From Parashewanella spongiae (GTDB lineage: Bacteria; Pseudomonadota; Gammaproteobacteria; Enterobacterales; Shewanellaceae): a stretch of 64,000 nt of DNA. Below the pieces are notes generated by a model, which did not search any database, was not told where the DNA came from, and saw only the letters and a list, made by a program, of their open reading frames with translations. Positions within the stretch are counted from its first letter, which is position 1, and every line of letters begins with the position of its first letter. This document shows positions 1 through 64,000 of this stretch, in pieces. The stretch covers positions 2,852,001 to 2,916,000 of the forward strand of contig NZ_CP037952.1 of assembly GCF_004358345.1 (NCBI RefSeq), given 5' to 3'. Both the position numbers and the translations under genes were made by a program.

Positions 1-1133
<1,133 letters not shown>

Positions 1134-1147
1134 TCAATTCTTATTTA

Positions 1148-1522
1148 TTAAACGCGAGAAATAACAAGCTGCTGAGCAAGGTAAACCATAAATAAACAAA
1201 GGCATACGTTCAGCAACACATTCAAAAATGCTTGTAACCAATCTCCTTCTTGCATCAGTAAGAAGGTTTCATTTGAAAAAGTGGAAAAAGTTGTCAGCGC
1301 ACCCAGCATTCCAACACCAAAAAAGGCTTTGTAGTCTGGCGGTACATGTGAAACTTCACCAAGAGTAAAAATTAATCCCATTAAAAACGAACCGATTACA
1401 TTAACTAACAGTGTACCAAAAGGAAAACCGGTTCCAAACACTTGAATCATAAATATTGAGATCAAATATCGTAAAGTGGCACCGATTGCACCGCCCACAG
1501 CAACAAAGAGCACGTTAATCAT
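1148..1522 (-). CDS. crcB: CrcB/Fluc fluoride channel
   Basis: Small inner-membrane fluoride exporter that works as a dual-topology dimer. It is about 124 residues with four hydrophobic segments. Family motifs visible are [10 protein letters not shown] near the N-terminus, [11 protein letters not shown] in the second span and [12 protein letters not shown] in the third, the last carrying the phenylalanines and the central Na+/fluoride-path residues of Fluc channels. I chose the ATG at 1522 (MINVLF) over an in-frame upstream start at 1537, because family members begin about here. With this start it overlaps the end of rarA by 8 bp, which indicates translational coupling. One copy is present; many bacteria carry either one dual-topology gene or a tandem pair. 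Confidence 0.93.
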
Positions 1523-2846
1523 AACGTTTTCTCTCACTTATAAGGTCAAGTTCTGATAATTGCTCTAATTTTGATTGGATTCGTTTTTCAAAACCATGAC
1601 TTGTAGGGTGATAAAGTTTTACATCCTTAAACTCTTCTGGGAAATAATTCTCACCTGCTGCATAGCTATTTGGCTCATCATGAGCGTAACGATACTCAGC
1701 ACCATAACCTATATCTTTCATCAAGTTGGTAGGTGCATTTCGAAGATGAATTGGTACTGGCTTGTCTCCACCATCTCTTGCTAATGCTCTGGCCGCTTTA
1801 AAAGCGGTATAAACGGCATTACTTTTTGGTGCGCTGGCTAAATACAAAACAGCTTGCGCGATAGCCCGCTCCCCTTCACTTGGGCCAACACGATGAAAAC
1901 AGTCCCATGCATTAAGAGCAACTGTCATTGCATTTGGATCGGCGTTGCCTATATCTTCAGAAGCAATAGCAAGAAGCCTACGGGCAACGTATAAGGGATC
2001 ACCGCCACCTTCTAATATTCTACAAAACCAATACAAAGCTGCATCTGGGGCTGAACCTCTGATTGACTTGTGCACAGCAGAGATTAAATCGTAAAATTGG
2101 TCGCCCTTTTTATCGTAATTTGCAACTTTATGCCCTGCTACTTCGTTAAGCAACTGAGATGTCAGCTCAGCGCCATCACTCACCATGTCCGCCATGAGTT
2201 CGAGTAAATTTAGCGCTCTGCGACCGTCACCATCGCTCACATGTGCTAATTTTTTTAGTGTATCAGTTGAGAGTATTAACTTTCTTTGACCTAGCCCTTT
2301 TTCGTTATCTTCATTAGCTTGTCGTACAAGTAACAATACTTCATCATCAGTAAGTTTTTTAATTAAATAAACTCTCGCTCTTGATAACAAGGCTTTATTA
2401 ATTTCAAATGAAGGATTCTCGGTGGTTGCACCAATAAAAATAACGGTTCCATTTTCGATGTAAGGTAAAAAAGCATCTTGTTGGCTTTTGTTAAATCTAT
2501 GAACTTCATCGACAAATAGTAGTGTTTGTTGACCACGGGACTGAGCAATAGATTGCGCCTGTTCGATAGCAGCACGAATATCTTTAACACCCGCAGAAAC
2601 GGCTGAAATACGTTCAACATGTGCATTGGTATAATGAGCTATCAACTCTGCTAAGGTCGTTTTTCCTGTGCCTGGCGGCCCCCAAAAAAGCATAGAATGA
2701 GCTTTACCATTTTCTAGCGCTTTACGTAGAGGCTTATCCACTCCCAAAATGTGCTCTTGACCAATATATTGCTCAATACTTTCAGGTCGCATTCTCGCTG
2801 CAAGAGGCCTAAAATCTGGAGAAAAGTCTAATGACAAACTACTCAC
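1515..2846 (-). CDS. rarA: Replication-associated recombination protein A (MgsA/RarA)
   Basis: AAA+ ATPase of the clamp-loader/RuvB type that acts at stalled replication forks. At 443 residues it has the usual length. The Walker A motif GPPGTGKT is at about residues 56-63 and the Walker B-type DEVHRFN at about 113-119; [10 protein letters not shown] (sensor 1 region) and SRARVY follow. The C-terminal half carries the RarA tetramerisation region ([19 protein letters not shown] and a terminal YHP motif). The start is GTG at 2846, which gives the typical N-terminus with [10 protein letters not shown]. It lies 9 bp after lolA and overlaps crcB by 8 bp, in the lolA-rarA-crcB-serS order common in gammaproteobacteria. 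Confidence 0.95.
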
Positions 2847-2855
2847 TACTTGTGC

Positions 2856-3509
2856 CTACTGGATCTTTTTTGCACGTTGATCATCAACATCAACATTATC
2901 TGGAATAACAAAGTTAAAAATTGACCTTTCTTCTTCATTAAGATTACGTTGCTCAGTTAAATCAAAAGTGCTGATGTTGCCTTGAGAATCAAATATAGCG
3001 AACTTATTTAATCGGTTATGATTAAAACATGCATCCACTTTCACGACTGTCGAGTCTGAGAATTTTGGTGTAATTGAATAGCAGCTATCATCTTTTGGAG
3101 AACCTTTAGTAACTTCAGTTTTAGTGACCCTATAGTTAGACCATGTAGCCTCATCTCTATGGATCAATAATGTCATAGGAGATGTAGAAACGGCTTGCTC
3201 TAAATCTAGAATAGTGACTTCCTCAGCAAAAGGGTTATATAGCCAAACACTCTTTTCATTGGCAATGATCAGTGACTCATCAGGCTCAGTTAAATGCCAA
3301 TATAGTTGATTAGGATAAGCTAAAGAAAAAATTCCTGAACCTTGTTGAATATTTTTATTATTAACATCCACTACATTTTGTGTGAATTTTGAATGAAGTG
3401 TTTTAACTTGATTAAGCTGCTGTTTTAATTCGTCCTTAGCGTCAGCATGAACTTGAGAAGAAAACACCACAAGTGATGTAAAAAAAAACTGACCTATAAT
3501 TTTTTTCAT
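2856..3509 (-). CDS. lolA: Outer-membrane lipoprotein carrier protein LolA
   Basis: Periplasmic chaperone that accepts lipoproteins from LolCDE and passes them to LolB. It is 217 residues with a clear Sec signal peptide (MKKIIGQFFFTSLVVFSSQV, cleavage after HA at about residue 22). The mature part starts with a helix (DELKQQLNQVKTLHSKF) followed by the beta-rich hydrophobic-cavity fold; the stretches GSGIFSLAYPNQLYWHL and DESLIIANEKSVWLYNPF are typical of LolA. ATG start at 3509, 8 bp downstream of ftsK and 9 bp upstream of rarA, so it is part of the same operon. The partner relevant to this window is BamC, itself a lipoprotein cargo. Confidence 0.94.
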   Translation of the reverse strand: MKKIIGQFFFTSLVVFSSQVHADAKDELKQQLNQVKTLHSKFTQNVVDVNNKNIQQGSGIFSLAYPNQLYWHLTEPDESLIIANEKSVWLYNPFAEEVTILDLEQAVSTSPMTLLIHRDEATWSNYRVTKTEVTKGSPKDDSCYSITPKFSDSTVVKVDACFNHNRLNKFAIFDSQGNISTFDLTEQRNLNEEERSIFNFVIPDNVDVDDQRAKKIQ

Positions 3510-3517
3510 TTTGTACC

Positions 3518-5959
3518 CTAATAATCATTTTTCGGAGGTGGTGGAGCTAAAACTTCACGATTGCCATTGTTACCAGGTGAACTTACCACGCCTTGTGTTT
3601 CCATAGATTCAATAATTCTTGCCGCACGGTTATAGCCTATTTTAAACTTTCGCTGAACACTAGAAATAGAGCCACGTCTAGTCTCTGTGACAAATGCAAC
3701 CGCCTCATCATAAAGCGCATCAATGTCTTCTTCTGATTCAGAGCTTTCACCAGGTAAAAGTACTTCGCCACCTTCGCTTGATCCATTCAAAATGTCATCA
3801 ATATATTGAGGTTTTCCACGGGCTTTCCAATCACCGACAACTTTATGTACTTCATGATCATCAATAAATGCACCATGTACACGAATGGGAACCGATGTGC
3901 CTGGTGGCAGATACAGCATATCACCCATTCCAAGCAGTGTTTCAGCGCCTTGCTGATCAAGAATTGTACGAGAGTCAATTCGAGACGACACTTGAAACGC
4001 AATACGCGTTGGAACATTAGCTTTAATGAGACCTGTTATCACATCTACAGATGGTCGCTGTGTCGCAAGAATAAGGTGTATACCAGCGGCACGGGCTTTT
4101 TGTGCGATTCTAGCAATAAGTTCTTCAACTTTTTTCCCAACAATCATTATCATGTCCGCAAATTCATCGACGATAACAACAATAGAAGGTAGTTTTTCTA
4201 AATCTGGAGCGTATTCTTCAAGCCCATCGTTTGGCTTCCAAAGCGGATCTTTTATTGGCTCTCCTTGCTCTTTCGCCAATGCTATTTTGCTGTTATAACC
4301 TTTTAAATTTCTCACGCCTAACGCTGACATTAGCTTGTATCGACGCTCCATTTCCCCCACACACCACCGTAGTGCGTTAGCGGCTTCTTTCATGTCGGTA
4401 ACTACATCACATAATAAGTGTGGAATTCCTTCATAAACTGAGAGTTCGAGCATTTTTGGGTCAATCATGATGAAACGAACATCATCGGGAGATGATTTAT
4501 ACAACAAGCTGGTGATCATTACGTTCACACCAACAGACTTACCAGAGCCCGTAGTACCAGCGACAAGTAAATGTGGCATTTTCCCTAAATCAACAACAAC
4601 GGGTACTCCTGAAATGTCTTGTCCAAGAACCATCGATAAGTTTGATGCACTGTCCTCAAATATTTCACTGTCTAAAACGTCACGCATAAATACGGTTTCA
4701 CGGAATTTATTTGGAAGTTCAATACCTACATAAGGTTTGCCTGGAATAACTTCAACAACTCGTACACTTTCAGATAACAAGGAACGTGCTAAATCTTTCG
4801 ATAAATTGGTAATTTTAGATGCTTTGATCCCTGGAGCTAACTCAAGCTCAAAACGTGTTATCACAGGTCCCGGAGAAACACTGACAACTTTGGCCGTGAT
4901 ATTAAAATCGGCAAGTTTGATTTCAACTAAACGTGCGACTTGATCCAATTCTTCTTGGCTAATTGGATTTTTCTTTCGATTAGGCACGTCAAGCAAGGTT
5001 ATACTTGGTAAAGGCGGCATGTCTTTTCTTGAAATGATTTCTTCTTGCCCAGGCAAAACAATAATGCCATCTACAACTTGGGCTTTATCACTTTTAGGGA
5101 CAAGTTCAGTTTTAGTTTTTTCTAAAACTTCATCATTTCCTTCAACTAGGGCTGTAAAACTATCACCTAATTCATCTAATACTTCTTCAGAGTGATTATT
5201 ACCAAAAGGAGTATCTAAGTTTGGTTCTATTTTTTGTTCTGTATAAAATTCTTCTTGCGTCGAACTTTCAGAATTTTCTCGGCGTTGACGGACTTTAGCC
5301 ACGATAGACATAAATCCATTGGCATCTTCTGATTGTTCCCTTCGTTTAAATTTTGATGGCAGGCTATACAAAAATTTGCTGAATGTAATCGTTCCGTGTC
5401 CAATACTATCAACAATTGTAATAATACTGATGCCTGTAAAAAGCGTAAAACCAGCGATTAAAAAACATAACAGAAGCAATGTTGAACCTAGGTGACTAAA
5501 ATAACTCACCATTATATGACCTATTACATTCCCTGCGAGCCCGCCTGCAGAAAATTGGTATACGTCCTCAGCATTCATGCTGGAGAGAGCGCCGATGCTT
5601 AATAACGCTAAAAAGAAACCAATTAAACGCAAAGCTACTGTAAAATAATCAATCTCGATGAGCCGATAAGCTCTTTTGAAAAGCAACCAGCCGAAAGCTG
5701 CAATCATCATCGGAATAAAAAAAGCGACATAGCCAAAAAAATAAAGTAAAACATCGGCAACCCATGCGCCGACAGTTCCACCTAAATTATCCACTTTTCC
5801 TTGATAACTTGATTGGCTCCAGCCTGAATCCATTGGGCTATAACTTGCTAAAGCAATTAAGACAAATGTTGCTATCATGCAACATAGAATCAAACTTCCC
5901 TCAAGTAACCTTTGTACGCCAGTTAGCTTTGAGACATCTTTTCCCTGAGACAAATTCAC
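3518..5959 (-). CDS. ftsK: DNA translocase FtsK
   Basis: Septal DNA pump that clears and aligns the chromosome terminus for XerCD at dif. It is 813 residues: four to five N-terminal membrane spans (to about residue 190), an unusually short acidic linker (about 210-330) compared with ~600 residues in E. coli, then the alpha/beta motor with Walker [13 protein letters not shown] and Walker [12 protein letters not shown]. The C-terminal winged-helix gamma domain, which reads KOPS sites, spans about residues 740-800 ([19 protein letters not shown]). The best start is GTG at 5959. It heads the ftsK-lolA-rarA-crcB-serS gene series; lrp lies upstream in the same orientation behind its own terminator. 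Confidence 0.96.
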
Positions 5960-6071
5960 GCGCCTTTAATCGTTTGTAATAAAAAGAAGCTTAAAAATAT
6001 AAGCAATAACATAATAATTATCTTTAAAGATACCAGAATCCAGCTTTTTGTGCAGTCATCAGATTGCTTTA

Positions 6072-6101
6072 GTTAAAAAATAAGGGAGCCAAAGCTCCCT
6101 T
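6072..6101 (-). terminator. Rho-independent terminator of lrp
   Basis: Inverted repeat AAGGGAGC (6082-6089) and GCTCCCTT (6094-6101) with a 4-nt loop. On the minus strand it is followed by a T-rich run complementary to the A-run at 6075-6080. It sits just after the lrp stop codon. Confidence 0.85.
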
Positions 6102-6122
6102 TCATCTTTTAGAAATTAATAA

Positions 6123-6623
6123 TTAATCAATAGTTGGATCAATTGCAATTCTATTTGTTTGTTTTACTTCTTCCATTACAACATAAGTTCTTGTATCTGA
6201 TATAGAAGGCAACTTTAGTAAAGTTTCACCAAGTAACTTTCTATAGGCAGACATATCAGGAACTCTTGTTTTAAGTAGATAATCGAAATCTCCTGAAACT
6301 AAATGACACTCTTGAATTTCATCTAACACTTGTACCGCTTTGTTAAAATTATCAAAAACATCTGGAGTATCTCTTGTAAGGGTAATTTCAATAAAAACGA
6401 GTAGAGAGGCACCAAGATAATGTGGATTTACTAAAGCAACATATCCATTAATGTAACCTTGTTTTTCTAATCGTTTTACTCGTTCCAAACAGGGAGTAGG
6501 ACTTAAGCCAACACGTTTTGATAATTCAACATTAGAAATGCGACCATCGGTTTGTAATTCGTTAAGAATATTGCGATCTATACGATCCAAGTCTTTTATA
6601 GGACTTTTTTTATTATGTGACAT
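6123..6623 (-). CDS. lrp: Leucine-responsive regulatory protein Lrp
   Basis: Feast/famine global regulator of amino-acid metabolism. It is 166 residues, nearly the E. coli length. The N-terminal helix-turn-helix (about residues 12-60) contains DRIDRNILNELQTDGRIS and VGLSPTPCLERVKRLE; the C-terminal RAM ligand-sensing domain begins at about residue 75 (VFIEITL) and includes ECHLVSGDFDYLLK. It is divergent from ald, and in many bacteria an Lrp-type regulator beside ald controls it. With ilvGMEDA, ilvC and alaA nearby, several likely Lrp-regulon genes are in this window, though control of each is inferred. Confidence 0.95.
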   Translation of the reverse strand: MSHNKKSPIKDLDRIDRNILNELQTDGRISNVELSKRVGLSPTPCLERVKRLEKQGYINGYVALVNPHYLGASLLVFIEITLTRDTPDVFDNFNKAVQVLDEIQECHLVSGDFDYLLKTRVPDMSAYRKLLGETLLKLPSISDTRTYVVMEEVKQTNRIAIDPTID

Positions 6624-6802
6624 ATATTAAACCAGCTTCCCCTACGTGAAAGGTGTTTTATGCTGCTAAAGGGGAAATTTTAGTAACATAAACTACAACG
6701 AGAATACTATACTAAATATCCCTGAAAGAAGCACGTCAGGGTTGACTAAAATAACAACATTTCCCAAAAAAAATGGGAATTTATGCAATTCGAGGCTCAA
6801 AA
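6624..6802. promoter_or_regulatory. Divergent lrp/ald control region
   Basis: This 179-bp AT-rich spacer between the divergent lrp and ald genes must hold both promoters. It contains an imperfect palindrome CTAAA-N8-TTTAG at about 6666-6683 and an inverted repeat TTCCCA/TGGGAA around the A-tract at 6760-6780. Either could be an Lrp-type site, but neither matches a consensus strongly enough to name it. A TTGACT at 6742 could be a -35 element, without a convincing -10. Confidence 0.4.
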
Positions 6803-7915
6803 ATGATTATTGGTGTTCCAAAAGAAATCAAAAACCATGAATACCGTGTGGGTATGGTACCATCTAGTGTTCATGAGTTAACTTTGAAAGGACATGATGT
6901 ATTTGTACAGTCTACGGCTGGAGACGGAATCGGCTTTACAGATCAAGACTATATGAATGCTGGTGCTGAGATTTTACACTCTGCTGAAGAGGTCTTTGCA
7001 AAAGCTGAGATGATCGTAAAGGTAAAGGAACCTTTAGCAGTTGAACGTGCTATGTTGCGTCAAGATCAGATACTTTTCACCTATTTACACCTTGCTCCTG
7101 ATCTTCCTCAAACTGAGGATTTAGTCAAAAGTGGATCTGTATGTATCGCATACGAAACTGTGACGGATGATCGTGGTGGTTTACCATTACTCGCTCCTAT
7201 GTCTGAAGTTGCTGGCCGCATGTCAATTCAAGCTGGAGCTATGGCTTTAGAAAAATCTGCTGGTGGCCGCGGAATATTACTTGGCGGTGTTCCAGGTGTT
7301 GAGCCTGCAAAGGTTGTTATTATTGGTGGAGGCATGGTTGGTGTTAATGCTGCTCAAATGGCAATAGGGCTAGGTGCTGAAGTAATTATATTAGATCGCA
7401 ACATTGATGCACTGCGCCGCATTAATGTTCAGTTCGGTTCTCGTGTTCAAGCGGTCTATTCGACTGCTGACTCTATCGAGCGTCATGTCTTAGATGCTGA
7501 CTTGGTAATTGGCGGAGTGTTAATCCCAGGAGCAGCCGCTCCAAAACTCATTACACGCAGCTTAGTGAGTCGTATGAAACAAGGCAGTGCTATTGTTGAT
7601 GTCGCAATTGACCAAGGTGGTTGTGCTGAAACGGCAAAAGCCACTACTCACCAAGATCCAACCTATATCGTAGATGGCGTTGTGCATTATTGTGTAGCAA
7701 ATATGCCTGGTGCTGTTGCTCGTACATCTACATTCGCCTTGAATAATGCAACACTTCCATACATTATCAAGCTCGCTAACCTTGGTTACAAAGAAGCATT
7801 AAAATCAGATAAGCATTTAATGAATGGTCTTAATGTCATGCACGGCAAAGTAACAATAAAAGAAGTTGCTGAAGCTCATGGCTATGAATACGTACCTGCA
7901 GAAAGCATGATCTAA
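6803..7915 (+). CDS. ald: Alanine dehydrogenase
   Basis: NAD-dependent enzyme that interconverts L-alanine with pyruvate and ammonia. It is 370 residues from the ATG at 6803, chosen over an in-frame ATG ten codons upstream because GAGG lies 7 bp before it and family members begin MIIGVPKEIK. The N-terminal domain holds the substrate-binding segment NHEYRVGMVPSS and the lysine at VKVKEPL; the catalytic histidine lies in TYLHLAPD. The Rossmann NAD-binding loop is VIIGGGMVGVNAAQMA at about residues 170-185. It is divergent from lrp, followed by a strong terminator, and probably monocistronic. Confidence 0.96.
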   Translation: MIIGVPKEIKNHEYRVGMVPSSVHELTLKGHDVFVQSTAGDGIGFTDQDYMNAGAEILHSAEEVFAKAEMIVKVKEPLAVERAMLRQDQILFTYLHLAPDLPQTEDLVKSGSVCIAYETVTDDRGGLPLLAPMSEVAGRMSIQAGAMALEKSAGGRGILLGGVPGVEPAKVVIIGGGMVGVNAAQMAIGLGAEVIILDRNIDALRRINVQFGSRVQAVYSTADSIERHVLDADLVIGGVLIPGAAAPKLITRSLVSRMKQGSAIVDVAIDQGGCAETAKATTHQDPTYIVDGVVHYCVANMPGAVARTSTFALNNATLPYIIKLANLGYKEALKSDKHLMNGLNVMHGKVTIKEVAEAHGYEYVPAESMI

Positions 7916-7940
7916 ATATTCATTTATATTGTTAATAAGT

Positions 7941-7968
7941 GAAAAAGAGAGCTAAGGCTCTCTTTTTC
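7941..7968 (+). terminator. Rho-independent terminator of ald
   Basis: Perfect 12-bp stem GAAAAAGAGAGC / GCTCTCTTTTTC with a TAAG loop and a T-run on the 3' arm, 25 bp after the ald stop. The A/T arms mean it could work in both directions. Confidence 0.88.
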
Positions 7969-8038
7969 TATTAGAGCAATCGCTATTTTACACTTTACCC
8001 CTCTAAATAAATTCCATACAATCGCTTCAATTTGCTAA

Positions 8039-9007
<969 letters not shown>

Positions 9008-9023
9008 CCCAAACACAACTAGT

Positions 9024-9053
9024 AAAAAAGCGACTTTAAAAAGTCGCTTTTTT
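9024..9053 (+). terminator. Rho-independent terminator of trxB
   Basis: 13-bp stem AAAAAAGCGACTT / AAGTCGCTTTTTT with a 4-nt loop, 16 bp after the trxB stop codon. Confidence 0.9.
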
Positions 9054-9092
9054 ATGATTGAGTTAAGCTAATACCATAAGTAGTGGGCTAAT

Positions 9093-9281
9093 TTAGTGGT
9101 AGGCATGAATATCAATCCCAAATTCTACTCGATTGATTAACAAATCTATTACCGTATCGTGCATACTTTCTAACTTAGAAAAACAAATCGTTCTATTAAA
9201 TACCATGTCAATGGCTGTTTCTTTTACTCCATCTTCCCAAGCACGCTTAACATAATGAAGTAGAAATGTTTTTTCGGGCAC
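9093..9281 (-). CDS. Small hypothetical ORF, possibly a gene remnant
   Basis: A 62-codon frame with a GTG start and an in-frame stop immediately upstream. I do not recognise the product. It is soluble-looking, has aromatic and charged residues (LLHYVKRAWEDGVKE) and no signal peptide or membrane span. It lies between the trxB terminator and a MITE, so it may be the surviving end of a gene cut by rearrangement. No good ribosome-binding site is visible. Treat as doubtful. Confidence 0.25.
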   Translation of the reverse strand: MPEKTFLLHYVKRAWEDGVKETAIDMVFNRTICFSKLESMHDTVIDLLINRVEFGIDIHAYH

Positions 9282-9299
9282 TCAGAGTTGGTACATAAA

Positions 9300-9494
9300 C
9301 CTAGAAACATTAGTTGACTGCGTTCTCAAGCGTAGAAAAAATGGCTGATAGCAAGCTATAACGCAGATAGCAGTCATTTTAGCAAGCTTGTGAGCGTAGA
9401 GCATTTCACTCATTGGATGAAAAACATGATAATAAAATCATCGTATTGCTCAAACAGTTACTCGTATACTCAGCGTTCAACTGATGTTTTTAGG
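9300..9494 (-). mobile_element. MITE-A, copy 1 (intron-free)
   Basis: A 195-bp non-coding element with imperfect terminal inverted repeats (CCTAGAAACATTAGTTGA at the left, the reverse complement of TCAACTGATGTTTTTAGG at the right). It is flanked by a perfect 5-bp target-site duplication ATAAA (9295-9299 and 9495-9499). It is the inverted, internally shorter relative of the elements at 32105-32337 and 47734-47956. It has no coding capacity, so it must be moved in trans. Unlike the other two copies it has no group II intron at its end, which makes it the in-window empty site. Confidence 0.88.
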
Positions 9495-9645
9495 ATAAAT
9501 TTCTTTGCTGCCCCTTTGGGCTTTTTCGTGCTTTTGATATTGAAGTACTTTGACAGTGAGGGCATTGAACATCTACAGAGTGACGCATGATATTCTCTAA
9601 AATAAATGAAACTAGAGTGCAACTATAATAGATCAATTCACTGCT

Positions 9646-12600
9646 TCAGCCCACTACCGACTCGCTCAATACTATCATTCCTGAGTTGAATTTATCCTCG
9701 ATAAACTCAAGTCCAAATTCATCTTTGAGAAAACTTATCATTCCATTTTTTAAAGTATTATAGCCATGGTATCCAGTTATGATCGATGTTATTTTGGGTT
9801 CATTGTTTTTTTTGTGGTAACAAAACAATAGTTTTGCGAAAGCTAATGGAACACCTCGAATATGTGTTCCATCCCCTGAATGTTCTTCGAAGATTTTATC
9901 CATATGCAAATCGATACAATGATTCATTAAGCCAACATTTTTTTTATATATTCCTTGTGTTACCCCTTTGTCAATCATGCTTGCGAAATTATCTTTTTCA
10001 AGTGGCGCAAGTTGAGCATGTATTTGTGAAAGAGTATTCATGTTACATTTATTCATTATTTTTTCTAAATACCATATTCCAGTGTCAAATCCCTTAGCCT
10101 TAATACATATTTTAATAAAGGCATTGTAAATGGCAACATCAGGCTTGATGCCCCACTGCTGCATTAAGCTGTCTGTAGCAGTATCGTCATCGCACAACAC
10201 CAATGATTTGGCTTCTGTAAAATGCTCCATTTCAGTGCAGGCCGTCAGTAAATTCAGGCAAGTGATTCGATTGGCTATTAATGGCAAATGAGGTGCCATC
10301 ACGGGCTTATCACCACACACCAGTTGCCAAGCACTATCAAACTGGCCCGTTTTAGCGCATACCGTGATAAAGGCATTGTAAATGGCAACGTTAGGCTCGA
10401 TGCCCCATTGTTGTATTAAGCTGGCTGTATCTGCATTGCCCAACACCAATGATTTGGCTTCAGCATAACGCTCCATTTCAGCGCAGGCCGTCAGCAAATT
10501 CATGCAAGTGATTTGATTAGCCTTTAATGGTAAATGAGGTGCCATCATGGGCTTATCACCACACACCAGTTGCCAAGCACTATCAAACTGGTCAGTTTTA
10601 GCGCATACCGTGATAAAAGCATTGTAAATGGCAACATCAGCCTTGATACCCCATTGTTGCATTAAGCTGGCTGTAGCTGTAACTGTATCACCCAACACTA
10701 ATGATTTGGCTTCTGCATAACGCCCCGCTTCAGCGCAGGCAGCCAGCAAATTCATACAGGTGATTTGATTGGTTTTTAATGGCAAATGAGGTGCCATCAT
10801 GGGCTTATCACCACACACCAGTTGCCAAGCACTATCAAACTGGTCAGTTTTAGCGCATACCGTGATAAAGGCGCTGTAAATGGCAACATTAGGCTTGATG
10901 TCCCATTGCTGCATTAAGCTAGTTATAGCTGTATTGCCATCGCCCAACACCAATAATTTGGCTTCTGCATAACGCCCCATTTCAGCGCAGGCAGCCAGCA
11001 AATTCAGGCAGGTTATTGAATCTGTCTTTAGTGGTAAATGAGGTGCCATCACGGGTTTATCACCACACACCAGTTGCCAAGCACTATCAAACTGGCCAGT
11101 TTTAGCGCATACCGTGATAAAGGTGCTGTAAATGGTAACATTCGGCTTGATGCCCCACTGCTGCATTAAGCTGGCTGTAGCTGTATCGCCCAAAACTAAT
11201 GATTTGGCTTCTGTATAACGCCCCGCTTCAGCGCAGGCCGTCAGCAAATTCGTGCAGGTGATTGAATCTGCCTTTAGTGGTAGATGAGGTGCCATCACAG
11301 GCTTATCACCACACACCAGTTGCCAAGCACTATCAAACTGATCAGTTTCAGTGCATACCGTGATAAAGGCATTGTAAATGGCAACATGGGGCTTGATGCC
11401 CCATTGTTGCATTAAACTGTTTGTAGCTGCATCGCCCAACACCAATGATTTGGCTTCTGCATAACGCCCCGCTTCAGCGCAGGCCGTCAGCAAATTCGTA
11501 CAGGTGATTGAATCTGCCTTTAGTGGTAAGTTAGGTGCCATCACGGGTTTATCACCACACACCAGTTGCCAAGCACTATCAAACTGGCCCGTTTTAGCGC
11601 ATACCTTGATAAAGACGCTGTAAATGGCAACGTTAGGCTTGATGCCCCACAGTTGCATTAAGCTAGCTGTATCACCATCGCCCAACACCAATGATTTCGC
11701 TTCTGTAAAACGCTCCATTTCTGCGCAGGCAGTCAGCAAATTCAGGCAGGTGATTTGATTGGCTTTAAATGGCAAATGAGGTGCCATCACAGGCTTATCA
11801 CCACAAACCAGTTGCCAAGCACTATCAAACTGGCCAGTTTTAGCGCATACCGTGATGAAGGTGCTGTAAATGGTAACATTCGGCTTGATGCCCCACTGCT
11901 GGACTAAGCTAGCTGTATCACCATCGCCCAACACCAATAATTTGGCTTCTGCATAACGCCCCGTTTCAGCGCAGGCCGTCAGCAAATTCGTGCAGGTGAT
12001 TGAATCTACCTTTAATGGTAGATGATGTGCCATCACGGGCTTATCACCACACACCAGTTGCCAAGCACTATCAAACTGGCCCGTTTTAGCGCATACCGTA
12101 ATAAAGGCATTGTAAATGGCAACATTAGGCTTGATGCCCCATTGCAGCATTAAGCTGGCTTCAGCTGCATTGCCTAGCACCAATTCTTTGGCATCTGAAA
12201 AATTTAGATTTAACTTAATTAATTTCAGTAATAGGATGCATGTTTTCGCTTCATAGGACGATTTAAATCGTGTTATGTCATTAAAAACGCCGTCGAAATT
12301 AGATGAACGGCTGTCAGAAAACTCAGCCGCTTTGTGTAACAATTTATGAATTAACCTTATGTCCCATGATGTTTCCATGACCTGTTTGTCGTTATTTAGG
12401 CTGTGAATGATTTCAATAAGCTGAGAAAGTTTAGTGCAACCACCAATTAATGCATTTAACTCAATACCCAGTTGATTTTTGCTTCTCTGTTTAAGTTTCC
12501 AAGAATGAATAAGCCCACTGGTTTGAGTAAAAAAAGAATTAGGGGAGGAAGATGGTTGCTGTATTTGCTTGGGATACTGAATGCTCGATTTTGGAGTAAT

Positions 12601-12897
12601 GGATCGGGGCTCAGTTGCAAAGCGTCGGCAAGCATTACTTGGCTTCTTACAATAATGAGCATCTTGTGTACAAGAGTTAAAGCGAGTCGACGATGATTTA
12701 TTGTTGAAAAAATCATACAGCTTTTGTCTATTGGTTTTGCTTAACCTTTGATAACACTGTTGTAAGTTTTCATCACCATCAAACCTTGAAACCTCAAAGT
12801 TCAGATAGGATATGGCTTCGCTTGGGTATTCTTGGAGACTTTTGAGCATGAATCTATATATTGATTGTTGCTCAGCAGGTGTGCGCACTGTCGCCAT
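9646..12897 (-). CDS. Pentatricopeptide-repeat protein with Smr-like C-terminal domain
   Basis: 1083 residues from the ATG at 12897 (GAG 7 bp upstream; an in-frame TTG at 12909 is the alternative). Residues 1-250 are a helical, serine-rich N-terminus. Residues 253-914 are eight near-identical units of 82-84 residues, each two PPR-like helical hairpins, one with IYNAFITVCAKTGQFDSAWQ and one with NLLTACAEAGRYAEAKSLV, plus a degenerate ninth half-unit. PPR arrays bind single-stranded RNA one base per repeat. The last ~90 residues carry DLH at 996 and SIITGYHGYNTLKNGMISFL near 1040, then NSGMIVL, which fits the LDLH and TGxG motifs of Smr endonuclease domains. No signal peptide or membrane span. 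No operon partner. Likely an RNA-binding, possibly RNA-cleaving protein, of the host cell or an exported effector. Confidence 0.75.
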   Translation of the reverse strand: MATVRTPAEQQSIYRFMLKSLQEYPSEAISYLNFEVSRFDGDENLQQCYQRLSKTNRQKLYDFFNNKSSSTRFNSCTQDAHYCKKPSNACRRFATEPRSITPKSSIQYPKQIQQPSSSPNSFFTQTSGLIHSWKLKQRSKNQLGIELNALIGGCTKLSQLIEIIHSLNNDKQVMETSWDIRLIHKLLHKAAEFSDSRSSNFDGVFNDITRFKSSYEAKTCILLLKLIKLNLNFSDAKELVLGNAAEASLMLQWGIKPNVAIYNAFITVCAKTGQFDSAWQLVCGDKPVMAHHLPLKVDSITCTNLLTACAETGRYAEAKLLVLGDGDTASLVQQWGIKPNVTIYSTFITVCAKTGQFDSAWQLVCGDKPVMAPHLPFKANQITCLNLLTACAEMERFTEAKSLVLGDGDTASLMQLWGIKPNVAIYSVFIKVCAKTGQFDSAWQLVCGDKPVMAPNLPLKADSITCTNLLTACAEAGRYAEAKSLVLGDAATNSLMQQWGIKPHVAIYNAFITVCTETDQFDSAWQLVCGDKPVMAPHLPLKADSITCTNLLTACAEAGRYTEAKSLVLGDTATASLMQQWGIKPNVTIYSTFITVCAKTGQFDSAWQLVCGDKPVMAPHLPLKTDSITCLNLLAACAEMGRYAEAKLLVLGDGNTAITSLMQQWDIKPNVAIYSAFITVCAKTDQFDSAWQLVCGDKPMMAPHLPLKTNQITCMNLLAACAEAGRYAEAKSLVLGDTVTATASLMQQWGIKADVAIYNAFITVCAKTDQFDSAWQLVCGDKPMMAPHLPLKANQITCMNLLTACAEMERYAEAKSLVLGNADTASLIQQWGIEPNVAIYNAFITVCAKTGQFDSAWQLVCGDKPVMAPHLPLIANRITCLNLLTACTEMEHFTEAKSLVLCDDDTATDSLMQQWGIKPDVAIYNAFIKICIKAKGFDTGIWYLEKIMNKCNMNTLSQIHAQLAPLEKDNFASMIDKGVTQGIYKKNVGLMNHCIDLHMDKIFEEHSGDGTHIRGVPLAFAKLLFCYHKKNNEPKITSIITGYHGYNTLKNGMISFLKDEFGLEFIEDKFNSGMIVLSESVVG
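10156..12141 (-). repeat. Eight tandem ~248-bp coding repeats (PPR array)
   Basis: Eight direct repeats of 246-252 bp inside the PPR gene, starting at each WGIKPNV-type codon block. Long stretches are identical in DNA, for example the segment encoding QFDSAWQLVCGDKP. Near-identity implies recent unequal crossing-over or conversion. Units 5, 6 and 8 carry two extra codons in the loop before the next unit. Confidence 0.92.
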
Positions 12898-13171
12898 CAC
12901 ATTACTCAATAAGTGAGTGAATTAACAAGCTAAGAAATAACGCACTGAAATGATAAATACAAAAATATTCAGCTTTAAGGCATTCTATAAATGTATAACA
13001 GAAAATTATCTACTGAACAGAGGAGCCGTTTCATAACTCATAGTTGCCCTTCAGACTCAAAAATAATGAAATTGAACGTGTATTGATTTTATCCCTCCTT
13101 TGCCAACTTGGTCGGCTGGCGCACGTCCATTGGTGAGTCTGTTCTGAACATTAACTAACTCGGCTTTGCAC

Positions 13172-13610
13172 GTGCGACGTGATGTCGTATGAAGTGCTGT
13201 TCACCGCTTAGAGTGAACCGTCTGTATCACCAGATGCCCCTAAGGTTCTGAATAAAGCAAGCGAGCCTAACAACGTAACAAAGTCTTTCTTTTAGACGGG
13301 AAAATAATCGTGAGAGGACGTTCCTCCTGATAACCACATAAATCGGGTGAGTGCTAGGGAGTCAGTATGATGAAGTAAGTGAATCCACACAGTGCGACGT
13401 GAAGTCGTATGAAGCGTTGTTCACCGCTTAGAGTGAACCGTCTGTATCACCAAATGCCCCTAAGGTTCTGAATAAAGCAGCGAGCCTAACAACGTAACAA
13501 AGTCTTTCTTTTAGACGGGAAAATAATCGTGAGAGGACGTTCCTCCTGATAACCACATAAATCGGGTGAGTGCTAGGGAGTCAGTATGATGAAGTAAGTG
13601 AATCCACACA
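13172..13610 (+). repeat. Tandem duplication of the intron 5' domain
   Basis: Copy 1 (13172-13391, 220 bp) and copy 2 (13392-13610, 219 bp) differ by a few substitutions and one single-base indel. Each runs from GTGCGACGTG to AATCCACACA. The junction falls exactly at the intron 5' terminus. Confidence 0.93.
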
Positions 13611-13964
13611 GATGCGTAATTTCACAAACAGCGGAAGTGGTTTATACGCTGTAGCCAAAAGGCAACGAGAGCAGGAAAGAAATTTACGTGTGTTCTTTCG
13701 TGATCAACAAGCTCTCCGCATTATAGTGGGCATCTAACCTGACATCACGTGTCATACGGAACACGGTAAGCCTGTATCGCTCCCTTTGGGAAAGCTGACT
13801 GCAAAGCCAGCCGATAGCAATGCAGGTAAAGGAGGCTGGAGAAAGCAAATGCTGCATTGTAATGATGCAGATACAGATTTATATCTGACACGAAAGTGAG
13901 CCCACTTCCAGCTGGTATCCCGTTGCAAGAAAAGTTGAAGAACTTTATTAATGGAGAAACGCAA

Positions 13965-14036
13965 ATGATGACCTCATATGGGGTTAGTGCCTCTCCTGAC
14001 TGTAATAAATGGAATCCATTATGCTGCAGAGATTAA
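13965..14036 (+). pseudogene. N-terminal remnant of a group II intron-encoded protein
   Basis: Twenty-three codons beginning MMTSYGVSAS and containing a tryptophan at the usual place, like the start of many group II intron reverse transcriptase/maturases, then a stop. It sits between intron domain I-III sequence and domain V, exactly where the protein gene should be. The RT and maturase domains are deleted. Confidence 0.55.
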
Positions 14037-14182
14037 AGCTTCAAGTGTGTATTGCAAAGGTAACTCTTTGTAGTTGCCGGGTAACGTTGTACGCCTCAGT
14101 GGAGGCTTGAGCCGTATGCAGTGAAAGTTGCACGACGGTTCTGAGGAGAGCGGCATCTGGCAACAGGTGTCGCTTATCCGAC

Positions 14183-14628
14183 CAAAACAGTTTATAGATG
14201 TCTCTTTAAATTATAGCGGCAACATATCTATTTGCGATAGAACCCTCAAGCGAATATAGATCTTCAGACGTCACTTAGAAAAAACATGAAAGATGATAGA
14301 CCATAGAGTGGGTTAAAACTTTTGATGAAAACTAGACGAAGAATTGAAACAATAATAGGTTAGCTTATTCAATACGTTGATATTGAAAGGATTAACTGCC
14401 GTGATTTATGGCATCACACCAGTCGAATGAGTAGGATGATGTGGGTGTATTTTTCAATATTAAAGCTGGTGAGGAAGCTATGCAGTTTGAAGGTATGCTC
14501 ACCGACTACATAATCACACATCGGGTATGCAGTATGATTAAGCCTTGTTTAAGTTTATAGTAGTAAAAAACACTTTATGTTGAAATAAGTTCTCCATTTA
14601 TATGCAAAAATTCTTTGGAGTCTTTGAA
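14183..14628. other. Intergenic stretch with a possible transposase remnant
   Basis: 446 bp between the intron end and the next gene. A frame on the plus strand at 14364-14513 translates to a 49-residue tail containing RINCRDLWHHTSRMSRMMW and stops at TAA 14511-14513. It resembles the C-terminal end of a transposase in style, but I cannot name a family. It has no start codon. Otherwise I see nothing but AT-rich sequence that must hold the promoter of the 14629 gene. Confidence 0.25.
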
Positions 14629-15783
14629 ATGTCAGCAGGTTGCGCATTTTCGCCTACTTTAGCCCATAAGTTTTTTGAACATGGTAATTCTGTTTCACGC
14701 CTCACTGATGAAACCATGTTCAATGGCAGTCATGGTATTGCTTGTTCAAAGGATGGTTGCGTGTATAGAGTGTACCTTGACAAATCCCTTTATGTTAACC
14801 GTTTTTTTGAAATTGACGTTGTGAGTTTTAAACAAGTGCATCAATCTCGTCTTACAGGGGGGGCTCTTGAACAAGTATTTTTGGTTACTGATAAACATCG
14901 GAGCCTAACAACACAGGCACTTATACAGTTTCATCAAATTTTTAACTGTTCGTATTTGAGTATAGGCGGATATAAAGTAGATTTAAGCTTAGTATCTGAA
15001 GGGCTTAGGTTAGGTAATATAAAACATGAACAAGATTTAGATGACATTAAGCTTAAACTCGAGAAGCATTTTAGGCGTAGGCCTTTGGAGTCGAGGTATG
15101 AGATGATGCTAAATACTAACAATAATTCTGTATATCAGGCATACGAATCACAATTTTCGAGTTTGACAAATTTATTTGAGACTCTCGGCTTACTGTCTAA
15201 GTTGCAACCACCAATGTGCGATTACCAAAACATACTTGTCCTAGGCTCGACAGTGCAAAATATGCGGCAAAGATTAGAGTCTTTAAAGCAACAAGAAATT
15301 TGTTACGAAAACGTATTTATTTTAGTTGGCAATAGAAAACTATATCAGAGCGAGCGGAGTTTTATTGATGAGAGATCAGCTTTAAAACACTGTAATGCAG
15401 CATGTGATACAGAGTCAGATGCAGCAAGCTGGTTGATAAAGCATCAAGGTTATGGCTTTTTTTTTCCTAATATAAAAGTTATTACAGCTGAAAATACCTA
15501 CGAAAATGGCAAAGAGCGAACCGCAAATACAGGAGATACGATCAAGGCTTTTTTGAAATTGAAGGCTGATACTACGAATACTTTAGTAGTCAGTACACAA
15601 CCCTTTGGAATCTATCAATGTCAATATGCAAAAAATGAATTTATGGAAGCAGGGAGAGATCCTGATATTAATGTGCTAGCTGATGTGCCATTAGTTTCCG
15701 CAACAGAACAAGAGAAAATAAAGATTTATTTTAATACTCTTGATTCTATTTTTAGGGTGCATAGAAGTGAGAAAAGCCATTAA
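14629..15783 (+). CDS. Orphan protein with a possible DUF218-like domain
   Basis: 384 residues from the ATG at 14629, preferred over an in-frame ATG nine codons earlier because GGAG (14617-14620) is correctly spaced. No signal peptide or membrane span; mixed alpha/beta. The C-terminal half has ILVLGSTVQNMRQRLE at about residue 200, VFILVGNRKL, ENTYENGKERTANTGDTIK at about 288-306, and LVVSTQPFGIYQ. That order (hydrophobic strand with a glycine, sugar- or nucleotide-like loop, N-T-x-E/D-T helix, second strand) resembles DUF218/YdcF proteins, but similarity is weak and the family's own function is poorly known. Flanked by intron and insertion remnants with no operon partner, so probably acquired. 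Confidence 0.6.
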   Translation: MSAGCAFSPTLAHKFFEHGNSVSRLTDETMFNGSHGIACSKDGCVYRVYLDKSLYVNRFFEIDVVSFKQVHQSRLTGGALEQVFLVTDKHRSLTTQALIQFHQIFNCSYLSIGGYKVDLSLVSEGLRLGNIKHEQDLDDIKLKLEKHFRRRPLESRYEMMLNTNNNSVYQAYESQFSSLTNLFETLGLLSKLQPPMCDYQNILVLGSTVQNMRQRLESLKQQEICYENVFILVGNRKLYQSERSFIDERSALKHCNAACDTESDAASWLIKHQGYGFFFPNIKVITAENTYENGKERTANTGDTIKAFLKLKADTTNTLVVSTQPFGIYQCQYAKNEFMEAGRDPDINVLADVPLVSATEQEKIKIYFNTLDSIFRVHRSEKSH

Positions 15784-16047
15784 GAAAATTAGGTTCTGTC
15801 GCATATTTGCAGCCTAAAAATTGCTCAGCTTGATGTTTTATATCGAACCCTATATTGCTTTTTTGAAGTAACATTCGACAAATCTAAAAATAATCAGAAC
15901 CTAGAAGTGTCATGTTGAATGATTTTGAGTAAAAGCACTAACTAGGTTCTATCCAAAATATGTGCTAGTTGCATCTAAATTATTTAGATTTCAACTGGCT
16001 ACTATTAATCCGTATAGTTGAGGAAAAAAATCTGGGGTTTGGGCTTA
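15784..16047. other. Intergenic stretch with short inverted repeats
   Basis: AGGTTCTG at 15791-15798 is repeated inverted as CAGAACCT at 15895-15902, and a third related sequence CTAGGTTCT lies near 15942. The 112-bp inverted-repeat block could be a dead insertion-sequence end or a small MITE. There is no coding sequence I can support. Confidence 0.35.
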
Positions 16048-16412
16048 CACTCCAAATTACAGTAATTAAATGCTCAACTCTGAGTTATGTCTGTGCTAAA
16101 AGTGCAATCGAAATTGATGAAGACATAGTTGTTACCGACATACACAGCTGTCGTTATTACATTGCTACGTCAAGACAATTTTGAGAAGTATTCTTTATAA
16201 ACCAAAGTGAGCACATATAAGCTCCCGAAGGGCATAGCTAAAGGGTTCCATTACTGCGTTACAAGCACTTGAATTATCCCGACAAAAGCACTAAGTGCGT
16301 TAATCGCCAGCTTTGTATGGCGGCCGTAGGGAATATAGTACTTCGAGCTTGCGCCTTGCACTGAAACCCTTTAAATCTTGCTGAGTGAGAGATTAATTAC
16401 TGTAATTGGTAT
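16048..16412. mobile_element. MITE-C, copy 1
   Basis: About 365 bp with terminal inverted repeats CCAAATTACAGTAATTAA at the left and TTAATTACTGTAATTGG at the right; the left tip has decayed. The same termini bound 47241-47535, and interiors share stretches such as CTCAACTCTGAGTTATG and CTCTCACTCAGCAAG in inverse orientation. Non-coding. It ends 5 bp from the RND pump stop codon. Confidence 0.75.
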
Positions 16413-16417
16413 AAAAC

Positions 16418-19400
16418 TTAACTTTCTTTCAACTCTGCTTCCAATTTTATTGCTACAGCATCAGGAGTTCCACTATTCCGAGCAAACAAACCGTAAGCTG
16501 TTGGAACTACTAATATCGTAAACATTGTCGCAAGCATTATTCCAAACAACACTACAACACCAATTACAAAACGCGTTTCAGCACCAGCTCCAGTTGCCAA
16601 TACTAATGGTATAGCTCCTGCTGCTGTTGTGATACCCGTCATTAAAATGGGTCGTAATCTTTGAGAGGATGCCGTTATGATGGCTTTTTCAAACTCAACA
16701 CCTTTATCTCTTAATTGGTTTGCAAATTCGACAATTAAAATTCCGTTTTTGGCCGCTAAGCCAATCAACATAATAATACCAACTTGACTATATATGTTTA
16801 AACTTTGCCCCGTAAAATATAAACCTAACAAAGCCCCTAAAGTGGCTAATGGTACAGTTAACATGATAATTACAGGATGTATGTAACTTTCAAATTGAGC
16901 GGCTAATACTAGGAATACAACCCCAAGTGCCAAGATAAATACAAAATAGATTGAGCTTCCAGATTCCTGAAAATCGAGAGATTGCCCCTTATAGCTAACT
17001 ACAGCTTCAGCGGGAAGGTACTCTTTTGCCAAATCATTTAAATATAACAGTGCTTCACCAAGAGAATATCCATCTGCTAAATTAGCTTCTAAAGTAATCG
17101 ATCTTGTACGGTTGTATCGGTTAAGCGAACTGGCATCTGCAAACTCTTCAACAGAGACTACATTCGATAAAGGTATCAGTTTACTTGTCGTATCGGATCG
17201 AACATAAATATTTTGTAAATCATCAGCAGTGTTTTGCTGTTTCCTCACCCCTTCAAGTACGACATCATACTCTTTACCTTCTCTCATGAACGTAGTCACT
17301 AAGCGAGAACCCAGCATAGTTTCTAAAGTACGACCAATGTGCGAAATAGAGATCCCAAGTTCACTAGCCCTTTCGCGATCAATAATCACTTTTAGCTGAG
17401 GTTTTGTTTCTTGATAGTCATGATCTAAACCAATCAAGTTTTGGTTTTCTTTGGCTTTTTCTATAATGATATCTCGCCAATAAGCAAGTTGTTCGTAATC
17501 TGGCCCACCGATAACAAACTGTACTGGCTTACCTACTCCGCGACCAAAAGCTTGACGCATTATCGGAAAAGCTCTAACACCTGCTAAGTCTGAAAGTCTT
17601 GCTCGAATATCACCAATTATGGCATTAGCTGGTCGGCGATTTTTCCAATCCTCTAAGACAATGATTGCCATGCCATTAGAAAAGTTTGCAATTCTGCCAA
17701 ACCCTCTAGGTGCACGAATAAGTAGGCGTTTAATATCACCAGAATCGACTAATGGCGTTAAGCGTTTCTCAATTTCATCCATATATTCTTCGATATACTC
17801 GAAACTTGCACCTTGAGGGCCGTTCACTATCAGAAATAACGAGCCTCTATCTTCCCTCGGCGCAAATTCTTGCGGGACTTTAGTCACAAGAATGGCACTG
17901 AGCCCAATAGCAATGACAACAATGATTGACGTAAACAATGGTCGATTCAGCGAATACCTAAGTATGACTTGATACTTTAAGATGAGGGCATTCATCATTG
18001 AATCGATTTTTCTTACTAGCCACGGTTCTTCCCCTACTGGCTTCAATAATTTTGAACACATCATTGGGCTAAGTGTTAGTGCTACAACACTGGAGAAAAA
18101 AACAGCGGCACTCATTGTTATCGCAAACTCTTTAAATAATTTGCCTAAATCTCCTTCAAGGAAGGTTATCGGCAAGAATACGGCAATTAACACGGCTGTA
18201 GTAGCAATAACAGCAAAGGAAACTTCACGAGCTCCAAGGAACGCTGCTTTTAAGGGGGAGTCGCCCTCTTCAATTCTTCTATGAATGTTTTCGAGCATGA
18301 CGATGGCATCATCCACTACCATCCCGATAGCTAAAATCATCGCCAGTAAAGTAAGTAAATTAATACTGTAACCGAGTGCATAAAGCACAATAAAAGTAGC
18401 TAGCAACGAAACAGGTACTGTTAATGCTGGAATTAAAGCGGCTCGAACACTACCAAGAAATAAATAAATAACAATAATTACTAGTGTTAGCGCAATAAAT
18501 AAGGTTTGGTAAACTTCTTTAACCGATGCTTCGATAAATACTGAACTATCATAAGATCGTTTAATCGACATTCCCTCTGGAAGGGTTGGATTAATAACAT
18601 CAATTAAGTTGTTAACCGTTCGTGCAACGCTTAATGTATTCGCTGTCGACTGTTTAGCAACACCTAAACCAATCATGGCTTGACCGTTACCACGAAACAT
18701 TATCCGTTCTTCTTCTGCTGCAACTTGTAAGTCTGCTACATCACCCAGTTTGATAAGGTAGCCATCATCACCTGTTTTTAGCACAAGCTTGCTAAAATCT
18801 TCAACCGTAGAAAAACTTCGCTCTACTCGAACAGTAAACTGTCTATCTTTTGACTCAATTGACCCTGCTGGTAATTCGACATTTTCAGAACGTAATTTAT
18901 TTTCGATATCAGAAACCGTTAAATTACGTGCCGCTAATGCTTGTCTATCAAGCCATATTCTCATTGCATAATCTTTACCGCCACCAACACGAATGTTCGA
19001 AACGCCATCAACAACTGATAATCTATCAGTCAAATATCTCCGAGCGTAATCTGTCAGTTGAATTGTTGTCATCTTCTCAGAAACTAAATTCAACCACATT
19101 ATTACATCATCACCGCCTGAAGCTTTTTGTACTTCAGGTGGTTCGGCCTCTTCAGGTATATTATTTAGCAGTCCTGATACTCGATCTCTTACATCATTCG
19201 CCGCGCTGTCAATATCTGTATCGACATTAAACTCTAATGTTATAGAAGAGCGACCGTCTTGACTTGATGACGTAATGTGTTTTATTCCTGACACACCACT
19301 AATACGGTTTTCAATTATTTGAGTAATTCTGCTTTCCACCACAGCAGCACTAGCACCACGATAATTAGTACTGATTGAAATAACTGGTGGATCAATATCT

Positions 19401-19513
19401 GGGTATTCTCTTAACGGCAGTTTATCGAAAGCAACTAAACCAAAAACAATAAGTAGTAAACTGATTACTGATGCTAAAACTGGCCGCTTTACTGAAAGAT
19501 CTGTCAGGATCAT
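16418..19513 (-). CDS. RND-family efflux transporter permease
   Basis: Inner-membrane proton-driven drug/solute pump of the AcrB/HAE-1 type. It is 1031 residues with 12 spans in two homologous halves and two large periplasmic loops (about residues 30-330 and 550-860). It begins MILTDLSVKRPVLASV; the charged relay aspartates lie in AIGMVVDDAIVMLENIHR in the fourth span. Its ATG overlaps the adaptor stop codon (ATGA at 19510-19513), so the two are translationally coupled. No outer-membrane channel gene is adjacent, so it presumably uses a TolC from elsewhere. Substrate cannot be read from the sequence. From memory, Shewanella genomes also carry an RND pair beside bamC. Confidence 0.93.
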   Translation of the reverse strand: MILTDLSVKRPVLASVISLLLIVFGLVAFDKLPLREYPDIDPPVISISTNYRGASAAVVESRITQIIENRISGVSGIKHITSSSQDGRSSITLEFNVDTDIDSAANDVRDRVSGLLNNIPEEAEPPEVQKASGGDDVIMWLNLVSEKMTTIQLTDYARRYLTDRLSVVDGVSNIRVGGGKDYAMRIWLDRQALAARNLTVSDIENKLRSENVELPAGSIESKDRQFTVRVERSFSTVEDFSKLVLKTGDDGYLIKLGDVADLQVAAEEERIMFRGNGQAMIGLGVAKQSTANTLSVARTVNNLIDVINPTLPEGMSIKRSYDSSVFIEASVKEVYQTLFIALTLVIIVIYLFLGSVRAALIPALTVPVSLLATFIVLYALGYSINLLTLLAMILAIGMVVDDAIVMLENIHRRIEEGDSPLKAAFLGAREVSFAVIATTAVLIAVFLPITFLEGDLGKLFKEFAITMSAAVFFSSVVALTLSPMMCSKLLKPVGEEPWLVRKIDSMMNALILKYQVILRYSLNRPLFTSIIVVIAIGLSAILVTKVPQEFAPREDRGSLFLIVNGPQGASFEYIEEYMDEIEKRLTPLVDSGDIKRLLIRAPRGFGRIANFSNGMAIIVLEDWKNRRPANAIIGDIRARLSDLAGVRAFPIMRQAFGRGVGKPVQFVIGGPDYEQLAYWRDIIIEKAKENQNLIGLDHDYQETKPQLKVIIDRERASELGISISHIGRTLETMLGSRLVTTFMREGKEYDVVLEGVRKQQNTADDLQNIYVRSDTTSKLIPLSNVVSVEEFADASSLNRYNRTRSITLEANLADGYSLGEALLYLNDLAKEYLPAEAVVSYKGQSLDFQESGSSIYFVFILALGVVFLVLAAQFESYIHPVIIMLTVPLATLGALLGLYFTGQSLNIYSQVGIIMLIGLAAKNGILIVEFANQLRDKGVEFEKAIITASSQRLRPILMTGITTAAGAIPLVLATGAGAETRFVIGVVVLFGIMLATMFTILVVPTAYGLFARNSGTPDAVAIKLEAELKES

Positions 19514-20592
19514 ACGCTCAACTCCTGATTAGATTTACGCTTGAAACTGAAGCTTTCTTCGTTTTCTGGCTTCACTTTATCACCCGGTCTTACTTTTAAA
19601 ATACCTCGAGTAATGACTCTTTCACCAAGCTTTAAACCCGATGTTATTTCGACGATGCCAAGCTTACGTAACCCGATATTAACTTGAGTTTCAATAACCT
19701 CATCCTTTTCATTGACTTTATAAACATAATGCCTCTCTTGGCGAGGAATGATCGCAGATTCTGGAATAACAATTGTGAGTTTTTCTTGTTTAATGAGTTT
19801 AACCTTCATCAACATTCCCGGTAATAACTTCATTCCAGGGTTTGCTAATTCTGCACGAACAGAGACGGCTCTAGTGCTGGTGTCTATTCGACTATCGATA
19901 GACTTAACTGTCCCAATGAAAACCTCATCAGGGTAAGCTACTGCAGTCGCTTCAACACGTTTTCCCGTCATGAGCATTTGTACATAGCGCTCTGGAACTG
20001 AAAAATCGAGTTTCATCGTAGAAATGTCGTCTAAGGTAGTGATTTCGGTTGAAGGTGTAAGCAATGAACCTACGCTTATGTTTCTTAAGCCTAATTTTCC
20101 ATCAAACGGTGCTCGAACTTGCCTATCAGTGACTTCTGCATTAGCACTATCGAGTTCAGCCTTTGCAGTTTCAATTTGAGTAATCAGACGGTCTTGTTCT
20201 AATTCAGCGACTGACTTTTCACGAACAAGCGCCTTAATCCGATTAAATTCTCTCGTACTATCCTTTAATTTTACAGTAGCAATTTGAACATTGGCTTTTT
20301 GTTCTGCATTGTAAAGTTGAACTAATAAATCTCCTTTTTTAACCATGTCGCCATCGTCAAAATTTATATCGCTCACAACTTGAGTCACTTTCGATGTAAC
20401 AATAATTGATTCTCGGGCTTCAAGACTCCCAAGTGCTTCTATTTCATCATTTAGTTTTTTCTGGGTAACATCTTCAACAACAACACGAGTCATTGGACGC
20501 TGTTTTTTATTAATCTTTTTTTCTGTTAATGTGAGTTGGACCCCTGCAATTATGGCTATAACTACACTGACTAGAATTATTATTTTTTTCAT
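19510..20592 (-). CDS. RND efflux periplasmic adaptor (membrane fusion protein)
   Basis: Adaptor that links the RND pump to an outer-membrane channel. It is 360 residues. An N-terminal hydrophobic anchor (residues 1-22) is followed by a beta-barrel/lipoyl half-motif (ESIIVTSKVTQVVSDINFDD), a short helical hairpin (about 95-160), the second lipoyl half (VRAPFDGKLGLRNISVGS), and the beta-barrel and membrane-proximal domains to the end. No lipobox cysteine is evident, so it is anchored by the helix. It overlaps the permease by 4 bp. A group II intron remnant lies upstream, between this gene and bamC. Confidence 0.93.
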   Translation of the reverse strand: MKKIIILVSVVIAIIAGVQLTLTEKKINKKQRPMTRVVVEDVTQKKLNDEIEALGSLEARESIIVTSKVTQVVSDINFDDGDMVKKGDLLVQLYNAEQKANVQIATVKLKDSTREFNRIKALVREKSVAELEQDRLITQIETAKAELDSANAEVTDRQVRAPFDGKLGLRNISVGSLLTPSTEITTLDDISTMKLDFSVPERYVQMLMTGKRVEATAVAYPDEVFIGTVKSIDSRIDTSTRAVSVRAELANPGMKLLPGMLMKVKLIKQEKLTIVIPESAIIPRQERHYVYKVNEKDEVIETQVNIGLRKLGIVEITSGLKLGERVITRGILKVRPGDKVKPENEESFSFKRKSNQELSV

Positions 20593-20783
20593 TAAATATC
20601 CAGATTGGACAAGGCTTATGAGCAGAGTTTACTTGAGAAAAAGTCTCCATCAAGGGGTTTTACTTTTCCTTACAATTATCAACAAATGGAAAACATCGAG
20701 TAGGGTGAGGCGTTAATGCCCCATCCCTCTCACAGAACCGTACCTACGGGTCTCTTATACGGCTCCTGCTTAATTTTATTCAA

Positions 20784-20924
20784 TTACTTTGTACTGAGCA
20801 CATAGCCCGTTCGTACTTCTTCAAGATTGTATAGCCCCATCTCTGCAAACCATTTATTCGGCATTGCATAATGAGAGAGTGGACTACTTGCGTTCTTCCA
20901 CTTCATCATTTGAATGAACTTAAA
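20784..20924 (-). pseudogene. C-terminal fragment of an intron-encoded reverse transcriptase/maturase
   Basis: Forty-six codons ending at TAA (20784-20786), just before domain V. The fragment contains NASSPLSHYAMPNKWFAEMG, which resembles the tail of class C intron-encoded proteins. The upstream part is cut off exactly at the end of MITE-B. Confidence 0.65.
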
Positions 20925-21187
20925 CCTAAATAAATCGGTTGAACGCACAATTTAGCTTTAATCTATTGAAGTTAAATACAAAACTAAACAACCCTAATTC
21001 ACCCATCAGGTGAGTGCTGAACATTCATATACTTGCCAAAATCACTGCTAGCTGCGTTATAAATTTTGCAAGTAGAAACGAAGTAACGACAGTTTTGTAT
21101 GTCGGTAACCACTACTTGCTGCTATTCATGCCTTGCTATCAGTAATTTTTTCTGCGTATATAAACGCTCCCAACCGATTTATTTAGG
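20925..21187. mobile_element. MITE-B, copy 1
   Basis: 263 bp with terminal inverted repeats CCTAAATAAATCGGTTG / CAACCGATTTATTTAGG. It is related in ends and length to MITE-A. Flanking 5-mers (TTAAA and ATGAT) do not match, and intron sequence is lost between its two sides, so a deletion probably followed insertion. It contains a 32-bp mini-insertion at 21076-21107. Confidence 0.88.
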
Positions 21188-21411
21188 ATGATAGAGCTGA
21201 CTGAGTATATGGCGTTGCGCTATTTCGCACGCTTACCTCTCTATTATGCCGAATCAAGTTCGCTTTCGCTGTGTACCTCTAACTTCCTATGGCTTCCTTC
21301 AGACCTTGCCGTTAGCCCGCAACCCCCTTGCCATTCGGATTATCTTCCCCTCAGTCTGGGTGATACAGGCTTCTTTCTGCCTGTCGGGTTTGCCAGCTTC
21401 GCTGGGCAAAC

Positions 21412-21440
21412 AAAAAAAAGGCGCTAAAAGCGCCTTTTTT
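21412..21440 (-). terminator. Rho-independent terminator of bamC
   Basis: Stem GGCGCT/AGCGCC extended by A6/T6 arms with an AAA loop, 27 bp beyond the bamC stop on the minus strand, ending in a run of T. It is also the apparent landing site of the group II intron at 20695-21411. Confidence 0.88.
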
Positions 21441-21466
21441 ACAAAATTAAACTTATTTCGAAAAGT

Positions 21467-22552
21467 CTAACCTCGATTTTCTTCCATCAACTTAGAAAGT
21501 GCAGGACCTACGCTATTAATCACCTCTGTGCTTAATGGCTCGTTTTCTTTGTCTCTTAGTTTAATGATTGATGTATTGTCATCGCCTTCTTCAACTGTTA
21601 TGCGATAAGTTCCATCTTCAAGAAGTAACTCATGGTCGTCTCCCCAAAGTGAACTCCAAAAACCTTCGTTATTTTTGAATTCAACAAAATACAGGCCTTT
21701 ACTCGTATCTATATCAATAATTTCGAAACCAACTTCCGGTAAGACAATTCTTAAACGCTGCCAAACTTTATCGAATGGTGCATTGGAAACCCAATGAGTA
21801 TCTTCTGAAGTGCTAATCACCTTAGTAGCAATACCTAATGAACGGGCTTTACGCTTCGCCTTTATTAAAGCTGTTCTTTCAGTACTAAAATATGATATAG
21901 CGCTATTTAGCATATCAATTGTGTATCGGCGTTTATCTTCACCGCTTAACAGTATTTTTTGTTCTGCACCATTATAATTTTCTTGATGATCAATTAATTT
22001 AATTGTTATATCACCTGTTCTACCATGAGGCTTAACATTTACGATAAATTCATAACGTTGTTTAAGATGATAGACTTTATCAGCTCCCCACATACTGGAT
22101 TCAATTATCTGACTTTTTTCAATCCAGTCAGTTTCGAAGCTAATTGGGTTGTCAGCCTTTTTGAGAATGGTAATATCACGTTTTACAAAAAAACTTTGAA
22201 GCGTAGAGATAATTTCAGATTTTAAGTTTATGTCTGGGTCAATAGACTCAACAACAACTTTAATATTATCAGCTCCCTCAACAACTCTTGTACCTTCCGC
22301 AGTTGCTAACACTTGAAGCGGCGGGCGGATATCCAGCATCGATCCAACATGCTTACCTTTAGTGGCTACAACTGAAGGTATTTTAAATTCATCATTATAA
22401 TCTGGATCTTTTAAACCTTCTGGTATCACCAACTTACCTTCTGTTTTAGCGTTAAGATATTCATGATCACCATTTGCTTGACGACGGTCGAGTGGTGTTG
22501 AACACGCTGTAATGGTCGCTATCAGGACCACAGGTGATAATTTTTTAAACAT
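21467..22552 (-). CDS. bamC: Outer-membrane assembly lipoprotein BamC
   Basis: Accessory lipoprotein of the BAM complex that inserts beta-barrel proteins. It is 361 residues, close to E. coli BamC. The lipoprotein signal ends in the lipobox ITAC with the lipidated cysteine at about residue 17, followed by STPLDRRQANGDHEYL, which corresponds to the unstructured BamD-binding segment. Two helix-grip domains follow (about 115-215 and 245-355); the second contains NAPFDKVWQRLRIVLPEVGF. It lies 3 bp downstream of dapA, the classical dapA-bamC pair. Confidence 0.93.
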   Translation of the reverse strand: MFKKLSPVVLIATITACSTPLDRRQANGDHEYLNAKTEGKLVIPEGLKDPDYNDEFKIPSVVATKGKHVGSMLDIRPPLQVLATAEGTRVVEGADNIKVVVESIDPDINLKSEIISTLQSFFVKRDITILKKADNPISFETDWIEKSQIIESSMWGADKVYHLKQRYEFIVNVKPHGRTGDITIKLIDHQENYNGAEQKILLSGEDKRRYTIDMLNSAISYFSTERTALIKAKRKARSLGIATKVISTSEDTHWVSNAPFDKVWQRLRIVLPEVGFEIIDIDTSKGLYFVEFKNNEGFWSSLWGDDHELLLEDGTYRITVEEGDDNTSIIKLRDKENEPLSTEVINSVGPALSKLMEENRG

Positions 22553-22555
22553 TAA

Positions 22556-23440
22556 TTAGTTAACCTCTATCTGGGCTTTTTCCATTGCTTCTATTAGCAG
22601 ACCATGATTTACCTTAGAAAGTTCAGTCAAAGGTAAACGAATATATTGATTTTTTATTATGCCCATTTTACAAGCAGCCCACTTAACAGGAATTGGGTTT
22701 GCTTCGATAAAAAGTGATTTATAAAGCCCTTGCATCAAAATGTCCAGTTCATCAGCTTTAATCACATTTCCCTCTAGGGATGCGGAACACATTTTTTTAA
22801 ACAAATTGGGAACAATATTATTCACAACTGAAATAACGCCTTGCCCGCCTTCCTGAAGGAAACGCTTGGCAGTGCCATCATCACCACTTAATAAAACAAA
22901 ATCATCCCCACACAGTTGCCTTAACTGCGAGACACGAGCCACGTCACCAGATGCTTCCTTAATTCCAATAATATTCGAAATCTTTGATAAAACCGCTACC
23001 GTTTCAGGCAACATATCAACAGCAGTACGACTAGGAACGTTATAAAGTATTTGTGGAATATCAGTAACGGCCGCAATAGACTTAAAGTGTGCGATTAAGC
23101 CTGCTGGAGAAGGTTTATTATAATATGGAGTCACACATAACATGGCATCAACACCAGTCAAAGCCAATTGTTTTGTTAGCTCTATAGCATGGGCTGTCGA
23201 ATTTGCACCGTTTCCTGCTATCACTGGAACTCGTTCATTGGTATAACGCACTGTGTGCTTTACTATGGCAATATGCTCTTCAACTGTAATGGTAGTTGAT
23301 TCACCTGTAGTGCCTACAACAACTATTCCGTCAGTGCCTTGCTCAATATGAAAATCAATAAGCTTTTCTAAATCATCATAATCAACCTGACCATCTTGAG
23401 TCATAGGCGTGATTAAGGCGACAAAACTTCCCTTAAACAT
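22556..23440 (-). CDS. dapA: 4-hydroxy-tetrahydrodipicolinate synthase
   Basis: First committed step to lysine and meso-diaminopimelate: pyruvate plus aspartate semialdehyde. It is a 294-residue TIM barrel. GTTGEST (about residue 43) carries the catalytic threonines, YYNKP and [12 protein letters not shown] the tyrosine and arginine, and IGIKEASGD the Schiff-base lysine at about residue 161. ATG at 23440. It is divergent from gcvR across 143 bp and coupled to bamC downstream. The semialdehyde comes from aspartokinases including ThrA in this window. Confidence 0.97.
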
Positions 23441-23583
23441 CAGATATCCCCATACATTAGAGTTGCACTATGTTACTTATGGGACGATGTAATGACAAGC
23501 ACAAACAAAGAGATAATAATGTGGTAGCATTGCAAACCGCGACTTAAAGCGTACAAGACATTATTTCATTATCGAGGTATTTA

Positions 23584-24111
23584 ATGACCGAACATTTAGT
23601 TGTCACAGCTATGGGTACTGACCGCCCTGGTATTGTTAGTAAACTGGCTCGCCTTGCGAGTGACTGTGACTGCGATATTGTAGACAGTCGAATGGCCATT
23701 TTTGGCAATGAATTTACACTTATTCTTATGCTTTCAGGCTCTTGGTCTGCAATAACACGTATAGAAAGCAATATTCCAAGCTTGAGTGCCGAACTTGAAC
23801 TGCTAACTGTAGTTAAGAGAACTTCAAAATATATTCAAACGAACTATGCCACAAGATTAGAAATAAGTTTTACAGGTAAAGATGAGCGTGGCACGATGAA
23901 AGCCATTACTGAATTTCTCGCCGCTAAGCATGTAGATGTTGCTAGCCTTCGCTCCCACGCCGAAGAAGATAACTTAAGCCAGCAAATTCAATTAACGGTT
24001 AATGTACCTACCCAGATAAACTTAAATGAATTACAAAAAGACATACACAGTTTTGCTGCCTCTATTTCACTTGTTTGTGAAATCACTCAGCAAACTGATA
24101 TCAAAAAATAA
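23584..24111 (+). CDS. gcvR: Glycine cleavage system transcriptional repressor GcvR
   Basis: Small regulator with two ACT domains that, in E. coli, binds GcvA and blocks activation of gcvTHP when glycine is low. It is 175 residues: ACT1 at about 5-75 (LVVTAMGTDRPGIVSKLARL) and ACT2 at about 92-165 (LEISFTGKDERGTMKAITEF). No DNA-binding domain, as expected. It lies 23 bp before bcp on the same strand and is divergent from dapA, the typical order. Confidence 0.92.
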   Translation: MTEHLVVTAMGTDRPGIVSKLARLASDCDCDIVDSRMAIFGNEFTLILMLSGSWSAITRIESNIPSLSAELELLTVVKRTSKYIQTNYATRLEISFTGKDERGTMKAITEFLAAKHVDVASLRSHAEEDNLSQQIQLTVNVPTQINLNELQKDIHSFAASISLVCEITQQTDIKK

Positions 24112-24134
24112 TTTTTAACAACTTAGGTAAAAAT

Positions 24135-24602
24135 ATGACAGCTTTAGAGCAAAACGATCAGGCTCCTCAATTTACATTACAAGATCAATTTTGTACCGAG
24201 CATTCGTTATCTGATGCACTTAAAAACGGACCTGTTTTAGTTTATTTTTATCCAAAAGCCAGTACTCCTGGCTGCACTGTGCAAGCTTGTGGCTTACGTG
24301 ACTCAGTAAAAGCTTTAGCTAGCCATAATGTAACTATTTTTGGTATCAGCCCAGATCCAGTGGCAAGATTGAAAAAGTTTTCTGATAAACAAGAGCTCAA
24401 TTTTACTCTGCTAAGCGATGAAGATCACAGCATTTGTGATAAATTCGGGATTTGGCAACTCAAAAAGTTTATGGGTAAAGAGTATATGGGCGTGGTGAGA
24501 ACAAGCTTTTTAATCAACCAATCTGGTTATATCGAGCATGTATTCAACAAGTTTAAAACTAAAAATCACCATGAAGTTGTTTTAGATTATTTGAATCGCT
24601 AA
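24135..24602 (+). CDS. bcp: Thioredoxin-dependent peroxiredoxin Bcp/PrxQ
   Basis: Cytoplasmic peroxidase for H2O2 and organic peroxides. It is 155 residues with a thioredoxin fold. The peroxidatic cysteine is in YFYPKASTPGCTVQACGLRD at about residue 47, with the resolving cysteine five residues later, the atypical 2-Cys arrangement. The arginine of the active site is in VVRTSFLI. It probably shares a transcript with gcvR. TrxB in this window is an indirect electron source through thioredoxin. Confidence 0.95.
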   Translation: MTALEQNDQAPQFTLQDQFCTEHSLSDALKNGPVLVYFYPKASTPGCTVQACGLRDSVKALASHNVTIFGISPDPVARLKKFSDKQELNFTLLSDEDHSICDKFGIWQLKKFMGKEYMGVVRTSFLINQSGYIEHVFNKFKTKNHHEVVLDYLNR

Positions 24603-24660
24603 GGAACGCCCTAGTAGTCACTCAATAATCAGCCATTTTAGAATGTTGTTAATAAATTTA

Positions 24661-24704
24661 AGCTCTCCGTAATCAAACCTTTATTGATTTCATTACGGAG
24701 AGTC
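24661..24704. repeat. Long stem-loop downstream of bcp
   Basis: CTCTCCGTAAT and ATTACGGAGAG form an 11-bp stem at 24663-24703, with an inner ATCAA/TTGAT pairing. There is no U-run on either side, so it may be a processed 3' end or a weak bidirectional terminator between the convergent bcp and the 24768 gene. Confidence 0.5.
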
Positions 24705-24767
24705 TAAGTCAATATAGATTATTGTAATTGTCAGAACTTTGTGTCTGGTTAAAGTAGCCTACTCTAC

Positions 24768-26555
24768 TTAAATAAAGTCATATTCTTTCATATCCACAAC
24801 AGTACTTGTTTTAGCTTTTTGGGCTGCTTTAGCTTTTTCTGACTTTTTAAGTTCCTTTAACTGAATGATTTCAAATTCATCATTTTTCTTGTTATCTTGA
24901 GCAGCAGAACGTGTATCAGGCTTATTTACTGTGACTTTTGTTGACTGAGTTCTTGCTTTTAACAATTCAAAAGCTAGGTCACTATAATTAAAAGTTTTAT
25001 CAGCTTTATGTCGGATTAAAATAACCGCAGCTTCATCAAATGTCGCGTTCAAATTATCGGTAGTACGATTCAATTCTCGTTGCATTTTATATATTGCTTT
25101 TCTAGCATCACTTCGGTGTTTAATGAAGATCCCGAAAACGGTCATTGTACTTAGCACTGCAAAAACGCCACCAATTGTTCCACCAACAATTGCCCCTAAA
25201 GTGATATCATCACCTTCTTCATCACTAGAAGAATTGGTGGGTCTAAGAGATTCTTCCAATGCTTCAATAGCATCCACAATTGCAAAATCATCGCCTGCTC
25301 TAATTTTAACTACTGGTGACAAACTGGGGACTACCCCTTCAAATAAACAATCATCATTTAAATGATTTCGTATATCACCCCAAAGGTAAATCTTTCCTTT
25401 ATGAAGGATTTCTTGTGTTGCAGGAATATAAAGCCCTTTACTACCAAATTTAGGGTATAAAGAAGCCATGGTTTCACCAAGTGTAGCTGCATTTACTACA
25501 TCACCCATATGGGGGATTTTTATATTGTCACTGTCGACAAAAAAATCAATTAAAGTATCATTAACTTCAGACAAAGTATCGACACAGGTAATACTTGGCG
25601 CATCTGCAGTTTGATTTTGCTCAACGATACCCCTAAACACATCTTCCAGAGAATCTCGGTCTATTGAAACAGCATTACCACGAGCCACTGCATCTGGAGC
25701 GAAATCGCCATTAATTTCTACAAATGACGTAATATTTTTCCATTTAATATAACTTCCTTCGAAATAAACATATTTTTCTGGACCAATACAAATAAAATTT
25801 TCAGTATTATTATCTAAAACATCAAAATCAAACTGATCAAATAATCCAGCAAGGTCAACAACTTCACCGTAAAGATGTCCTTGTAAAGGAAAAGCGTTAT
25901 CTACCATCTTATCTAATCCGCATTCGCCGTTTGTTGTAACAAAAATGAAATCATCAGGATTAGTTGGTTCACAAAATTGAGTTTCATTCATTTCAGTATC
26001 GTTCATTTGTCGAACATATCGGCCAACGCTTCTTTGCGAGATAGATTTAGGTGATAATTGTTTATCTCCCATAAAGTTTGAAAACTTTTGGCCTATAACT
26101 TGTCCGCCTGCATTAAACAAAGCAGCACCTGATATTGAAAATAATATGTCACTAATTGTTTTTAGTACGACGTTTGTTTTTTTAGGCGGCGATAATTTGT
26201 CAGACACTTTTTTACCTGCATAGCCACCAGCTATACCTAAAATTGCTTGTGGAATTGATTTAGAAAATGAGTATGCTGCGGCAGTTCCTGTGAAAAACTC
26301 AGCCATTCTTCCACAAAATTTGGCATTTTTTTCTGTCATAAAGAAAAGAGAGCCTGCAGTTGTACACAAACCAACAATGTGTGTTCCTGCTCCGAGAGAT
26401 GCCCCAGCATAAGCACCTACCGCAATGCCAGCAGGCCCACCGGGGATGCCTGCTATACCTCCAACAGCTATACCTGTGCCAACTTTATGTGCCGCTTTTG
26501 TAGTTGAGTTTTCGATTGTTCTTAAAAAACTTCCTGTTACTGAATTAATTGCCAT
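24768..26555 (-). CDS. Large hypothetical membrane protein, paralogue of the 27304 gene
   Basis: 595 residues, function not recognised. The N-terminus (about residues 20-130) is glycine- and alanine-rich and hydrophobic, with GGIAGIPGGPAGIAVGAYAG, suggesting glycine-zipper helices. Residues ~185-440 are a soluble acidic region with at least two diverged units ending in an aromatic motif such as KGKIYLWGDI. One membrane span lies at about 450-480 (IVGGTIGGVFAVLSTMTVFG), followed by basic DARKAIYKMQRE and HKADKTFNYSD, then a charged tail. Positive charges after the span predict the tail inside and the repeats outside the cytoplasm. ATG at 26555 with AGGAA upstream. The larger neighbour shares every one of these parts. 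Confidence 0.75.
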   Translation of the reverse strand: MAINSVTGSFLRTIENSTTKAAHKVGTGIAVGGIAGIPGGPAGIAVGAYAGASLGAGTHIVGLCTTAGSLFFMTEKNAKFCGRMAEFFTGTAAAYSFSKSIPQAILGIAGGYAGKKVSDKLSPPKKTNVVLKTISDILFSISGAALFNAGGQVIGQKFSNFMGDKQLSPKSISQRSVGRYVRQMNDTEMNETQFCEPTNPDDFIFVTTNGECGLDKMVDNAFPLQGHLYGEVVDLAGLFDQFDFDVLDNNTENFICIGPEKYVYFEGSYIKWKNITSFVEINGDFAPDAVARGNAVSIDRDSLEDVFRGIVEQNQTADAPSITCVDTLSEVNDTLIDFFVDSDNIKIPHMGDVVNAATLGETMASLYPKFGSKGLYIPATQEILHKGKIYLWGDIRNHLNDDCLFEGVVPSLSPVVKIRAGDDFAIVDAIEALEESLRPTNSSSDEEGDDITLGAIVGGTIGGVFAVLSTMTVFGIFIKHRSDARKAIYKMQRELNRTTDNLNATFDEAAVILIRHKADKTFNYSDLAFELLKARTQSTKVTVNKPDTRSAAQDNKKNDEFEIIQLKELKKSEKAKAAQKAKTSTVVDMKEYDFI

Positions 26556-27303
26556 TTATAAGTTCCTGTAGTAATTAAAAAGGTTTTATTTAAAAATGTG
26601 AGTTAATTTTTCATTAAACATTAATAAACCATTTATATTTATTTTTTGGAATTGCGATAGTTAACTTTTTAAATTTGGCTTTATAAATGAGCTTATTTGT
26701 TTGAGTTAATATATTCGTAGCTCAATAATATTAAAGGCTACACAAAGCATCATTTCTTTATAAAATGCTATCAACATATAACGACATAAAAATGACTTTA
26801 TTAACAAGAAGCCATATTGTATTTGATTGTGAGCGCCAAAATCTCTTTGGTCATAAAATATAAAACCGAGTTAAGCATAGTCCGCGAATAGTATACGAAC
26901 ACATTAATTTTATATTTTGGGACAACTTAATAAACGCTATTGATCAAATAACTTTCAAAGTTTGATTTTTCTATTAACTACTACATTATTAATTTTAATA
27001 AAGCCCGCTATTTATTTCCGCTTATAAAAAATTTTTTGGTTGTCATATTTAAATTACATCCAACTATGTTCAGACCAATCGCACAAGAGAGTGATATAAG
27101 CACAACTCCATGTGGTAATTTAGTGCCTTATATTCGAATACCCAAAGTCACTGGATTCCAGTTTTCACGGGAATGACGGATTGTAAAGTCTACGGTTTTA
27201 CTCGAAAAACATTCATGCGTTTACCCTGCAATTATGACTCTCTTTAATTCGGCTGTTGAGTACCATTTCAATTTTTTGAAATTTCATGTAGCTAAGAATT
27301 TGA
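26556..27303. other. 748-bp AT-rich spacer between the two paralogues
   Basis: No coding sequence is supported. It should hold the promoter of the 24768 gene. At 27149-27178 there is a short palindromic repeat, CACTGGATTCCAG followed by CGGGAATGAC, of the REP type also seen inside element D at 33960-34050. Confidence 0.6.
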
Positions 27304-28500
27304 TTATCCCAGTTTACTCACTGCACTTTTGTCAAATTCTTTAACGTCTTTATCGCCTTCGAGCCTTACCTCTATTTTGTCACCCTTGTTGACCTTAACA
27401 AAGGTAGCTGCTGTTACTGTGTTCCAAAATGTGCCCTTTTTAATCACAACATTTACCTTTTCACCTTTTTGAAAGGTAACCTGTGGTTCAGGTGATTTTA
27501 TTGCTGCTGATAGTATTGCACTTGGTTTGTGTGTCGCTTTTGTGACGGTTTCAGGTTGTTTTATTACCTCCTTAGTGACGCCTTTTGCTGCTTCTTTTTT
27601 TACTGCTGGTTTAGGAATTTCTAGTTTAGAGGCTTCTACCTTAGGGGATACCAATTTACTCACTGAACTTTTTTCAAACTCTTTATCTTCTTTATCACCT
27701 TTAAGCCTTACCACTACTATATCACCCTTAACCTTAACAAAGGTTGCAGACGTTACTGTATTTCCAAACATATTTTTTTTAGTCACCACATTAACTGTTT
27801 CACCTTTTCTAAAGGTAATCGCTGGCTCATGTTTATTTCCTGTTGTTGAAGGTGCAGCACTCACTTTAGGGATCGTTTTTTCGACGCTTTCTGGCTGTTT
27901 CGTTATCGGCATCTTGGAGACATCTTTTTCTACTTCAGTTTCAACTTCTTTTTTTACTGATGGTTTAGGGGCTTCGGCCTTAGGAACGGCTTGTTTATTC
28001 ACTAAACTTTTTTCAAATTCTTTATCTTCTTTATCGCCTTTAAGCCTTACGACTATTTTGTCACCATTGACCTTAACAACGGTTGCAGACGTTACTGTAT
28101 CCCCAAACATACTTTTTTTAGTCACCACATTAACTGTGTCACCTTTTCTAAAGGTAATCGCTGGCTCAAGTTTTTTTGCTGTTGTTGAAGATGTTGCACT
28201 CGCTTTCGGTGTCGCTTTTGCGCCGCTTTCTAGCTGTTTAGTTATCGGATTCTTGGGAACGTCACTTGCTGCATCTTTTTTCGCTGGGAGTCTAGATGCT
28301 TCAGCCTTAGGATCGGCCTGTTTTCTCACTATACTTTTGTCAAATTCTTTATCAAGGTTATCCCCTTTAAGCCTTACCACGACTTTATTGCCCTTATTCT
28401 TAACCACGGTGGCAGACGTTAATGTATCTCCAAGTATGTTTGTTTTAGTCACCACTGTGACTGCTTCACCTTTTCTAAAGGTAATCGCCGGCTCAAGCTT
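27304..28500 (-). repeat. Four tandem SH3-like coding repeats
   Basis: Four blocks of about 55 codons (near 28318-28490, 28010-28175, 27655-27820 and 27304-27480) separated by proline/lysine-rich linkers. Each encodes a TFRKGE-type start, a VNVVTKK strand, a TVTSATVVKV strand, a VVRLKGDK strand and an EFDKS end. A fifth, divergent copy is near 28668-28850. The five-strand pattern suggests a Tudor/KOW-type SH3 barrel; this is inference. Confidence 0.8.
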
Positions 28501-31500
28501 TTTTTCTTTATTAGGAGGTGTTGTACTCGCTTTAGGTGTCGATTTTTGGGCGCTTTCTGGTGGTTTTGGCATCACTGGCGGCTTGGTTGAAACCATCTCT
28601 AAATCAACCCATTTTTCTTTATCTACTCCACTTTTAACAGAACGTGATTTGACTGCTACAGATGCTTTACGAACAGCAGTTAAATCAAACTCTTTTACTT
28701 TTCCTGATGATGTGCAAATAAATGCTTTTTTATTTGCGGTATCAATATGGTCAATTGTCCCTCTAGCCACAACAGAAGCACCAGTAATTTTCGATCCTGT
28801 TAAACATAAAACCTCGACACTCTCACCGACTGCAAATAAAGCTTTTACATTTGACGTACCCCCTGCTTTTCTAAGTACTTTTACTTCTTCAGTAATCGCT
28901 TTAAAATCCATTTTTTTATCAGTTTTATGCTGCAGTAATATGTACTTAGCTTCCTGCTCACTCAAGCGTAAAGCCCCATTAGTCTCAGCGCTGACTTCTT
29001 TTTTCAGTTTATAAATGGCTTTTTTTGCTTGCCTTCTGGTCACTATACAAGTACCAAAAATGGTACACCCAATAAGAGAAGTCGCACCAACCGCTACTCC
29101 AGCAGGCAATCCATATTTTTCAACGACATCTAATACTAGGCTTTGCCTGTATCGATTGATTGCACTAATAAGAGTTGACTCAGTGACTCCTTTGTAAGCA
29201 TTAAGCTCACCATCTACTGTTTCGAGTGATTGTTCACAGGTATTTTGCTCTGGCAAAAAGGGAGCAATATCTCTCCACAAATAAACTCTGTCCTCATGCA
29301 TGATTTCTTGATTGCTATTAATCGCTAAACCAGTAGTGCTCCATTGAGGATATGATTGAACAAATATTTGGCTAATGTTATTAACTTCTATCACTTCCGT
29401 TGAATTTAAAAAATCTACCTGAAAACTACATTCACGTTCCGCAAAACTAGCTCTTGGTGCCTGCTCAATGCTTTTAAAGAGTGTATCTCTGCTGACATTT
29501 CGCCATGCATTTCTATCCCTCACACAGGCGCTATCTTCATAATTAAAGCCCCTAGACACGTCTTGCCATAAAACATGTTTTTCACCGTTAAACACAATAT
29601 CATTGGGGGCTAACTCTACGGCGCTGCCATTTTGGAATGCTGTAGATAAATCGTCGGCATGAACAACATTTCCATAAATAATGGGTGTTTTTCGATTATC
29701 AACAAAGCAAATTCGGTCAAGTGCTTTAGGTGCATTAATTATCGCTTGACGCATTTGCTCAACACCGACTTTTTTTATTCCCCTGCTTTCAAGATGGCAC
29801 TCTGACAAAAGTGGTTTGACATCACGCCAGTAACTGATGTGATTACCGCCTGCCGAGACCAAGGCGTCATCAGGAATATTTAGCCCTCGTGAATCGGTAA
29901 TGTTACCAATATCTTCTACGGATATAGGGTGGTATTGAGCATCATTTAGCACAACAGGTGAGTCACAAGTCCTAAAGGCTCGCCTTAAAAAACGACGAGT
30001 TAAGGTTCTGCTGTTTATGCTTCCGGGATAACGTGAAGAGTCACTGCATATCCCTCGAGAGGCCGCACTGCTTTGTAACCGCCTTTCGAAAGTTACCCAA
30101 GGGATACTCACGAAACCATCTGTCACCATAGGAGGGTTAGCACTGCTTTCAACCAATGCCTGCCCAAGTACATCGATGGTAATATCATCAAGATGTAAAA
30201 CGCCATTGCTAGCATCCATTGAAGCTGTTGTGCAGTTAGAAACAATATCGTTATAAGCTTGGTTATAGTCAGTGATAGTTAAAAATTCAGTATTGGGTTG
30301 CCCCTGATTATTACCCTCGCATCGAGCATGTGGGTTTTTCTCCCTCACTTTTTGATAAAACATGGACCAAGGTACAAGAATATTATTATTAGGAGTCCTT
30401 ACCATCACATTCGAATTTGGGCTTAATGCTTGGTTGAATTCACTTGGTATGTCTGTGGTGTTAATTACGCTACCAAAAGGAAGGATAAGCGCTGAATTAC
30501 AATCGTAGGCTTTTGCGTCCGGAGGCACGCATTGATTACTCACATTAACGGGTGTTGCGTGGAATTGCTTAAATGAAGTGCCTTGCCTAAATTTAACTCC
30601 ATGGCCTCCACCGTTACAATTGACAAATACTGGGGTACAACCTTCCATATAAGACGGTATGCTATCAGTGGTACTACTAGCGCCGCGAATTTGAAGAATT
30701 TCAAATATTGGCACACAACCAGTTGACTTAATTTTAGCAGGCGCAAGCCCTACAATCCCTTGATTATTTACAGTATTTCTAACAGAGCATTCTTCGACCC
30801 CGCCCAAAGGTTTAATTGCCCCACGATTATCATCTCTACCTAATGGTACAAACCACTTTCGTCTATTTACTCCCCTCCCCATATCTACACAATTTTCAGC
30901 ATCTCTGCTCACTCGAGGATGCTGCCGTGGTGGCTCATTCATTTTAGGGTTTTCATTCACCGATAGAATATTGCGCCCTCCCCCCATCCTTGATGGATTA
31001 TGACTATTATCTGGTGGACCATCTCTAATATCTACTTGTTTAGGATTGGTTAACAAACCTTCTAATGTGTCATCGTTTATTGGCGCTTTATGGTTTGCTT
31101 TTAGTGGCGAATCATCGTGCTTTTCAATCAAAAGAGTGTTTTCGGGTTGTTTAATGTCGCTTTCATCGTCACTTACATAGCCTTCATCGTTTTCAACGGT
31201 TGGTGCTGATGCATAATCCAGTGCTGTGCCCGCTAATTTTGTACCGCCATAACCGGCTGTTGTACCAACAAAAAAATTCGTTATACATCGTAAGTAACTG
31301 TCTTTGGGTACATCTAACTTGTCTTGTACGCTATTTGACACGGCAACAGCGCCTTTACTCGCCAATATACCAGATGTACCTGTAATGGCACCGTGAACAA
31401 GGCCTTGTGGAGCGAGCGCCCCAGCAAATGTACCTTGAAGAGCTGTTTTTATACCGCTTGTTGTATATTTTCCTACTGTACTTTCTTTAACCTTATCAGG

Positions 31501-31731
31501 TAGGCAATCCACTGTCTTTTTTGCTATAAAATCGATAACTTCATCAGCTTTAGGCTTGATTGCAACTTGATAGGCTAATCCCACCGCCGCTCCAGCCGGA
31601 CCTCCTGTAGCTAAACCAACACCAGCCGTTAAAGCCGTTTGAACAATAGTTTTTCCAGAAGGCATAGCATTATAAACCTGCCTTGCTAAGGTAGGGCTCT
31701 GCTTAGGTGCTATCGATGTTTCTGCACTCAT
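27304..31731 (-). CDS. Giant repeat-containing membrane protein of unknown function
   Basis: 1475 residues, function not recognised. Parts in order: glycine-rich hydrophobic N-terminus (about 25-165, including ATGGPAGAAVGLAYQ and FFVGTTAGYGG); a low-complexity polar region (~180-330); a central region (~340-860) of four to five diverged units of 80-100 residues, each with an aromatic motif such as ISYWRDV, HVLWQDV or VYLWRDI followed by a cysteine; one span at about 870-900 (GLPAGVAVGATSLIGC); basic QAKKAIYKLKKE and HKTDKKMDF; then one divergent and four close SH3-like repeats (about 960-1475). Paired cysteines and basic residues after the span suggest the centre faces out and the SH3-like tail faces in. 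It may be a surface or exported protein. Confidence 0.75.
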   Translation of the reverse strand: MSAETSIAPKQSPTLARQVYNAMPSGKTIVQTALTAGVGLATGGPAGAAVGLAYQVAIKPKADEVIDFIAKKTVDCLPDKVKESTVGKYTTSGIKTALQGTFAGALAPQGLVHGAITGTSGILASKGAVAVSNSVQDKLDVPKDSYLRCITNFFVGTTAGYGGTKLAGTALDYASAPTVENDEGYVSDDESDIKQPENTLLIEKHDDSPLKANHKAPINDDTLEGLLTNPKQVDIRDGPPDNSHNPSRMGGGRNILSVNENPKMNEPPRQHPRVSRDAENCVDMGRGVNRRKWFVPLGRDDNRGAIKPLGGVEECSVRNTVNNQGIVGLAPAKIKSTGCVPIFEILQIRGASSTTDSIPSYMEGCTPVFVNCNGGGHGVKFRQGTSFKQFHATPVNVSNQCVPPDAKAYDCNSALILPFGSVINTTDIPSEFNQALSPNSNVMVRTPNNNILVPWSMFYQKVREKNPHARCEGNNQGQPNTEFLTITDYNQAYNDIVSNCTTASMDASNGVLHLDDITIDVLGQALVESSANPPMVTDGFVSIPWVTFERRLQSSAASRGICSDSSRYPGSINSRTLTRRFLRRAFRTCDSPVVLNDAQYHPISVEDIGNITDSRGLNIPDDALVSAGGNHISYWRDVKPLLSECHLESRGIKKVGVEQMRQAIINAPKALDRICFVDNRKTPIIYGNVVHADDLSTAFQNGSAVELAPNDIVFNGEKHVLWQDVSRGFNYEDSACVRDRNAWRNVSRDTLFKSIEQAPRASFAERECSFQVDFLNSTEVIEVNNISQIFVQSYPQWSTTGLAINSNQEIMHEDRVYLWRDIAPFLPEQNTCEQSLETVDGELNAYKGVTESTLISAINRYRQSLVLDVVEKYGLPAGVAVGATSLIGCTIFGTCIVTRRQAKKAIYKLKKEVSAETNGALRLSEQEAKYILLQHKTDKKMDFKAITEEVKVLRKAGGTSNVKALFAVGESVEVLCLTGSKITGASVVARGTIDHIDTANKKAFICTSSGKVKEFDLTAVRKASVAVKSRSVKSGVDKEKWVDLEMVSTKPPVMPKPPESAQKSTPKASTTPPNKEKKLEPAITFRKGEAVTVVTKTNILGDTLTSATVVKNKGNKVVVRLKGDNLDKEFDKSIVRKQADPKAEASRLPAKKDAASDVPKNPITKQLESGAKATPKASATSSTTAKKLEPAITFRKGDTVNVVTKKSMFGDTVTSATVVKVNGDKIVVRLKGDKEDKEFEKSLVNKQAVPKAEAPKPSVKKEVETEVEKDVSKMPITKQPESVEKTIPKVSAAPSTTGNKHEPAITFRKGETVNVVTKKNMFGNTVTSATFVKVKGDIVVVRLKGDKEDKEFEKSSVSKLVSPKVEASKLEIPKPAVKKEAAKGVTKEVIKQPETVTKATHKPSAILSAAIKSPEPQVTFQKGEKVNVVIKKGTFWNTVTAATFVKVNKGDKIEVRLEGDKDVKEFDKSAVSKLG

Positions 31732-32104
31732 TATGACTCGCTTCTGGGTAAATGACCGTTAGAATACAGTGCATTAAATACGAGCAATCATTTAAGGTAA
31801 AGCCCAAACGAGCATATTTAATAATACGCAATACCGAATGCCGATCACCAGAAAGTAAGCCATTGAAAAAAAAGAAGTTAGCATTAAACAGCAAAGATTA
31901 CTGTTAGATTAAATTATATTTAACATAATAGGGAGTGTAGATCTTTGTGATTGTTTTAGAGGGGGTTAAATCAAAAAATAGCTGGGCAAGGAGCAAAAAT
32001 TCAACCCTGAAAATCTGCTCACCATAAACTAGTTTTGTTAGGGTCTGTTGATCTTTCAGCTTTCAGGATTAAATTTTGTGCTATTTGAGCATTTATCTGT
32101 TCAA

Positions 32105-32337
32105 CCTAAAAACATCAGTTGAACGCTGAGTATATGAGTAACTGTTTGAGCAATACGATGATTTTATTATTATGTTTTTCACCTAATGAGTGAAATGCTC
32201 TACGCTCACAAGCTTGCTAAAATGGCTGCTATCTGCGTTATAACTTTTGCAAGTAGAATAACTACTTGCTGCAAGCTACGCCTTAATATCAGCCATTTTT
32301 TCTACGCTTGAGAACGCAGTCAACTGATGTTTCTAGG
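32105..32337 (+). mobile_element. MITE-A, copy 2
   Basis: 233 bp from CCTAAAAACATCAGTTGA to TCAACTGATGTTTCTAGG. Its left flanking pentamer TTCAA (32100-32104) reappears not after the right terminus but after the group II intron at 34499-34503. The intron therefore sits exactly between the MITE terminus and its target-site duplication. The element is inserted in element F. Confidence 0.9.
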
Positions 32338-32946
32338 GAGCGCCACGAAGCGCTTTATTCTGTTGCGGGATTTGTCTCAACGTATACGCAGCCAAGCGAT
32401 TACATGGCCATAAACCAGAGACAGCAACGTTATTATTTATAATAAGTCCATCAGGTTGAAACGTACCTGACGGGATAATTACCAGTTCATCCCGAAATCT
32501 GACGGGCATGCATAATGGGTAACCGCTATGACATGAAGCCCTGTGACAAAGGCCTTGAATAAAGGTTGAGATGCAATGTAGGCCGCAGCATCAAGCGAAT
32601 TCAGTTAAGCGTCGTAAATCAAAAAATGAAGATGGGGAGTCTTTCCTAGTTGACGAACCCTGACACAAACAGAGAAGCAACTGGTAAATGCATCTGTTTG
32701 ATCTTCCGGCGTAATATGAAGTGGCATGTATTGAAGGAAATAAAGTGAACGTGGGAGAGCCTGAGTGTTGGAAGGTAGTGACTTGCACTATCCGAATATA
32801 AGGTAAACCGAAATTTCAGATAGGGCGCTCAGGCAGTCGGATGAGCCCATAGTACCGTTAACCGTGAAGACAACATAACTTCACATCAGGGAAGGGGCTC
32901 AGTGTTACACCCGTTTTTAACGTAACTTTTGAGGTGAAATTGCCAT

Positions 32947-34378
32947 ATGGCTAACACTCCAGTAAATATCAGAATATTACAGCGAAAACTTTACTTACGC
33001 TCAAAGCTTAACTCGGAGCTACGATTTTACAGCTTGTACGATAAACTCAGTCGCCTAGATATACTCGAAGAAGCCTATCGACGATGCAAAGCCAATAAAG
33101 GCGGAGCAGGAATTGATGGCATCACATTCAGTTATCTAGAGCAGCAAAAGAAAGTCGTTGCGCTGTTAAAAGAAATTCAAACTCAATTACAACAGAAAAA
33201 CTATCGACCTAGCCCAGTCAAACGAGTAGAAATACTCAAAGACAACGGCAAAACGCGGAAACTTGGGATCCCGATAATCAGTGACAGAATTGTGCAAATG
33301 GCGATGACAATAGTGATGCAACCCGTCTACGAACCTCATTTACATGAACACAGTTATGGCTACCGTCCATGTCGAAGCGCCCAGCAAGCGGTAAAAGTCA
33401 TTGAAATGAGCCTAACAAGGCTATCAGCACGTACTCGATGCTGACTTGAGCGCCTATTTCGATACCATCCCGCACGCTAAGTTGATGGCAAAAGTAGAAA
33501 GGCGAATAAGCGACAGCAGCTTTCTGAGTTTGCTGAAAAGCTTTATCAAAGCGCCCATCAGCATAGAGACGGTCAACGGGAAATGGCGAATAGAAGCAAG
33601 CCGATGTGGCACTCCGCAAGGCGGAGTTATCTCTCCACTACTGGCTAACATCTATCTCAACGATTTCTGTTTGAAAATACACGAAAAAACACCGTGTAAA
33701 ATCGTTACCTATGCAGATGATTTTGTTGTACTTCATAAGCAAACCTACACACAAGAGCAACTGGACTGGATAGCACAGCAATTAAGTGATGAAGGTCTGA
33801 AGCTAAATCAAAGTAAAACCCACTGTGTGGATATGGGAAAGCTGATGAATGAGTTTGATTTCCTCGGTTTTAACTTTCAACGGATCACAGGCCTCATCAA
33901 AGGCACCAGTTACATTAAGATACAGGCGTCTAAGGGATCTAGCGATTTAGAAAGTACCAATCTTTGTCATACCAGCGAAAGCTGGTATCCAGTGACTTTT
34001 TATAGGAAAAAGCAAAGGCACTAGACTCCAGCCTGCGCTGGAGTGACAAGAACTCATCGGTATACTTTCTTCCGCAACTTTCCTAAGAAGAGCCAAACAA
34101 AGCTGAAAAATAAACTCAGAGACATAGTGAAGCATCGAACCTCAAATACACTTGGCGTACAGATAAATAAAGTTAATCAAGTTCTGAGGGGATGGAAACA
34201 CTATTTTGGTGGGATAGGATATCCCAGAGGAGTATTTTTCAGAATAAATGGATTTGTAGTAAACCGATTCTATCGATGGCATCGTCGCTTAAGTCAACGT
34301 CGAAGCAAGTATCTATCACGAGGTGCTTACGAAAAATTACGCCAAGCTGGTCTTGAGTATTTACCCACGACAAGATGA
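32947..34378 (+). pseudogene. Group II intron reverse transcriptase/maturase, broken
   Basis: Compared with the intact copy at 48567-49847, a 2-bp deletion near 33417 shifts the frame after about 158 codons, and a 153-bp element inserted after 33934 adds stop codons. Palm motifs are still readable downstream, including QGGVISPLLANIYLN and YADDFVVL. The C-terminal maturase segment RGWKHYFGGIGYPRG is intact beyond the insertion. It cannot make a full protein, but the intact copy elsewhere could act on this RNA in trans. Confidence 0.93.
33935..34087 (-). mobile_element. Element D inserted in the RT gene
   Basis: A 153-bp insertion relative to the intact intron copy, counting one arm of the duplicated CTAAG (33930-33934 and 34083-34087). 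The interior holds REP-like palindromes such as CATACCAGCGAAAGCTGGTA and CTCCAGCCTGCGCTGGAG. A longer relative occupies 47170-47656, and partial relatives flank aroG. Confidence 0.88.
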
Positions 34379-34646
34379 TAAGCAAAGTGAAGGGGCTGAG
34401 AGAAGTGTAACAACAGAGCCGTGTGAGGGAAAACCTCATGCACGGAATCGAAGAGGGGCTGCTGGATAAGCGATAGCGAAGCCAGTAGCCTACTCTACTT
34501 CAAGGTGTGAGCAGTGATGCTTAGCCATCTAAGTGAGCTGGTCACAACACAGAACAGTGAATGCTCAAAAGCATCGAAAAAAGAGAGAGCGTAAATTGGT
34601 CGCTCTTTCTAAATAAAAGGTGCTGCGTTATCGTTTTCTTATTTGG

Positions 34647-34678
34647 AAACGAAGTAACGACAGTTTTGTATGTCGATA
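34647..34678 (+). repeat. 32-bp mini-repeat E
   Basis: Begins AAACGAAGTAACGACAG and ends TTTGTATGTCGATA; contains the hairpin CGACA/TGTCG. Other copies are at 21076-21107 and 45670-45701 (inside MITE-B), 57341-57372, and 47231-47240 plus 47538-47559 (split by MITE-C). This copy is near the right end of element F. Confidence 0.8.
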
Positions 34679-34768
34679 ATAACCAAACCTCACAAACTCT
34701 GTCTTGCATAAAATAACCAATTTATCTCTGCAAAAACAATCACGAAAGATCAACAGACCCTAGTATTT

Positions 34769-35830
34769 TTAAGCAACAAGTTCTCGTTGAGGCCATGCGT
34801 TTAATACTGCTTTTACCAGTGATGCTAATGGTATAGCAAAAAACACTCCCCAAACACCCCATAGCCCTCCAAAAACCAGTACAGCAGCGATAATAATCAC
34901 AGGATGTAAATCTACCGCGTCAGAAAACAAGAGTGGAACCAACAAATTACCATCAAGAGCCTGTATAACCCCATACCCAAGCATCAAATAACCAAATTCA
35001 GGGCTAATTCCCCACTGAAAAAAAGCAACTAGCATGATAGGAAGTGTCACTAATGTTGCTCCTAAGAAAGGAATCAACACTGATAAACCAGTTAAGACTC
35101 CAAGCAATGCAGCATATTGCAAATCCATCAATACAAAGAAGATATAAGTTGCTATTCCCACCACAAACAACTCAATCACTTTACCGCGAATATAATTAAA
35201 TATTTGTTGATTCATTTCTGCCCACACTTTGCCCGCAAGCTGTCTATTACTAGGGAAAAACCGCTTACTTCCACTGAGTAAAGTAGCTTTATCTTTCAAA
35301 AAGAAAAACACCATCAGCGGGACTAAAATTGAGTAAACCATTAACGCAAGAACAGACGCAGAATAGCCTATTAACTGCTTAACGAAATCTAAAAGGTGTT
35401 CAGTGTTGGCCAGTGCTTTTAATTCACCAATAAGTTCATTAATCTGATCTGTGCTTATATATTCTGGATATTTTACAGCCAAGTCATTTGTGAACATTAA
35501 CCCCTTATCAAGCATATTGGGTAATTCCGTAACCAAAGCCCCGCCTTGACGCCAAACACTAGGTACAATCCCTAACACTATCATCAGCATCAGCCCTACA
35601 AACATAAATAAAACAACAGAAGCACCTGTGGGGCGGTTAATGCCAATACGTTCCATTTGAGTGACAGGCCAATCGAGTAGAAAAGCTAAAACTAACGCCA
35701 CTATCAGTGGAGCAAGAATTCCTGCTGCAAAATAGAGAACGAAAAACACACCAAGTAAAATAAGTAAAAGAGTTACGGCCTGTGGATCACTAAATCTTTC
35801 TTTATACCAACTGGATAATAGGGTTATCAT
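34769..35830 (-). CDS. perM: AI-2E/PerM family transporter
   Basis: Polytopic inner-membrane protein of the PerM/YdgG superfamily; members have been linked to permease or Na+/H+ exchange functions and the substrate here is unknown. It is 353 residues with about eight spans: a cluster at 15-90, a long soluble segment (about 95-150), and a C-terminal cluster with LTGLSVLIPFLGATLVTLP and FGGLWGVWGVFFAIPLASL, both typical of the family. It lies in the same orientation as tusA, 42 bp apart. In related genomes, as I recall, it follows bcp; here 10 kb of accessory DNA intervenes. Confidence 0.9.
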   Translation of the reverse strand: MITLLSSWYKERFSDPQAVTLLLILLGVFFVLYFAAGILAPLIVALVLAFLLDWPVTQMERIGINRPTGASVVLFMFVGLMLMIVLGIVPSVWRQGGALVTELPNMLDKGLMFTNDLAVKYPEYISTDQINELIGELKALANTEHLLDFVKQLIGYSASVLALMVYSILVPLMVFFFLKDKATLLSGSKRFFPSNRQLAGKVWAEMNQQIFNYIRGKVIELFVVGIATYIFFVLMDLQYAALLGVLTGLSVLIPFLGATLVTLPIMLVAFFQWGISPEFGYLMLGYGVIQALDGNLLVPLLFSDAVDLHPVIIIAAVLVFGGLWGVWGVFFAIPLASLVKAVLNAWPQRELVA

Positions 35831-35872
35831 GAATTTTCACTTTTGCATTAAGTTAATTTTTGTCATTTGAGC

Positions 35873-36094
35873 TTATTGAATTTTAGTCACAAACAAATTC
35901 AAATGACCATGTAAATTTGTTGATTCTTCGACCAAATGGCCTTTTTGTTTCAAATATTTGGGAACATCTTGCTTAGAACTGCGGTCTGATAATATAAGAT
36001 GAAGTCGTTCACCGTTTGATATTTTTTTCAACGCGAGTTTAGTTTTCACCAAAGGTAGTGGACAACGAAAGTTACTTAAATCAATAAAAAGCAT
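35873..36094 (-). CDS. TusA/SirA-family sulfur-carrier-like protein
   Basis: 73 residues with the TusA-type two-layer alpha/beta fold. The diagnostic CPLP motif with the reactive cysteine is at residue 11 (LSNFRCPLPLVKTKLAL). Family members pass persulfide sulfur or act as partners of membrane transporters. It lies 42 bp upstream of perM in the same orientation and is divergent from the bepA-like gene. Whether it is the true tRNA-thiolation TusA or one of its paralogues cannot be decided from this window. Confidence 0.85.
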   Translation of the reverse strand: MLFIDLSNFRCPLPLVKTKLALKKISNGERLHLILSDRSSKQDVPKYLKQKGHLVEESTNLHGHLNLFVTKIQ

Positions 36095-36209
36095 AATGAT
36101 CTTGCTCTAACATTAGTATGACTATTATCCTAAGTTGTTGCAAAAACCACAAGCTGAACCAGAACCAATCTCTATCAATTAATGATAAATAACAAGTTGC
36201 GAGCATAAA

Positions 36210-37679
36210 TTGACTATTAAAAGCACATTCTCATTATCCAAAGTATGTTTAGCCAGCGCGACAAGCATAGCTTTGCTCGTTAGCTCGGCAACAAGTTTTG
36301 CGAAAACTGAATTACCAGACTTAGGCACAGCTGCTGTAAACACTTTCAGTCTTGAAAAAGAAACCAAATATGGTGATGCGTATATGCGAGCAATTCGCTC
36401 TTCAGCTCCCATTCTTTCAGATCCAGTATTAAACCAATATTTAACAGAACTTGGTAATAAACTCGTCGCACATTCATCAGGCGTTAAAACACCATTTTAT
36501 TTCTTCTTGATTCAGAACGATGAAATCAACGCATTTGCATTTTTTGGGGGGCATGTTGGTATCCACTCGGGACTGTTTCTCAATGCTGATAATGAAAGTG
36601 AACTCGCATCGGTTATTGGGCATGAAATTACTCATGTTACTCAACGTCATTTAGCTCGCTCTATAGAAGCTTCAGAAAAAGCTGGACCAGCTGCGCTTGT
36701 GGGAATGCTGGGTGCAATTTTACTTACTGTTGCAGCTCCTCAAGCAGGCATAGCGGCTTTAGCAACAACACAAGCGTTGGCCACACAGGCTAAAATAAAT
36801 TACACCAGAAGCCATGAGAAGGAAGCCGACCGGATAGGAATGCAAGTTCTCGTCGATTCAGGGTTCGATCCTAATGCGGCAGCAACTTTTTTTAACAAAT
36901 TATCAGCAAGATATCGTTTTACTAGCAAACCACCTCAAATGTTACTGACACACCCGTTGCCAGAGTCAAGGATCTCAGAAGCAAGAAATAGAGCGGCTCA
37001 ATATCCACATCGTTACACGCCGGATAATCTAGATTTTCAACTCGCAAAAGCCCGTATACAAGTTAGGTTTTCAAACTACAACGAACAAGCTGCCCTTTCA
37101 CTATTTCAAAAACAATTAAAAAATAACAAAACCAACTTCAATGAGGCTTTGCAATACGGGAAGGCTTTAGCACTGTTTCGATTAGAAAGGTTTGAGGAAT
37201 CATCCGAGATTATTAATGAACTTTTAGCGAATGACAACAGCAACCTGTTCTATATCGACACTAAGACTGATTTATTACTTGAATCTGAAAAGTATGATGA
37301 AGCAATCAATTTATTATCAGAGCAGTATGAACTAAAGCCTACTTCTCAAGTAATCAATATTAACTTAGCAAATACTTATATAGAAGCAGGTATGGCTGAA
37401 AAAGCAATCCCTTTACTTCAAGAAAGCATTTTCCTTGATAAAGATAATGTTTTGCCTTATCAGCTGTTATTTACGGCCTATCAAAAGGTTGGCAATTCTT
37501 CTTTAGAGCACTATACAAAAGCCGAAATTCTGGCATTAAACGCTGATTATAAAGGGGCGATTGATCAATTAAATTATGCTCATCAAAAAAATGGCGATAA
37601 TCCTCTGCAACTTGCAAGAATCGAAGCAAGAATTAGGCAATTTAAACAAGACGATAGAGAGCTAGAAAAACTGAAGTAG
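36210..37679 (+). CDS. bepA: M48-family periplasmic metalloprotease/chaperone BepA
   Basis: Quality-control protease for outer-membrane proteins (LptD, BamA). It is 489 residues. The start is TTG at 36210, the only usable start before the signal peptide (cleavage near SATSFA, about residue 31). The M48 zinc motif HEITH is at 138-142 with the third ligand glutamate at about 205 (SHEKEADRIGM). The C-terminal half (about 280-489) is TPR-like helical repeats, as in E. coli BepA. A functional link to bamC in this window is through the BAM machinery. Confidence 0.94.
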   Translation: MTIKSTFSLSKVCLASATSIALLVSSATSFAKTELPDLGTAAVNTFSLEKETKYGDAYMRAIRSSAPILSDPVLNQYLTELGNKLVAHSSGVKTPFYFFLIQNDEINAFAFFGGHVGIHSGLFLNADNESELASVIGHEITHVTQRHLARSIEASEKAGPAALVGMLGAILLTVAAPQAGIAALATTQALATQAKINYTRSHEKEADRIGMQVLVDSGFDPNAAATFFNKLSARYRFTSKPPQMLLTHPLPESRISEARNRAAQYPHRYTPDNLDFQLAKARIQVRFSNYNEQAALSLFQKQLKNNKTNFNEALQYGKALALFRLERFEESSEIINELLANDNSNLFYIDTKTDLLLESEKYDEAINLLSEQYELKPTSQVININLANTYIEAGMAEKAIPLLQESIFLDKDNVLPYQLLFTAYQKVGNSSLEHYTKAEILALNADYKGAIDQLNYAHQKNGDNPLQLARIEARIRQFKQDDRELEKLK

Positions 37680-37740
37680 TTTATCTAATTTGTTATCATC
37701 ACACACTTGCCTATATTAAAAGACAATTACAGGTTAATAA

Positions 37741-38091
37741 ATGACTAAAGTAACCATTTTTCATAATCCTAGATGCTCGAAAAGCCGTGAAACTCTCGCC
37801 CTTTTAAATGCAGAGAATTGCGAAATTACAGTGATAGAGTACCTTTCAAATACACCTACGATAGAAACGCTAACTGAGATATTAGAAAAACTTGCTATAA
37901 AGCCACGTAACTTAATGCGTATTAAAGAGTCAGAATATAAAGAGTTAGGGTTAAACAATGAGTCATTAACTGATATTGAGCTTATTAATGCGATGATTTC
38001 TTCCCCTAAATTGATAGAACGCCCCATTGTATTAGCAAATGGAAAAGCAGCTATAGGCCGCCCGCCTGAAAATGTTTTAAATATTTTGTAA
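37741..38091 (+). CDS. ArsC/YfgD-family oxidoreductase
   Basis: 116 residues with the thioredoxin-like ArsC fold. The N-terminal FHNPRCSKSRETLALL holds the single catalytic-position cysteine, and the arginine-containing segment ERPIVLANGKAAIGRPPENV matches the family's C-terminus. YfgD, the E. coli relative, also neighbours bepA (yfgC). True arsenate reduction is unproven; most YfgD-type proteins are of unknown physiological role. It is 61 bp after bepA and 10 bp before the DUF2069 gene. Confidence 0.9.
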   Translation: MTKVTIFHNPRCSKSRETLALLNAENCEITVIEYLSNTPTIETLTEILEKLAIKPRNLMRIKESEYKELGLNNESLTDIELINAMISSPKLIERPIVLANGKAAIGRPPENVLNIL

Positions 38092-38101
38092 CGGAGCAAG
38101 T

Positions 38102-38473
38102 ATGAAAACACAAACTCTGTTTCAATTGTGTCGCATAGGATACATGGCTTTAGTTCTACTGCTTTCTGGGTATTTTATTCGTTTAGGATTGAATGGGAAT
38201 TATAGCTTAGTTTTCAGTTTACTATGGGTAATCCCTTTGCTTTTACCACTCAAAGGCATCATAACAGGCAATCCTTATACTTACGCATGGGGTAGTTTCA
38301 TTCTTTGTTTATATCTACTTCACGGCTTAACACTTGTGTATGTAGCAGATGGTGCCTTTTACTTTGCAATTGTTGAGTCTTTGCTAATTGGTGCACTTCT
38401 TATCGGGTTTCCATACTATGCCCGTTACCGCGGCAGAGAATTAGGTTTAGGAATTAAAAAGAAGAAAAAATAG
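38102..38473 (+). CDS. DUF2069 inner-membrane protein
   Basis: 123 residues with four predicted spans (about 12-30, 36-52, 60-80 and 85-105) and a very basic C-terminal tail. The pattern GNPYTYAWGSFILCLYLLHG is typical of DUF2069 proteins, which usually follow an arsC-like gene and bepA in gammaproteobacteria. No function is established. Confidence 0.85.
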   Translation: MKTQTLFQLCRIGYMALVLLLSGYFIRLGLNGNYSLVFSLLWVIPLLLPLKGIITGNPYTYAWGSFILCLYLLHGLTLVYVADGAFYFAIVESLLIGALLIGFPYYARYRGRELGLGIKKKKK

Positions 38474-38477
38474 TGAA

Positions 38478-38504
38478 AATGCCATTTTCTTAACAAATGG
38501 CATT
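38478..38504 (+). terminator. Probable terminator of the bepA-arsC-DUF2069 group
   Basis: 10-bp stem AATGCCATTT / AAATGGCATT with a 7-nt loop right after the DUF2069 stop. The following T content is modest, so efficiency is uncertain. Confidence 0.5.
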
Positions 38505-38580
38505 CTCTTAACAAATCCGATTATCACAGGTATATCAAGTACATATCACTTACAACTAACTCAATTAATCCTGAGGCTGT

Positions 38581-40158
38581 TTATTGTTTATGTAAAAAAT
38601 CATTATAAGCAGGGTTTTGTGTTGCTTCTTGCCATTCATAATTTAAGTATTTAAGATGCTTAAAAAAGTCTAATTCTTGCTCAACCGTTACTTCGAATCC
38701 TGCTAATACTTGGCCAAATGCGGCACCATGGTTCCGATAATGAAATAAGGTAATATTCCAACGCTGGCCCAAAGTTTCCAAAAATGCATCTAATGCTCCG
38801 GGATACTCTGGAAACTGAAATTGAAAAATACGTTCTGTTTTTGTCTCAGGTGGTTGCCCACCAATCATGTAGCGAACATGCAGTTTTGCCAATTCATTCT
38901 CGGTAAAGTCTTTCACTTGGTAGTTCACTTCGGTAAGTTTCTTTTGTAATGTAAGCCTTTCTTGCACACCTCCAGTAATGCGGACACCAACAAAGACTTT
39001 TGCGGCACTGTCGCCAGAATAACGATAGTTAAACTCAGTAATCCCTCTTCCAGAAAGTGCTTTACTAAACTGCCTAAAAGATCCCTTTTGTTCAGGGATA
39101 GTCACTGAAAATACAGCTTCTTTATTTTCACCGAGTTCACATCGCTCAGAAATATAACGTAGATTATGAAAATTCATATTCGCGCCTGACAAAACAGCGA
39201 CCAACGACTGACCGCCGATGCTAGTTTGACAATATTTATTGAGACCAGCGAGTGACAAAGCGCCTGCGGGTTCAGCAATGACACGCGTATGTTCAAAAAT
39301 ATCTTTGATCGATGTACAAATTTCGTCGCTATTAACTGTTATTACTTCATCACAATAATGTTTTATTAGATTGAAAGTATGATCACCTATCCGTTTGACA
39401 GCAACACCATCAGCAAAAAGACCGACATTATTTAAATCTATCGGATGACCTTGTTCTAATGCTGCTAATAAGCAAGCGGAGTCTTCGGCTTCTACACCAA
39501 TTACTTTAATATCAGGCCGCAATTGTTTTAAGTAAACTGACATTCCCGCGAGTAAGCCACCACCACCAACTGGAATAAAAACAGCATCAATATTTGACTG
39601 CTGTTGCAGAATTTCTTTCGCAACAGTACCTTGCCCTGCAATAACGTCAGGGTCGTCAAATGGGTGTATAATGAGCTTTTGCTCTTGCTGTGAAATGGTT
39701 AGGGATTCATGTTGTGCTTCATTAAAACTTTTGCCCACTAAACGAACATCAGCTCCTAAGCGACGAACATTGTTCACTTTAATGTCTGGCGTGGTAATAG
39801 GCATAACAATCGTCACATTTATGCCAAGCTTTTTGGACGCTAGCGCTAAACCTTGTGCATGGTTGCCAGCGCTTGCGGCAATGACGCCATTAGGAAGTTG
39901 CGATTTATTCAATTTCGATAATTTATTGTATGCACCGCGCAATTTAAATGAGTGGACAGGCTGTTGATCTTCTCGCTTTAAAAATATCTGATTATTGTGT
40001 CCTGCCGATAATTGATCTAACCGTGTTAAATCTGTCACTTTGGCAATATCGTAAACAGGAGCCAAAAGAATACGCCGCATGTAATCCAACGCCAGTTCAC
40101 TCGTTAATACAGCCGATTGATTTGCTTGAGATTGACAACTGGCGTTAGTATCAAGCAT
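38581..40158 (-). CDS. ilvA: Threonine deaminase, biosynthetic
   Basis: PLP enzyme that makes 2-oxobutanoate from threonine, the entry to isoleucine, inhibited by isoleucine. It is 525 residues. The PLP lysine is in [12 protein letters not shown] (about residue 69), with [10 protein letters not shown] and the glycine loop [10 protein letters not shown] following. The C-terminal ~190 residues hold two ACT-like regulatory domains, which marks the biosynthetic form over the shorter catabolic TdcB. It is last in ilvGMEDA and overlaps ilvD by 8 bp. Its substrate is made by thrABC at 52.5-57.2 kb. Confidence 0.97.
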
Positions 40159-42022
40159 CGCTCTCTCCCACTTCTATACCATCAAGCACCGCACGATCAC
40201 GCACGGCACCTTTGTCTGCGCTAGTGGCTAACATGGCGTAGTTTTTTAAAGCATAACTAATTGGGCGAAGACGGTTTTGAGGCTTCCATGGTTGAGCTTT
40301 TGACATCATCGCAGCTTTTCTTGCATTAAGTTCATCATCATCAATTTCTAGTAGAATACTTCGATTAGGGATATCAATCGCAATCTTGTCTCCATTTTCG
40401 ACCAATGCGATCACGCCTCCACTTGCCGCTTCTGGAGATACATGACCAATTGATAACCCTGATGTTCCGCCTGAAAATCGACCGTCTGTGATCAAGGCGC
40501 ATTTCTTTCCAAGCCCCATTGATTTTAAGTAAGTGGTTGGATACAGCATTTCTTGCATACCCGGACCACCTTTCGGGCCTTCATAACGAATAACCACAAC
40601 ATCTCCAGCTATAACTTGACCTGATAAAATACCCTTAACTGCATCATCTTGGCATTCGAATACGAGAGCAGGACCTTCAAAGATTAGACTATCTGAATCA
40701 ACACCAGCCGTTTTAACAATGCAACCATCAGTAGCAAGATTGCCTGACAATACTGCCAACCCACCATCAAGTGAAAATGCATTATCAATGTTACGAATAC
40801 AGCCTTGTTCTCTATCATCATCTAGAGTATCAAATCGACATGTTTGGCTGAATGCTTCAGTGGTGCGAACACCGGCAGGTCCAGCTCGATAGAAAGATTT
40901 AATTTGATCATCGGCGGTGCGGGTGATATCAAATTGCTCTAACACATCAGCCATTGTGATCCCTAATACATTGATGGTATCTGTATGTAACAATTTAGCC
41001 CGTTCTAATTCACCCAAGATGGCAATCACACCACCCGCACGGTGAACATCTTCCATATGATATTTTGGTGTTGACGGAGCAACTTTACATAAATGAGGCA
41101 CAATGCGAGACAGCCGATCAATATCAGCCATAGTAAAATCAATATCCGCTTCTTGAGCCGCCGCAAGTAAATGAAGCACAGTATTTGTAGATCCGCCCAT
41201 TGCTATATCAACACACATGGCATTTTCAAATGCTGCTTTATTGGCAATGTTCCGCGGTAATGCTTGTTCATTGCCATCTTGGTAATATCGTTTGGCTAAG
41301 CTAACAATTTTATTTCCTGCTTGTAAAAAAAGCTGCTTGCGATCACCATGAGTTGCTAACATAGAACCGTTGCCGGGTAAGGCTAAACCTAGTGCTTCTG
41401 CAAGACAGTTCATCGAGTTTGCGGTAAACATACCTGAGCAAGAGCCACAAGTTGGACAAGCTGAACGCTCTACTTTGTCACTTTGTTCATCAGAAACTGA
41501 AGGATCGGCACCTTGGATCATCGCGTCAACCAAATCAAGTTTAATTATTTGATCTGACAGCTTGGTTTTACCAGCCTCCATCGGTCCACCAGAAACAAAA
41601 ATAACAGGAATGTTCAAACGCATCGCTGCCATCATCATACCGGGTGTAATTTTATCGCAATTTGAAATGCACACCATTGCATCGGCACAATGTGCGTTGA
41701 CCATATACTCAACAGAATCAGCTATGAGATCTCGTGAGGGTAGACTGTAGAGCATGCCACTATGCCCCATTGCGATGCCGTCATCGACCGCGATTGTGTT
41801 GAATTCTTTGGCAACTCCCCCTGCTTCCTCAACAGCACCTGCTACTAACTGCCCAATATCTTTTAAGTGCACATGACCGGGAACAAACTGAGTGAAGGAA
41901 TTCACCACAGCAATAATGGGTTTACCAAAATCATTATCCGTCATTCCAGTTGCACGCCACAAAGCTCGCGCACCAGCCATATTTCTGCCTTGAGTTGAAG
42001 TTGCGGATCTAAGTTTTGGCAT
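40151..42022 (-). CDS. ilvD: Dihydroxy-acid dehydratase
   Basis: Iron-sulfur enzyme that dehydrates the dihydroxy acids of the valine and isoleucine pathways. It is 623 residues. The cluster-binding cysteines are in [12 protein letters not shown] (about residue 122) and [17 protein letters not shown] (about 195). The C-terminal region has [19 protein letters not shown]. It overlaps ilvA by 8 bp and is 34 bp after ilvE. Confidence 0.97.
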
Positions 42023-42056
42023 GGTTATTCCCTAAAATTTTTTCATTAATGAAATA

Positions 42057-42983
42057 CTATTTAACGGGCTCAAGCCAATTATGTTTGTCTTCTGTTGAGC
42101 CATCAAAAATACCAAAAAATGCTTTTTGTAATGCTTCAGTAACAGCTCCACGTTTGCTATCACCTACAGGCAAGCCATCTACAGATCTCACTGGTACAAT
42201 TTCTGTCGCTGTGCCAGTCATAAAAAACTCATCGGCTAAGTACAAAGATTCTCTAGAAATTGGTTCTTCACGAACTAAATAACCGAGATCTTTAGCTAAT
42301 GTGATCACCGCATCTCGGGTCAAGCCTGGCAAAATTGAAGAAGTGCTTTGTGGAGTGTAAATTACACCTCTTCGAACCAAAAATAGGTTTTGGCCAGCCC
42401 CTTCGCTCACCATATTGTTAACATCAAGCGCAATTCCTTCTGCATAGCCGTGTCGCCCAGCTTCCATTGAAATAAGCTGTGACGAAAGGTAGTTCCCTCC
42501 AGCTTTAGCTGAGGTTGGCATGGTATTCGGAGCCAAGCGATTCCAACTTGAGACACCAACATCAACGCCACTTTCGACTGCATCAGCCCCCAAATAGGCA
42601 CCCCATGCAAATGCCGCCACCATAAGTTCTGCTTGCGTGTTTTCTGGTGGACGCAGTCCCATTCCAATATCACCCAAAAAAGCTAACGGACGTAAATATG
42701 CTGAACTCAAATCATTTTTAGTAACGGCGTCTTTACAGGCTTGTATCACCTCTTTATGACTAAAAGGAATGTCCATGCGATAAACTTTGGCAGAATCAAA
42801 AAGCCGATCTACATGCTCTTTTAGTCTAAAAATACAGGTTCCTTTGTGAGTTTCATAAGCCCTAATGCCTTCAAAAACTGACGAACCATAATGTAAAGCG
42901 TGACTCATCACATGAACAGTGGCATTTTGCCAAGGAATTAACTTGCCATTAAACCAAATAAAACCTGAAACTACTTTAGCCAT
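42057..42983 (-). CDS. ilvE: Branched-chain amino acid aminotransferase
   Basis: Class IV PLP transaminase for the last step to valine, isoleucine and leucine. It is 308 residues. The PLP lysine is in TSAKAGGNYLSS (about residue 159), with SEGAGQNLFLVR and TGTATEIVPVRSVDG downstream as in E. coli IlvE. It is 27 bp after ilvM and 34 bp before ilvD. Confidence 0.97.
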   Translation of the reverse strand: MAKVVSGFIWFNGKLIPWQNATVHVMSHALHYGSSVFEGIRAYETHKGTCIFRLKEHVDRLFDSAKVYRMDIPFSHKEVIQACKDAVTKNDLSSAYLRPLAFLGDIGMGLRPPENTQAELMVAAFAWGAYLGADAVESGVDVGVSSWNRLAPNTMPTSAKAGGNYLSSQLISMEAGRHGYAEGIALDVNNMVSEGAGQNLFLVRRGVIYTPQSTSSILPGLTRDAVITLAKDLGYLVREEPISRESLYLADEFFMTGTATEIVPVRSVDGLPVGDSKRGAVTEALQKAFFGIFDGSTEDKHNWLEPVK

Positions 42984-43010
42984 CTTTTTCCCTTACTCAT
43001 TGTTGTAATT

Positions 43011-43274
43011 TTATGCTCGGCACTGTTGCTCGATAGCCTGTTGAATACTGATTTGGTTCACATCAAATAATTTGTTTAATTGAAGACGCAAACGTTCAAT
43101 AGGTTGTAGAGATTCAACCGTCATTTCAATTTCAAATAATTGACTTTCAACATCTGGAAGCATGTTAATTTCGGTGACTTCAAAACCACGATAACGCGTG
43201 ACTTGTAGTAGTCTTTCTAACACCGTTGGCTGTTGAGAAGCCAAAATCTGTAATGTATATTGTTGCATTCTCAA
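43011..43274 (-). CDS. ilvM: Acetolactate synthase II small subunit
   Basis: Regulatory ACT-domain subunit of AHAS II. It is 87 residues, the short IlvM form; the N-terminal YTLQILASQQPTVLERLLQV and RGFEVTEINML are the first ACT helix and strand. It lies 20 bp after ilvG in the standard ilvGM order. AHAS II enzymes of this type are usually resistant to valine. Confidence 0.93.
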   Translation of the reverse strand: MRMQQYTLQILASQQPTVLERLLQVTRYRGFEVTEINMLPDVESQLFEIEMTVESLQPIERLRLQLNKLFDVNQISIQQAIEQQCRA

Positions 43275-43294
43275 ACTCCTGTTTTATGCCTAAT

Positions 43295-44968
43295 TTATGC
43301 TTTGCTTGCGCCTTCTAACATATGCTCATTAGCGGTTTCAGGCGGAACCAAAGGCCACACGTTTTCATTTTCATCTATTTTAATTTGTAATAAATATGAT
43401 CCTTGATGACTCAACATTTGATCAATCGCTTCTGAGACATCTGACTTTTTGGATATCATTCTCGCCTTTATATCGAATGCTTCAGCTAGCATAGGGAAAT
43501 CAGGGTTATCAGATAAGTCTGTCTCGCTTAACCGACCATCAAAAAACAATTCTTGCCATTGGCGAACCATGCCTAATTTACTGTTATCAATCAGTACGAT
43601 TTTTATTGGCAATTGGTAGCGTTTTATTGTGGTTAGCTCTTGAATATTCATCATAATTGAACCATCACCCGATACATTGATAACCATATCTTGTGGACGG
43701 CTGATTTGAGCGCCGATAGCGGCTGGTAAGCCAAAACCCATTGTTCCAAGACCACCACTTGTCAAAAAATTCTCAGGCCGAGTGAAAGTCATGTGTTGAG
43801 CCGCCCACATTTGATGTTGCCCAACGTCTGTTGTAACAATGGTCGAAGCAGACATCTTTTTGCTGATCTCATTTAATACTGCTGGAGCGTATAAGGAATC
43901 ACCTGAACAATTGTAATTCCAAGCAAATTTTCGCTTCATATCACGACAGTGATTACGCCATCCATTAATGTTTAATTGCACGGCTAAAGCCGGTAAACAA
44001 ACTTTAAAGTCGCACATAATCGCGACATCAACAGCGCGTCGTTTACCTATTTCTGCACAATCAATATCCAAATGAATGACCTTGGCATTACGGGCAAATC
44101 TAGCAAGTTTTCCAGTTACTCGATCATCAAATCTTGCTCCGACTGCGATCAATAAATCACATTCCTGAACAGCCAGATTTGCAGCCTTGGTGCCATGCAT
44201 ACCTAGCATACCTAGGTAGCAATCATCGCTATTATCAATTACACCTAAACCTTTTAAGGTAGTCACACTAGGGAGATGAGTTGTTGCAATAAAATCACGT
44301 AACTCGGTAACGGCTCCGGCCATTCCGACACCGCCACCAACATATAAAATGGGCTTTTTGGAATGATTCAATAAAGCTAAAGCTAAATCAATTTGAGTAG
44401 TATTTAGGCTCTGTTGTGGCTGTAACTCCGACAACACATTGCACATTTTTGTTACTTGCTTTAATTGAATGTCTTTTGGGATATCAATAAGAACTGGGCC
44501 TTGTCTGCCACTTTGAGCAATTGAAAATGCTTGCTCGAGTGTATTGACTAAATCATTTACGTCTTTAACTTGAAATGAATGTTTTGTACAGGCAAAAGAT
44601 AATCCTATCATGTCAATTTCTTGAAAAGCGTCAGAGCCCATAGCTGTAGTTGGAACTTGCCCTGTAATTGCGATAACGGGAATGGAGTCGGCCATAGCGT
44701 CTGCAAGCGCTGTAATTAAATTCGTTGCTCCTGGGCCCGACGTCGCCATACAAACGCCCACTTTTCCTGACGCTCTTGCATAACCAATGGCTGAAAACGC
44801 AGCCCCTTGCTCATGACGACATAAAAAATGGTTAACATCATAACTATAAAGTGCATCATAAATTGGCATGATTGCCCCACCAGGATAGCCAAAAACATTT
44901 TGGACGCCGTGTCTTTTCAACACTTCAAACAATTGCTCTGCGCCAGTTAATGATTTTTCGTTAGCCAT
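43295..44968 (-). CDS. ilvG: Acetolactate synthase large subunit
   Basis: Thiamine-diphosphate enzyme that makes acetolactate and acetohydroxybutyrate. It is 557 residues. The ThDP-activating glutamate is in [18 protein letters not shown] (about residue 47), with [16 protein letters not shown] next. The FAD/central domain follows, and the ThDP-binding motif [15 protein letters not shown] is near residue 440. The frame is intact, unlike E. coli K-12 ilvG. First structural gene of the operon, directly behind an attenuator. Confidence 0.97.
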
Positions 44969-44981
44969 TTTTATCGTCCTA

Positions 44982-45019
44982 AAAACTAAAAAACCCCCGA
45001 ACCTTTCGGTGCGGGGGTT
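44982..45019 (-). terminator. Attenuator terminator of ilvGMEDA
   Basis: On the minus strand, an AACCCCCGCACC / GGTTCGGGGGTT stem with a GAAA loop followed by a T-run (complement of 44982-44991). It sits between the leader peptide stop and the ilvG start, so it is placed to stop transcription when the leader is translated without pausing. Confidence 0.92.
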
Positions 45020-45042
45020 GTTATTTGTTTATTCTAAAATTC

Positions 45043-45126
45043 TTAGTGCAACAAATTTCCCCGCGGTGCACTGAGCACCACGACTAAGAGAATAATTGTT
45101 ACTAAGGTAAGAATTTGCATAATCAT
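45043..45126 (-). CDS. ilvL: ilv operon leader peptide
   Basis: A 27-codon frame from the ATG at 45126 to TAA at 45043-45045. It begins MIMQILTLVTIILLVVVLS and contains five isoleucines or more than usual, eight leucines and five valines in total, with an uninterrupted Ile/Leu/Val run at codons 11-18. That is what a peptide sensing charged tRNA-Ile, tRNA-Leu and tRNA-Val needs. The rho-independent terminator lies 23 bp downstream, then ilvG. A GTGCTCAGTGCAC palindrome near the end of the peptide gene could take part in the alternative hairpin. The sequence differs from E. coli IlvL but the logic is the same. Confidence 0.88.
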   Translation of the reverse strand: MIMQILTLVTIILLVVVLSAPRGNLLH

Positions 45127-45518
45127 TTTATTAAACTTATCTTCTCTGTTTCATTTTTATAGGCTTAATTTAATTAGTACCATAAGCGTCATTCTAAATA
45201 CAAGTGTTTTTTTAATTAATTGTAAATTTTATAATACAAATAAAAAATAATTATTTCCGAGTTTAGTCACCCCAGCTATTGACAAGGTAAACGTGAATAA
45301 ACCCGTTAGTCTAAGAGTAAAATGGTAATAAATAATGTCAAATAAAAAATTGTTACTTAGGTTTAAGTTGCCTAAGAAATTACACTTATATTATTTTTTT
45401 ACAATACGAATAGAAGTGTAAACATATTTCGCCACCCATTTTTTTGGTCTAACATAGGATCAAGAAGCCTCCAGCAATCAGATGATTTATGCATTTCATT
45501 TGAATTTAATATTTTGAA
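45127..45518. promoter_or_regulatory. Upstream region of ilvGMEDA
   Basis: Very AT-rich 390-bp spacer between the ilv leader and MITE-B. It must contain the ilv promoter (minus strand); A/T tracts at 45205-45260 could be an UP element or Lrp/IHF contact region, but I cannot assign -35/-10 boxes with confidence. No gene seen. Confidence 0.4.
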
Positions 45519-45782
45519 CCTAAATGAATCGATTGAATTCACAATTTAACTTTAATCTATTGAAGTTAAATACAAACTTAAACAACCCGAATTCACCCAT
45601 CAGATGAGTGTCGAACATTCATATACTTGCCAAAATCACCGCTAGCGGCGTTATAAATTTTGCAAGTCGAAACGAAGTAACGACAGTTTTGTATGTCGGT
45701 AAACACTATTTGCTGCTATTCATGCCTTGCTATCAGTAATTTTTACTGCGTATATGAACGCTCCCAACCGACTTATTTTAGG
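45519..45782. mobile_element. MITE-B, copy 2
   Basis: 264 bp with imperfect inverted ends CCTAAATGAATCGATTG and CAACCGACTTATTTTAGG; flanking pentamers TTGAA and TTGAC match at four of five positions, a likely decayed target-site duplication. About 90% like the copy at 20925-21187 and carries the 32-bp mini-repeat at the same internal position (45670-45701). Confidence 0.88.
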
Positions 45783-45928
45783 TTGACGAGAGCAACAACG
45801 AAAACTTAGATATTACAAGTGCAAGATTACGTTTTGTTATTGTAATAGCTATTTAAAGTCATTAATCAATGAAATTAGCGTTGTTTTGCCTGTCAATTGA
45901 ACAATATCACGCACAAAAATAAAAAATT

Positions 45929-47143
45929 TTATTGTTTATAATGTTCAAGAAAGTGTGCGATGCGAACAATAGATATTTCCAACTCGTCCACTCGTGGCAG
46001 AGTAACAATTCTGAAGTGATCAGGCTTTTTCCAGTTAAACCCTGTACCTTGAACAATTAATACTTTTTCTTGTCGTAACAAATCTAATGCCATTGTTTGA
46101 TCGTCCAAGATTTTGTAATGTTTAAGATCTAGTTTTGGGAAAAGGTATAGCGCGCCTTTTGGCTTAGTACAACTTACTCCTGGTATATTATTTAACATTT
46201 TCCAAGCGAGATTACGTTGCTCTAATAATCTTCCTCTTGGTAATATCAACTCATTAATACTTTGATAGCCACCAAGTGCTGTTTGAATTGCATGCTGAAC
46301 AGGAACATTTGCGCATAATCTCATTGATGCGAGTATATCTAAGCCTTCAATATAACATGATGCTAAGTGCTTCGGCCCAGTGATAACCATCCATCCGGCT
46401 CTAAAACCTGCTACACGATAGCTCTTGGATAGTCCATTGAACGTTACCATCAACACATCATCAGCTAAGGTCGCAACGGAAGTATGTGTAGCTTCATCAT
46501 AAAGAATTTTGTCATAAATTTCGTCGGCGAATACAACCAATTGGTGTTGACGAGCAATTTCAACAATTTCGAGCAACAAGTTTTTAGGGTAAACAGCGCC
46601 AGTTGGATTGTTCGGGTTGATGAGCACAATGCCACGAGTTTTGGAAGTTATTTTAGAACGAATATGATCCAAATCTGGTAGCCAATCACTTTCTTCATCG
46701 CAGATGTAATGAACTGCGTTACCGCCGGATAATGATACAGCCGCAGTCCATAAAGGATAATCAGGAGATGGAATAAGTACTTCATCATCGTTATTTAATA
46801 AAGCCTGCATCGCTAACATTATCAGTTCAGAAACGCCATTTCCGATATAGACATCTTCGATATCTAAATTAAGTAAACCAAACTTTTGATAATACTGTAC
46901 GACTGACTTGCGAGCAGAATACAAACCTTTCGAGTCACAATATCCTTGCGCATTTGGTAAATTACGGATCACGTCGACCAAAATTTCTTCAGGTGCATCA
47001 AAACCAAATGGAGCAGGATTACCAATGTTTAATTTTATGATCCTGTGCCCTTCTTCTTCGAGGCGCTTCGCTTCTTTTTGTACAGGTCCGCGAATGTCAT
47101 AACACACATTATTTAATTTTCTGGATTTTGTAATTTCTTGCAT
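45929..47143 (-). CDS. alaA: Glutamate-pyruvate aminotransferase AlaA
   Basis: Class I PLP aminotransferase that makes alanine from pyruvate and glutamate. It is 404 residues, one fewer than E. coli AlaA, and closely follows it: KLNIGNPAPFGFDAPEEI, PNNPTGAVYPK, FADEIYDKILYD, and the PLP lysine in FNGLSKSYRVAGFRAGW (about residue 240). Lrp controls alaA in E. coli. MITE-B lies beyond its 3' end and element D begins about 25 bp upstream of its start, so its promoter must overlap or adjoin that element. Confidence 0.93.
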   Translation of the reverse strand: MQEITKSRKLNNVCYDIRGPVQKEAKRLEEEGHRIIKLNIGNPAPFGFDAPEEILVDVIRNLPNAQGYCDSKGLYSARKSVVQYYQKFGLLNLDIEDVYIGNGVSELIMLAMQALLNNDDEVLIPSPDYPLWTAAVSLSGGNAVHYICDEESDWLPDLDHIRSKITSKTRGIVLINPNNPTGAVYPKNLLLEIVEIARQHQLVVFADEIYDKILYDEATHTSVATLADDVLMVTFNGLSKSYRVAGFRAGWMVITGPKHLASCYIEGLDILASMRLCANVPVQHAIQTALGGYQSINELILPRGRLLEQRNLAWKMLNNIPGVSCTKPKGALYLFPKLDLKHYKILDDQTMALDLLRQEKVLIVQGTGFNWKKPDHFRIVTLPRVDELEISIVRIAHFLEHYKQ

Positions 47144-47169
47144 AGCAACCTTACAGCATTTATTTACTC

Positions 47170-47656
47170 TTTAGGAAAGTTGCGGAAGAAAGTATACCGA
47201 TGAGTTCTCGTCACTCCAAGCGCCGTCTAGAAACGAAGTAATACCAATTACAGTAATTAATCTCTCACTCAGCAAGAGATAAAGGTTTTCAGTACAAGGC
47301 GCATGTTCGAAGTACTATCGGGATAATTCAAGAACGTGCAACGCAGTAATGGAAACCTTTAGCCTAGCCCTTCGGGAGCTTGTATGCGCAAAAATTACTT
47401 CACAAAATTATCTCAACGTAGCAATGTAATAACGACAGCTTTGTATGTCGGTAATAGCTATGTTTTCACTAATTTCGTTTGTACTTTCTGCGCATACATA
47501 GCTCTGAGTTGAGCATTTAATTACTGTAATTGGTATAACGACAGCTTTGTATGTCGGTAGTCTAGTGCCTTTGCTTTTTTCTATAAAAGTCACTGGATAC
47601 CGACCTTCGCTGGTATGACAAAGATTGGTACTTTCTAAATCGCTAGCTCCCTTAGA
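47170..47656 (+). mobile_element. Element D (long copy) split by other insertions
   Basis: Left end TTAGGAAAGTTGCGGAAG, right end TCGCTAGCTCCCTTAG, matching the two ends of the 153-bp insertion at 33935-34087 in inverse orientation. The middle is interrupted by mini-repeat E with a duplicated GTCTAG on either side (47225-47230 and 47560-47565), which is itself split by MITE-C. It lies immediately upstream of alaA. Confidence 0.8.
47241..47535. mobile_element. MITE-C, copy 2
   Basis: 295 bp with ends ATACCAATTACAGTAATTAA and TTAATTACTGTAATTGGTA, inserted inside mini-repeat E. Comparing with uninterrupted E copies elsewhere shows a 2-bp TA duplication (47239-47240 and 47536-47537), so the target and product are both visible in this window. 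Non-coding. Confidence 0.88.
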
Positions 47657-47733
47657 TAAAGTGAATGTACACGAATCAGACATCACTGTTACATATTTAT
47701 ACATAGAGTCACAATAGCTCGCGTTAGTTTTAA

Positions 47734-47956
47734 CCTAAAATCATCAGTTGAACGCTGAGTATATGAGTAACTGTTTGAGCAATACGATGAATGGCTTTCA
47801 CCCAATGAGTGAAGTGCTCTAAGCTCACAAGCTTGCTAAAATGACTGCTATCTGCGTTGTAACTTTTGCAAGTAGAATAACTACTTGCTGCAAGCTACGC
47901 CTTACTATCAGCCATTTTTTCTATGCTTGAGAACGCAGTCAACTGATGTTTCTAGG
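47734..47956 (+). mobile_element. MITE-A, copy 3
   Basis: 223 bp, CCTAAAATCATCAGTTGA to TCAACTGATGTTTCTAGG. Left flank TTTAA (47729-47733) is found again only after the intron, at 49968-49972. It differs from copy 2 by about ten substitutions and an internal indel. Confidence 0.9.
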
Positions 47957-49967
47957 GAGCGCCACGAAGCGCTTTATTCTGTTGCGGGATTTGTCTCAAC
48001 GTATACGCAGCCAAGCGATTACATGGCCATAAACCAGAGACAGCAACGTTATTATTTATAATAAGTCCATCAGGTTGAAACGTACCTGACGGGATAATTA
48101 CCAGTTCATCCCGAAATCTGACGGGCATGCATAATGGGTAACCGCTATGACATGAAGCCCTGTGACAAAGGCCTTGAATAAAGGTTGAGATGCAATGTAG
48201 GCCGCAGCATCAAGCGAATTCAGTTAAGCGTCGTAAATCAAAAAATGAAGATGGGGAGTCTTTCCTAGTTGACGAACCCTGACACAAACAGAGAAGCAAC
48301 TGGTAAATGCATCTGTTTGATCTTCCGGCGTAATATGAAGTGGCATGTATTGAAGGAAATAAAGTGAACGTGGGAGAGCCTGAGAGTTGGAAGGTAGTGA
48401 CTTGCACTATCCGAATATAAGGTAAACCGAAATTTCAGATAGGGCGCTCAGGCAGTCGGATGAGCCCATAGTACCGTTAACCGTGAAGACAACATAACTT
48501 TATATCAGGGAAGGGGCTCAGTGTTACACCCGTTTTTTAACGTAACTTTTGAGGTGAAATTGCCATATGGCTAACACTCCAGTAAATATCAGAATATTAC
48601 AGCGAAAACTTTACTTACGCTCAAAGCTTAACTCGGAGCTTCGATTTTACAGCTTGTACGATAAACTCAGTCGCCTAGATATACTCGAAGAAGCCTATCG
48701 ACGATGCAAAGCCAATAAAGGCGGAGCAGGAATTGATGGCATCACATTCAGTTATCTAGAGCAGCAAAAGAAAGTCGTTGCGCTGTTAAAAGAAATTCAA
48801 ACTCAATTACAACAGAAAAACTATCGACCTAGCTCAGTCAAACGAGTAGAAATACTCAAAGACAACGGCAAAACGCGGAAACTTGGGTTCCCGATAATCA
48901 GTGACAGAATTGTGCAAATGGCGATGACAATAGTGATGCAACCCGTCTACGAACCTCATTTACATGAACACAGTTATGGCTACCGACCATGTCGAAGCGC
49001 CCAGCAAGCGGTAAAAGTCATTGAAATGAGCCTAAAACAAGGCTACCAGCACGTACTCGATGCTGACTTGAGTGCCTATTTCGATACCATCCCGCACGCT
49101 AAGTTGATGGCAAAAGTAGAAAGGCGAATAAGCGACAGCAGCTTTCTGAATTTACTGAAAAGCTTTATCAAAGCGCCCATCAGCATAGAGACGGTCAACG
49201 GGAAATGGCGAATAGAAGCAAGCCGATGTGGCACTCCGCAAGGCGGAGTTATCTCTCCACTACTGGCTAACATCTATCTCAACGATTTCTGTTTGAAAAT
49301 ACACGAAAAAACACCGTGTAAAATCGTTACCTATGCAGATGATTTTGTTGTACTTCATAAGCAAACCTACACACAAGAGCAACTGGACTGGATAACACAG
49401 CAATTAAGTGATGAAGGTCTGAAGCTAAATCAAAGTAAAACCCACTGTGTGGATATGGGAAAGCTGATGAATGAGTTTGATTTCCTCGGTTTTAACTTTC
49501 AACGGATCACAGGCCTCATCAAAGGCACCAGTTACATCAAGATACAGGCGTCTAAGAAGAGCCAAACAAAGCTGAAAAATAAAATCAGAGACATAGTGAA
49601 ACACCGAACCTCAAATACACTTGGCGTACTGATAAATAAGGTTAATCAAGTTCTGAGGGGATGGAAACACTATTTTGGTGGGATAGGTTATCCCAGAGGT
49701 GTATTTTTCAGAATAAATGGATTTGTAGTAAACCGGTTCTATCGCTGGCATCGTCGCTTAAGTCAACGTCGAAGCAAGTATCTATCACGAGGTGCTTACG
49801 AAAAATTACGCCAAGCTGGTCTTGAGTATTTACCCACGACAAGATGATAAGCAAAGTGAAGGAGCTGAGAGAAGTGTAACAACAGAGCCGTGTGAGGGAA
49901 AACCTCATGCACGGAATCGAAGAGGGGCTGCTGGATAAGCGATAGCGAAGCCAGTAGCCTACTCTAC
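47957..49967 (+). mobile_element. Group II intron, copy 2 (apparently intact)
   Basis: 2011 bp from GAGCGCCACG, directly after the MITE-A terminus, to CCTACTCTAC, directly before the duplicated TTTAA. Domain V at 49885-49918. The ribozyme part before the RT gene is about 610 nt. It carries an uninterrupted RT/maturase gene, so it may still be mobile. The 5' end GAGCG deviates from the GUGYG consensus at position 2, yet the boundary is fixed by the MITE end. Its 3' end is 39 bp from the ilvY stop codon. Confidence 0.93.
48567..49847 (+). CDS. Group II intron-encoded reverse transcriptase/maturase
   Basis: 426 residues from ATG at 48567 with GAGGTG upstream. RT domain about residues 30-300: KANKGGAGIDGITF, EHSYGYRPCRSAQQAV, DLSAYFDTIPH, GTPQGGVISPLLANIYLN and the catalytic YADDFVVL (about 252-259). 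The maturase (X) domain follows with LRGWKHYFGGIGYPRG and a basic C-terminal tail. No HNH endonuclease domain, as in class C introns, which rely on exposed single strands or hairpins for integration. It makes cDNA from its own intron and assists splicing; it could also act on copy 1. Confidence 0.95.
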   Translation: MANTPVNIRILQRKLYLRSKLNSELRFYSLYDKLSRLDILEEAYRRCKANKGGAGIDGITFSYLEQQKKVVALLKEIQTQLQQKNYRPSSVKRVEILKDNGKTRKLGFPIISDRIVQMAMTIVMQPVYEPHLHEHSYGYRPCRSAQQAVKVIEMSLKQGYQHVLDADLSAYFDTIPHAKLMAKVERRISDSSFLNLLKSFIKAPISIETVNGKWRIEASRCGTPQGGVISPLLANIYLNDFCLKIHEKTPCKIVTYADDFVVLHKQTYTQEQLDWITQQLSDEGLKLNQSKTHCVDMGKLMNEFDFLGFNFQRITGLIKGTSYIKIQASKKSQTKLKNKIRDIVKHRTSNTLGVLINKVNQVLRGWKHYFGGIGYPRGVFFRINGFVVNRFYRWHRRLSQRRSKYLSRGAYEKLRQAGLEYLPTTR

Positions 49968-50005
49968 TTTAACTAAATTTGTAATTTAACCACTTTTGAA
50001 AATTT

Positions 50006-50884
50006 CTATTTGATCGACTCTAAAAATGCATTTATCAGTGGTTGTTTTTTCCGAATACTAAGACAACAGATCCCGAGTTCAAACGGTGCGATATTGTGAT
50101 CAATATTTAATGAACAAATACGATCTTTCACTGGACTATGCTCAACCACTACTTCTGGTGCAATACCAACACCACATCCAAGTGCTACCATGCTTACAAT
50201 CGCTTCATGTCCTGAAACTGTAGCGTATAACTTAGGTTTACCTAATTGCATCGACCTAAACCACTTTTCAAACCGACTGCGTGATAAGCCATGCACAGGT
50301 AAGACAATCGGAATTTGAGACCAATCTATAGTTTTCTGATGTAATTGTTGCTGTACTTGGCAAATGATTGTCGGCGCAATCAACTTAAGAGGCACATCAG
50401 TTAGATGATGGAAAAAATACCCCGTAGCCAGATTATCAGGCTTAACAGCAATCGCGAGATCAACCTCTTGTCGCTGTATTTTAGGCAACGCATCTGCATG
50501 ATCCCCCGTTGAAAGCATAATTTCAATCAAAGGGTGTTGTTCTCTAAATTGATCTAATAAAGCAGGTAAATGGCTGTAAGCTGCAGTTACTGAACAATAT
50601 AAGCGTAGTTTTCCCTTCAGTTGAGTTTGATTGTTATTTACAGATAACTTCAACAATTGCAATTGTTCAATCTGCTGCTCAGCAAACTTTTTAAAACTTA
50701 AACCTTCTGGAGTTAACATTGCTGTACGGTTATTGCGTATGAGTAACTTACAACCAAGCTCTTCTTCAAGGCGGGTGATTGCTCGGCTGAGTGTCGAAGG
50801 ACTCAAATGAAACGCCGCGGCCGTTTTTCCAAAATGTAACTCTTTGGCCAAGTGATGAAACATTGCCACTGATTTAGAATCCAT
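50006..50884 (-). CDS. ilvY: LysR-family activator IlvY
   Basis: Activator of ilvC that responds to acetolactate/acetohydroxybutyrate. It is 292 residues. The N-terminal winged helix (about 1-60) includes KTAAAFHLSPSTLSRAITRL; the C-terminal inducer-binding domain spans about 90-290. It is divergent from ilvC across 113 bp that hold palindromic sites, the classical ilvYC arrangement. A group II intron lies just beyond its 3' end. Confidence 0.94.
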   Translation of the reverse strand: MDSKSVAMFHHLAKELHFGKTAAAFHLSPSTLSRAITRLEEELGCKLLIRNNRTAMLTPEGLSFKKFAEQQIEQLQLLKLSVNNNQTQLKGKLRLYCSVTAAYSHLPALLDQFREQHPLIEIMLSTGDHADALPKIQRQEVDLAIAVKPDNLATGYFFHHLTDVPLKLIAPTIICQVQQQLHQKTIDWSQIPIVLPVHGLSRSRFEKWFRSMQLGKPKLYATVSGHEAIVSMVALGCGVGIAPEVVVEHSPVKDRICSLNIDHNIAPFELGICCLSIRKKQPLINAFLESIK

Positions 50885-50904
50885 AAGTTATACCCCAAAA
50901 CACA

Positions 50905-50930
50905 TTGCATTATACGCAATATAATATTGC
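50905..50930. promoter_or_regulatory. IlvY operator candidates between ilvY and ilvC
   Basis: Two overlapping dyads: TTGCATTATACGCAA (50905-50919) and GCAATATAATATTGC (50916-50930, perfect 7-1-7 palindrome). Both contain the T-N11-A type LysR signature with TTGC/GCAA arms, like the tandem operators of E. coli ilvYC. Location midway between the divergent genes supports this. Confidence 0.7.
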
Positions 50931-50997
50931 AAACATATCACTTTAAGCAACGTGGTATTTAATTTAGTCTGGGAGAATCAAAAAAAGGAGTGCTAAC

Positions 50998-52482
50998 ATG
51001 ACCAACTATTTCAACAGCCTAAAATTGCGCGAGCAGCTCGCACAGCTTGATAAATGCCGATTCATGGAACGTGAAGAGTTTTCAAATGGTTGCAGTTTTA
51101 TTAAGCACTGGAATATTGTCATTATTGGTTGCGGTGCCCAAGGTTTAAACCAAGGGTTAAACATGCGCGATTCAGGTTTGAATATTTCTTATGCTTTACG
51201 CGGAGCTGCCATTAAAGAACAGCGTCAGTCATGGAAATGGGCAACTGAGCATGGGTTTACTGTTGGTACTTTTCAAGAACTTATTCCTCAAGCAGATTTA
51301 GTACTTAACCTCACTCCTGATAAACAACACACTTCCGTAGTTAATACGATCATGCCGCTAATGAAACGTGGCGCCACTCTTTCTTATTCACACGGATTTA
51401 ATATTGTTGAAGAAGGCATGAAAGTACGTCCAGATATCACTGTCATCATGGTGGCGCCAAAATGCCCAGGCACTGAAGTGCGTGAAGAATACAAGCGTGG
51501 ATTTGGCGTACCGACTCTGATTGCAGTACATCCAGAAAACAATCCAAATAGCAATGGCCTTGATATTGCGAAAGCTTATGCTGCAGCAACAGGTGGTGAT
51601 AAAGCAGGTGTTCTTGAGTCCTCATTCATTGCTGAAGTTAAATCCGATTTAATGGGTGAGCAAACTATCCTTTGCGGAATGTTACAAACTGGCGCCATTT
51701 TAGGACATCAGCAACTTGTCGCCAACGGAATTGATGCAGACTATGCCTGCAAACTTATTCAGAATGGTTGGGAAACCATTACTGAAGGTTTAAAGCACGG
51801 TGGTATCACCAACATGATGGATCGCTTATCTAACCCAGCTAAAATAAAAGCTTATGATATGGCCGATGAGCTCAAAGTAATCTTGCGCCCCTTGTTTGAA
51901 AAACACATGGACGACATTATCGACGGGACATTTTCATCCACAATGATGAAGGATTGGGCTAATGATGATCAGAATCTTCTAACATGGCGCGCACAAACAA
52001 CTGAAACGTCATTTGAAATCGCAAATGATTTTGCCGGTGATATTTGTGAACAAGAATATTATGACCACGGAATTTTCTTAATCTCTATGATAAAAGCTGG
52101 TGTCGAATTAGCTTTCGAAACTATGGTTGCAGCAGGCATCGTTGAAGAGTCAGCTTATTATGAATCGCTCCATGAAACACCATTAATTGCTAATTGTATT
52201 GCACGAAACAAACTATATGAAATGAATATAGTGATTTCAGATACTGCAGAATACGGTAATTATTCGTTTAGCCATGCTGCCGTGCCATTGCTTTCAAATT
52301 TTGTCAGTAAACTGAGTTTAGCTGAGCTAGGAAATGCCTCAATAAGCCGTTCGAATGAAGTCGATAATATTAGACTAATAGAAGTGAATGATGCTATTCG
52401 AAATCACAGAGTTGAAATTGTTGGTAAGAAACTTCGTGGTTACATGACTGATATGAAAAAAATCGTTGCTTCAGAGCAATAA
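50998..52482 (+). CDS. ilvC: Ketol-acid reductoisomerase (class II)
   Basis: NADPH- and Mg-dependent isomeroreductase, second step of valine and isoleucine synthesis. It is 494 residues, the long class II form with duplicated C-terminal domains as in E. coli. The Rossmann loop is [20 protein letters not shown] (about residues 37-56), with [18 protein letters not shown] as the cofactor-specificity region. AGGAG precedes the ATG. It is followed after 29 bp by thrA without a terminator, so thrABC may be read through from the ilvC promoter. Confidence 0.97.
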
Positions 52483-52511
52483 TTACTAATTTAAATGCTT
52501 GGAGTAGAACA

Positions 52512-54980
52512 ATGAGAGTAATGAAATTTGGTGGTTCTTCCCTCGCAAATTGGCAACGTTTTTCTAAAATAGCTGAAATTATAGCCGTTGCGGCTGAGAA
52601 AGAACAAGTTGCCTGTGTATTATCAGCGCCTGCAACTGTTACCAACACCTTGATTGAAACGGTTGAATTGGCGATTAAGGGTCACAATTTTGAGCTTTTG
52701 CTTACCAATATTGAGCAAATTTTCATCCGACTTCATTCTCAAGCGGCAGAAGAGAAAATCAGTGACACCCAGCTCTCAATTCTGAACAGTGAGTTAATCG
52801 CTCACCTGTCAGATTGGAGGCAGAAGCTGGCAGGAGTTAAGTTATTAAATGAGTGCCCTGATAGTGTACAAGCACAAATTATAAGTTCTGGAGAGAAGCT
52901 CAGTGCAAATCTTCTGGAACAAATTTTAATTGCTAAAGGGATCACAAGCAGCCAACTAGACCCTCAGGAGCTGTTTCTTGCCCATGGTGCGCCTTTAGAG
53001 GCAGTTGTTGATATCAATTTGAGCAAACCGAAATTCAAAACAATTTCATTAAATAACAACCGTGTGTGGGTAATGCCGGGATTTTCAGCTGCAGACTCTG
53101 AAGGTAAAATAGTTACGTTAGGCAGGAACGGTTCTGACTATTCAGCAACAGTATTGGCAGCCTGCATAAATGCATCTAGCTGTGATATATGGACTGATGT
53201 TGATGGTGTTTACAACACAGATCCTAGAGTCGTACCAGATGCTAAGCTACTGACTCAACTGAGTTATCAAGAAGCGATGGAACTTTCTTACTTTGGGGCT
53301 AAGGTATTACATCCTAAAACAATTGCACCTATTGCTCAGTATCACATCCCTTGTTATATCCGTAATAGCTTTAATCCTGATTCGCTTGGCACATTAGTGT
53401 CTAATGATACAGATACAACGGGACTAAATGTAAAAGCAATTTCTAATTTAGATGAACAATGCATGTTCGATGTATCAGGTCCCGGCATGAAAGGGATGGT
53501 CGGTATGGCTAGCAGAATGCTTGGCGCTATCAGCCAGACAGGTGTTTCAGTTTCGCTCATCACGCAAAGCTCATCTGAATACAGCATGAGTTTTTGTGTG
53601 GCAACGCTTTCAGCAGCAAAAGTGAAAGCAGCTTTAGAGCAAGAATTCGAGCTTGAACTTAAAAGTGAATTACTCGAAGCCATAAAGGTGCGAAAAAATC
53701 TAGCCATTGTGTCATTAATTGGCGATGGAATGCGTACACGAAAAGGTGTCGCGGCTCAATTTTTTAAAGCATTAGCACAAGCTAGTGTAAATATTATTGC
53801 GATAGCTCAAGGTTCATCTGAGCGTTCAATTTCGACGGTTATCGAACAAAGTAAGACTAAAAATGCTATCTCAGCCTGTCATCAAAGCTTTTTTGATGTG
53901 CAGCATTATCTTGATGTTTTTTTAGTCGGTTGTGGCAATGTTGGTACTGGCTTGCTCGAACAAATCAATAAACAGGCACAAATGCTTAAAGCTCAGAATA
54001 TCACTGTACGAGTTTGCGGTATTGCTAATTCTACTAAGATGTTACTCAATGCAGAAGGGATTGAATTATCCAAATGGCCTTTATTACTTAATGAAAGTCA
54101 GCAAATATCAAACATTCCTGAGATACTTAACTGGATTTGTGATCAACAATTGCTCAATCCTGTGTTGGTTGACTGTACATCAAGCAGCAAAATAGCCGAG
54201 CAGTATGTTGATGTTCTAGAAGCTGGTTTACACGTTGTGACCCCGAATAAAAAAGCTAACACTCGTGACTTAGCTTATTATCAACAGTTGCGTCAGGTTG
54301 CTTTAAAACAAAAACGACAATTTCTTTATGAAACCACTGTTGGTGCTGGTTTACCTGTTATTGATAACTTGAAAAAACTTCTCTGCGCAGGAGACAAATT
54401 GCTTCAATTTAATGGCATTTTATCCGGTTCGTTATCTTATATTTTCGGAATGCTCGATGAAGGTATGCGTCTTTCTCAAGCAACTAGCATTGCACGAGAA
54501 AAGTGCTTTACAGAACCCGATCCTAGAGATGACCTTAGTGGAATGGATGTCGCCCGTAAGGTATTAATTTTAGCCAGAGAAGTCGGGTTAACATTAGAAC
54601 TAGATGATGTTGATATTGAATCTGTTTTACCTGAAGGTTTTGATAGTAGCGGCAGCATCGATGAATTCATGGAGAATTTAACTCAGGTTGACGAAGCGTT
54701 TATGCAGCGCATTAGCCGCGCTAAGGCCAATAACAAGTTACTCAGATATGTCGGTCAAATTAATCAAGGAAAATGCAGTGTAAACATTGTCGAAGTTGAC
54801 AGTAGCGATCCGCTATATAGTGTCAAAGGTGGCGAAAATGCTTTGGCTTTTTATAGCCAATACTATCAACCCATACCATTCGTGTTACGTGGTTATGGTG
54901 CAGGTACAGATGTAACCGCAGCTGGCACTTTTTCAGATCTGCTTCGTACTCTCAATTGGACTAGGGAATTAGACTCATGA
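52512..54980 (+). CDS. thrA: Bifunctional aspartokinase I / homoserine dehydrogenase I
   Basis: Phosphorylates aspartate and reduces aspartate semialdehyde to homoserine. It is 822 residues, as E. coli ThrA (820). Kinase domain about 1-290 (MKFGGSSLANW, GRNGSDYSATVLAA), two ACT units (~320-460) that bind threonine, then homoserine dehydrogenase from about 470 (FLVGCGNVGTGLLEQI, VVTPNKKANT, KKLLCAGDKLLQFNGILSGS). It overlaps thrB by 4 bp. No threonine attenuator leader is seen in the 29 bp after ilvC, unlike enteric thrLABC. Confidence 0.97.
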   Translation: MRVMKFGGSSLANWQRFSKIAEIIAVAAEKEQVACVLSAPATVTNTLIETVELAIKGHNFELLLTNIEQIFIRLHSQAAEEKISDTQLSILNSELIAHLSDWRQKLAGVKLLNECPDSVQAQIISSGEKLSANLLEQILIAKGITSSQLDPQELFLAHGAPLEAVVDINLSKPKFKTISLNNNRVWVMPGFSAADSEGKIVTLGRNGSDYSATVLAACINASSCDIWTDVDGVYNTDPRVVPDAKLLTQLSYQEAMELSYFGAKVLHPKTIAPIAQYHIPCYIRNSFNPDSLGTLVSNDTDTTGLNVKAISNLDEQCMFDVSGPGMKGMVGMASRMLGAISQTGVSVSLITQSSSEYSMSFCVATLSAAKVKAALEQEFELELKSELLEAIKVRKNLAIVSLIGDGMRTRKGVAAQFFKALAQASVNIIAIAQGSSERSISTVIEQSKTKNAISACHQSFFDVQHYLDVFLVGCGNVGTGLLEQINKQAQMLKAQNITVRVCGIANSTKMLLNAEGIELSKWPLLLNESQQISNIPEILNWICDQQLLNPVLVDCTSSSKIAEQYVDVLEAGLHVVTPNKKANTRDLAYYQQLRQVALKQKRQFLYETTVGAGLPVIDNLKKLLCAGDKLLQFNGILSGSLSYIFGMLDEGMRLSQATSIAREKCFTEPDPRDDLSGMDVARKVLILAREVGLTLELDDVDIESVLPEGFDSSGSIDEFMENLTQVDEAFMQRISRAKANNKLLRYVGQINQGKCSVNIVEVDSSDPLYSVKGGENALAFYSQYYQPIPFVLRGYGAGTDVTAAGTFSDLLRTLNWTRELDS

Positions 54981-55930
54981 GCATCACAGTTTACGCTCCA
55001 GCCTCAATAGGAAACCTTGGTGTAGGGTATGATCTACTCGGTGCAGCACTGGCACCGATTGACGACAGTTTATTGGGTGACAAAATCACAATAGAGGCTG
55101 CATCGGATGGTATCAAACTCGTGTTATCAGGATCATGGGCACATGATCTGCCAGCCGATAACAAACTGAACACTGTCTATCAATGTGCTGTTTTTTTTGT
55201 TGATATTATGCAACAGCTTCACAGCCAAAGACACGGTACAGGTCTTGTCATTCACCTTGAAAAAAATCTTCCGGTTGGTAGTGGCTTAGGCTCTAGCGCC
55301 AGCTCAGTGGTTGCTGCACTTTACGGGCTTAATGAGTATTTTGATAAGCCATATTCGGATAACAAATTACTCGCTTTAATGGCTAAGTTTGAAGGTCAAA
55401 TTAGCGGCAGTGTTCATTACGATAACATCGCACCAAGCTTTTTGGGTGGGATACAATTAAACCTAGGGCTTGCTGAACAATTAACGGACTCAATTCCAGC
55501 GTTTGATTCATGGTATTGGGTGGTTGCTTATCCGGGCACACCATTATCTACCATGAAAATGCGTCAATTATTGCCCCGCGAATATCCTAAAGGCAAGGTC
55601 ATTGAATACGGACGCAACATAAGTGCATTTATACATGCCAGCTACAAGCAAGATCAGCAGTTAGCTATCAATGTACTAAAAGATGTGATTGCAGAGCCAT
55701 TTCGAGCACCTGCTATTGATGGTTTTCAACAAGCAAGAAATGAGTTATCTGAGTTGAACATGTTGGCCAGCGGCATTTCTGGTAGCGGTCCAACGCTTTT
55801 CTCAATCACTGATGATCTTGTTAAAGCAAAACAAGCAAAAGCCATTCTAGAACAGCAATATGCCTGCGCACCTAGTGGATTTGTTTACATTTGCAAAATC
55901 GATCACCAAGGTGCGCGTAGAATCCATTAA
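54977..55930 (+). CDS. thrB: Homoserine kinase
   Basis: GHMP-family kinase making O-phosphohomoserine. It is 317 residues. The N-terminal PASIGNLGVGYDLLGAAL and the phosphate loop LPVGSGLGSSASSVVAAL (about 93-110) are diagnostic; the C-terminal GISGSGPTLFSI is the third GHMP motif. ATG overlaps the thrA stop (ATGA); 14 bp before thrC. Confidence 0.97.
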   Translation: MSITVYAPASIGNLGVGYDLLGAALAPIDDSLLGDKITIEAASDGIKLVLSGSWAHDLPADNKLNTVYQCAVFFVDIMQQLHSQRHGTGLVIHLEKNLPVGSGLGSSASSVVAALYGLNEYFDKPYSDNKLLALMAKFEGQISGSVHYDNIAPSFLGGIQLNLGLAEQLTDSIPAFDSWYWVVAYPGTPLSTMKMRQLLPREYPKGKVIEYGRNISAFIHASYKQDQQLAINVLKDVIAEPFRAPAIDGFQQARNELSELNMLASGISGSGPTLFSITDDLVKAKQAKAILEQQYACAPSGFVYICKIDHQGARRIH

Positions 55931-55944
55931 GGTAAGCTATCAAT

Positions 55945-57222
55945 ATGCAGTTATATAATTTAAAACACCCTTCACAGGTAGTTAGCTTTGCCCAAGCGCT
56001 CACTCTCGGGCTTGGCAAGGATAGAGGATTATTTTTTCCCTCGACAATCCCTATGTTAGAAAATATTGACCAACTTCTTACCATGTCCTTTATTGAACGT
56101 AGTAAAGCAGTGATCGGAGCTTGGCTTGCCGACGAACTAGGTCAAGATGTAATAAACAACTTGGTTGATAGTGCCTTTAACTTTGAAGTACCAATGGTAA
56201 ATGTTGATAATAAGCGCTTTAGCTTAGAGTTGTATCACGGCCCTACCCTTGCCTTTAAGGATTTTGGAGCTCGGTTTATGGCTCAATGCATTAATCATCT
56301 CAGCACAAACAAAACACTCACTATTTTAACCGCAACATCTGGTGATACAGGTGCAGCAGTAGCAGATGCTTTTTATGGCCTTAAAGGTATTCAAGTTGTA
56401 GTGCTATACCCTCAAGATAAGATCAGTGAACTTCAAGAAAAAATGTTTTCCACATTAGGAAACAACATTCACACCATCGCTATTAAATCAGACTTTGATG
56501 CTTGTCAAGAACTAGTAAAACAAGCCTTTGAGGATAAGCAGTTAAAAAAAATCATTAATCTAAATTCAGCAAACTCAATTAACATTAGCCGATTACTTGC
56601 ACAAATTTGTTATTATTTTGAAGCCGTCTCACAGTTTAAAAAACGTTATAAAAATGACCCAGTAATTTCGGTACCCAGTGGTAATTTTGGTAACCTCACA
56701 GCTGGATTATTTGCAAAGGCAATGGGGCTGCCAATTAAACGCTTTATTGCTGCCACTAATAGCAATGACACAGTTCCAAGGTATCTTAAGAATCAAAAAT
56801 GGCAACCCAACGCTACCGTAGCCACCATGTCAAATGCGATGGATGTATCTGAGCCTAGTAACTGGCCGAGAGTTGAAGCAATTTTGCAAACTCAAGAATG
56901 GCCAACTTCGGTAATCACAGGTTTTAGAGTTTCAGAACAACAAACATCACAGTCGCTTAAGCAATTAGAAAATTTGGGTTATCTTTCAGAACCACACGCT
57001 GCTATTGCTGCTGAAGCTTTAAATTCTAATTTAAACCTAGACGATAAAGGTATATTTCTCTCCACCGCCCATCCTGCAAAATTCAAAGATGTGGTAGATA
57101 AAGAACTCGCCCTTAACCTTTCATTACCAAAGGAGTTAGCTGCTGTAGTAAACAAACCAAGCTTGTCGATTACACTTGATGACGATTTTGAACAGCTTAA
57201 AAAACAGTTAATTCGTGTTTAG
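55945..57222 (+). CDS. thrC: Threonine synthase
   Basis: PLP enzyme that converts O-phosphohomoserine to threonine. It is 425 residues, the shorter enterobacterial-type (fold-type II) form. The PLP lysine lies in GPTLAFKDFGARF (about residue 107), followed by TATSGDTGAAVADAF and the phosphate loop VPSGNFGNLTAGL. It is the last gene of thrABC; no clear terminator follows. Its product feeds IlvA. Confidence 0.96.
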   Translation: MQLYNLKHPSQVVSFAQALTLGLGKDRGLFFPSTIPMLENIDQLLTMSFIERSKAVIGAWLADELGQDVINNLVDSAFNFEVPMVNVDNKRFSLELYHGPTLAFKDFGARFMAQCINHLSTNKTLTILTATSGDTGAAVADAFYGLKGIQVVVLYPQDKISELQEKMFSTLGNNIHTIAIKSDFDACQELVKQAFEDKQLKKIINLNSANSINISRLLAQICYYFEAVSQFKKRYKNDPVISVPSGNFGNLTAGLFAKAMGLPIKRFIAATNSNDTVPRYLKNQKWQPNATVATMSNAMDVSEPSNWPRVEAILQTQEWPTSVITGFRVSEQQTSQSLKQLENLGYLSEPHAAIAAEALNSNLNLDDKGIFLSTAHPAKFKDVVDKELALNLSLPKELAAVVNKPSLSITLDDDFEQLKKQLIRV

Positions 57223-57587
57223 TGAAAGACAAGGTATAACCTAAGTTTTTACGCCATAAAGCGTTTAATCAAAGCAGTGAATCACCCTGCCAGAGGAGCG
57301 AGGTATCGTTTAACGTTATAGTCACTCTAACGAAAGTTAGAAACGAAGTAACGACAGTTTTGTATGTCGATAGTCTAGTGCCATTTTCTTGTTTAATGAA
57401 AGTCGCTGGATACCAGCCTACGCAGGTATGACAAAACACAAACCTTTTGTGTTAGTTCACCCCAAGGGACGAGGAATTAAACTCGGAGTGATTAAAAAAT
57501 ACAAAGTAAATTATAGTCAGCTACTTAAAAGCTAGTTGTTGATAAATTAGGAATTATATACACCGTAATGATAAGTAAGAGATTATT
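57223..57587. other. Repeat-rich spacer thrC-aroG
   Basis: No gene. Mini-repeat E lies at 57341-57372, followed by GTCTAGTGCC and REP-like palindromes as in element D, then a ~80-bp segment (57425-57505) that recurs after aroG at 58783-58857. The aroG promoter must lie in the last ~80 bp; no TyrR box was recognised. Confidence 0.6.
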
Positions 57588-58652
57588 ATGCTTTATAAAA
57601 CTGACGACGTACGTATTAACAAAATAAAAGATTTATTGCCACCTATTGCATTGTTAGAGCGCTTTCCATTATCAGAAAAAGCGTCAAAAACTGTTTATTC
57701 TGGTAGGCAAGCTATACATAATATCCTCAACCATAAAGATGACCGACTCTTTGTTGTCATTGGCCCTTGCTCTATTCATGATCCAAAAGCGGCACTTGAA
57801 TATGGTGATCGCTTATCAAAATTACGCCAGCAATATAAAAGTAATTTAGAAATTGTGATGCGCGTATATTTTGAAAAGCCACGAACCACCGTCGGCTGGA
57901 AAGGGTTAATTAACGATCCTTATATGAATGGCAGCTTCGAGCTTAATGATGGTCTTCGTATTGGGCGAAAACTATTATTAGACTTGAACGAATTAGGATT
58001 ACCTACGGCGGGTGAATATCTCGATATGATAACACCTCAATATATGGCTGACTTTATGTGTTGGGGGGCTATTGGTGCACGTACCACCGAGAGTCAAGTG
58101 CATCGTGAGTTAGCATCGGGTTTATCTTGTCCTGTCGGTTTTAAAAATGGCACTGACGGTACAATTAAAATAGCCATTGATGCCATTGGCTCTGCTGCTG
58201 CACCACATCATTTTTTATCAGTAACAAAATTTGGTCATGCAGCGATTGTAGAAACCACAGGCAATAAAGATTGTCATATTATTTTACGTGGTGGTAAAAC
58301 AACGAATTTTGATCAAGATAGTGTCAGTAATGTTACGAAACAGCTCAAAAGTTCAAGTCTTAATACTAAAATTATGATTGATTTTAGTCATGCTAATAGC
58401 TGTAAGAAATTCAAAAATCAGATGCTAGTTTGCGAAGACGTGAGTAAGCAAATTCGACAAGGTAATGAAAACATTTTTGGTGTAATGGTTGAAAGCCATT
58501 TAGTTGAAGGCCGTCAAGATTTAATTAATGGTGAAGCCATAACTTACGGTCAAAGTATCACTGATGCTTGTATAGGTTTTGAAGATACTGAAATACTCAT
58601 CAAAGAACTAAATGATGCTGTTGCTATGCGTAAAGCTAAGAATAAAATCTAA
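57588..58652 (+). CDS. aroG: DAHP synthase (AroG type)
   Basis: First step of aromatic amino-acid synthesis: phosphoenolpyruvate plus erythrose 4-phosphate. It is 354 residues of the class I alpha type. VVIGPCSIHDPKAALEYG, RVYFEKPRTTVGWKGLINDP, GAIGARTTESQVHRELASGL and HANSCKKF are all nearly as in E. coli AroG, including the metal-binding cysteine of GPCS. The sequence follows AroG (phenylalanine-sensitive) more than AroF or AroH, but feedback specificity cannot be proved by eye. It stands alone between repeat clusters. Confidence 0.93.
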   Translation: MLYKTDDVRINKIKDLLPPIALLERFPLSEKASKTVYSGRQAIHNILNHKDDRLFVVIGPCSIHDPKAALEYGDRLSKLRQQYKSNLEIVMRVYFEKPRTTVGWKGLINDPYMNGSFELNDGLRIGRKLLLDLNELGLPTAGEYLDMITPQYMADFMCWGAIGARTTESQVHRELASGLSCPVGFKNGTDGTIKIAIDAIGSAAAPHHFLSVTKFGHAAIVETTGNKDCHIILRGGKTTNFDQDSVSNVTKQLKSSSLNTKIMIDFSHANSCKKFKNQMLVCEDVSKQIRQGNENIFGVMVESHLVEGRQDLINGEAITYGQSITDACIGFEDTEILIKELNDAVAMRKAKNKI

Positions 58653-58732
58653 TTAACATCAATTAGCATTTCTAGTCACACACTTTTTTTAATACTCGCC
58701 GATCAACACTTAACGAGAACGCAGCCAATTAA

Positions 58733-58857
58733 GGGATCTAGCGATTTAGAAAGTACCAATCTTTGTCATGCCAGCGAAGGCTGGTATGACAAAACACAAA
58801 CATTTTGTGTTAGTTCGCCCCAAGGGGCGAGGAATTAAACCCGATTGGATTAAAAAT
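58733..58857. repeat. Element D relative and direct repeat of the pre-aroG segment
   Basis: Starts TTAAGGGATCTAGCG and continues like the end of element D (TTTAGAAAGTACCAATC), then from 58783 matches 57425-57505, including AACACAAA...TTTTGTGTT and CGAGGAATTAAAC. No coding sequence. Confidence 0.75.
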
Positions 58858-59396
58858 CACCACATTAAATCATCTGGAATAGCATAATCTGCGTATGGGT
58901 CATCTTCTGAAGATACTTCTTCTTGTTGCTCTGTAGCCAAATACCCACACCATTGTGGAACAAGTAGATTAACTCTTTCTGCTAGTTTAAAGGGCACAAC
59001 ATAAGTTTTATCTTCGTAACGGACAATACCTAGTACCCCACGCAAGAGTTGGCTTTGTATTTCATCCGTTATATAAAGCGAAAATACTTTACTATTCATC
59101 GTATAGTTAAACTTTAGCTCTGCTTTTGCATCAATGACCAATGCACATCGTGTAAACTCAGTAACTAATGATCTAACCTGACCTTTTTCCATTGCCTCAT
59201 TGAAACGTTGTTCATTTAATTCACGATCTTTTTCAGTTTGCTTCAATTTCTGATCAGCAATTTGCTTTTTTAACTCAGTGGAACCATCATCAATCTTCGC
59301 TTTACGATTGCGACGTTTTTGAGTTTTTACGTCTCGTACTTTTTGCTTGCTAGATAAGCCAGCTTTTAGCAATTGCTCTTGTAATGCGTTTGCCAT
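58857..59396 (-). CDS. DUF2058 (YaiL-like) protein
   Basis: 179 residues. The highly basic N-terminus MANALQEQLLKAGLSSKQKV followed by KTQKRRNRKAK, a helical coiled-coil-like stretch (about 40-70), and a C-terminal globular part (about 85-160) are typical of DUF2058/YaiL, described as a nucleic-acid-associated protein of unknown activity. The stop lies within 3 bp of the repeat at 58733-58857. It lies 93 bp after pyrF in the same orientation. Confidence 0.88.
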   Translation of the reverse strand: MANALQEQLLKAGLSSKQKVRDVKTQKRRNRKAKIDDGSTELKKQIADQKLKQTEKDRELNEQRFNEAMEKGQVRSLVTEFTRCALVIDAKAELKFNYTMNSKVFSLYITDEIQSQLLRGVLGIVRYEDKTYVVPFKLAERVNLLVPQWCGYLATEQQEEVSSEDDPYADYAIPDDLMW

Positions 59397-59489
59397 TATT
59401 TATTCTCTCTACGTTTTTCAAAAATTAACTTTGCCATGGATCAAATAGAACAAACTAGTGACAAAATGAATATCTGCATGACTGCAGAA

Positions 59490-60185
59490 TTAGCCGATTG
59501 AGTTATAAATAGATTCTAGGGATTTTAAAGGATCGTCAGCCTGTGTTATCGGTCTACCTATTACCAAATAATCTGAGCCTGCGGCTATTGCTTTTTCTGG
59601 CGTCATGACTCGCTGCTGATCACCAACATCAGCTCCTACAGGTCTAATTCCGGGAGTGATCAATTTAAAACTTACACCAAAATTTGATTTTAAAACAGTA
59701 GCTTCCTGAGCTGAACACACTATACCATCCATACCTGATTCATGAGCCAGTTTAGCAAGTAATTGAACTTGTTCATTAGCCGTTTGCTTGATGCCAATAA
59801 GCGGCAGCTCAGAATCTTTCATAGACGTAAGCACAGTGACAGCAATCAATAAAGGAGCATCCTTACCGTATGGAAGCAGTGCTGACTTTGCTGCTTCCAT
59901 CATTGCTTTTCCGCCGCTAGCATGAACATTGACCATCCAAACACCAAGTTCAGCTGCCGCTGCAACAGCCTTAGCGACGGTATTTGGAATGTCATGGAAT
60001 TTAAGATCAAGAAAAACGTCAAACCCTTTGTTTTGAACTTCAATAACAAACTGAGGGCCAAATAAAGTGAACATCTCTTTACCAATCTTTAGTCTGCATT
60101 TTGAAGGATCAAGTTTTGATACTAGTTCTAATGCTTTTTCTTTTTTGTCAAAATCTAATGCTACTAGAATAGGCTTTTCTAACAT
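59490..60185 (-). CDS. pyrF: Orotidine 5'-phosphate decarboxylase
   Basis: Last step of UMP synthesis. It is a 231-residue TIM barrel; the catalytic Asp-Lys-Asp array is in [16 protein letters not shown] (about residue 60), with the phosphate-binding TPGIRP and [12 protein letters not shown] near the end. It is 12 bp after lapB, the usual lapA-lapB-pyrF order. Confidence 0.97.
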
Positions 60186-60197
60186 TGTTACTCCGCT

Positions 60198-61358
60198 TTA
60201 TTCACCATCGAGGCCTCGAATACGTTTCACTTTCCCCCAATTTTTGCATGATGGGCAATGCCAATACAATGCATGTGAAGGAAAACCGCATTCTTGACAG
60301 CGATAACTTGGTCTATGTTTTATTTGTTGTTGAACGAGCTTTTCCAACATGGTTAAACTGTCTTTTGCTTTCCCGCTTTCTGCTTGTTCAACGTGAAGTT
60401 GCATTAATTGATGAAAACCTTTCATCGTTGGGTGCCGTTGCATAGCGGCAAGCAATATGGTTTGAGCATCTTCAACATGATTTATGTCTAAAAAAAGTTT
60501 TACAAGTGCAACCGTTATGGAAACACCAGCCCCTTTATCAAGGGATTGTTGTAAAAATTCTTTATAACCATCGAAATCTTGTTCACGCAAGTATACTTCT
60601 CGTGCGTATTCCAAGACTTCAGAAATAAGATCTGGATCCGTTAAAATAAGTTGTAATAACGATTGTTTACATTCTTTGTTTTGATTGTTTTTAAAATATA
60701 TTTCAATTAATTGAACTAAAGCTCGTCCACATTTTTCGTCTTGTTTCAAAGCAAGTTTTAGAAACTTAACCTTTTGCTCAGTGGTACTACTCTCATCGCT
60801 TAGCTGGCAATAATAATGTGCGTGACTAGACGCAAATTCTTTTCTACTCACACGATTCATATTTTTAATAATATTTATCGCTTTTTGCCATTCTCGCGTG
60901 GTTTGGTAAATCAAAATTAGCTGAGATTCAGCCTCATCTGTTTCATCTGATAACTCGATTAAACTTACGAACATTTCTTCTGCTCGATCGTAAAAACCTG
61001 CCGCCATATAGTCTTTACCAAGCTCCATCATTGAAATTTCAAGTTGTTCAGATGGGAGGTTAGGTCTTGAAACCAAACTTTGGTGAATACGAATAGCTCT
61101 ATCTACTTGCCCGCGAGTTCTAAACAATGCACCTAAAGACAAGTGAGTATCGATGGTGTCGTCATCAACATCCAACATATTAATGAAAAGATCGACGGCT
61201 TTATCTGATTCATTAGATAAGATGAAGTTTAGCCCCGTGAAATAATTTCTATCTCTTGAACGTTGTTTATTGTTTTGTTGATGACGCATACTACGGCGTC
61301 CCATATACCAACCATAACTAGCTGCTATCGGAAGGAGTAAAAATAAAACTTCAACCAT
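60198..61358 (-). CDS. lapB: Lipopolysaccharide assembly protein LapB
   Basis: Inner-membrane TPR protein that, in E. coli, directs LpxC to FtsH and balances LPS synthesis. It is 386 residues: an N-terminal membrane helix (about 1-20), TPR repeats (about 35-340), and a C-terminal rubredoxin-like zinc domain with cysteines in YRCQECGFPSHALYWHCPSC. The start immediately follows the lapA stop (no gap), so the two are coupled. Confidence 0.95.
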   Translation of the reverse strand: MVEVLFLLLPIAASYGWYMGRRSMRHQQNNKQRSRDRNYFTGLNFILSNESDKAVDLFINMLDVDDDTIDTHLSLGALFRTRGQVDRAIRIHQSLVSRPNLPSEQLEISMMELGKDYMAAGFYDRAEEMFVSLIELSDETDEAESQLILIYQTTREWQKAINIIKNMNRVSRKEFASSHAHYYCQLSDESSTTEQKVKFLKLALKQDEKCGRALVQLIEIYFKNNQNKECKQSLLQLILTDPDLISEVLEYAREVYLREQDFDGYKEFLQQSLDKGAGVSITVALVKLFLDINHVEDAQTILLAAMQRHPTMKGFHQLMQLHVEQAESGKAKDSLTMLEKLVQQQIKHRPSYRCQECGFPSHALYWHCPSCKNWGKVKRIRGLDGE

Positions 61359-61634
61359 TTAAACGTCTTCAACACTATCAGATTTAGTTTCAGCGAGTGC
61401 CAGCTTCTTAGACAAATGTCTTATATTGAGCCTAAGTTTTAGAATATGATAACCTGCAAATAGCCAACTTATTAAAAAGCCAAGTAAGAAAACAACGGCA
61501 AGAACTATAGGTAAACGATATTCCCCTTTAGCAACAAAATAGCTAATAGTTACTAGCTGCTCATTACGAGCCCCAAAAATGATCGCCAAGAAAAATATCA
61601 AGGCTAAGACAACAGTAACTAAAAATGATTTCAC
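61359..61634 (-). CDS. lapA: Lipopolysaccharide assembly protein LapA
   Basis: Small DUF1049 inner-membrane partner of LapB. I chose GTG at 61634 (91 residues), because GGAG lies 6 bp upstream and E. coli LapA starts at the matching point; in-frame ATGs at 61646 and 61670 are alternatives. Two spans (about 3-22 and 38-60) enclose GARNEQLVTISYFVAKGEYR, a typical family segment. The charged helical tail faces the cytoplasm. Confidence 0.9.
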   Translation of the reverse strand: MKSFLVTVVLALIFFLAIIFGARNEQLVTISYFVAKGEYRLPIVLAVVFLLGFLISWLFAGYHILKLRLNIRHLSKKLALAETKSDSVEDV

Positions 61635-61864
61635 TTGTATCTCCATATAGGCCAGTGAGTTCAACAGCAATTCTCGACATCTTAAATAGAATTACTGGTT
61701 CAACGCTTAACTTACACCTAAAAATAAATTTTGAGGGCAAGTAACTCTTAATACAATATAAAACTAATAAGATAATTCTATCACTAAATTATCAATAGGC
61801 TGAATGTATAAATTTAGTAATAAGCAAAAAAATGCTGAATTAACGATCGTTTGTTTTGAGGCAT

Positions 61865-61891
61865 AAAAAAACCTCCAATTAGGAGGTTTTT
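61865..61891 (-). terminator. Rho-independent terminator of ihfB
   Basis: AAAAACCTCC / GGAGGTTTTT stem with a 5-nt loop and a T-run on the minus strand, 14 bp after the ihfB stop. Confidence 0.88.
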
Positions 61892-61904
61892 ATTTAAAGC
61901 TCAA

Positions 61905-62192
61905 TTAAGCGCTATGAACATCGACTCTTTCGCGAAGCTCTTTGCCTGGCTTAAAATGCGGAACGTACTTGCCTTCCAAATCAACAGAAGTACCCGTTTT
62001 AGGGTTACGACCAATACGTGGTGCGCGATAGTGTAGAGAGAAACTGCCAAAACCACGGATTTCAATTCGATCTCCGCCTTCTAATGTTACAGCCATTTGC
62101 TCTAACATCTCTTTCACAGCACGTTCTATTTCTTTCGCCGACAGCAACGATTGCTTGCTGGCGAGCCTACCGATCAGTTCGGATTTTGTCAT
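61905..62192 (-). CDS. ihfB: Integration host factor subunit beta
   Basis: DNA-bending architectural protein (HU/IHF fold), partner of IhfA. It is 95 residues. [20 protein letters not shown] opens as in E. coli; the DNA-inserting beta-arm carries [15 protein letters not shown] with the intercalating proline. It lies 72 bp after rpsA in the conserved rpsA-ihfB order. Confidence 0.97.
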
Positions 62193-62234
62193 CCTAGCTA
62201 TCCCCTATTATCAAGCCAAACTTAATCATATTGA

Positions 62235-62255
62235 GGAGTGCAGACTCTGCACTCC
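62235..62255 (-). terminator. Stem-loop between rpsA and ihfB
   Basis: Stem GGAGTGCAG / CTGCACTCC with a 3-nt loop, 10 bp after the rpsA stop. No strong T-run, so it is probably a partial terminator or an mRNA-stabilising hairpin. Confidence 0.6.
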
Positions 62256-62264
62256 GAACAATGA

Positions 62265-63932
62265 TTACTTACGAGCAGCTTTAAACGCTTCTGCCATAGC
62301 ATTACTTACAACAGCATCATCTTGTTTGTTAACAGATGCTAATGCTTCTTTTTCGTCAGCTTCGTCTTTCGCTTTGATTGACAAGCTGATAGCACGATTC
62401 TTACGATCTACGCCCATGAACTTAGATTCGATTGCATCACCAACACTGAATACAGTAGATGCATCTTCAATACGTTCACGTGAAATATCAGCAACACGGA
62501 TGTAGCCTTCAACAGACTCAGCAAGCTCAACAGTAACACCTTTAGCATCAACTGCAGATACAGTACCATTAACAATAGTACCTTTCTTCTTATCAGCCAA
62601 GTATGCGTTGAATGGATCATCTTCAGTTTGCTTAACACCTAAGCTAATGCGCTCACGCTCTGGGTCAACAGAAAGAACAACAGCATGGATCTCATCGCCT
62701 TTCTTGTACTCAGATACAGCTTCTTCGCCAGTACCATTCCAAGAAATATCAGATAAGTGAACCAAGCCATCAATACCACCATCAAGACCGATGAAGATAC
62801 CAAAGTCAGTGATAGATTTGATCTTACCAGAAACTTTATCGCCTTTATTGAAACGAGTAGCGAAATCATCCCATGGGTTTGTCTTACACTGCTTAAGACC
62901 TAGAGAGATACGACGACGTTCTTCGTCGATATCTAGAACTAGAACTTCAACTTCATCACCTAAGTTAACAACTTTTGATGGGTGAATGTTCTTGTTAGTC
63001 CAATCCATTTCTGAAACGTGAACAAGACCTTCAACGCCTTCTTCAATTTCAACGAAACAACCATAGTCAGTCAAGTTAGTTACGCGACCACTTAAACGAG
63101 TGCTCTCTGGGTAACGCTTGCTGATTTCTAACCATGGATCTTCGCCTAGTTGCTTAAGACCAAGTGATACGCGTGTACGCTCACGATCGTACTTAAGAAC
63201 TTTAACGTTGATTTCATCTCCAACATTAACGATTTCAGATGGGTGCTTAACACGCTTCCAAGCCATATCAGTGATATGTAGAAGACCATCAACACCACCA
63301 AGATCAACGAACGCTCCGTAATCAGTAAGGTTCTTAACGATACCTTTAACTGATTGACCTTCTTGTAGATTCTCAAGAAGTGTATCACGTTCTGCACTGC
63401 TTTCTGATTCGATAACAGCGCGACGAGAAACAACAACGTTGTTGCGCTTCTGGTCTAATTTAATAACTTTGAATTCTAGTTCTTTATATTCAAGGTGTGA
63501 AGTATCGCGAACTGGGCGAACGTCAACCAAAGAACCTGGCAAGAATGCACGGATACCGTTTAATTCAACAGTGAAACCGCCTTTAACTTTGCCATTGATG
63601 ATACCGATTACAGTTTCAGCATCTTCATAAGCTTTTTCTAGAACAATCCAAGCTTCATGACGCTTAGCTTTCTCACGAGATAGTTGAGTTTCACCAAAAC
63701 CATCTTCAACAGAGTCAAGAGCTACGTCAACATCATCGCCTACTTGAATTTCAAGTTCGCCAGCAGCGTTCTTAAATTGTTCAGCAGGGATTGGGCTTTC
63801 AGATTTCAAGCCAGCGTCAACAAGAACCATACCATTTTCAATAGCTACTACTGTACCACGTACGATAGAGCCTGGGCGGAATTCAAGTTCAGAAAGGGAT
63901 TGTTCAAACAGATCAGCAAAAGATTCAGTCAT
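62265..63932 (-). CDS. rpsA: 30S ribosomal protein S1
   Basis: mRNA-binding ribosomal protein, 555 residues (E. coli 557). Six S1 OB-fold domains are visible; domains 3-6 repeat patterns such as [26 protein letters not shown] and RRISLGLKQ. The N-terminal [18 protein letters not shown] is the ribosome (S2)-binding part. Only 68 bp of upstream sequence remain in the window, so its promoters and autoregulatory leader are mostly cut off. Confidence 0.98.
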
Positions 63933-64000
63933 GTTTAGTTACTTATATAATAAACCAAGTTCAACCATGAACGAGGAGTCAGTTAATTTAAGTCATATCA

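What the first reader, a model, noticed from the sequence alone, without database searches (positions are those of the whole stretch)
32105..34503. Group II intron lies exactly between a MITE terminus and its target-site duplication (first case)
MITE-A has TTCAA on its left (32100-32104). The matching TTCAA is not at its right terminus but at 34499-34503, after 2161 bp of group II intron. The intron therefore entered the exact MITE/flank junction. Together with the second case below this points to the transposon end as an intron target, a landing-site type I do not know to be described for class C introns, which are known to use terminators and attC hairpins.
Basis: partly seen in the sequence, partly recalled or inferred. 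Interest (0 to 1): 0.85.

Follow-up and report, generated by a model that had tools for sequence, protein, structure and literature searches.

The report
Retro-intron that homes to transposon tips
In this bacterium a self-copying intron has inserted dozens of times exactly at the outer edge of one small transposon, nearly always in one orientation relative to DNA replication, so one mobile element uses the tips of another as landing pads.

Summary
TTCAA–MITE-A–intron–TTCAA lies as described. The 5.47-Mb genome has 66 intron 5' ends; 59 abut a MITE-A end to the base (56 right, 3 left) and 5 more abut tips of related elements. Occupancy of exact right tips follows replication: 41 of 54 in lagging-template orientation against 6 of 93 in the other (p = 1e-18). 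Best explanation: repeated retrohoming of an endonuclease-less group II intron guided by the inverted repeat. Corrections: it is not class C (RF02003), and inverted repeats as intron targets are already reported (RmInt2/ISRm17, PMC5894124, passages). In the RmInt2 copies I checked the intron lies inside the repeat; here it lies at the outer edge and leaves the repeat whole. I call it a new variant of a known kind. Class assignment, EBS pairing and splicing remain unproven.

The parts
32100..32104 (.). left copy of the MITE-A target-site duplication (TTCAA)
   Evidence: sequence
32105..32337 (+). MITE-A, 233 bp, terminal inverted repeats CCTAAAAACATCAGTTGA / TCAACTGATGTTTCTAGG, no ORF of 100 aa or more
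   Evidence: 41 matches listed in the genome (40 candidates scored); 482 matches of the tip motif with up to 2 mismatches
32338..34498 (+). group II intron, first case; damaged reverse-transcriptase gene (about 149 bp inserted near 33935-34083, frameshift near 33420)
32449..32454 (+). candidate EBS2 (CATCAG), complementary to CTGATG at -14 to -9 of the MITE-A right tip
   Evidence: sequence complementarity only
32645..32649 (+). candidate EBS1 (CCTAG), complementary to CTAGG at -5 to -1 of the MITE-A right tip
   Evidence: sequence complementarity only; occupancy falls when -5 is T
34499..34503 (.). right copy of the target-site duplication (TTCAA), separated from MITE-A by the intron
   Evidence: sequence
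47729..47733 (.). left target-site duplication of the second case (TTTAA)
47734..47956 (+). MITE-A, second case
47957..49967 (+). group II intron, second case, intact
48567..49847 (+). intron-encoded reverse transcriptase/maturase, 426 aa, RVT_1 + GIIM, no endonuclease domain reported
49968..49972 (.). right target-site duplication of the second case (TTTAA)
9300..9494 (-). intron-free MITE-A (shorter internally) with TTTAT at 9295-9299 and 9495-9499: an empty site

Best explanation
A group II intron whose reverse transcriptase lacks an endonuclease domain has spread by repeated, independent retrohoming into pre-existing MITE-A copies. Its 5' exon is the outward-reading inverted repeat of the MITE (about the last 14-20 bases), recognised at least partly by base pairing (candidate EBS1 CCTAG with CTAGG, candidate EBS2 CATCAG with CTGATG). 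The 3' exon is whatever the MITE's target duplication supplies, usually beginning with T. Hence the intron lands exactly between the tip and the duplication and leaves the inverted repeat whole. [quoted passage not shown] Shown by sequence: the position, the copy number, independence from MITE ancestry, the strand bias, the right-over-left preference. Inferred: EBS pairing, reverse splicing at forks, priming. Not tested: splicing or mobility.
For: 59 of 66 intron 5' ends at MITE-A ends, all with TAGG directly before the intron; 5 more at ends of related elements with the same kind of tip. Exact right tips: occupied 41 lagging-template and 6 leading; empty 13 and 87 (100 of 101 places listed); Fisher p = 1.2e-18, same for four assumed terminus positions 2.69-2.852 Mb; leaving out 500 kb either side of the terminus, occupied 38:1, empty 13:85. 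GC skew changes sign between 2.69 and 2.85 Mb and at the record's ends. Left tips (T instead of C at -5): 2 occupied of 56 lagging-template exact left tips against 41 of 54 right, p = 2.8e-16 (100 of 110 empty left places listed). MITE and intron distances uncorrelated, r = -0.037, p = 0.62, 37 units; MITEs differ by 5.5% on average, introns by 0.84%. Same nesting site in MITE-B: 41 empty, 2 clean MITE-A only with duplicated TTCAA, 6 MITE-A + intron in both MITE-A orientations, the intron always at the right tip. MITE-A relatives in all 4 other genomes of the genus searched (72-87% identity); in those 4 the reverse transcriptase finds nothing above 40% identity. RVT_1 + GIIM only. +1 base T in 29 of 37 occupied against 6 of 13 empty lagging-template right tips, p = 0.04.
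Against: 13 lagging-template exact right tips are empty; 6 exact (7 in all) introns are in the leading orientation, 6 of the 7 within about 400 kb of the terminus and one at 0.55 Mb unexplained. 16 of 49 readable pairs have non-identical flanking 5-mers, though intron-free MITEs are similar. One intron lies 20 nt after a transposase-like gene at TACTAGG, and one 83-nt fragment (702813) has no tip at all. The EBS candidates are modest: an 8-base match at intron 310-317 scores higher than either, EBS1 spans only 5 bases, the predicted D1 fold did not show EBS1 in a loop when folded with 460 nt, and my attempt to check EBS1 in relatives by a recalled motif found nothing usable. One pair of units (833187, 4645344) has identical MITEs and nearly identical introns, so single unit copies or recombination are not excluded. 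No transcript, splicing or mobility data.
Confidence: 0.93

Rival explanations
1. MITE-A and intron move as one composite transposon, the intron's 3' end serving as a substitute end (in the manner recalled for one-ended mobilisation by ISEcp1).
For: Matching 5-bp duplications enclose the pair in 33 of 49 readable cases; one pair of units is near-identical in both parts.
Against: MITE and intron distances are uncorrelated over 37 units; identical introns (237484, 4677348) sit on MITEs 8.7% apart. 3 introns sit at left ends reading outward. A DNA transposon unit gives no reason for the 38:1 strand partition, nor for empty tips being mostly in the opposite orientation. The intron 3' end does not resemble the inverted repeat (by eye).
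Confidence: 0.02
2. The target is recognised as a hairpin (as class C introns do at terminators or attC): the two MITE repeats fold back and the intron enters at the foot of the stem.
For: MITE-A single strand folds into a long stem with the tips paired (-41.1 kcal/mol, z -6.4).
Against: Both tips lie at the same stem foot, yet right and left tips differ 41/54 against 2/56. Five occupied copies have no left tip found within 700 nt (804590, 3021022, 4000238, 4586713, 5348470), though HSPs show two of these keep most of the MITE. Ribozyme and RT are not class-C-like.
Confidence: 0.04
3. MITE-A inserts beside pre-existing introns, i.e. the MITE targets the intron's 5' edge.
For: Exact abutment.
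Against: The second copy of the duplication is on the far side of the intron, not between MITE and intron; intron-free MITE-A copies outnumber intron-bearing ones among exact right tips (101 empty places, 47 occupied); MITEs are more diverged than introns.
Confidence: 0.01

Closest known systems
RmInt2 of Sinorhizobium meliloti GR4 and its target ISRm17 (class D group II intron)
   Same: RT without endonuclease domain; uses inverted repeats of a transposable element; review states that use of both repeats ensures a target on the lagging-strand template (PMC5894124, passages).
   Different: In the 4 copies read on NC_019848.2 (identified as RmInt2 by copy number) the intron lies inside the conserved end, roughly 13-16 bp from the outer edge, with the IS body downstream; here it lies at the outer edge with the MITE body upstream and the repeat unbroken. 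RmInt2 uses both ends; here right tips dominate 56:3. RmInt2 has 7 copies in GR4 (PMC5894124); here 66. Ribozyme RF01999 against RF02003; RT 33% identical.
RmInt1 and ISRm2011-2 (class D)
   Same: Endonuclease-less; IS as homing site; preference for the lagging-strand template (PMC8914252, passages).
   Different: Target within the IS according to PMC5894124 (passages); RT 32% identical; other ribozyme family.
IS-homing introns of enterobacteria such as E.c.I4
   Same: Multicopy, very similar copies, transposable elements as homing sites (PMC3522654, passages).
   Different: Inserted inside IS3-like transposase genes according to that paper, not at tips; occupancy there is counted without regard to strand in the passages seen.
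Group II intron RT of Vibrio rumoiensis plasmid NZ_AP018688.1
   Same: Nearest protein found, 59.7% identity over 89% of the query.
   Different: Its record lacks the first 46 residues and no similarity to our intron's 5' part was found, so its target could not be read.
Class C introns (terminators, attC)
   Different: RT similarity and ribozyme family do not fit; see rival 2.

Membership tests
Mobile group II intron | RT/maturase plus intron RNA domains | tested here: met
   TIGR04416 357 bits over cut-off 300; RVT_1 + GIIM; Rfam RF02003 and RF00029, both only just over cut-off
Mobile group II intron | self-splicing and retrohoming activity | not testable with these tools
   no transcripts or assays; 42 of 53 full copies examined keep an ORF of 420 aa or more, introns differ by 0.84% on average
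RmInt2-type intron at IS inverted repeats | target lies in a transposon inverted repeat | tested here: met
   64 of 66 intron 5' ends follow a repeat-like tip within 3 mismatches
RmInt2-type intron at IS inverted repeats | endonuclease-less RT and lagging-template bias | tested here: met
RmInt2-type intron at IS inverted repeats | class D lineage (ribozyme RF01999 in RmInt1 and RmInt2) | tested here: not met
   ours RF02003, RmInt1/2 RF01999; RT 32-33% identical
RmInt2-type intron at IS inverted repeats | insertion inside the repeat, both ends used | tested here: not met
   exact outer edge, 56 right: 3 left against RmInt2 copies read
Class C group II intron | class C RT and ribozyme | tested here: not met
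   185 bits to GsI-IIC RT against 346 for a class-C-like relative that carries RF02001; ours RF02003
Class C group II intron | insertion after a hairpin (terminator, attC) | tested here: inconclusive
   MITE can fold but right and left tips differ strongly
MITE | short, inverted repeats, target duplication, no transposase, multicopy | tested here: met
MITE | autonomous partner with the same ends | tested here: inconclusive
   none found among element-sized pairs of ends in the 1.25 Mb sampled; IS4-type genes near some tips have other ends

The most novel reading that the evidence does not exclude
The intron is a specialist of transposon tips that lives on several related inverted-repeat families at once and, because it inserts at the outer edge, leaves the repeat intact, so the MITE may stay mobilisable and keep supplying new homing sites, while the transposon's own target preference (TT-rich duplication) supplies the 3' exon base. 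On the permissive strand the sites are close to saturation (38 of 51), which would mean that group II introns judged unsaturated in other genomes may be saturated once replication strand is counted.
Probability: 0.35. Interest if true: 0.7.

Novelty: new variant of a known kind. Interest (0 to 1): 0.6.

Why it matters
It gives a natural experiment of unusual size: about 150 near-identical target sites (147 exact right tips read) scattered over both replichores, in both orientations, with and without intron. Strand choice, end choice and single-base effects on group II intron homing can be read from one genome. It also bears on a stated question: PMC3522654 (passages) argued from incomplete occupancy that selection, not saturation, limits group II introns in bacteria. 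Here overall occupancy of exact right tips is 47 of 147, yet 41 of 54 on the lagging-strand template. Counting by strand could change such conclusions. If the MITE remains mobile after insertion, this is also a case of one mobile element using another as a renewable landing pad without breaking it.

Tried and rejected
Rejected: movement as one unit; MITE inserting beside introns; hairpin recognition as the main determinant (see rivals). I first suspected from memory that MITE-A belongs to the IS1380/ISEcp1 family (CCTAG ends, 5-bp duplication, one-ended mobilisation); the Pfam model that I recalled for it gave no match over its cut-off in the genome, its weak hits are IS4-family transposases (NCBIfam IS4_4) with other ends, so the family of MITE-A is not established.

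Led nowhere: D1 folding of the intron gave no clear EBS1 loop when 460 nt were folded; a scan of 31 relatives for a recalled EBS1-side motif found no usable frame for EBS-IBS covariation; the nearest plasmid relative has lost its 5' part. I did not survey where those relatives are inserted. Orthologous empty sites in sister species were not examined; I only showed that MITE-A relatives exist there and that close introns do not.

Limits of the counts: the genome search scored only 40 candidates; the intron census is by a 23-base 5' motif with up to 3 mismatches (all 66 were exact), so copies without a 5' end are missed. One search listed 100 of 482 places and was not used as a census. Searches listed 100 of 101 and 100 of 110 places. 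Detailed reading covers 1,254,641 of 5,468,749 bases (23%), chosen around introns plus three other stretches. Terminus and origin are inferred from GC skew of these stretches, not from dif or dnaA. The Mantel test used 37 of 66 units (right-end units with a 215-240-nt MITE and an intron of 2000-2015 nt). In the +1 base test 4 of 41 occupied tips had no readable 3' flank.

Literature: 7 searches answered, one was rejected for a short term. Passages were seen of PMC3522654, PMC8914252, PMC5894124 and PMC3552965; the RmInt2 research paper (Martinez-Rodriguez 2014) was not found in the library and not read. That the exact outer-edge position in a MITE is unreported rests only on these searches.

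Full report
What was claimed and what is there. The second case at 47729-49972 is equally exact with TTTAA. A third, intron-free MITE-A at 9300-9494 has its TTTAT duplication at both tips.

Genome census. The window lies in an unnamed 5,468,749-base single-contig genome. A 23-base intron 5' motif finds 66 places (35 forward, 31 reverse). I took stretches around all of them and read both junctions. 56 introns abut the right end of a MITE-A, 3 abut the left end reading outward, and all 59 have TAGG directly before the intron. Of the other 7, three (814506, 970528, 3505785) and two (4151033, 5191909) abut the ends of related elements with CCAACCGATTTRTCTAGG- or CCAACTGATKTTTCTAGG-type tips; one (3303311) lies 20 nt after a transposase-like gene at TACTAGG; one (702813) is a rearranged 83-nt fragment without a tip. 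So 64 of 66 follow a tip of this kind.

Duplications. 33 of 49 readable MITE+intron pairs have identical flanking 5-mers, against a mean of 7 and maximum of 16 when partners are shuffled; 16 differ by 1-3 bases and 10 could not be read. Intron-free MITE-A copies show 23 identical of 36 readings once 33 readings whose far end carries an intron are set aside. Mismatches are thus a general feature of MITE-A here, probably decay or recombination between copies.

Does the pair move as one? No. Over 37 units the MITE and intron distance matrices are uncorrelated (Mantel r = -0.037, one-sided p = 0.62); MITEs differ by 5.5% on average and introns by 0.84%; identical introns sit on MITEs 8.7% apart. 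One pair with identical MITEs and near-identical introns exists and may be a copy or recombinant. A repeated nesting site inside another MITE family (MITE-B) supplies in-genome controls: 41 copies are empty, 2 carry only MITE-A with duplicated TTCAA (1658163, 4116339), and 6 carry MITE-A plus intron. Four of the six have MITE-A in one orientation and two in the other, and the intron is always at the right tip of MITE-A, not at a fixed MITE-B flank. MITE-A relatives occur in all four other genomes of the genus searched, where no RT above 40% identity was found. MITE-A therefore came first.

Replication strand. GC skew changes sign between 2.69 and 2.85 Mb and around the record's start. Exact right tips: 47 occupied (41 in lagging-template orientation, 6 leading) and 100 listed of 101 empty (13 and 87), p = 1.2e-18, unchanged for four assumed termini. 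Beyond 500 kb from the terminus, 38 of 51 lagging-template tips are occupied against 1 of 86. Within 500 kb of the terminus, 8 of 10 tips are occupied without a strand preference, as expected if forks pass there both ways (inference). Both cases in this window are in that zone and in the leading orientation. Of all 66 introns, 59 are in lagging-template orientation.

Which end and which bases. Exact left tips, which have T instead of C at -5, are occupied in 2 of 56 lagging-template cases against 41 of 54 for right tips (p = 2.8e-16; 100 of 110 empty left places listed). In the sampled stretches the few tips altered at -1 or -2 are empty. +1 is T in 29 of 37 readable occupied and 6 of 13 empty lagging-template tips (p = 0.04). 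The intron's first domain contains CATCAG (112-117) and CCTAG (308-312), complementary to -14 to -9 and -5 to -1. These are candidates for EBS2 and EBS1. They fit the -5 effect (G-C becomes G-U), but other complementary stretches exist, one of them longer, and no structural or covariation support was obtained.

What the intron is. The RT has RVT_1 and GIIM domains and no endonuclease domain was reported. Its ribozyme matches RF02003 just over cut-off (49.4 against 49), the family carried by relatives in Rhizobium, E. coli and Buttiauxella plasmids and in genome G106. RmInt1 and RmInt2 (class D) carry RF01999 and their RTs are 32-33% identical to ours; a class-C-like relative carries RF02001. 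So neither class C nor class D; the class name was not established. Nearest RT found: Vibrio rumoiensis plasmid, 59.7%. 42 of 53 full copies keep an ORF of 420 aa or more.

Known relatives of the behaviour. [quoted passage not shown] I read four copies on plasmid NC_019848.2 that I take to be RmInt2 (four copies there, as the review says, beside five of RmInt1). Comparison with intron-free ends shows the intron inside the end sequence, after CTAGTGCCCRTCCATA, with the IS body downstream. Our intron reads the repeat outward, ends it at the outer edge and leaves it unbroken. That is a real difference, within a known kind of behaviour. Lagging-strand preference of such introns is also known (PMC8914252, passages).

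Verdict. Observation confirmed and strengthened; interpretation right about the target, wrong about the class and about the target type being undescribed. Mechanism: independent replication-linked retrohoming into transposon tips (0.93). Most novel reading not excluded: a tip specialist that leaves its host transposon mobile and is near saturation on the permissive strand (0.35).

Noticed in passing
32947-34378 and G000:C1:1126295-1128463: The first-case intron and one other copy carry the same ~149-bp insertion at the same place in the RT gene, yet differ by 19 bases and are each as close or closer to other copies: a site-preferring insertion or gene conversion rather than simple descent.
   Followed up: partly
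G000:C1:4535910-4537744 and 5345928-5348470: Two intron copies at different MITEs share an internal RT-gene deletion (about intron 1051-1211) and differ by only 7 bases elsewhere; defective copies may spread with RT supplied by others, or by recombination.
   Followed up: partly
13172-13611 and 14107-14182: A different group II intron (RF02012) with its 5' part duplicated in tandem and a D5 match about 500 bp further on; no RT gene between them.
   Followed up: no
about 32039-34763: MITE-A with its intron is nested inside another MITE (MITE-B, ends TAGGGTCTGTTGATCTTTC / GAAAGATCAACAGACCCTA); 41 intact copies of that site were met in the 23% of the genome sampled.
   Followed up: partly
G000:C1:4613179-4613912 and 4630853-4631110: Exact MITE-A right tips spaced 238 bp apart (233 + 5) in runs of four and two: tandem MITE-A arrays sharing single duplications, all intron-free, in leading orientation.
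   Followed up: no
whole genome G000: Exact MITE-A right tips are themselves unevenly oriented: 54 in lagging-template, 93 in leading orientation (p = 0.0016); cause unknown, e.g. loss of intron-bearing copies or alteration of tips.
   Followed up: no
9646-12909: 1087-aa ORF made of about 82-84-residue repeats (eight to nine copies at DNA level) that look like pentatricopeptide-type repeats by eye; a similar ORF lies near G000:C1:3044100.
   Followed up: no
24768-26555 and 27304-31731: Two large ORFs of unknown function (595 and 1475 aa), the larger with a 3-4-fold repeat of about 110 residues.
   Followed up: no
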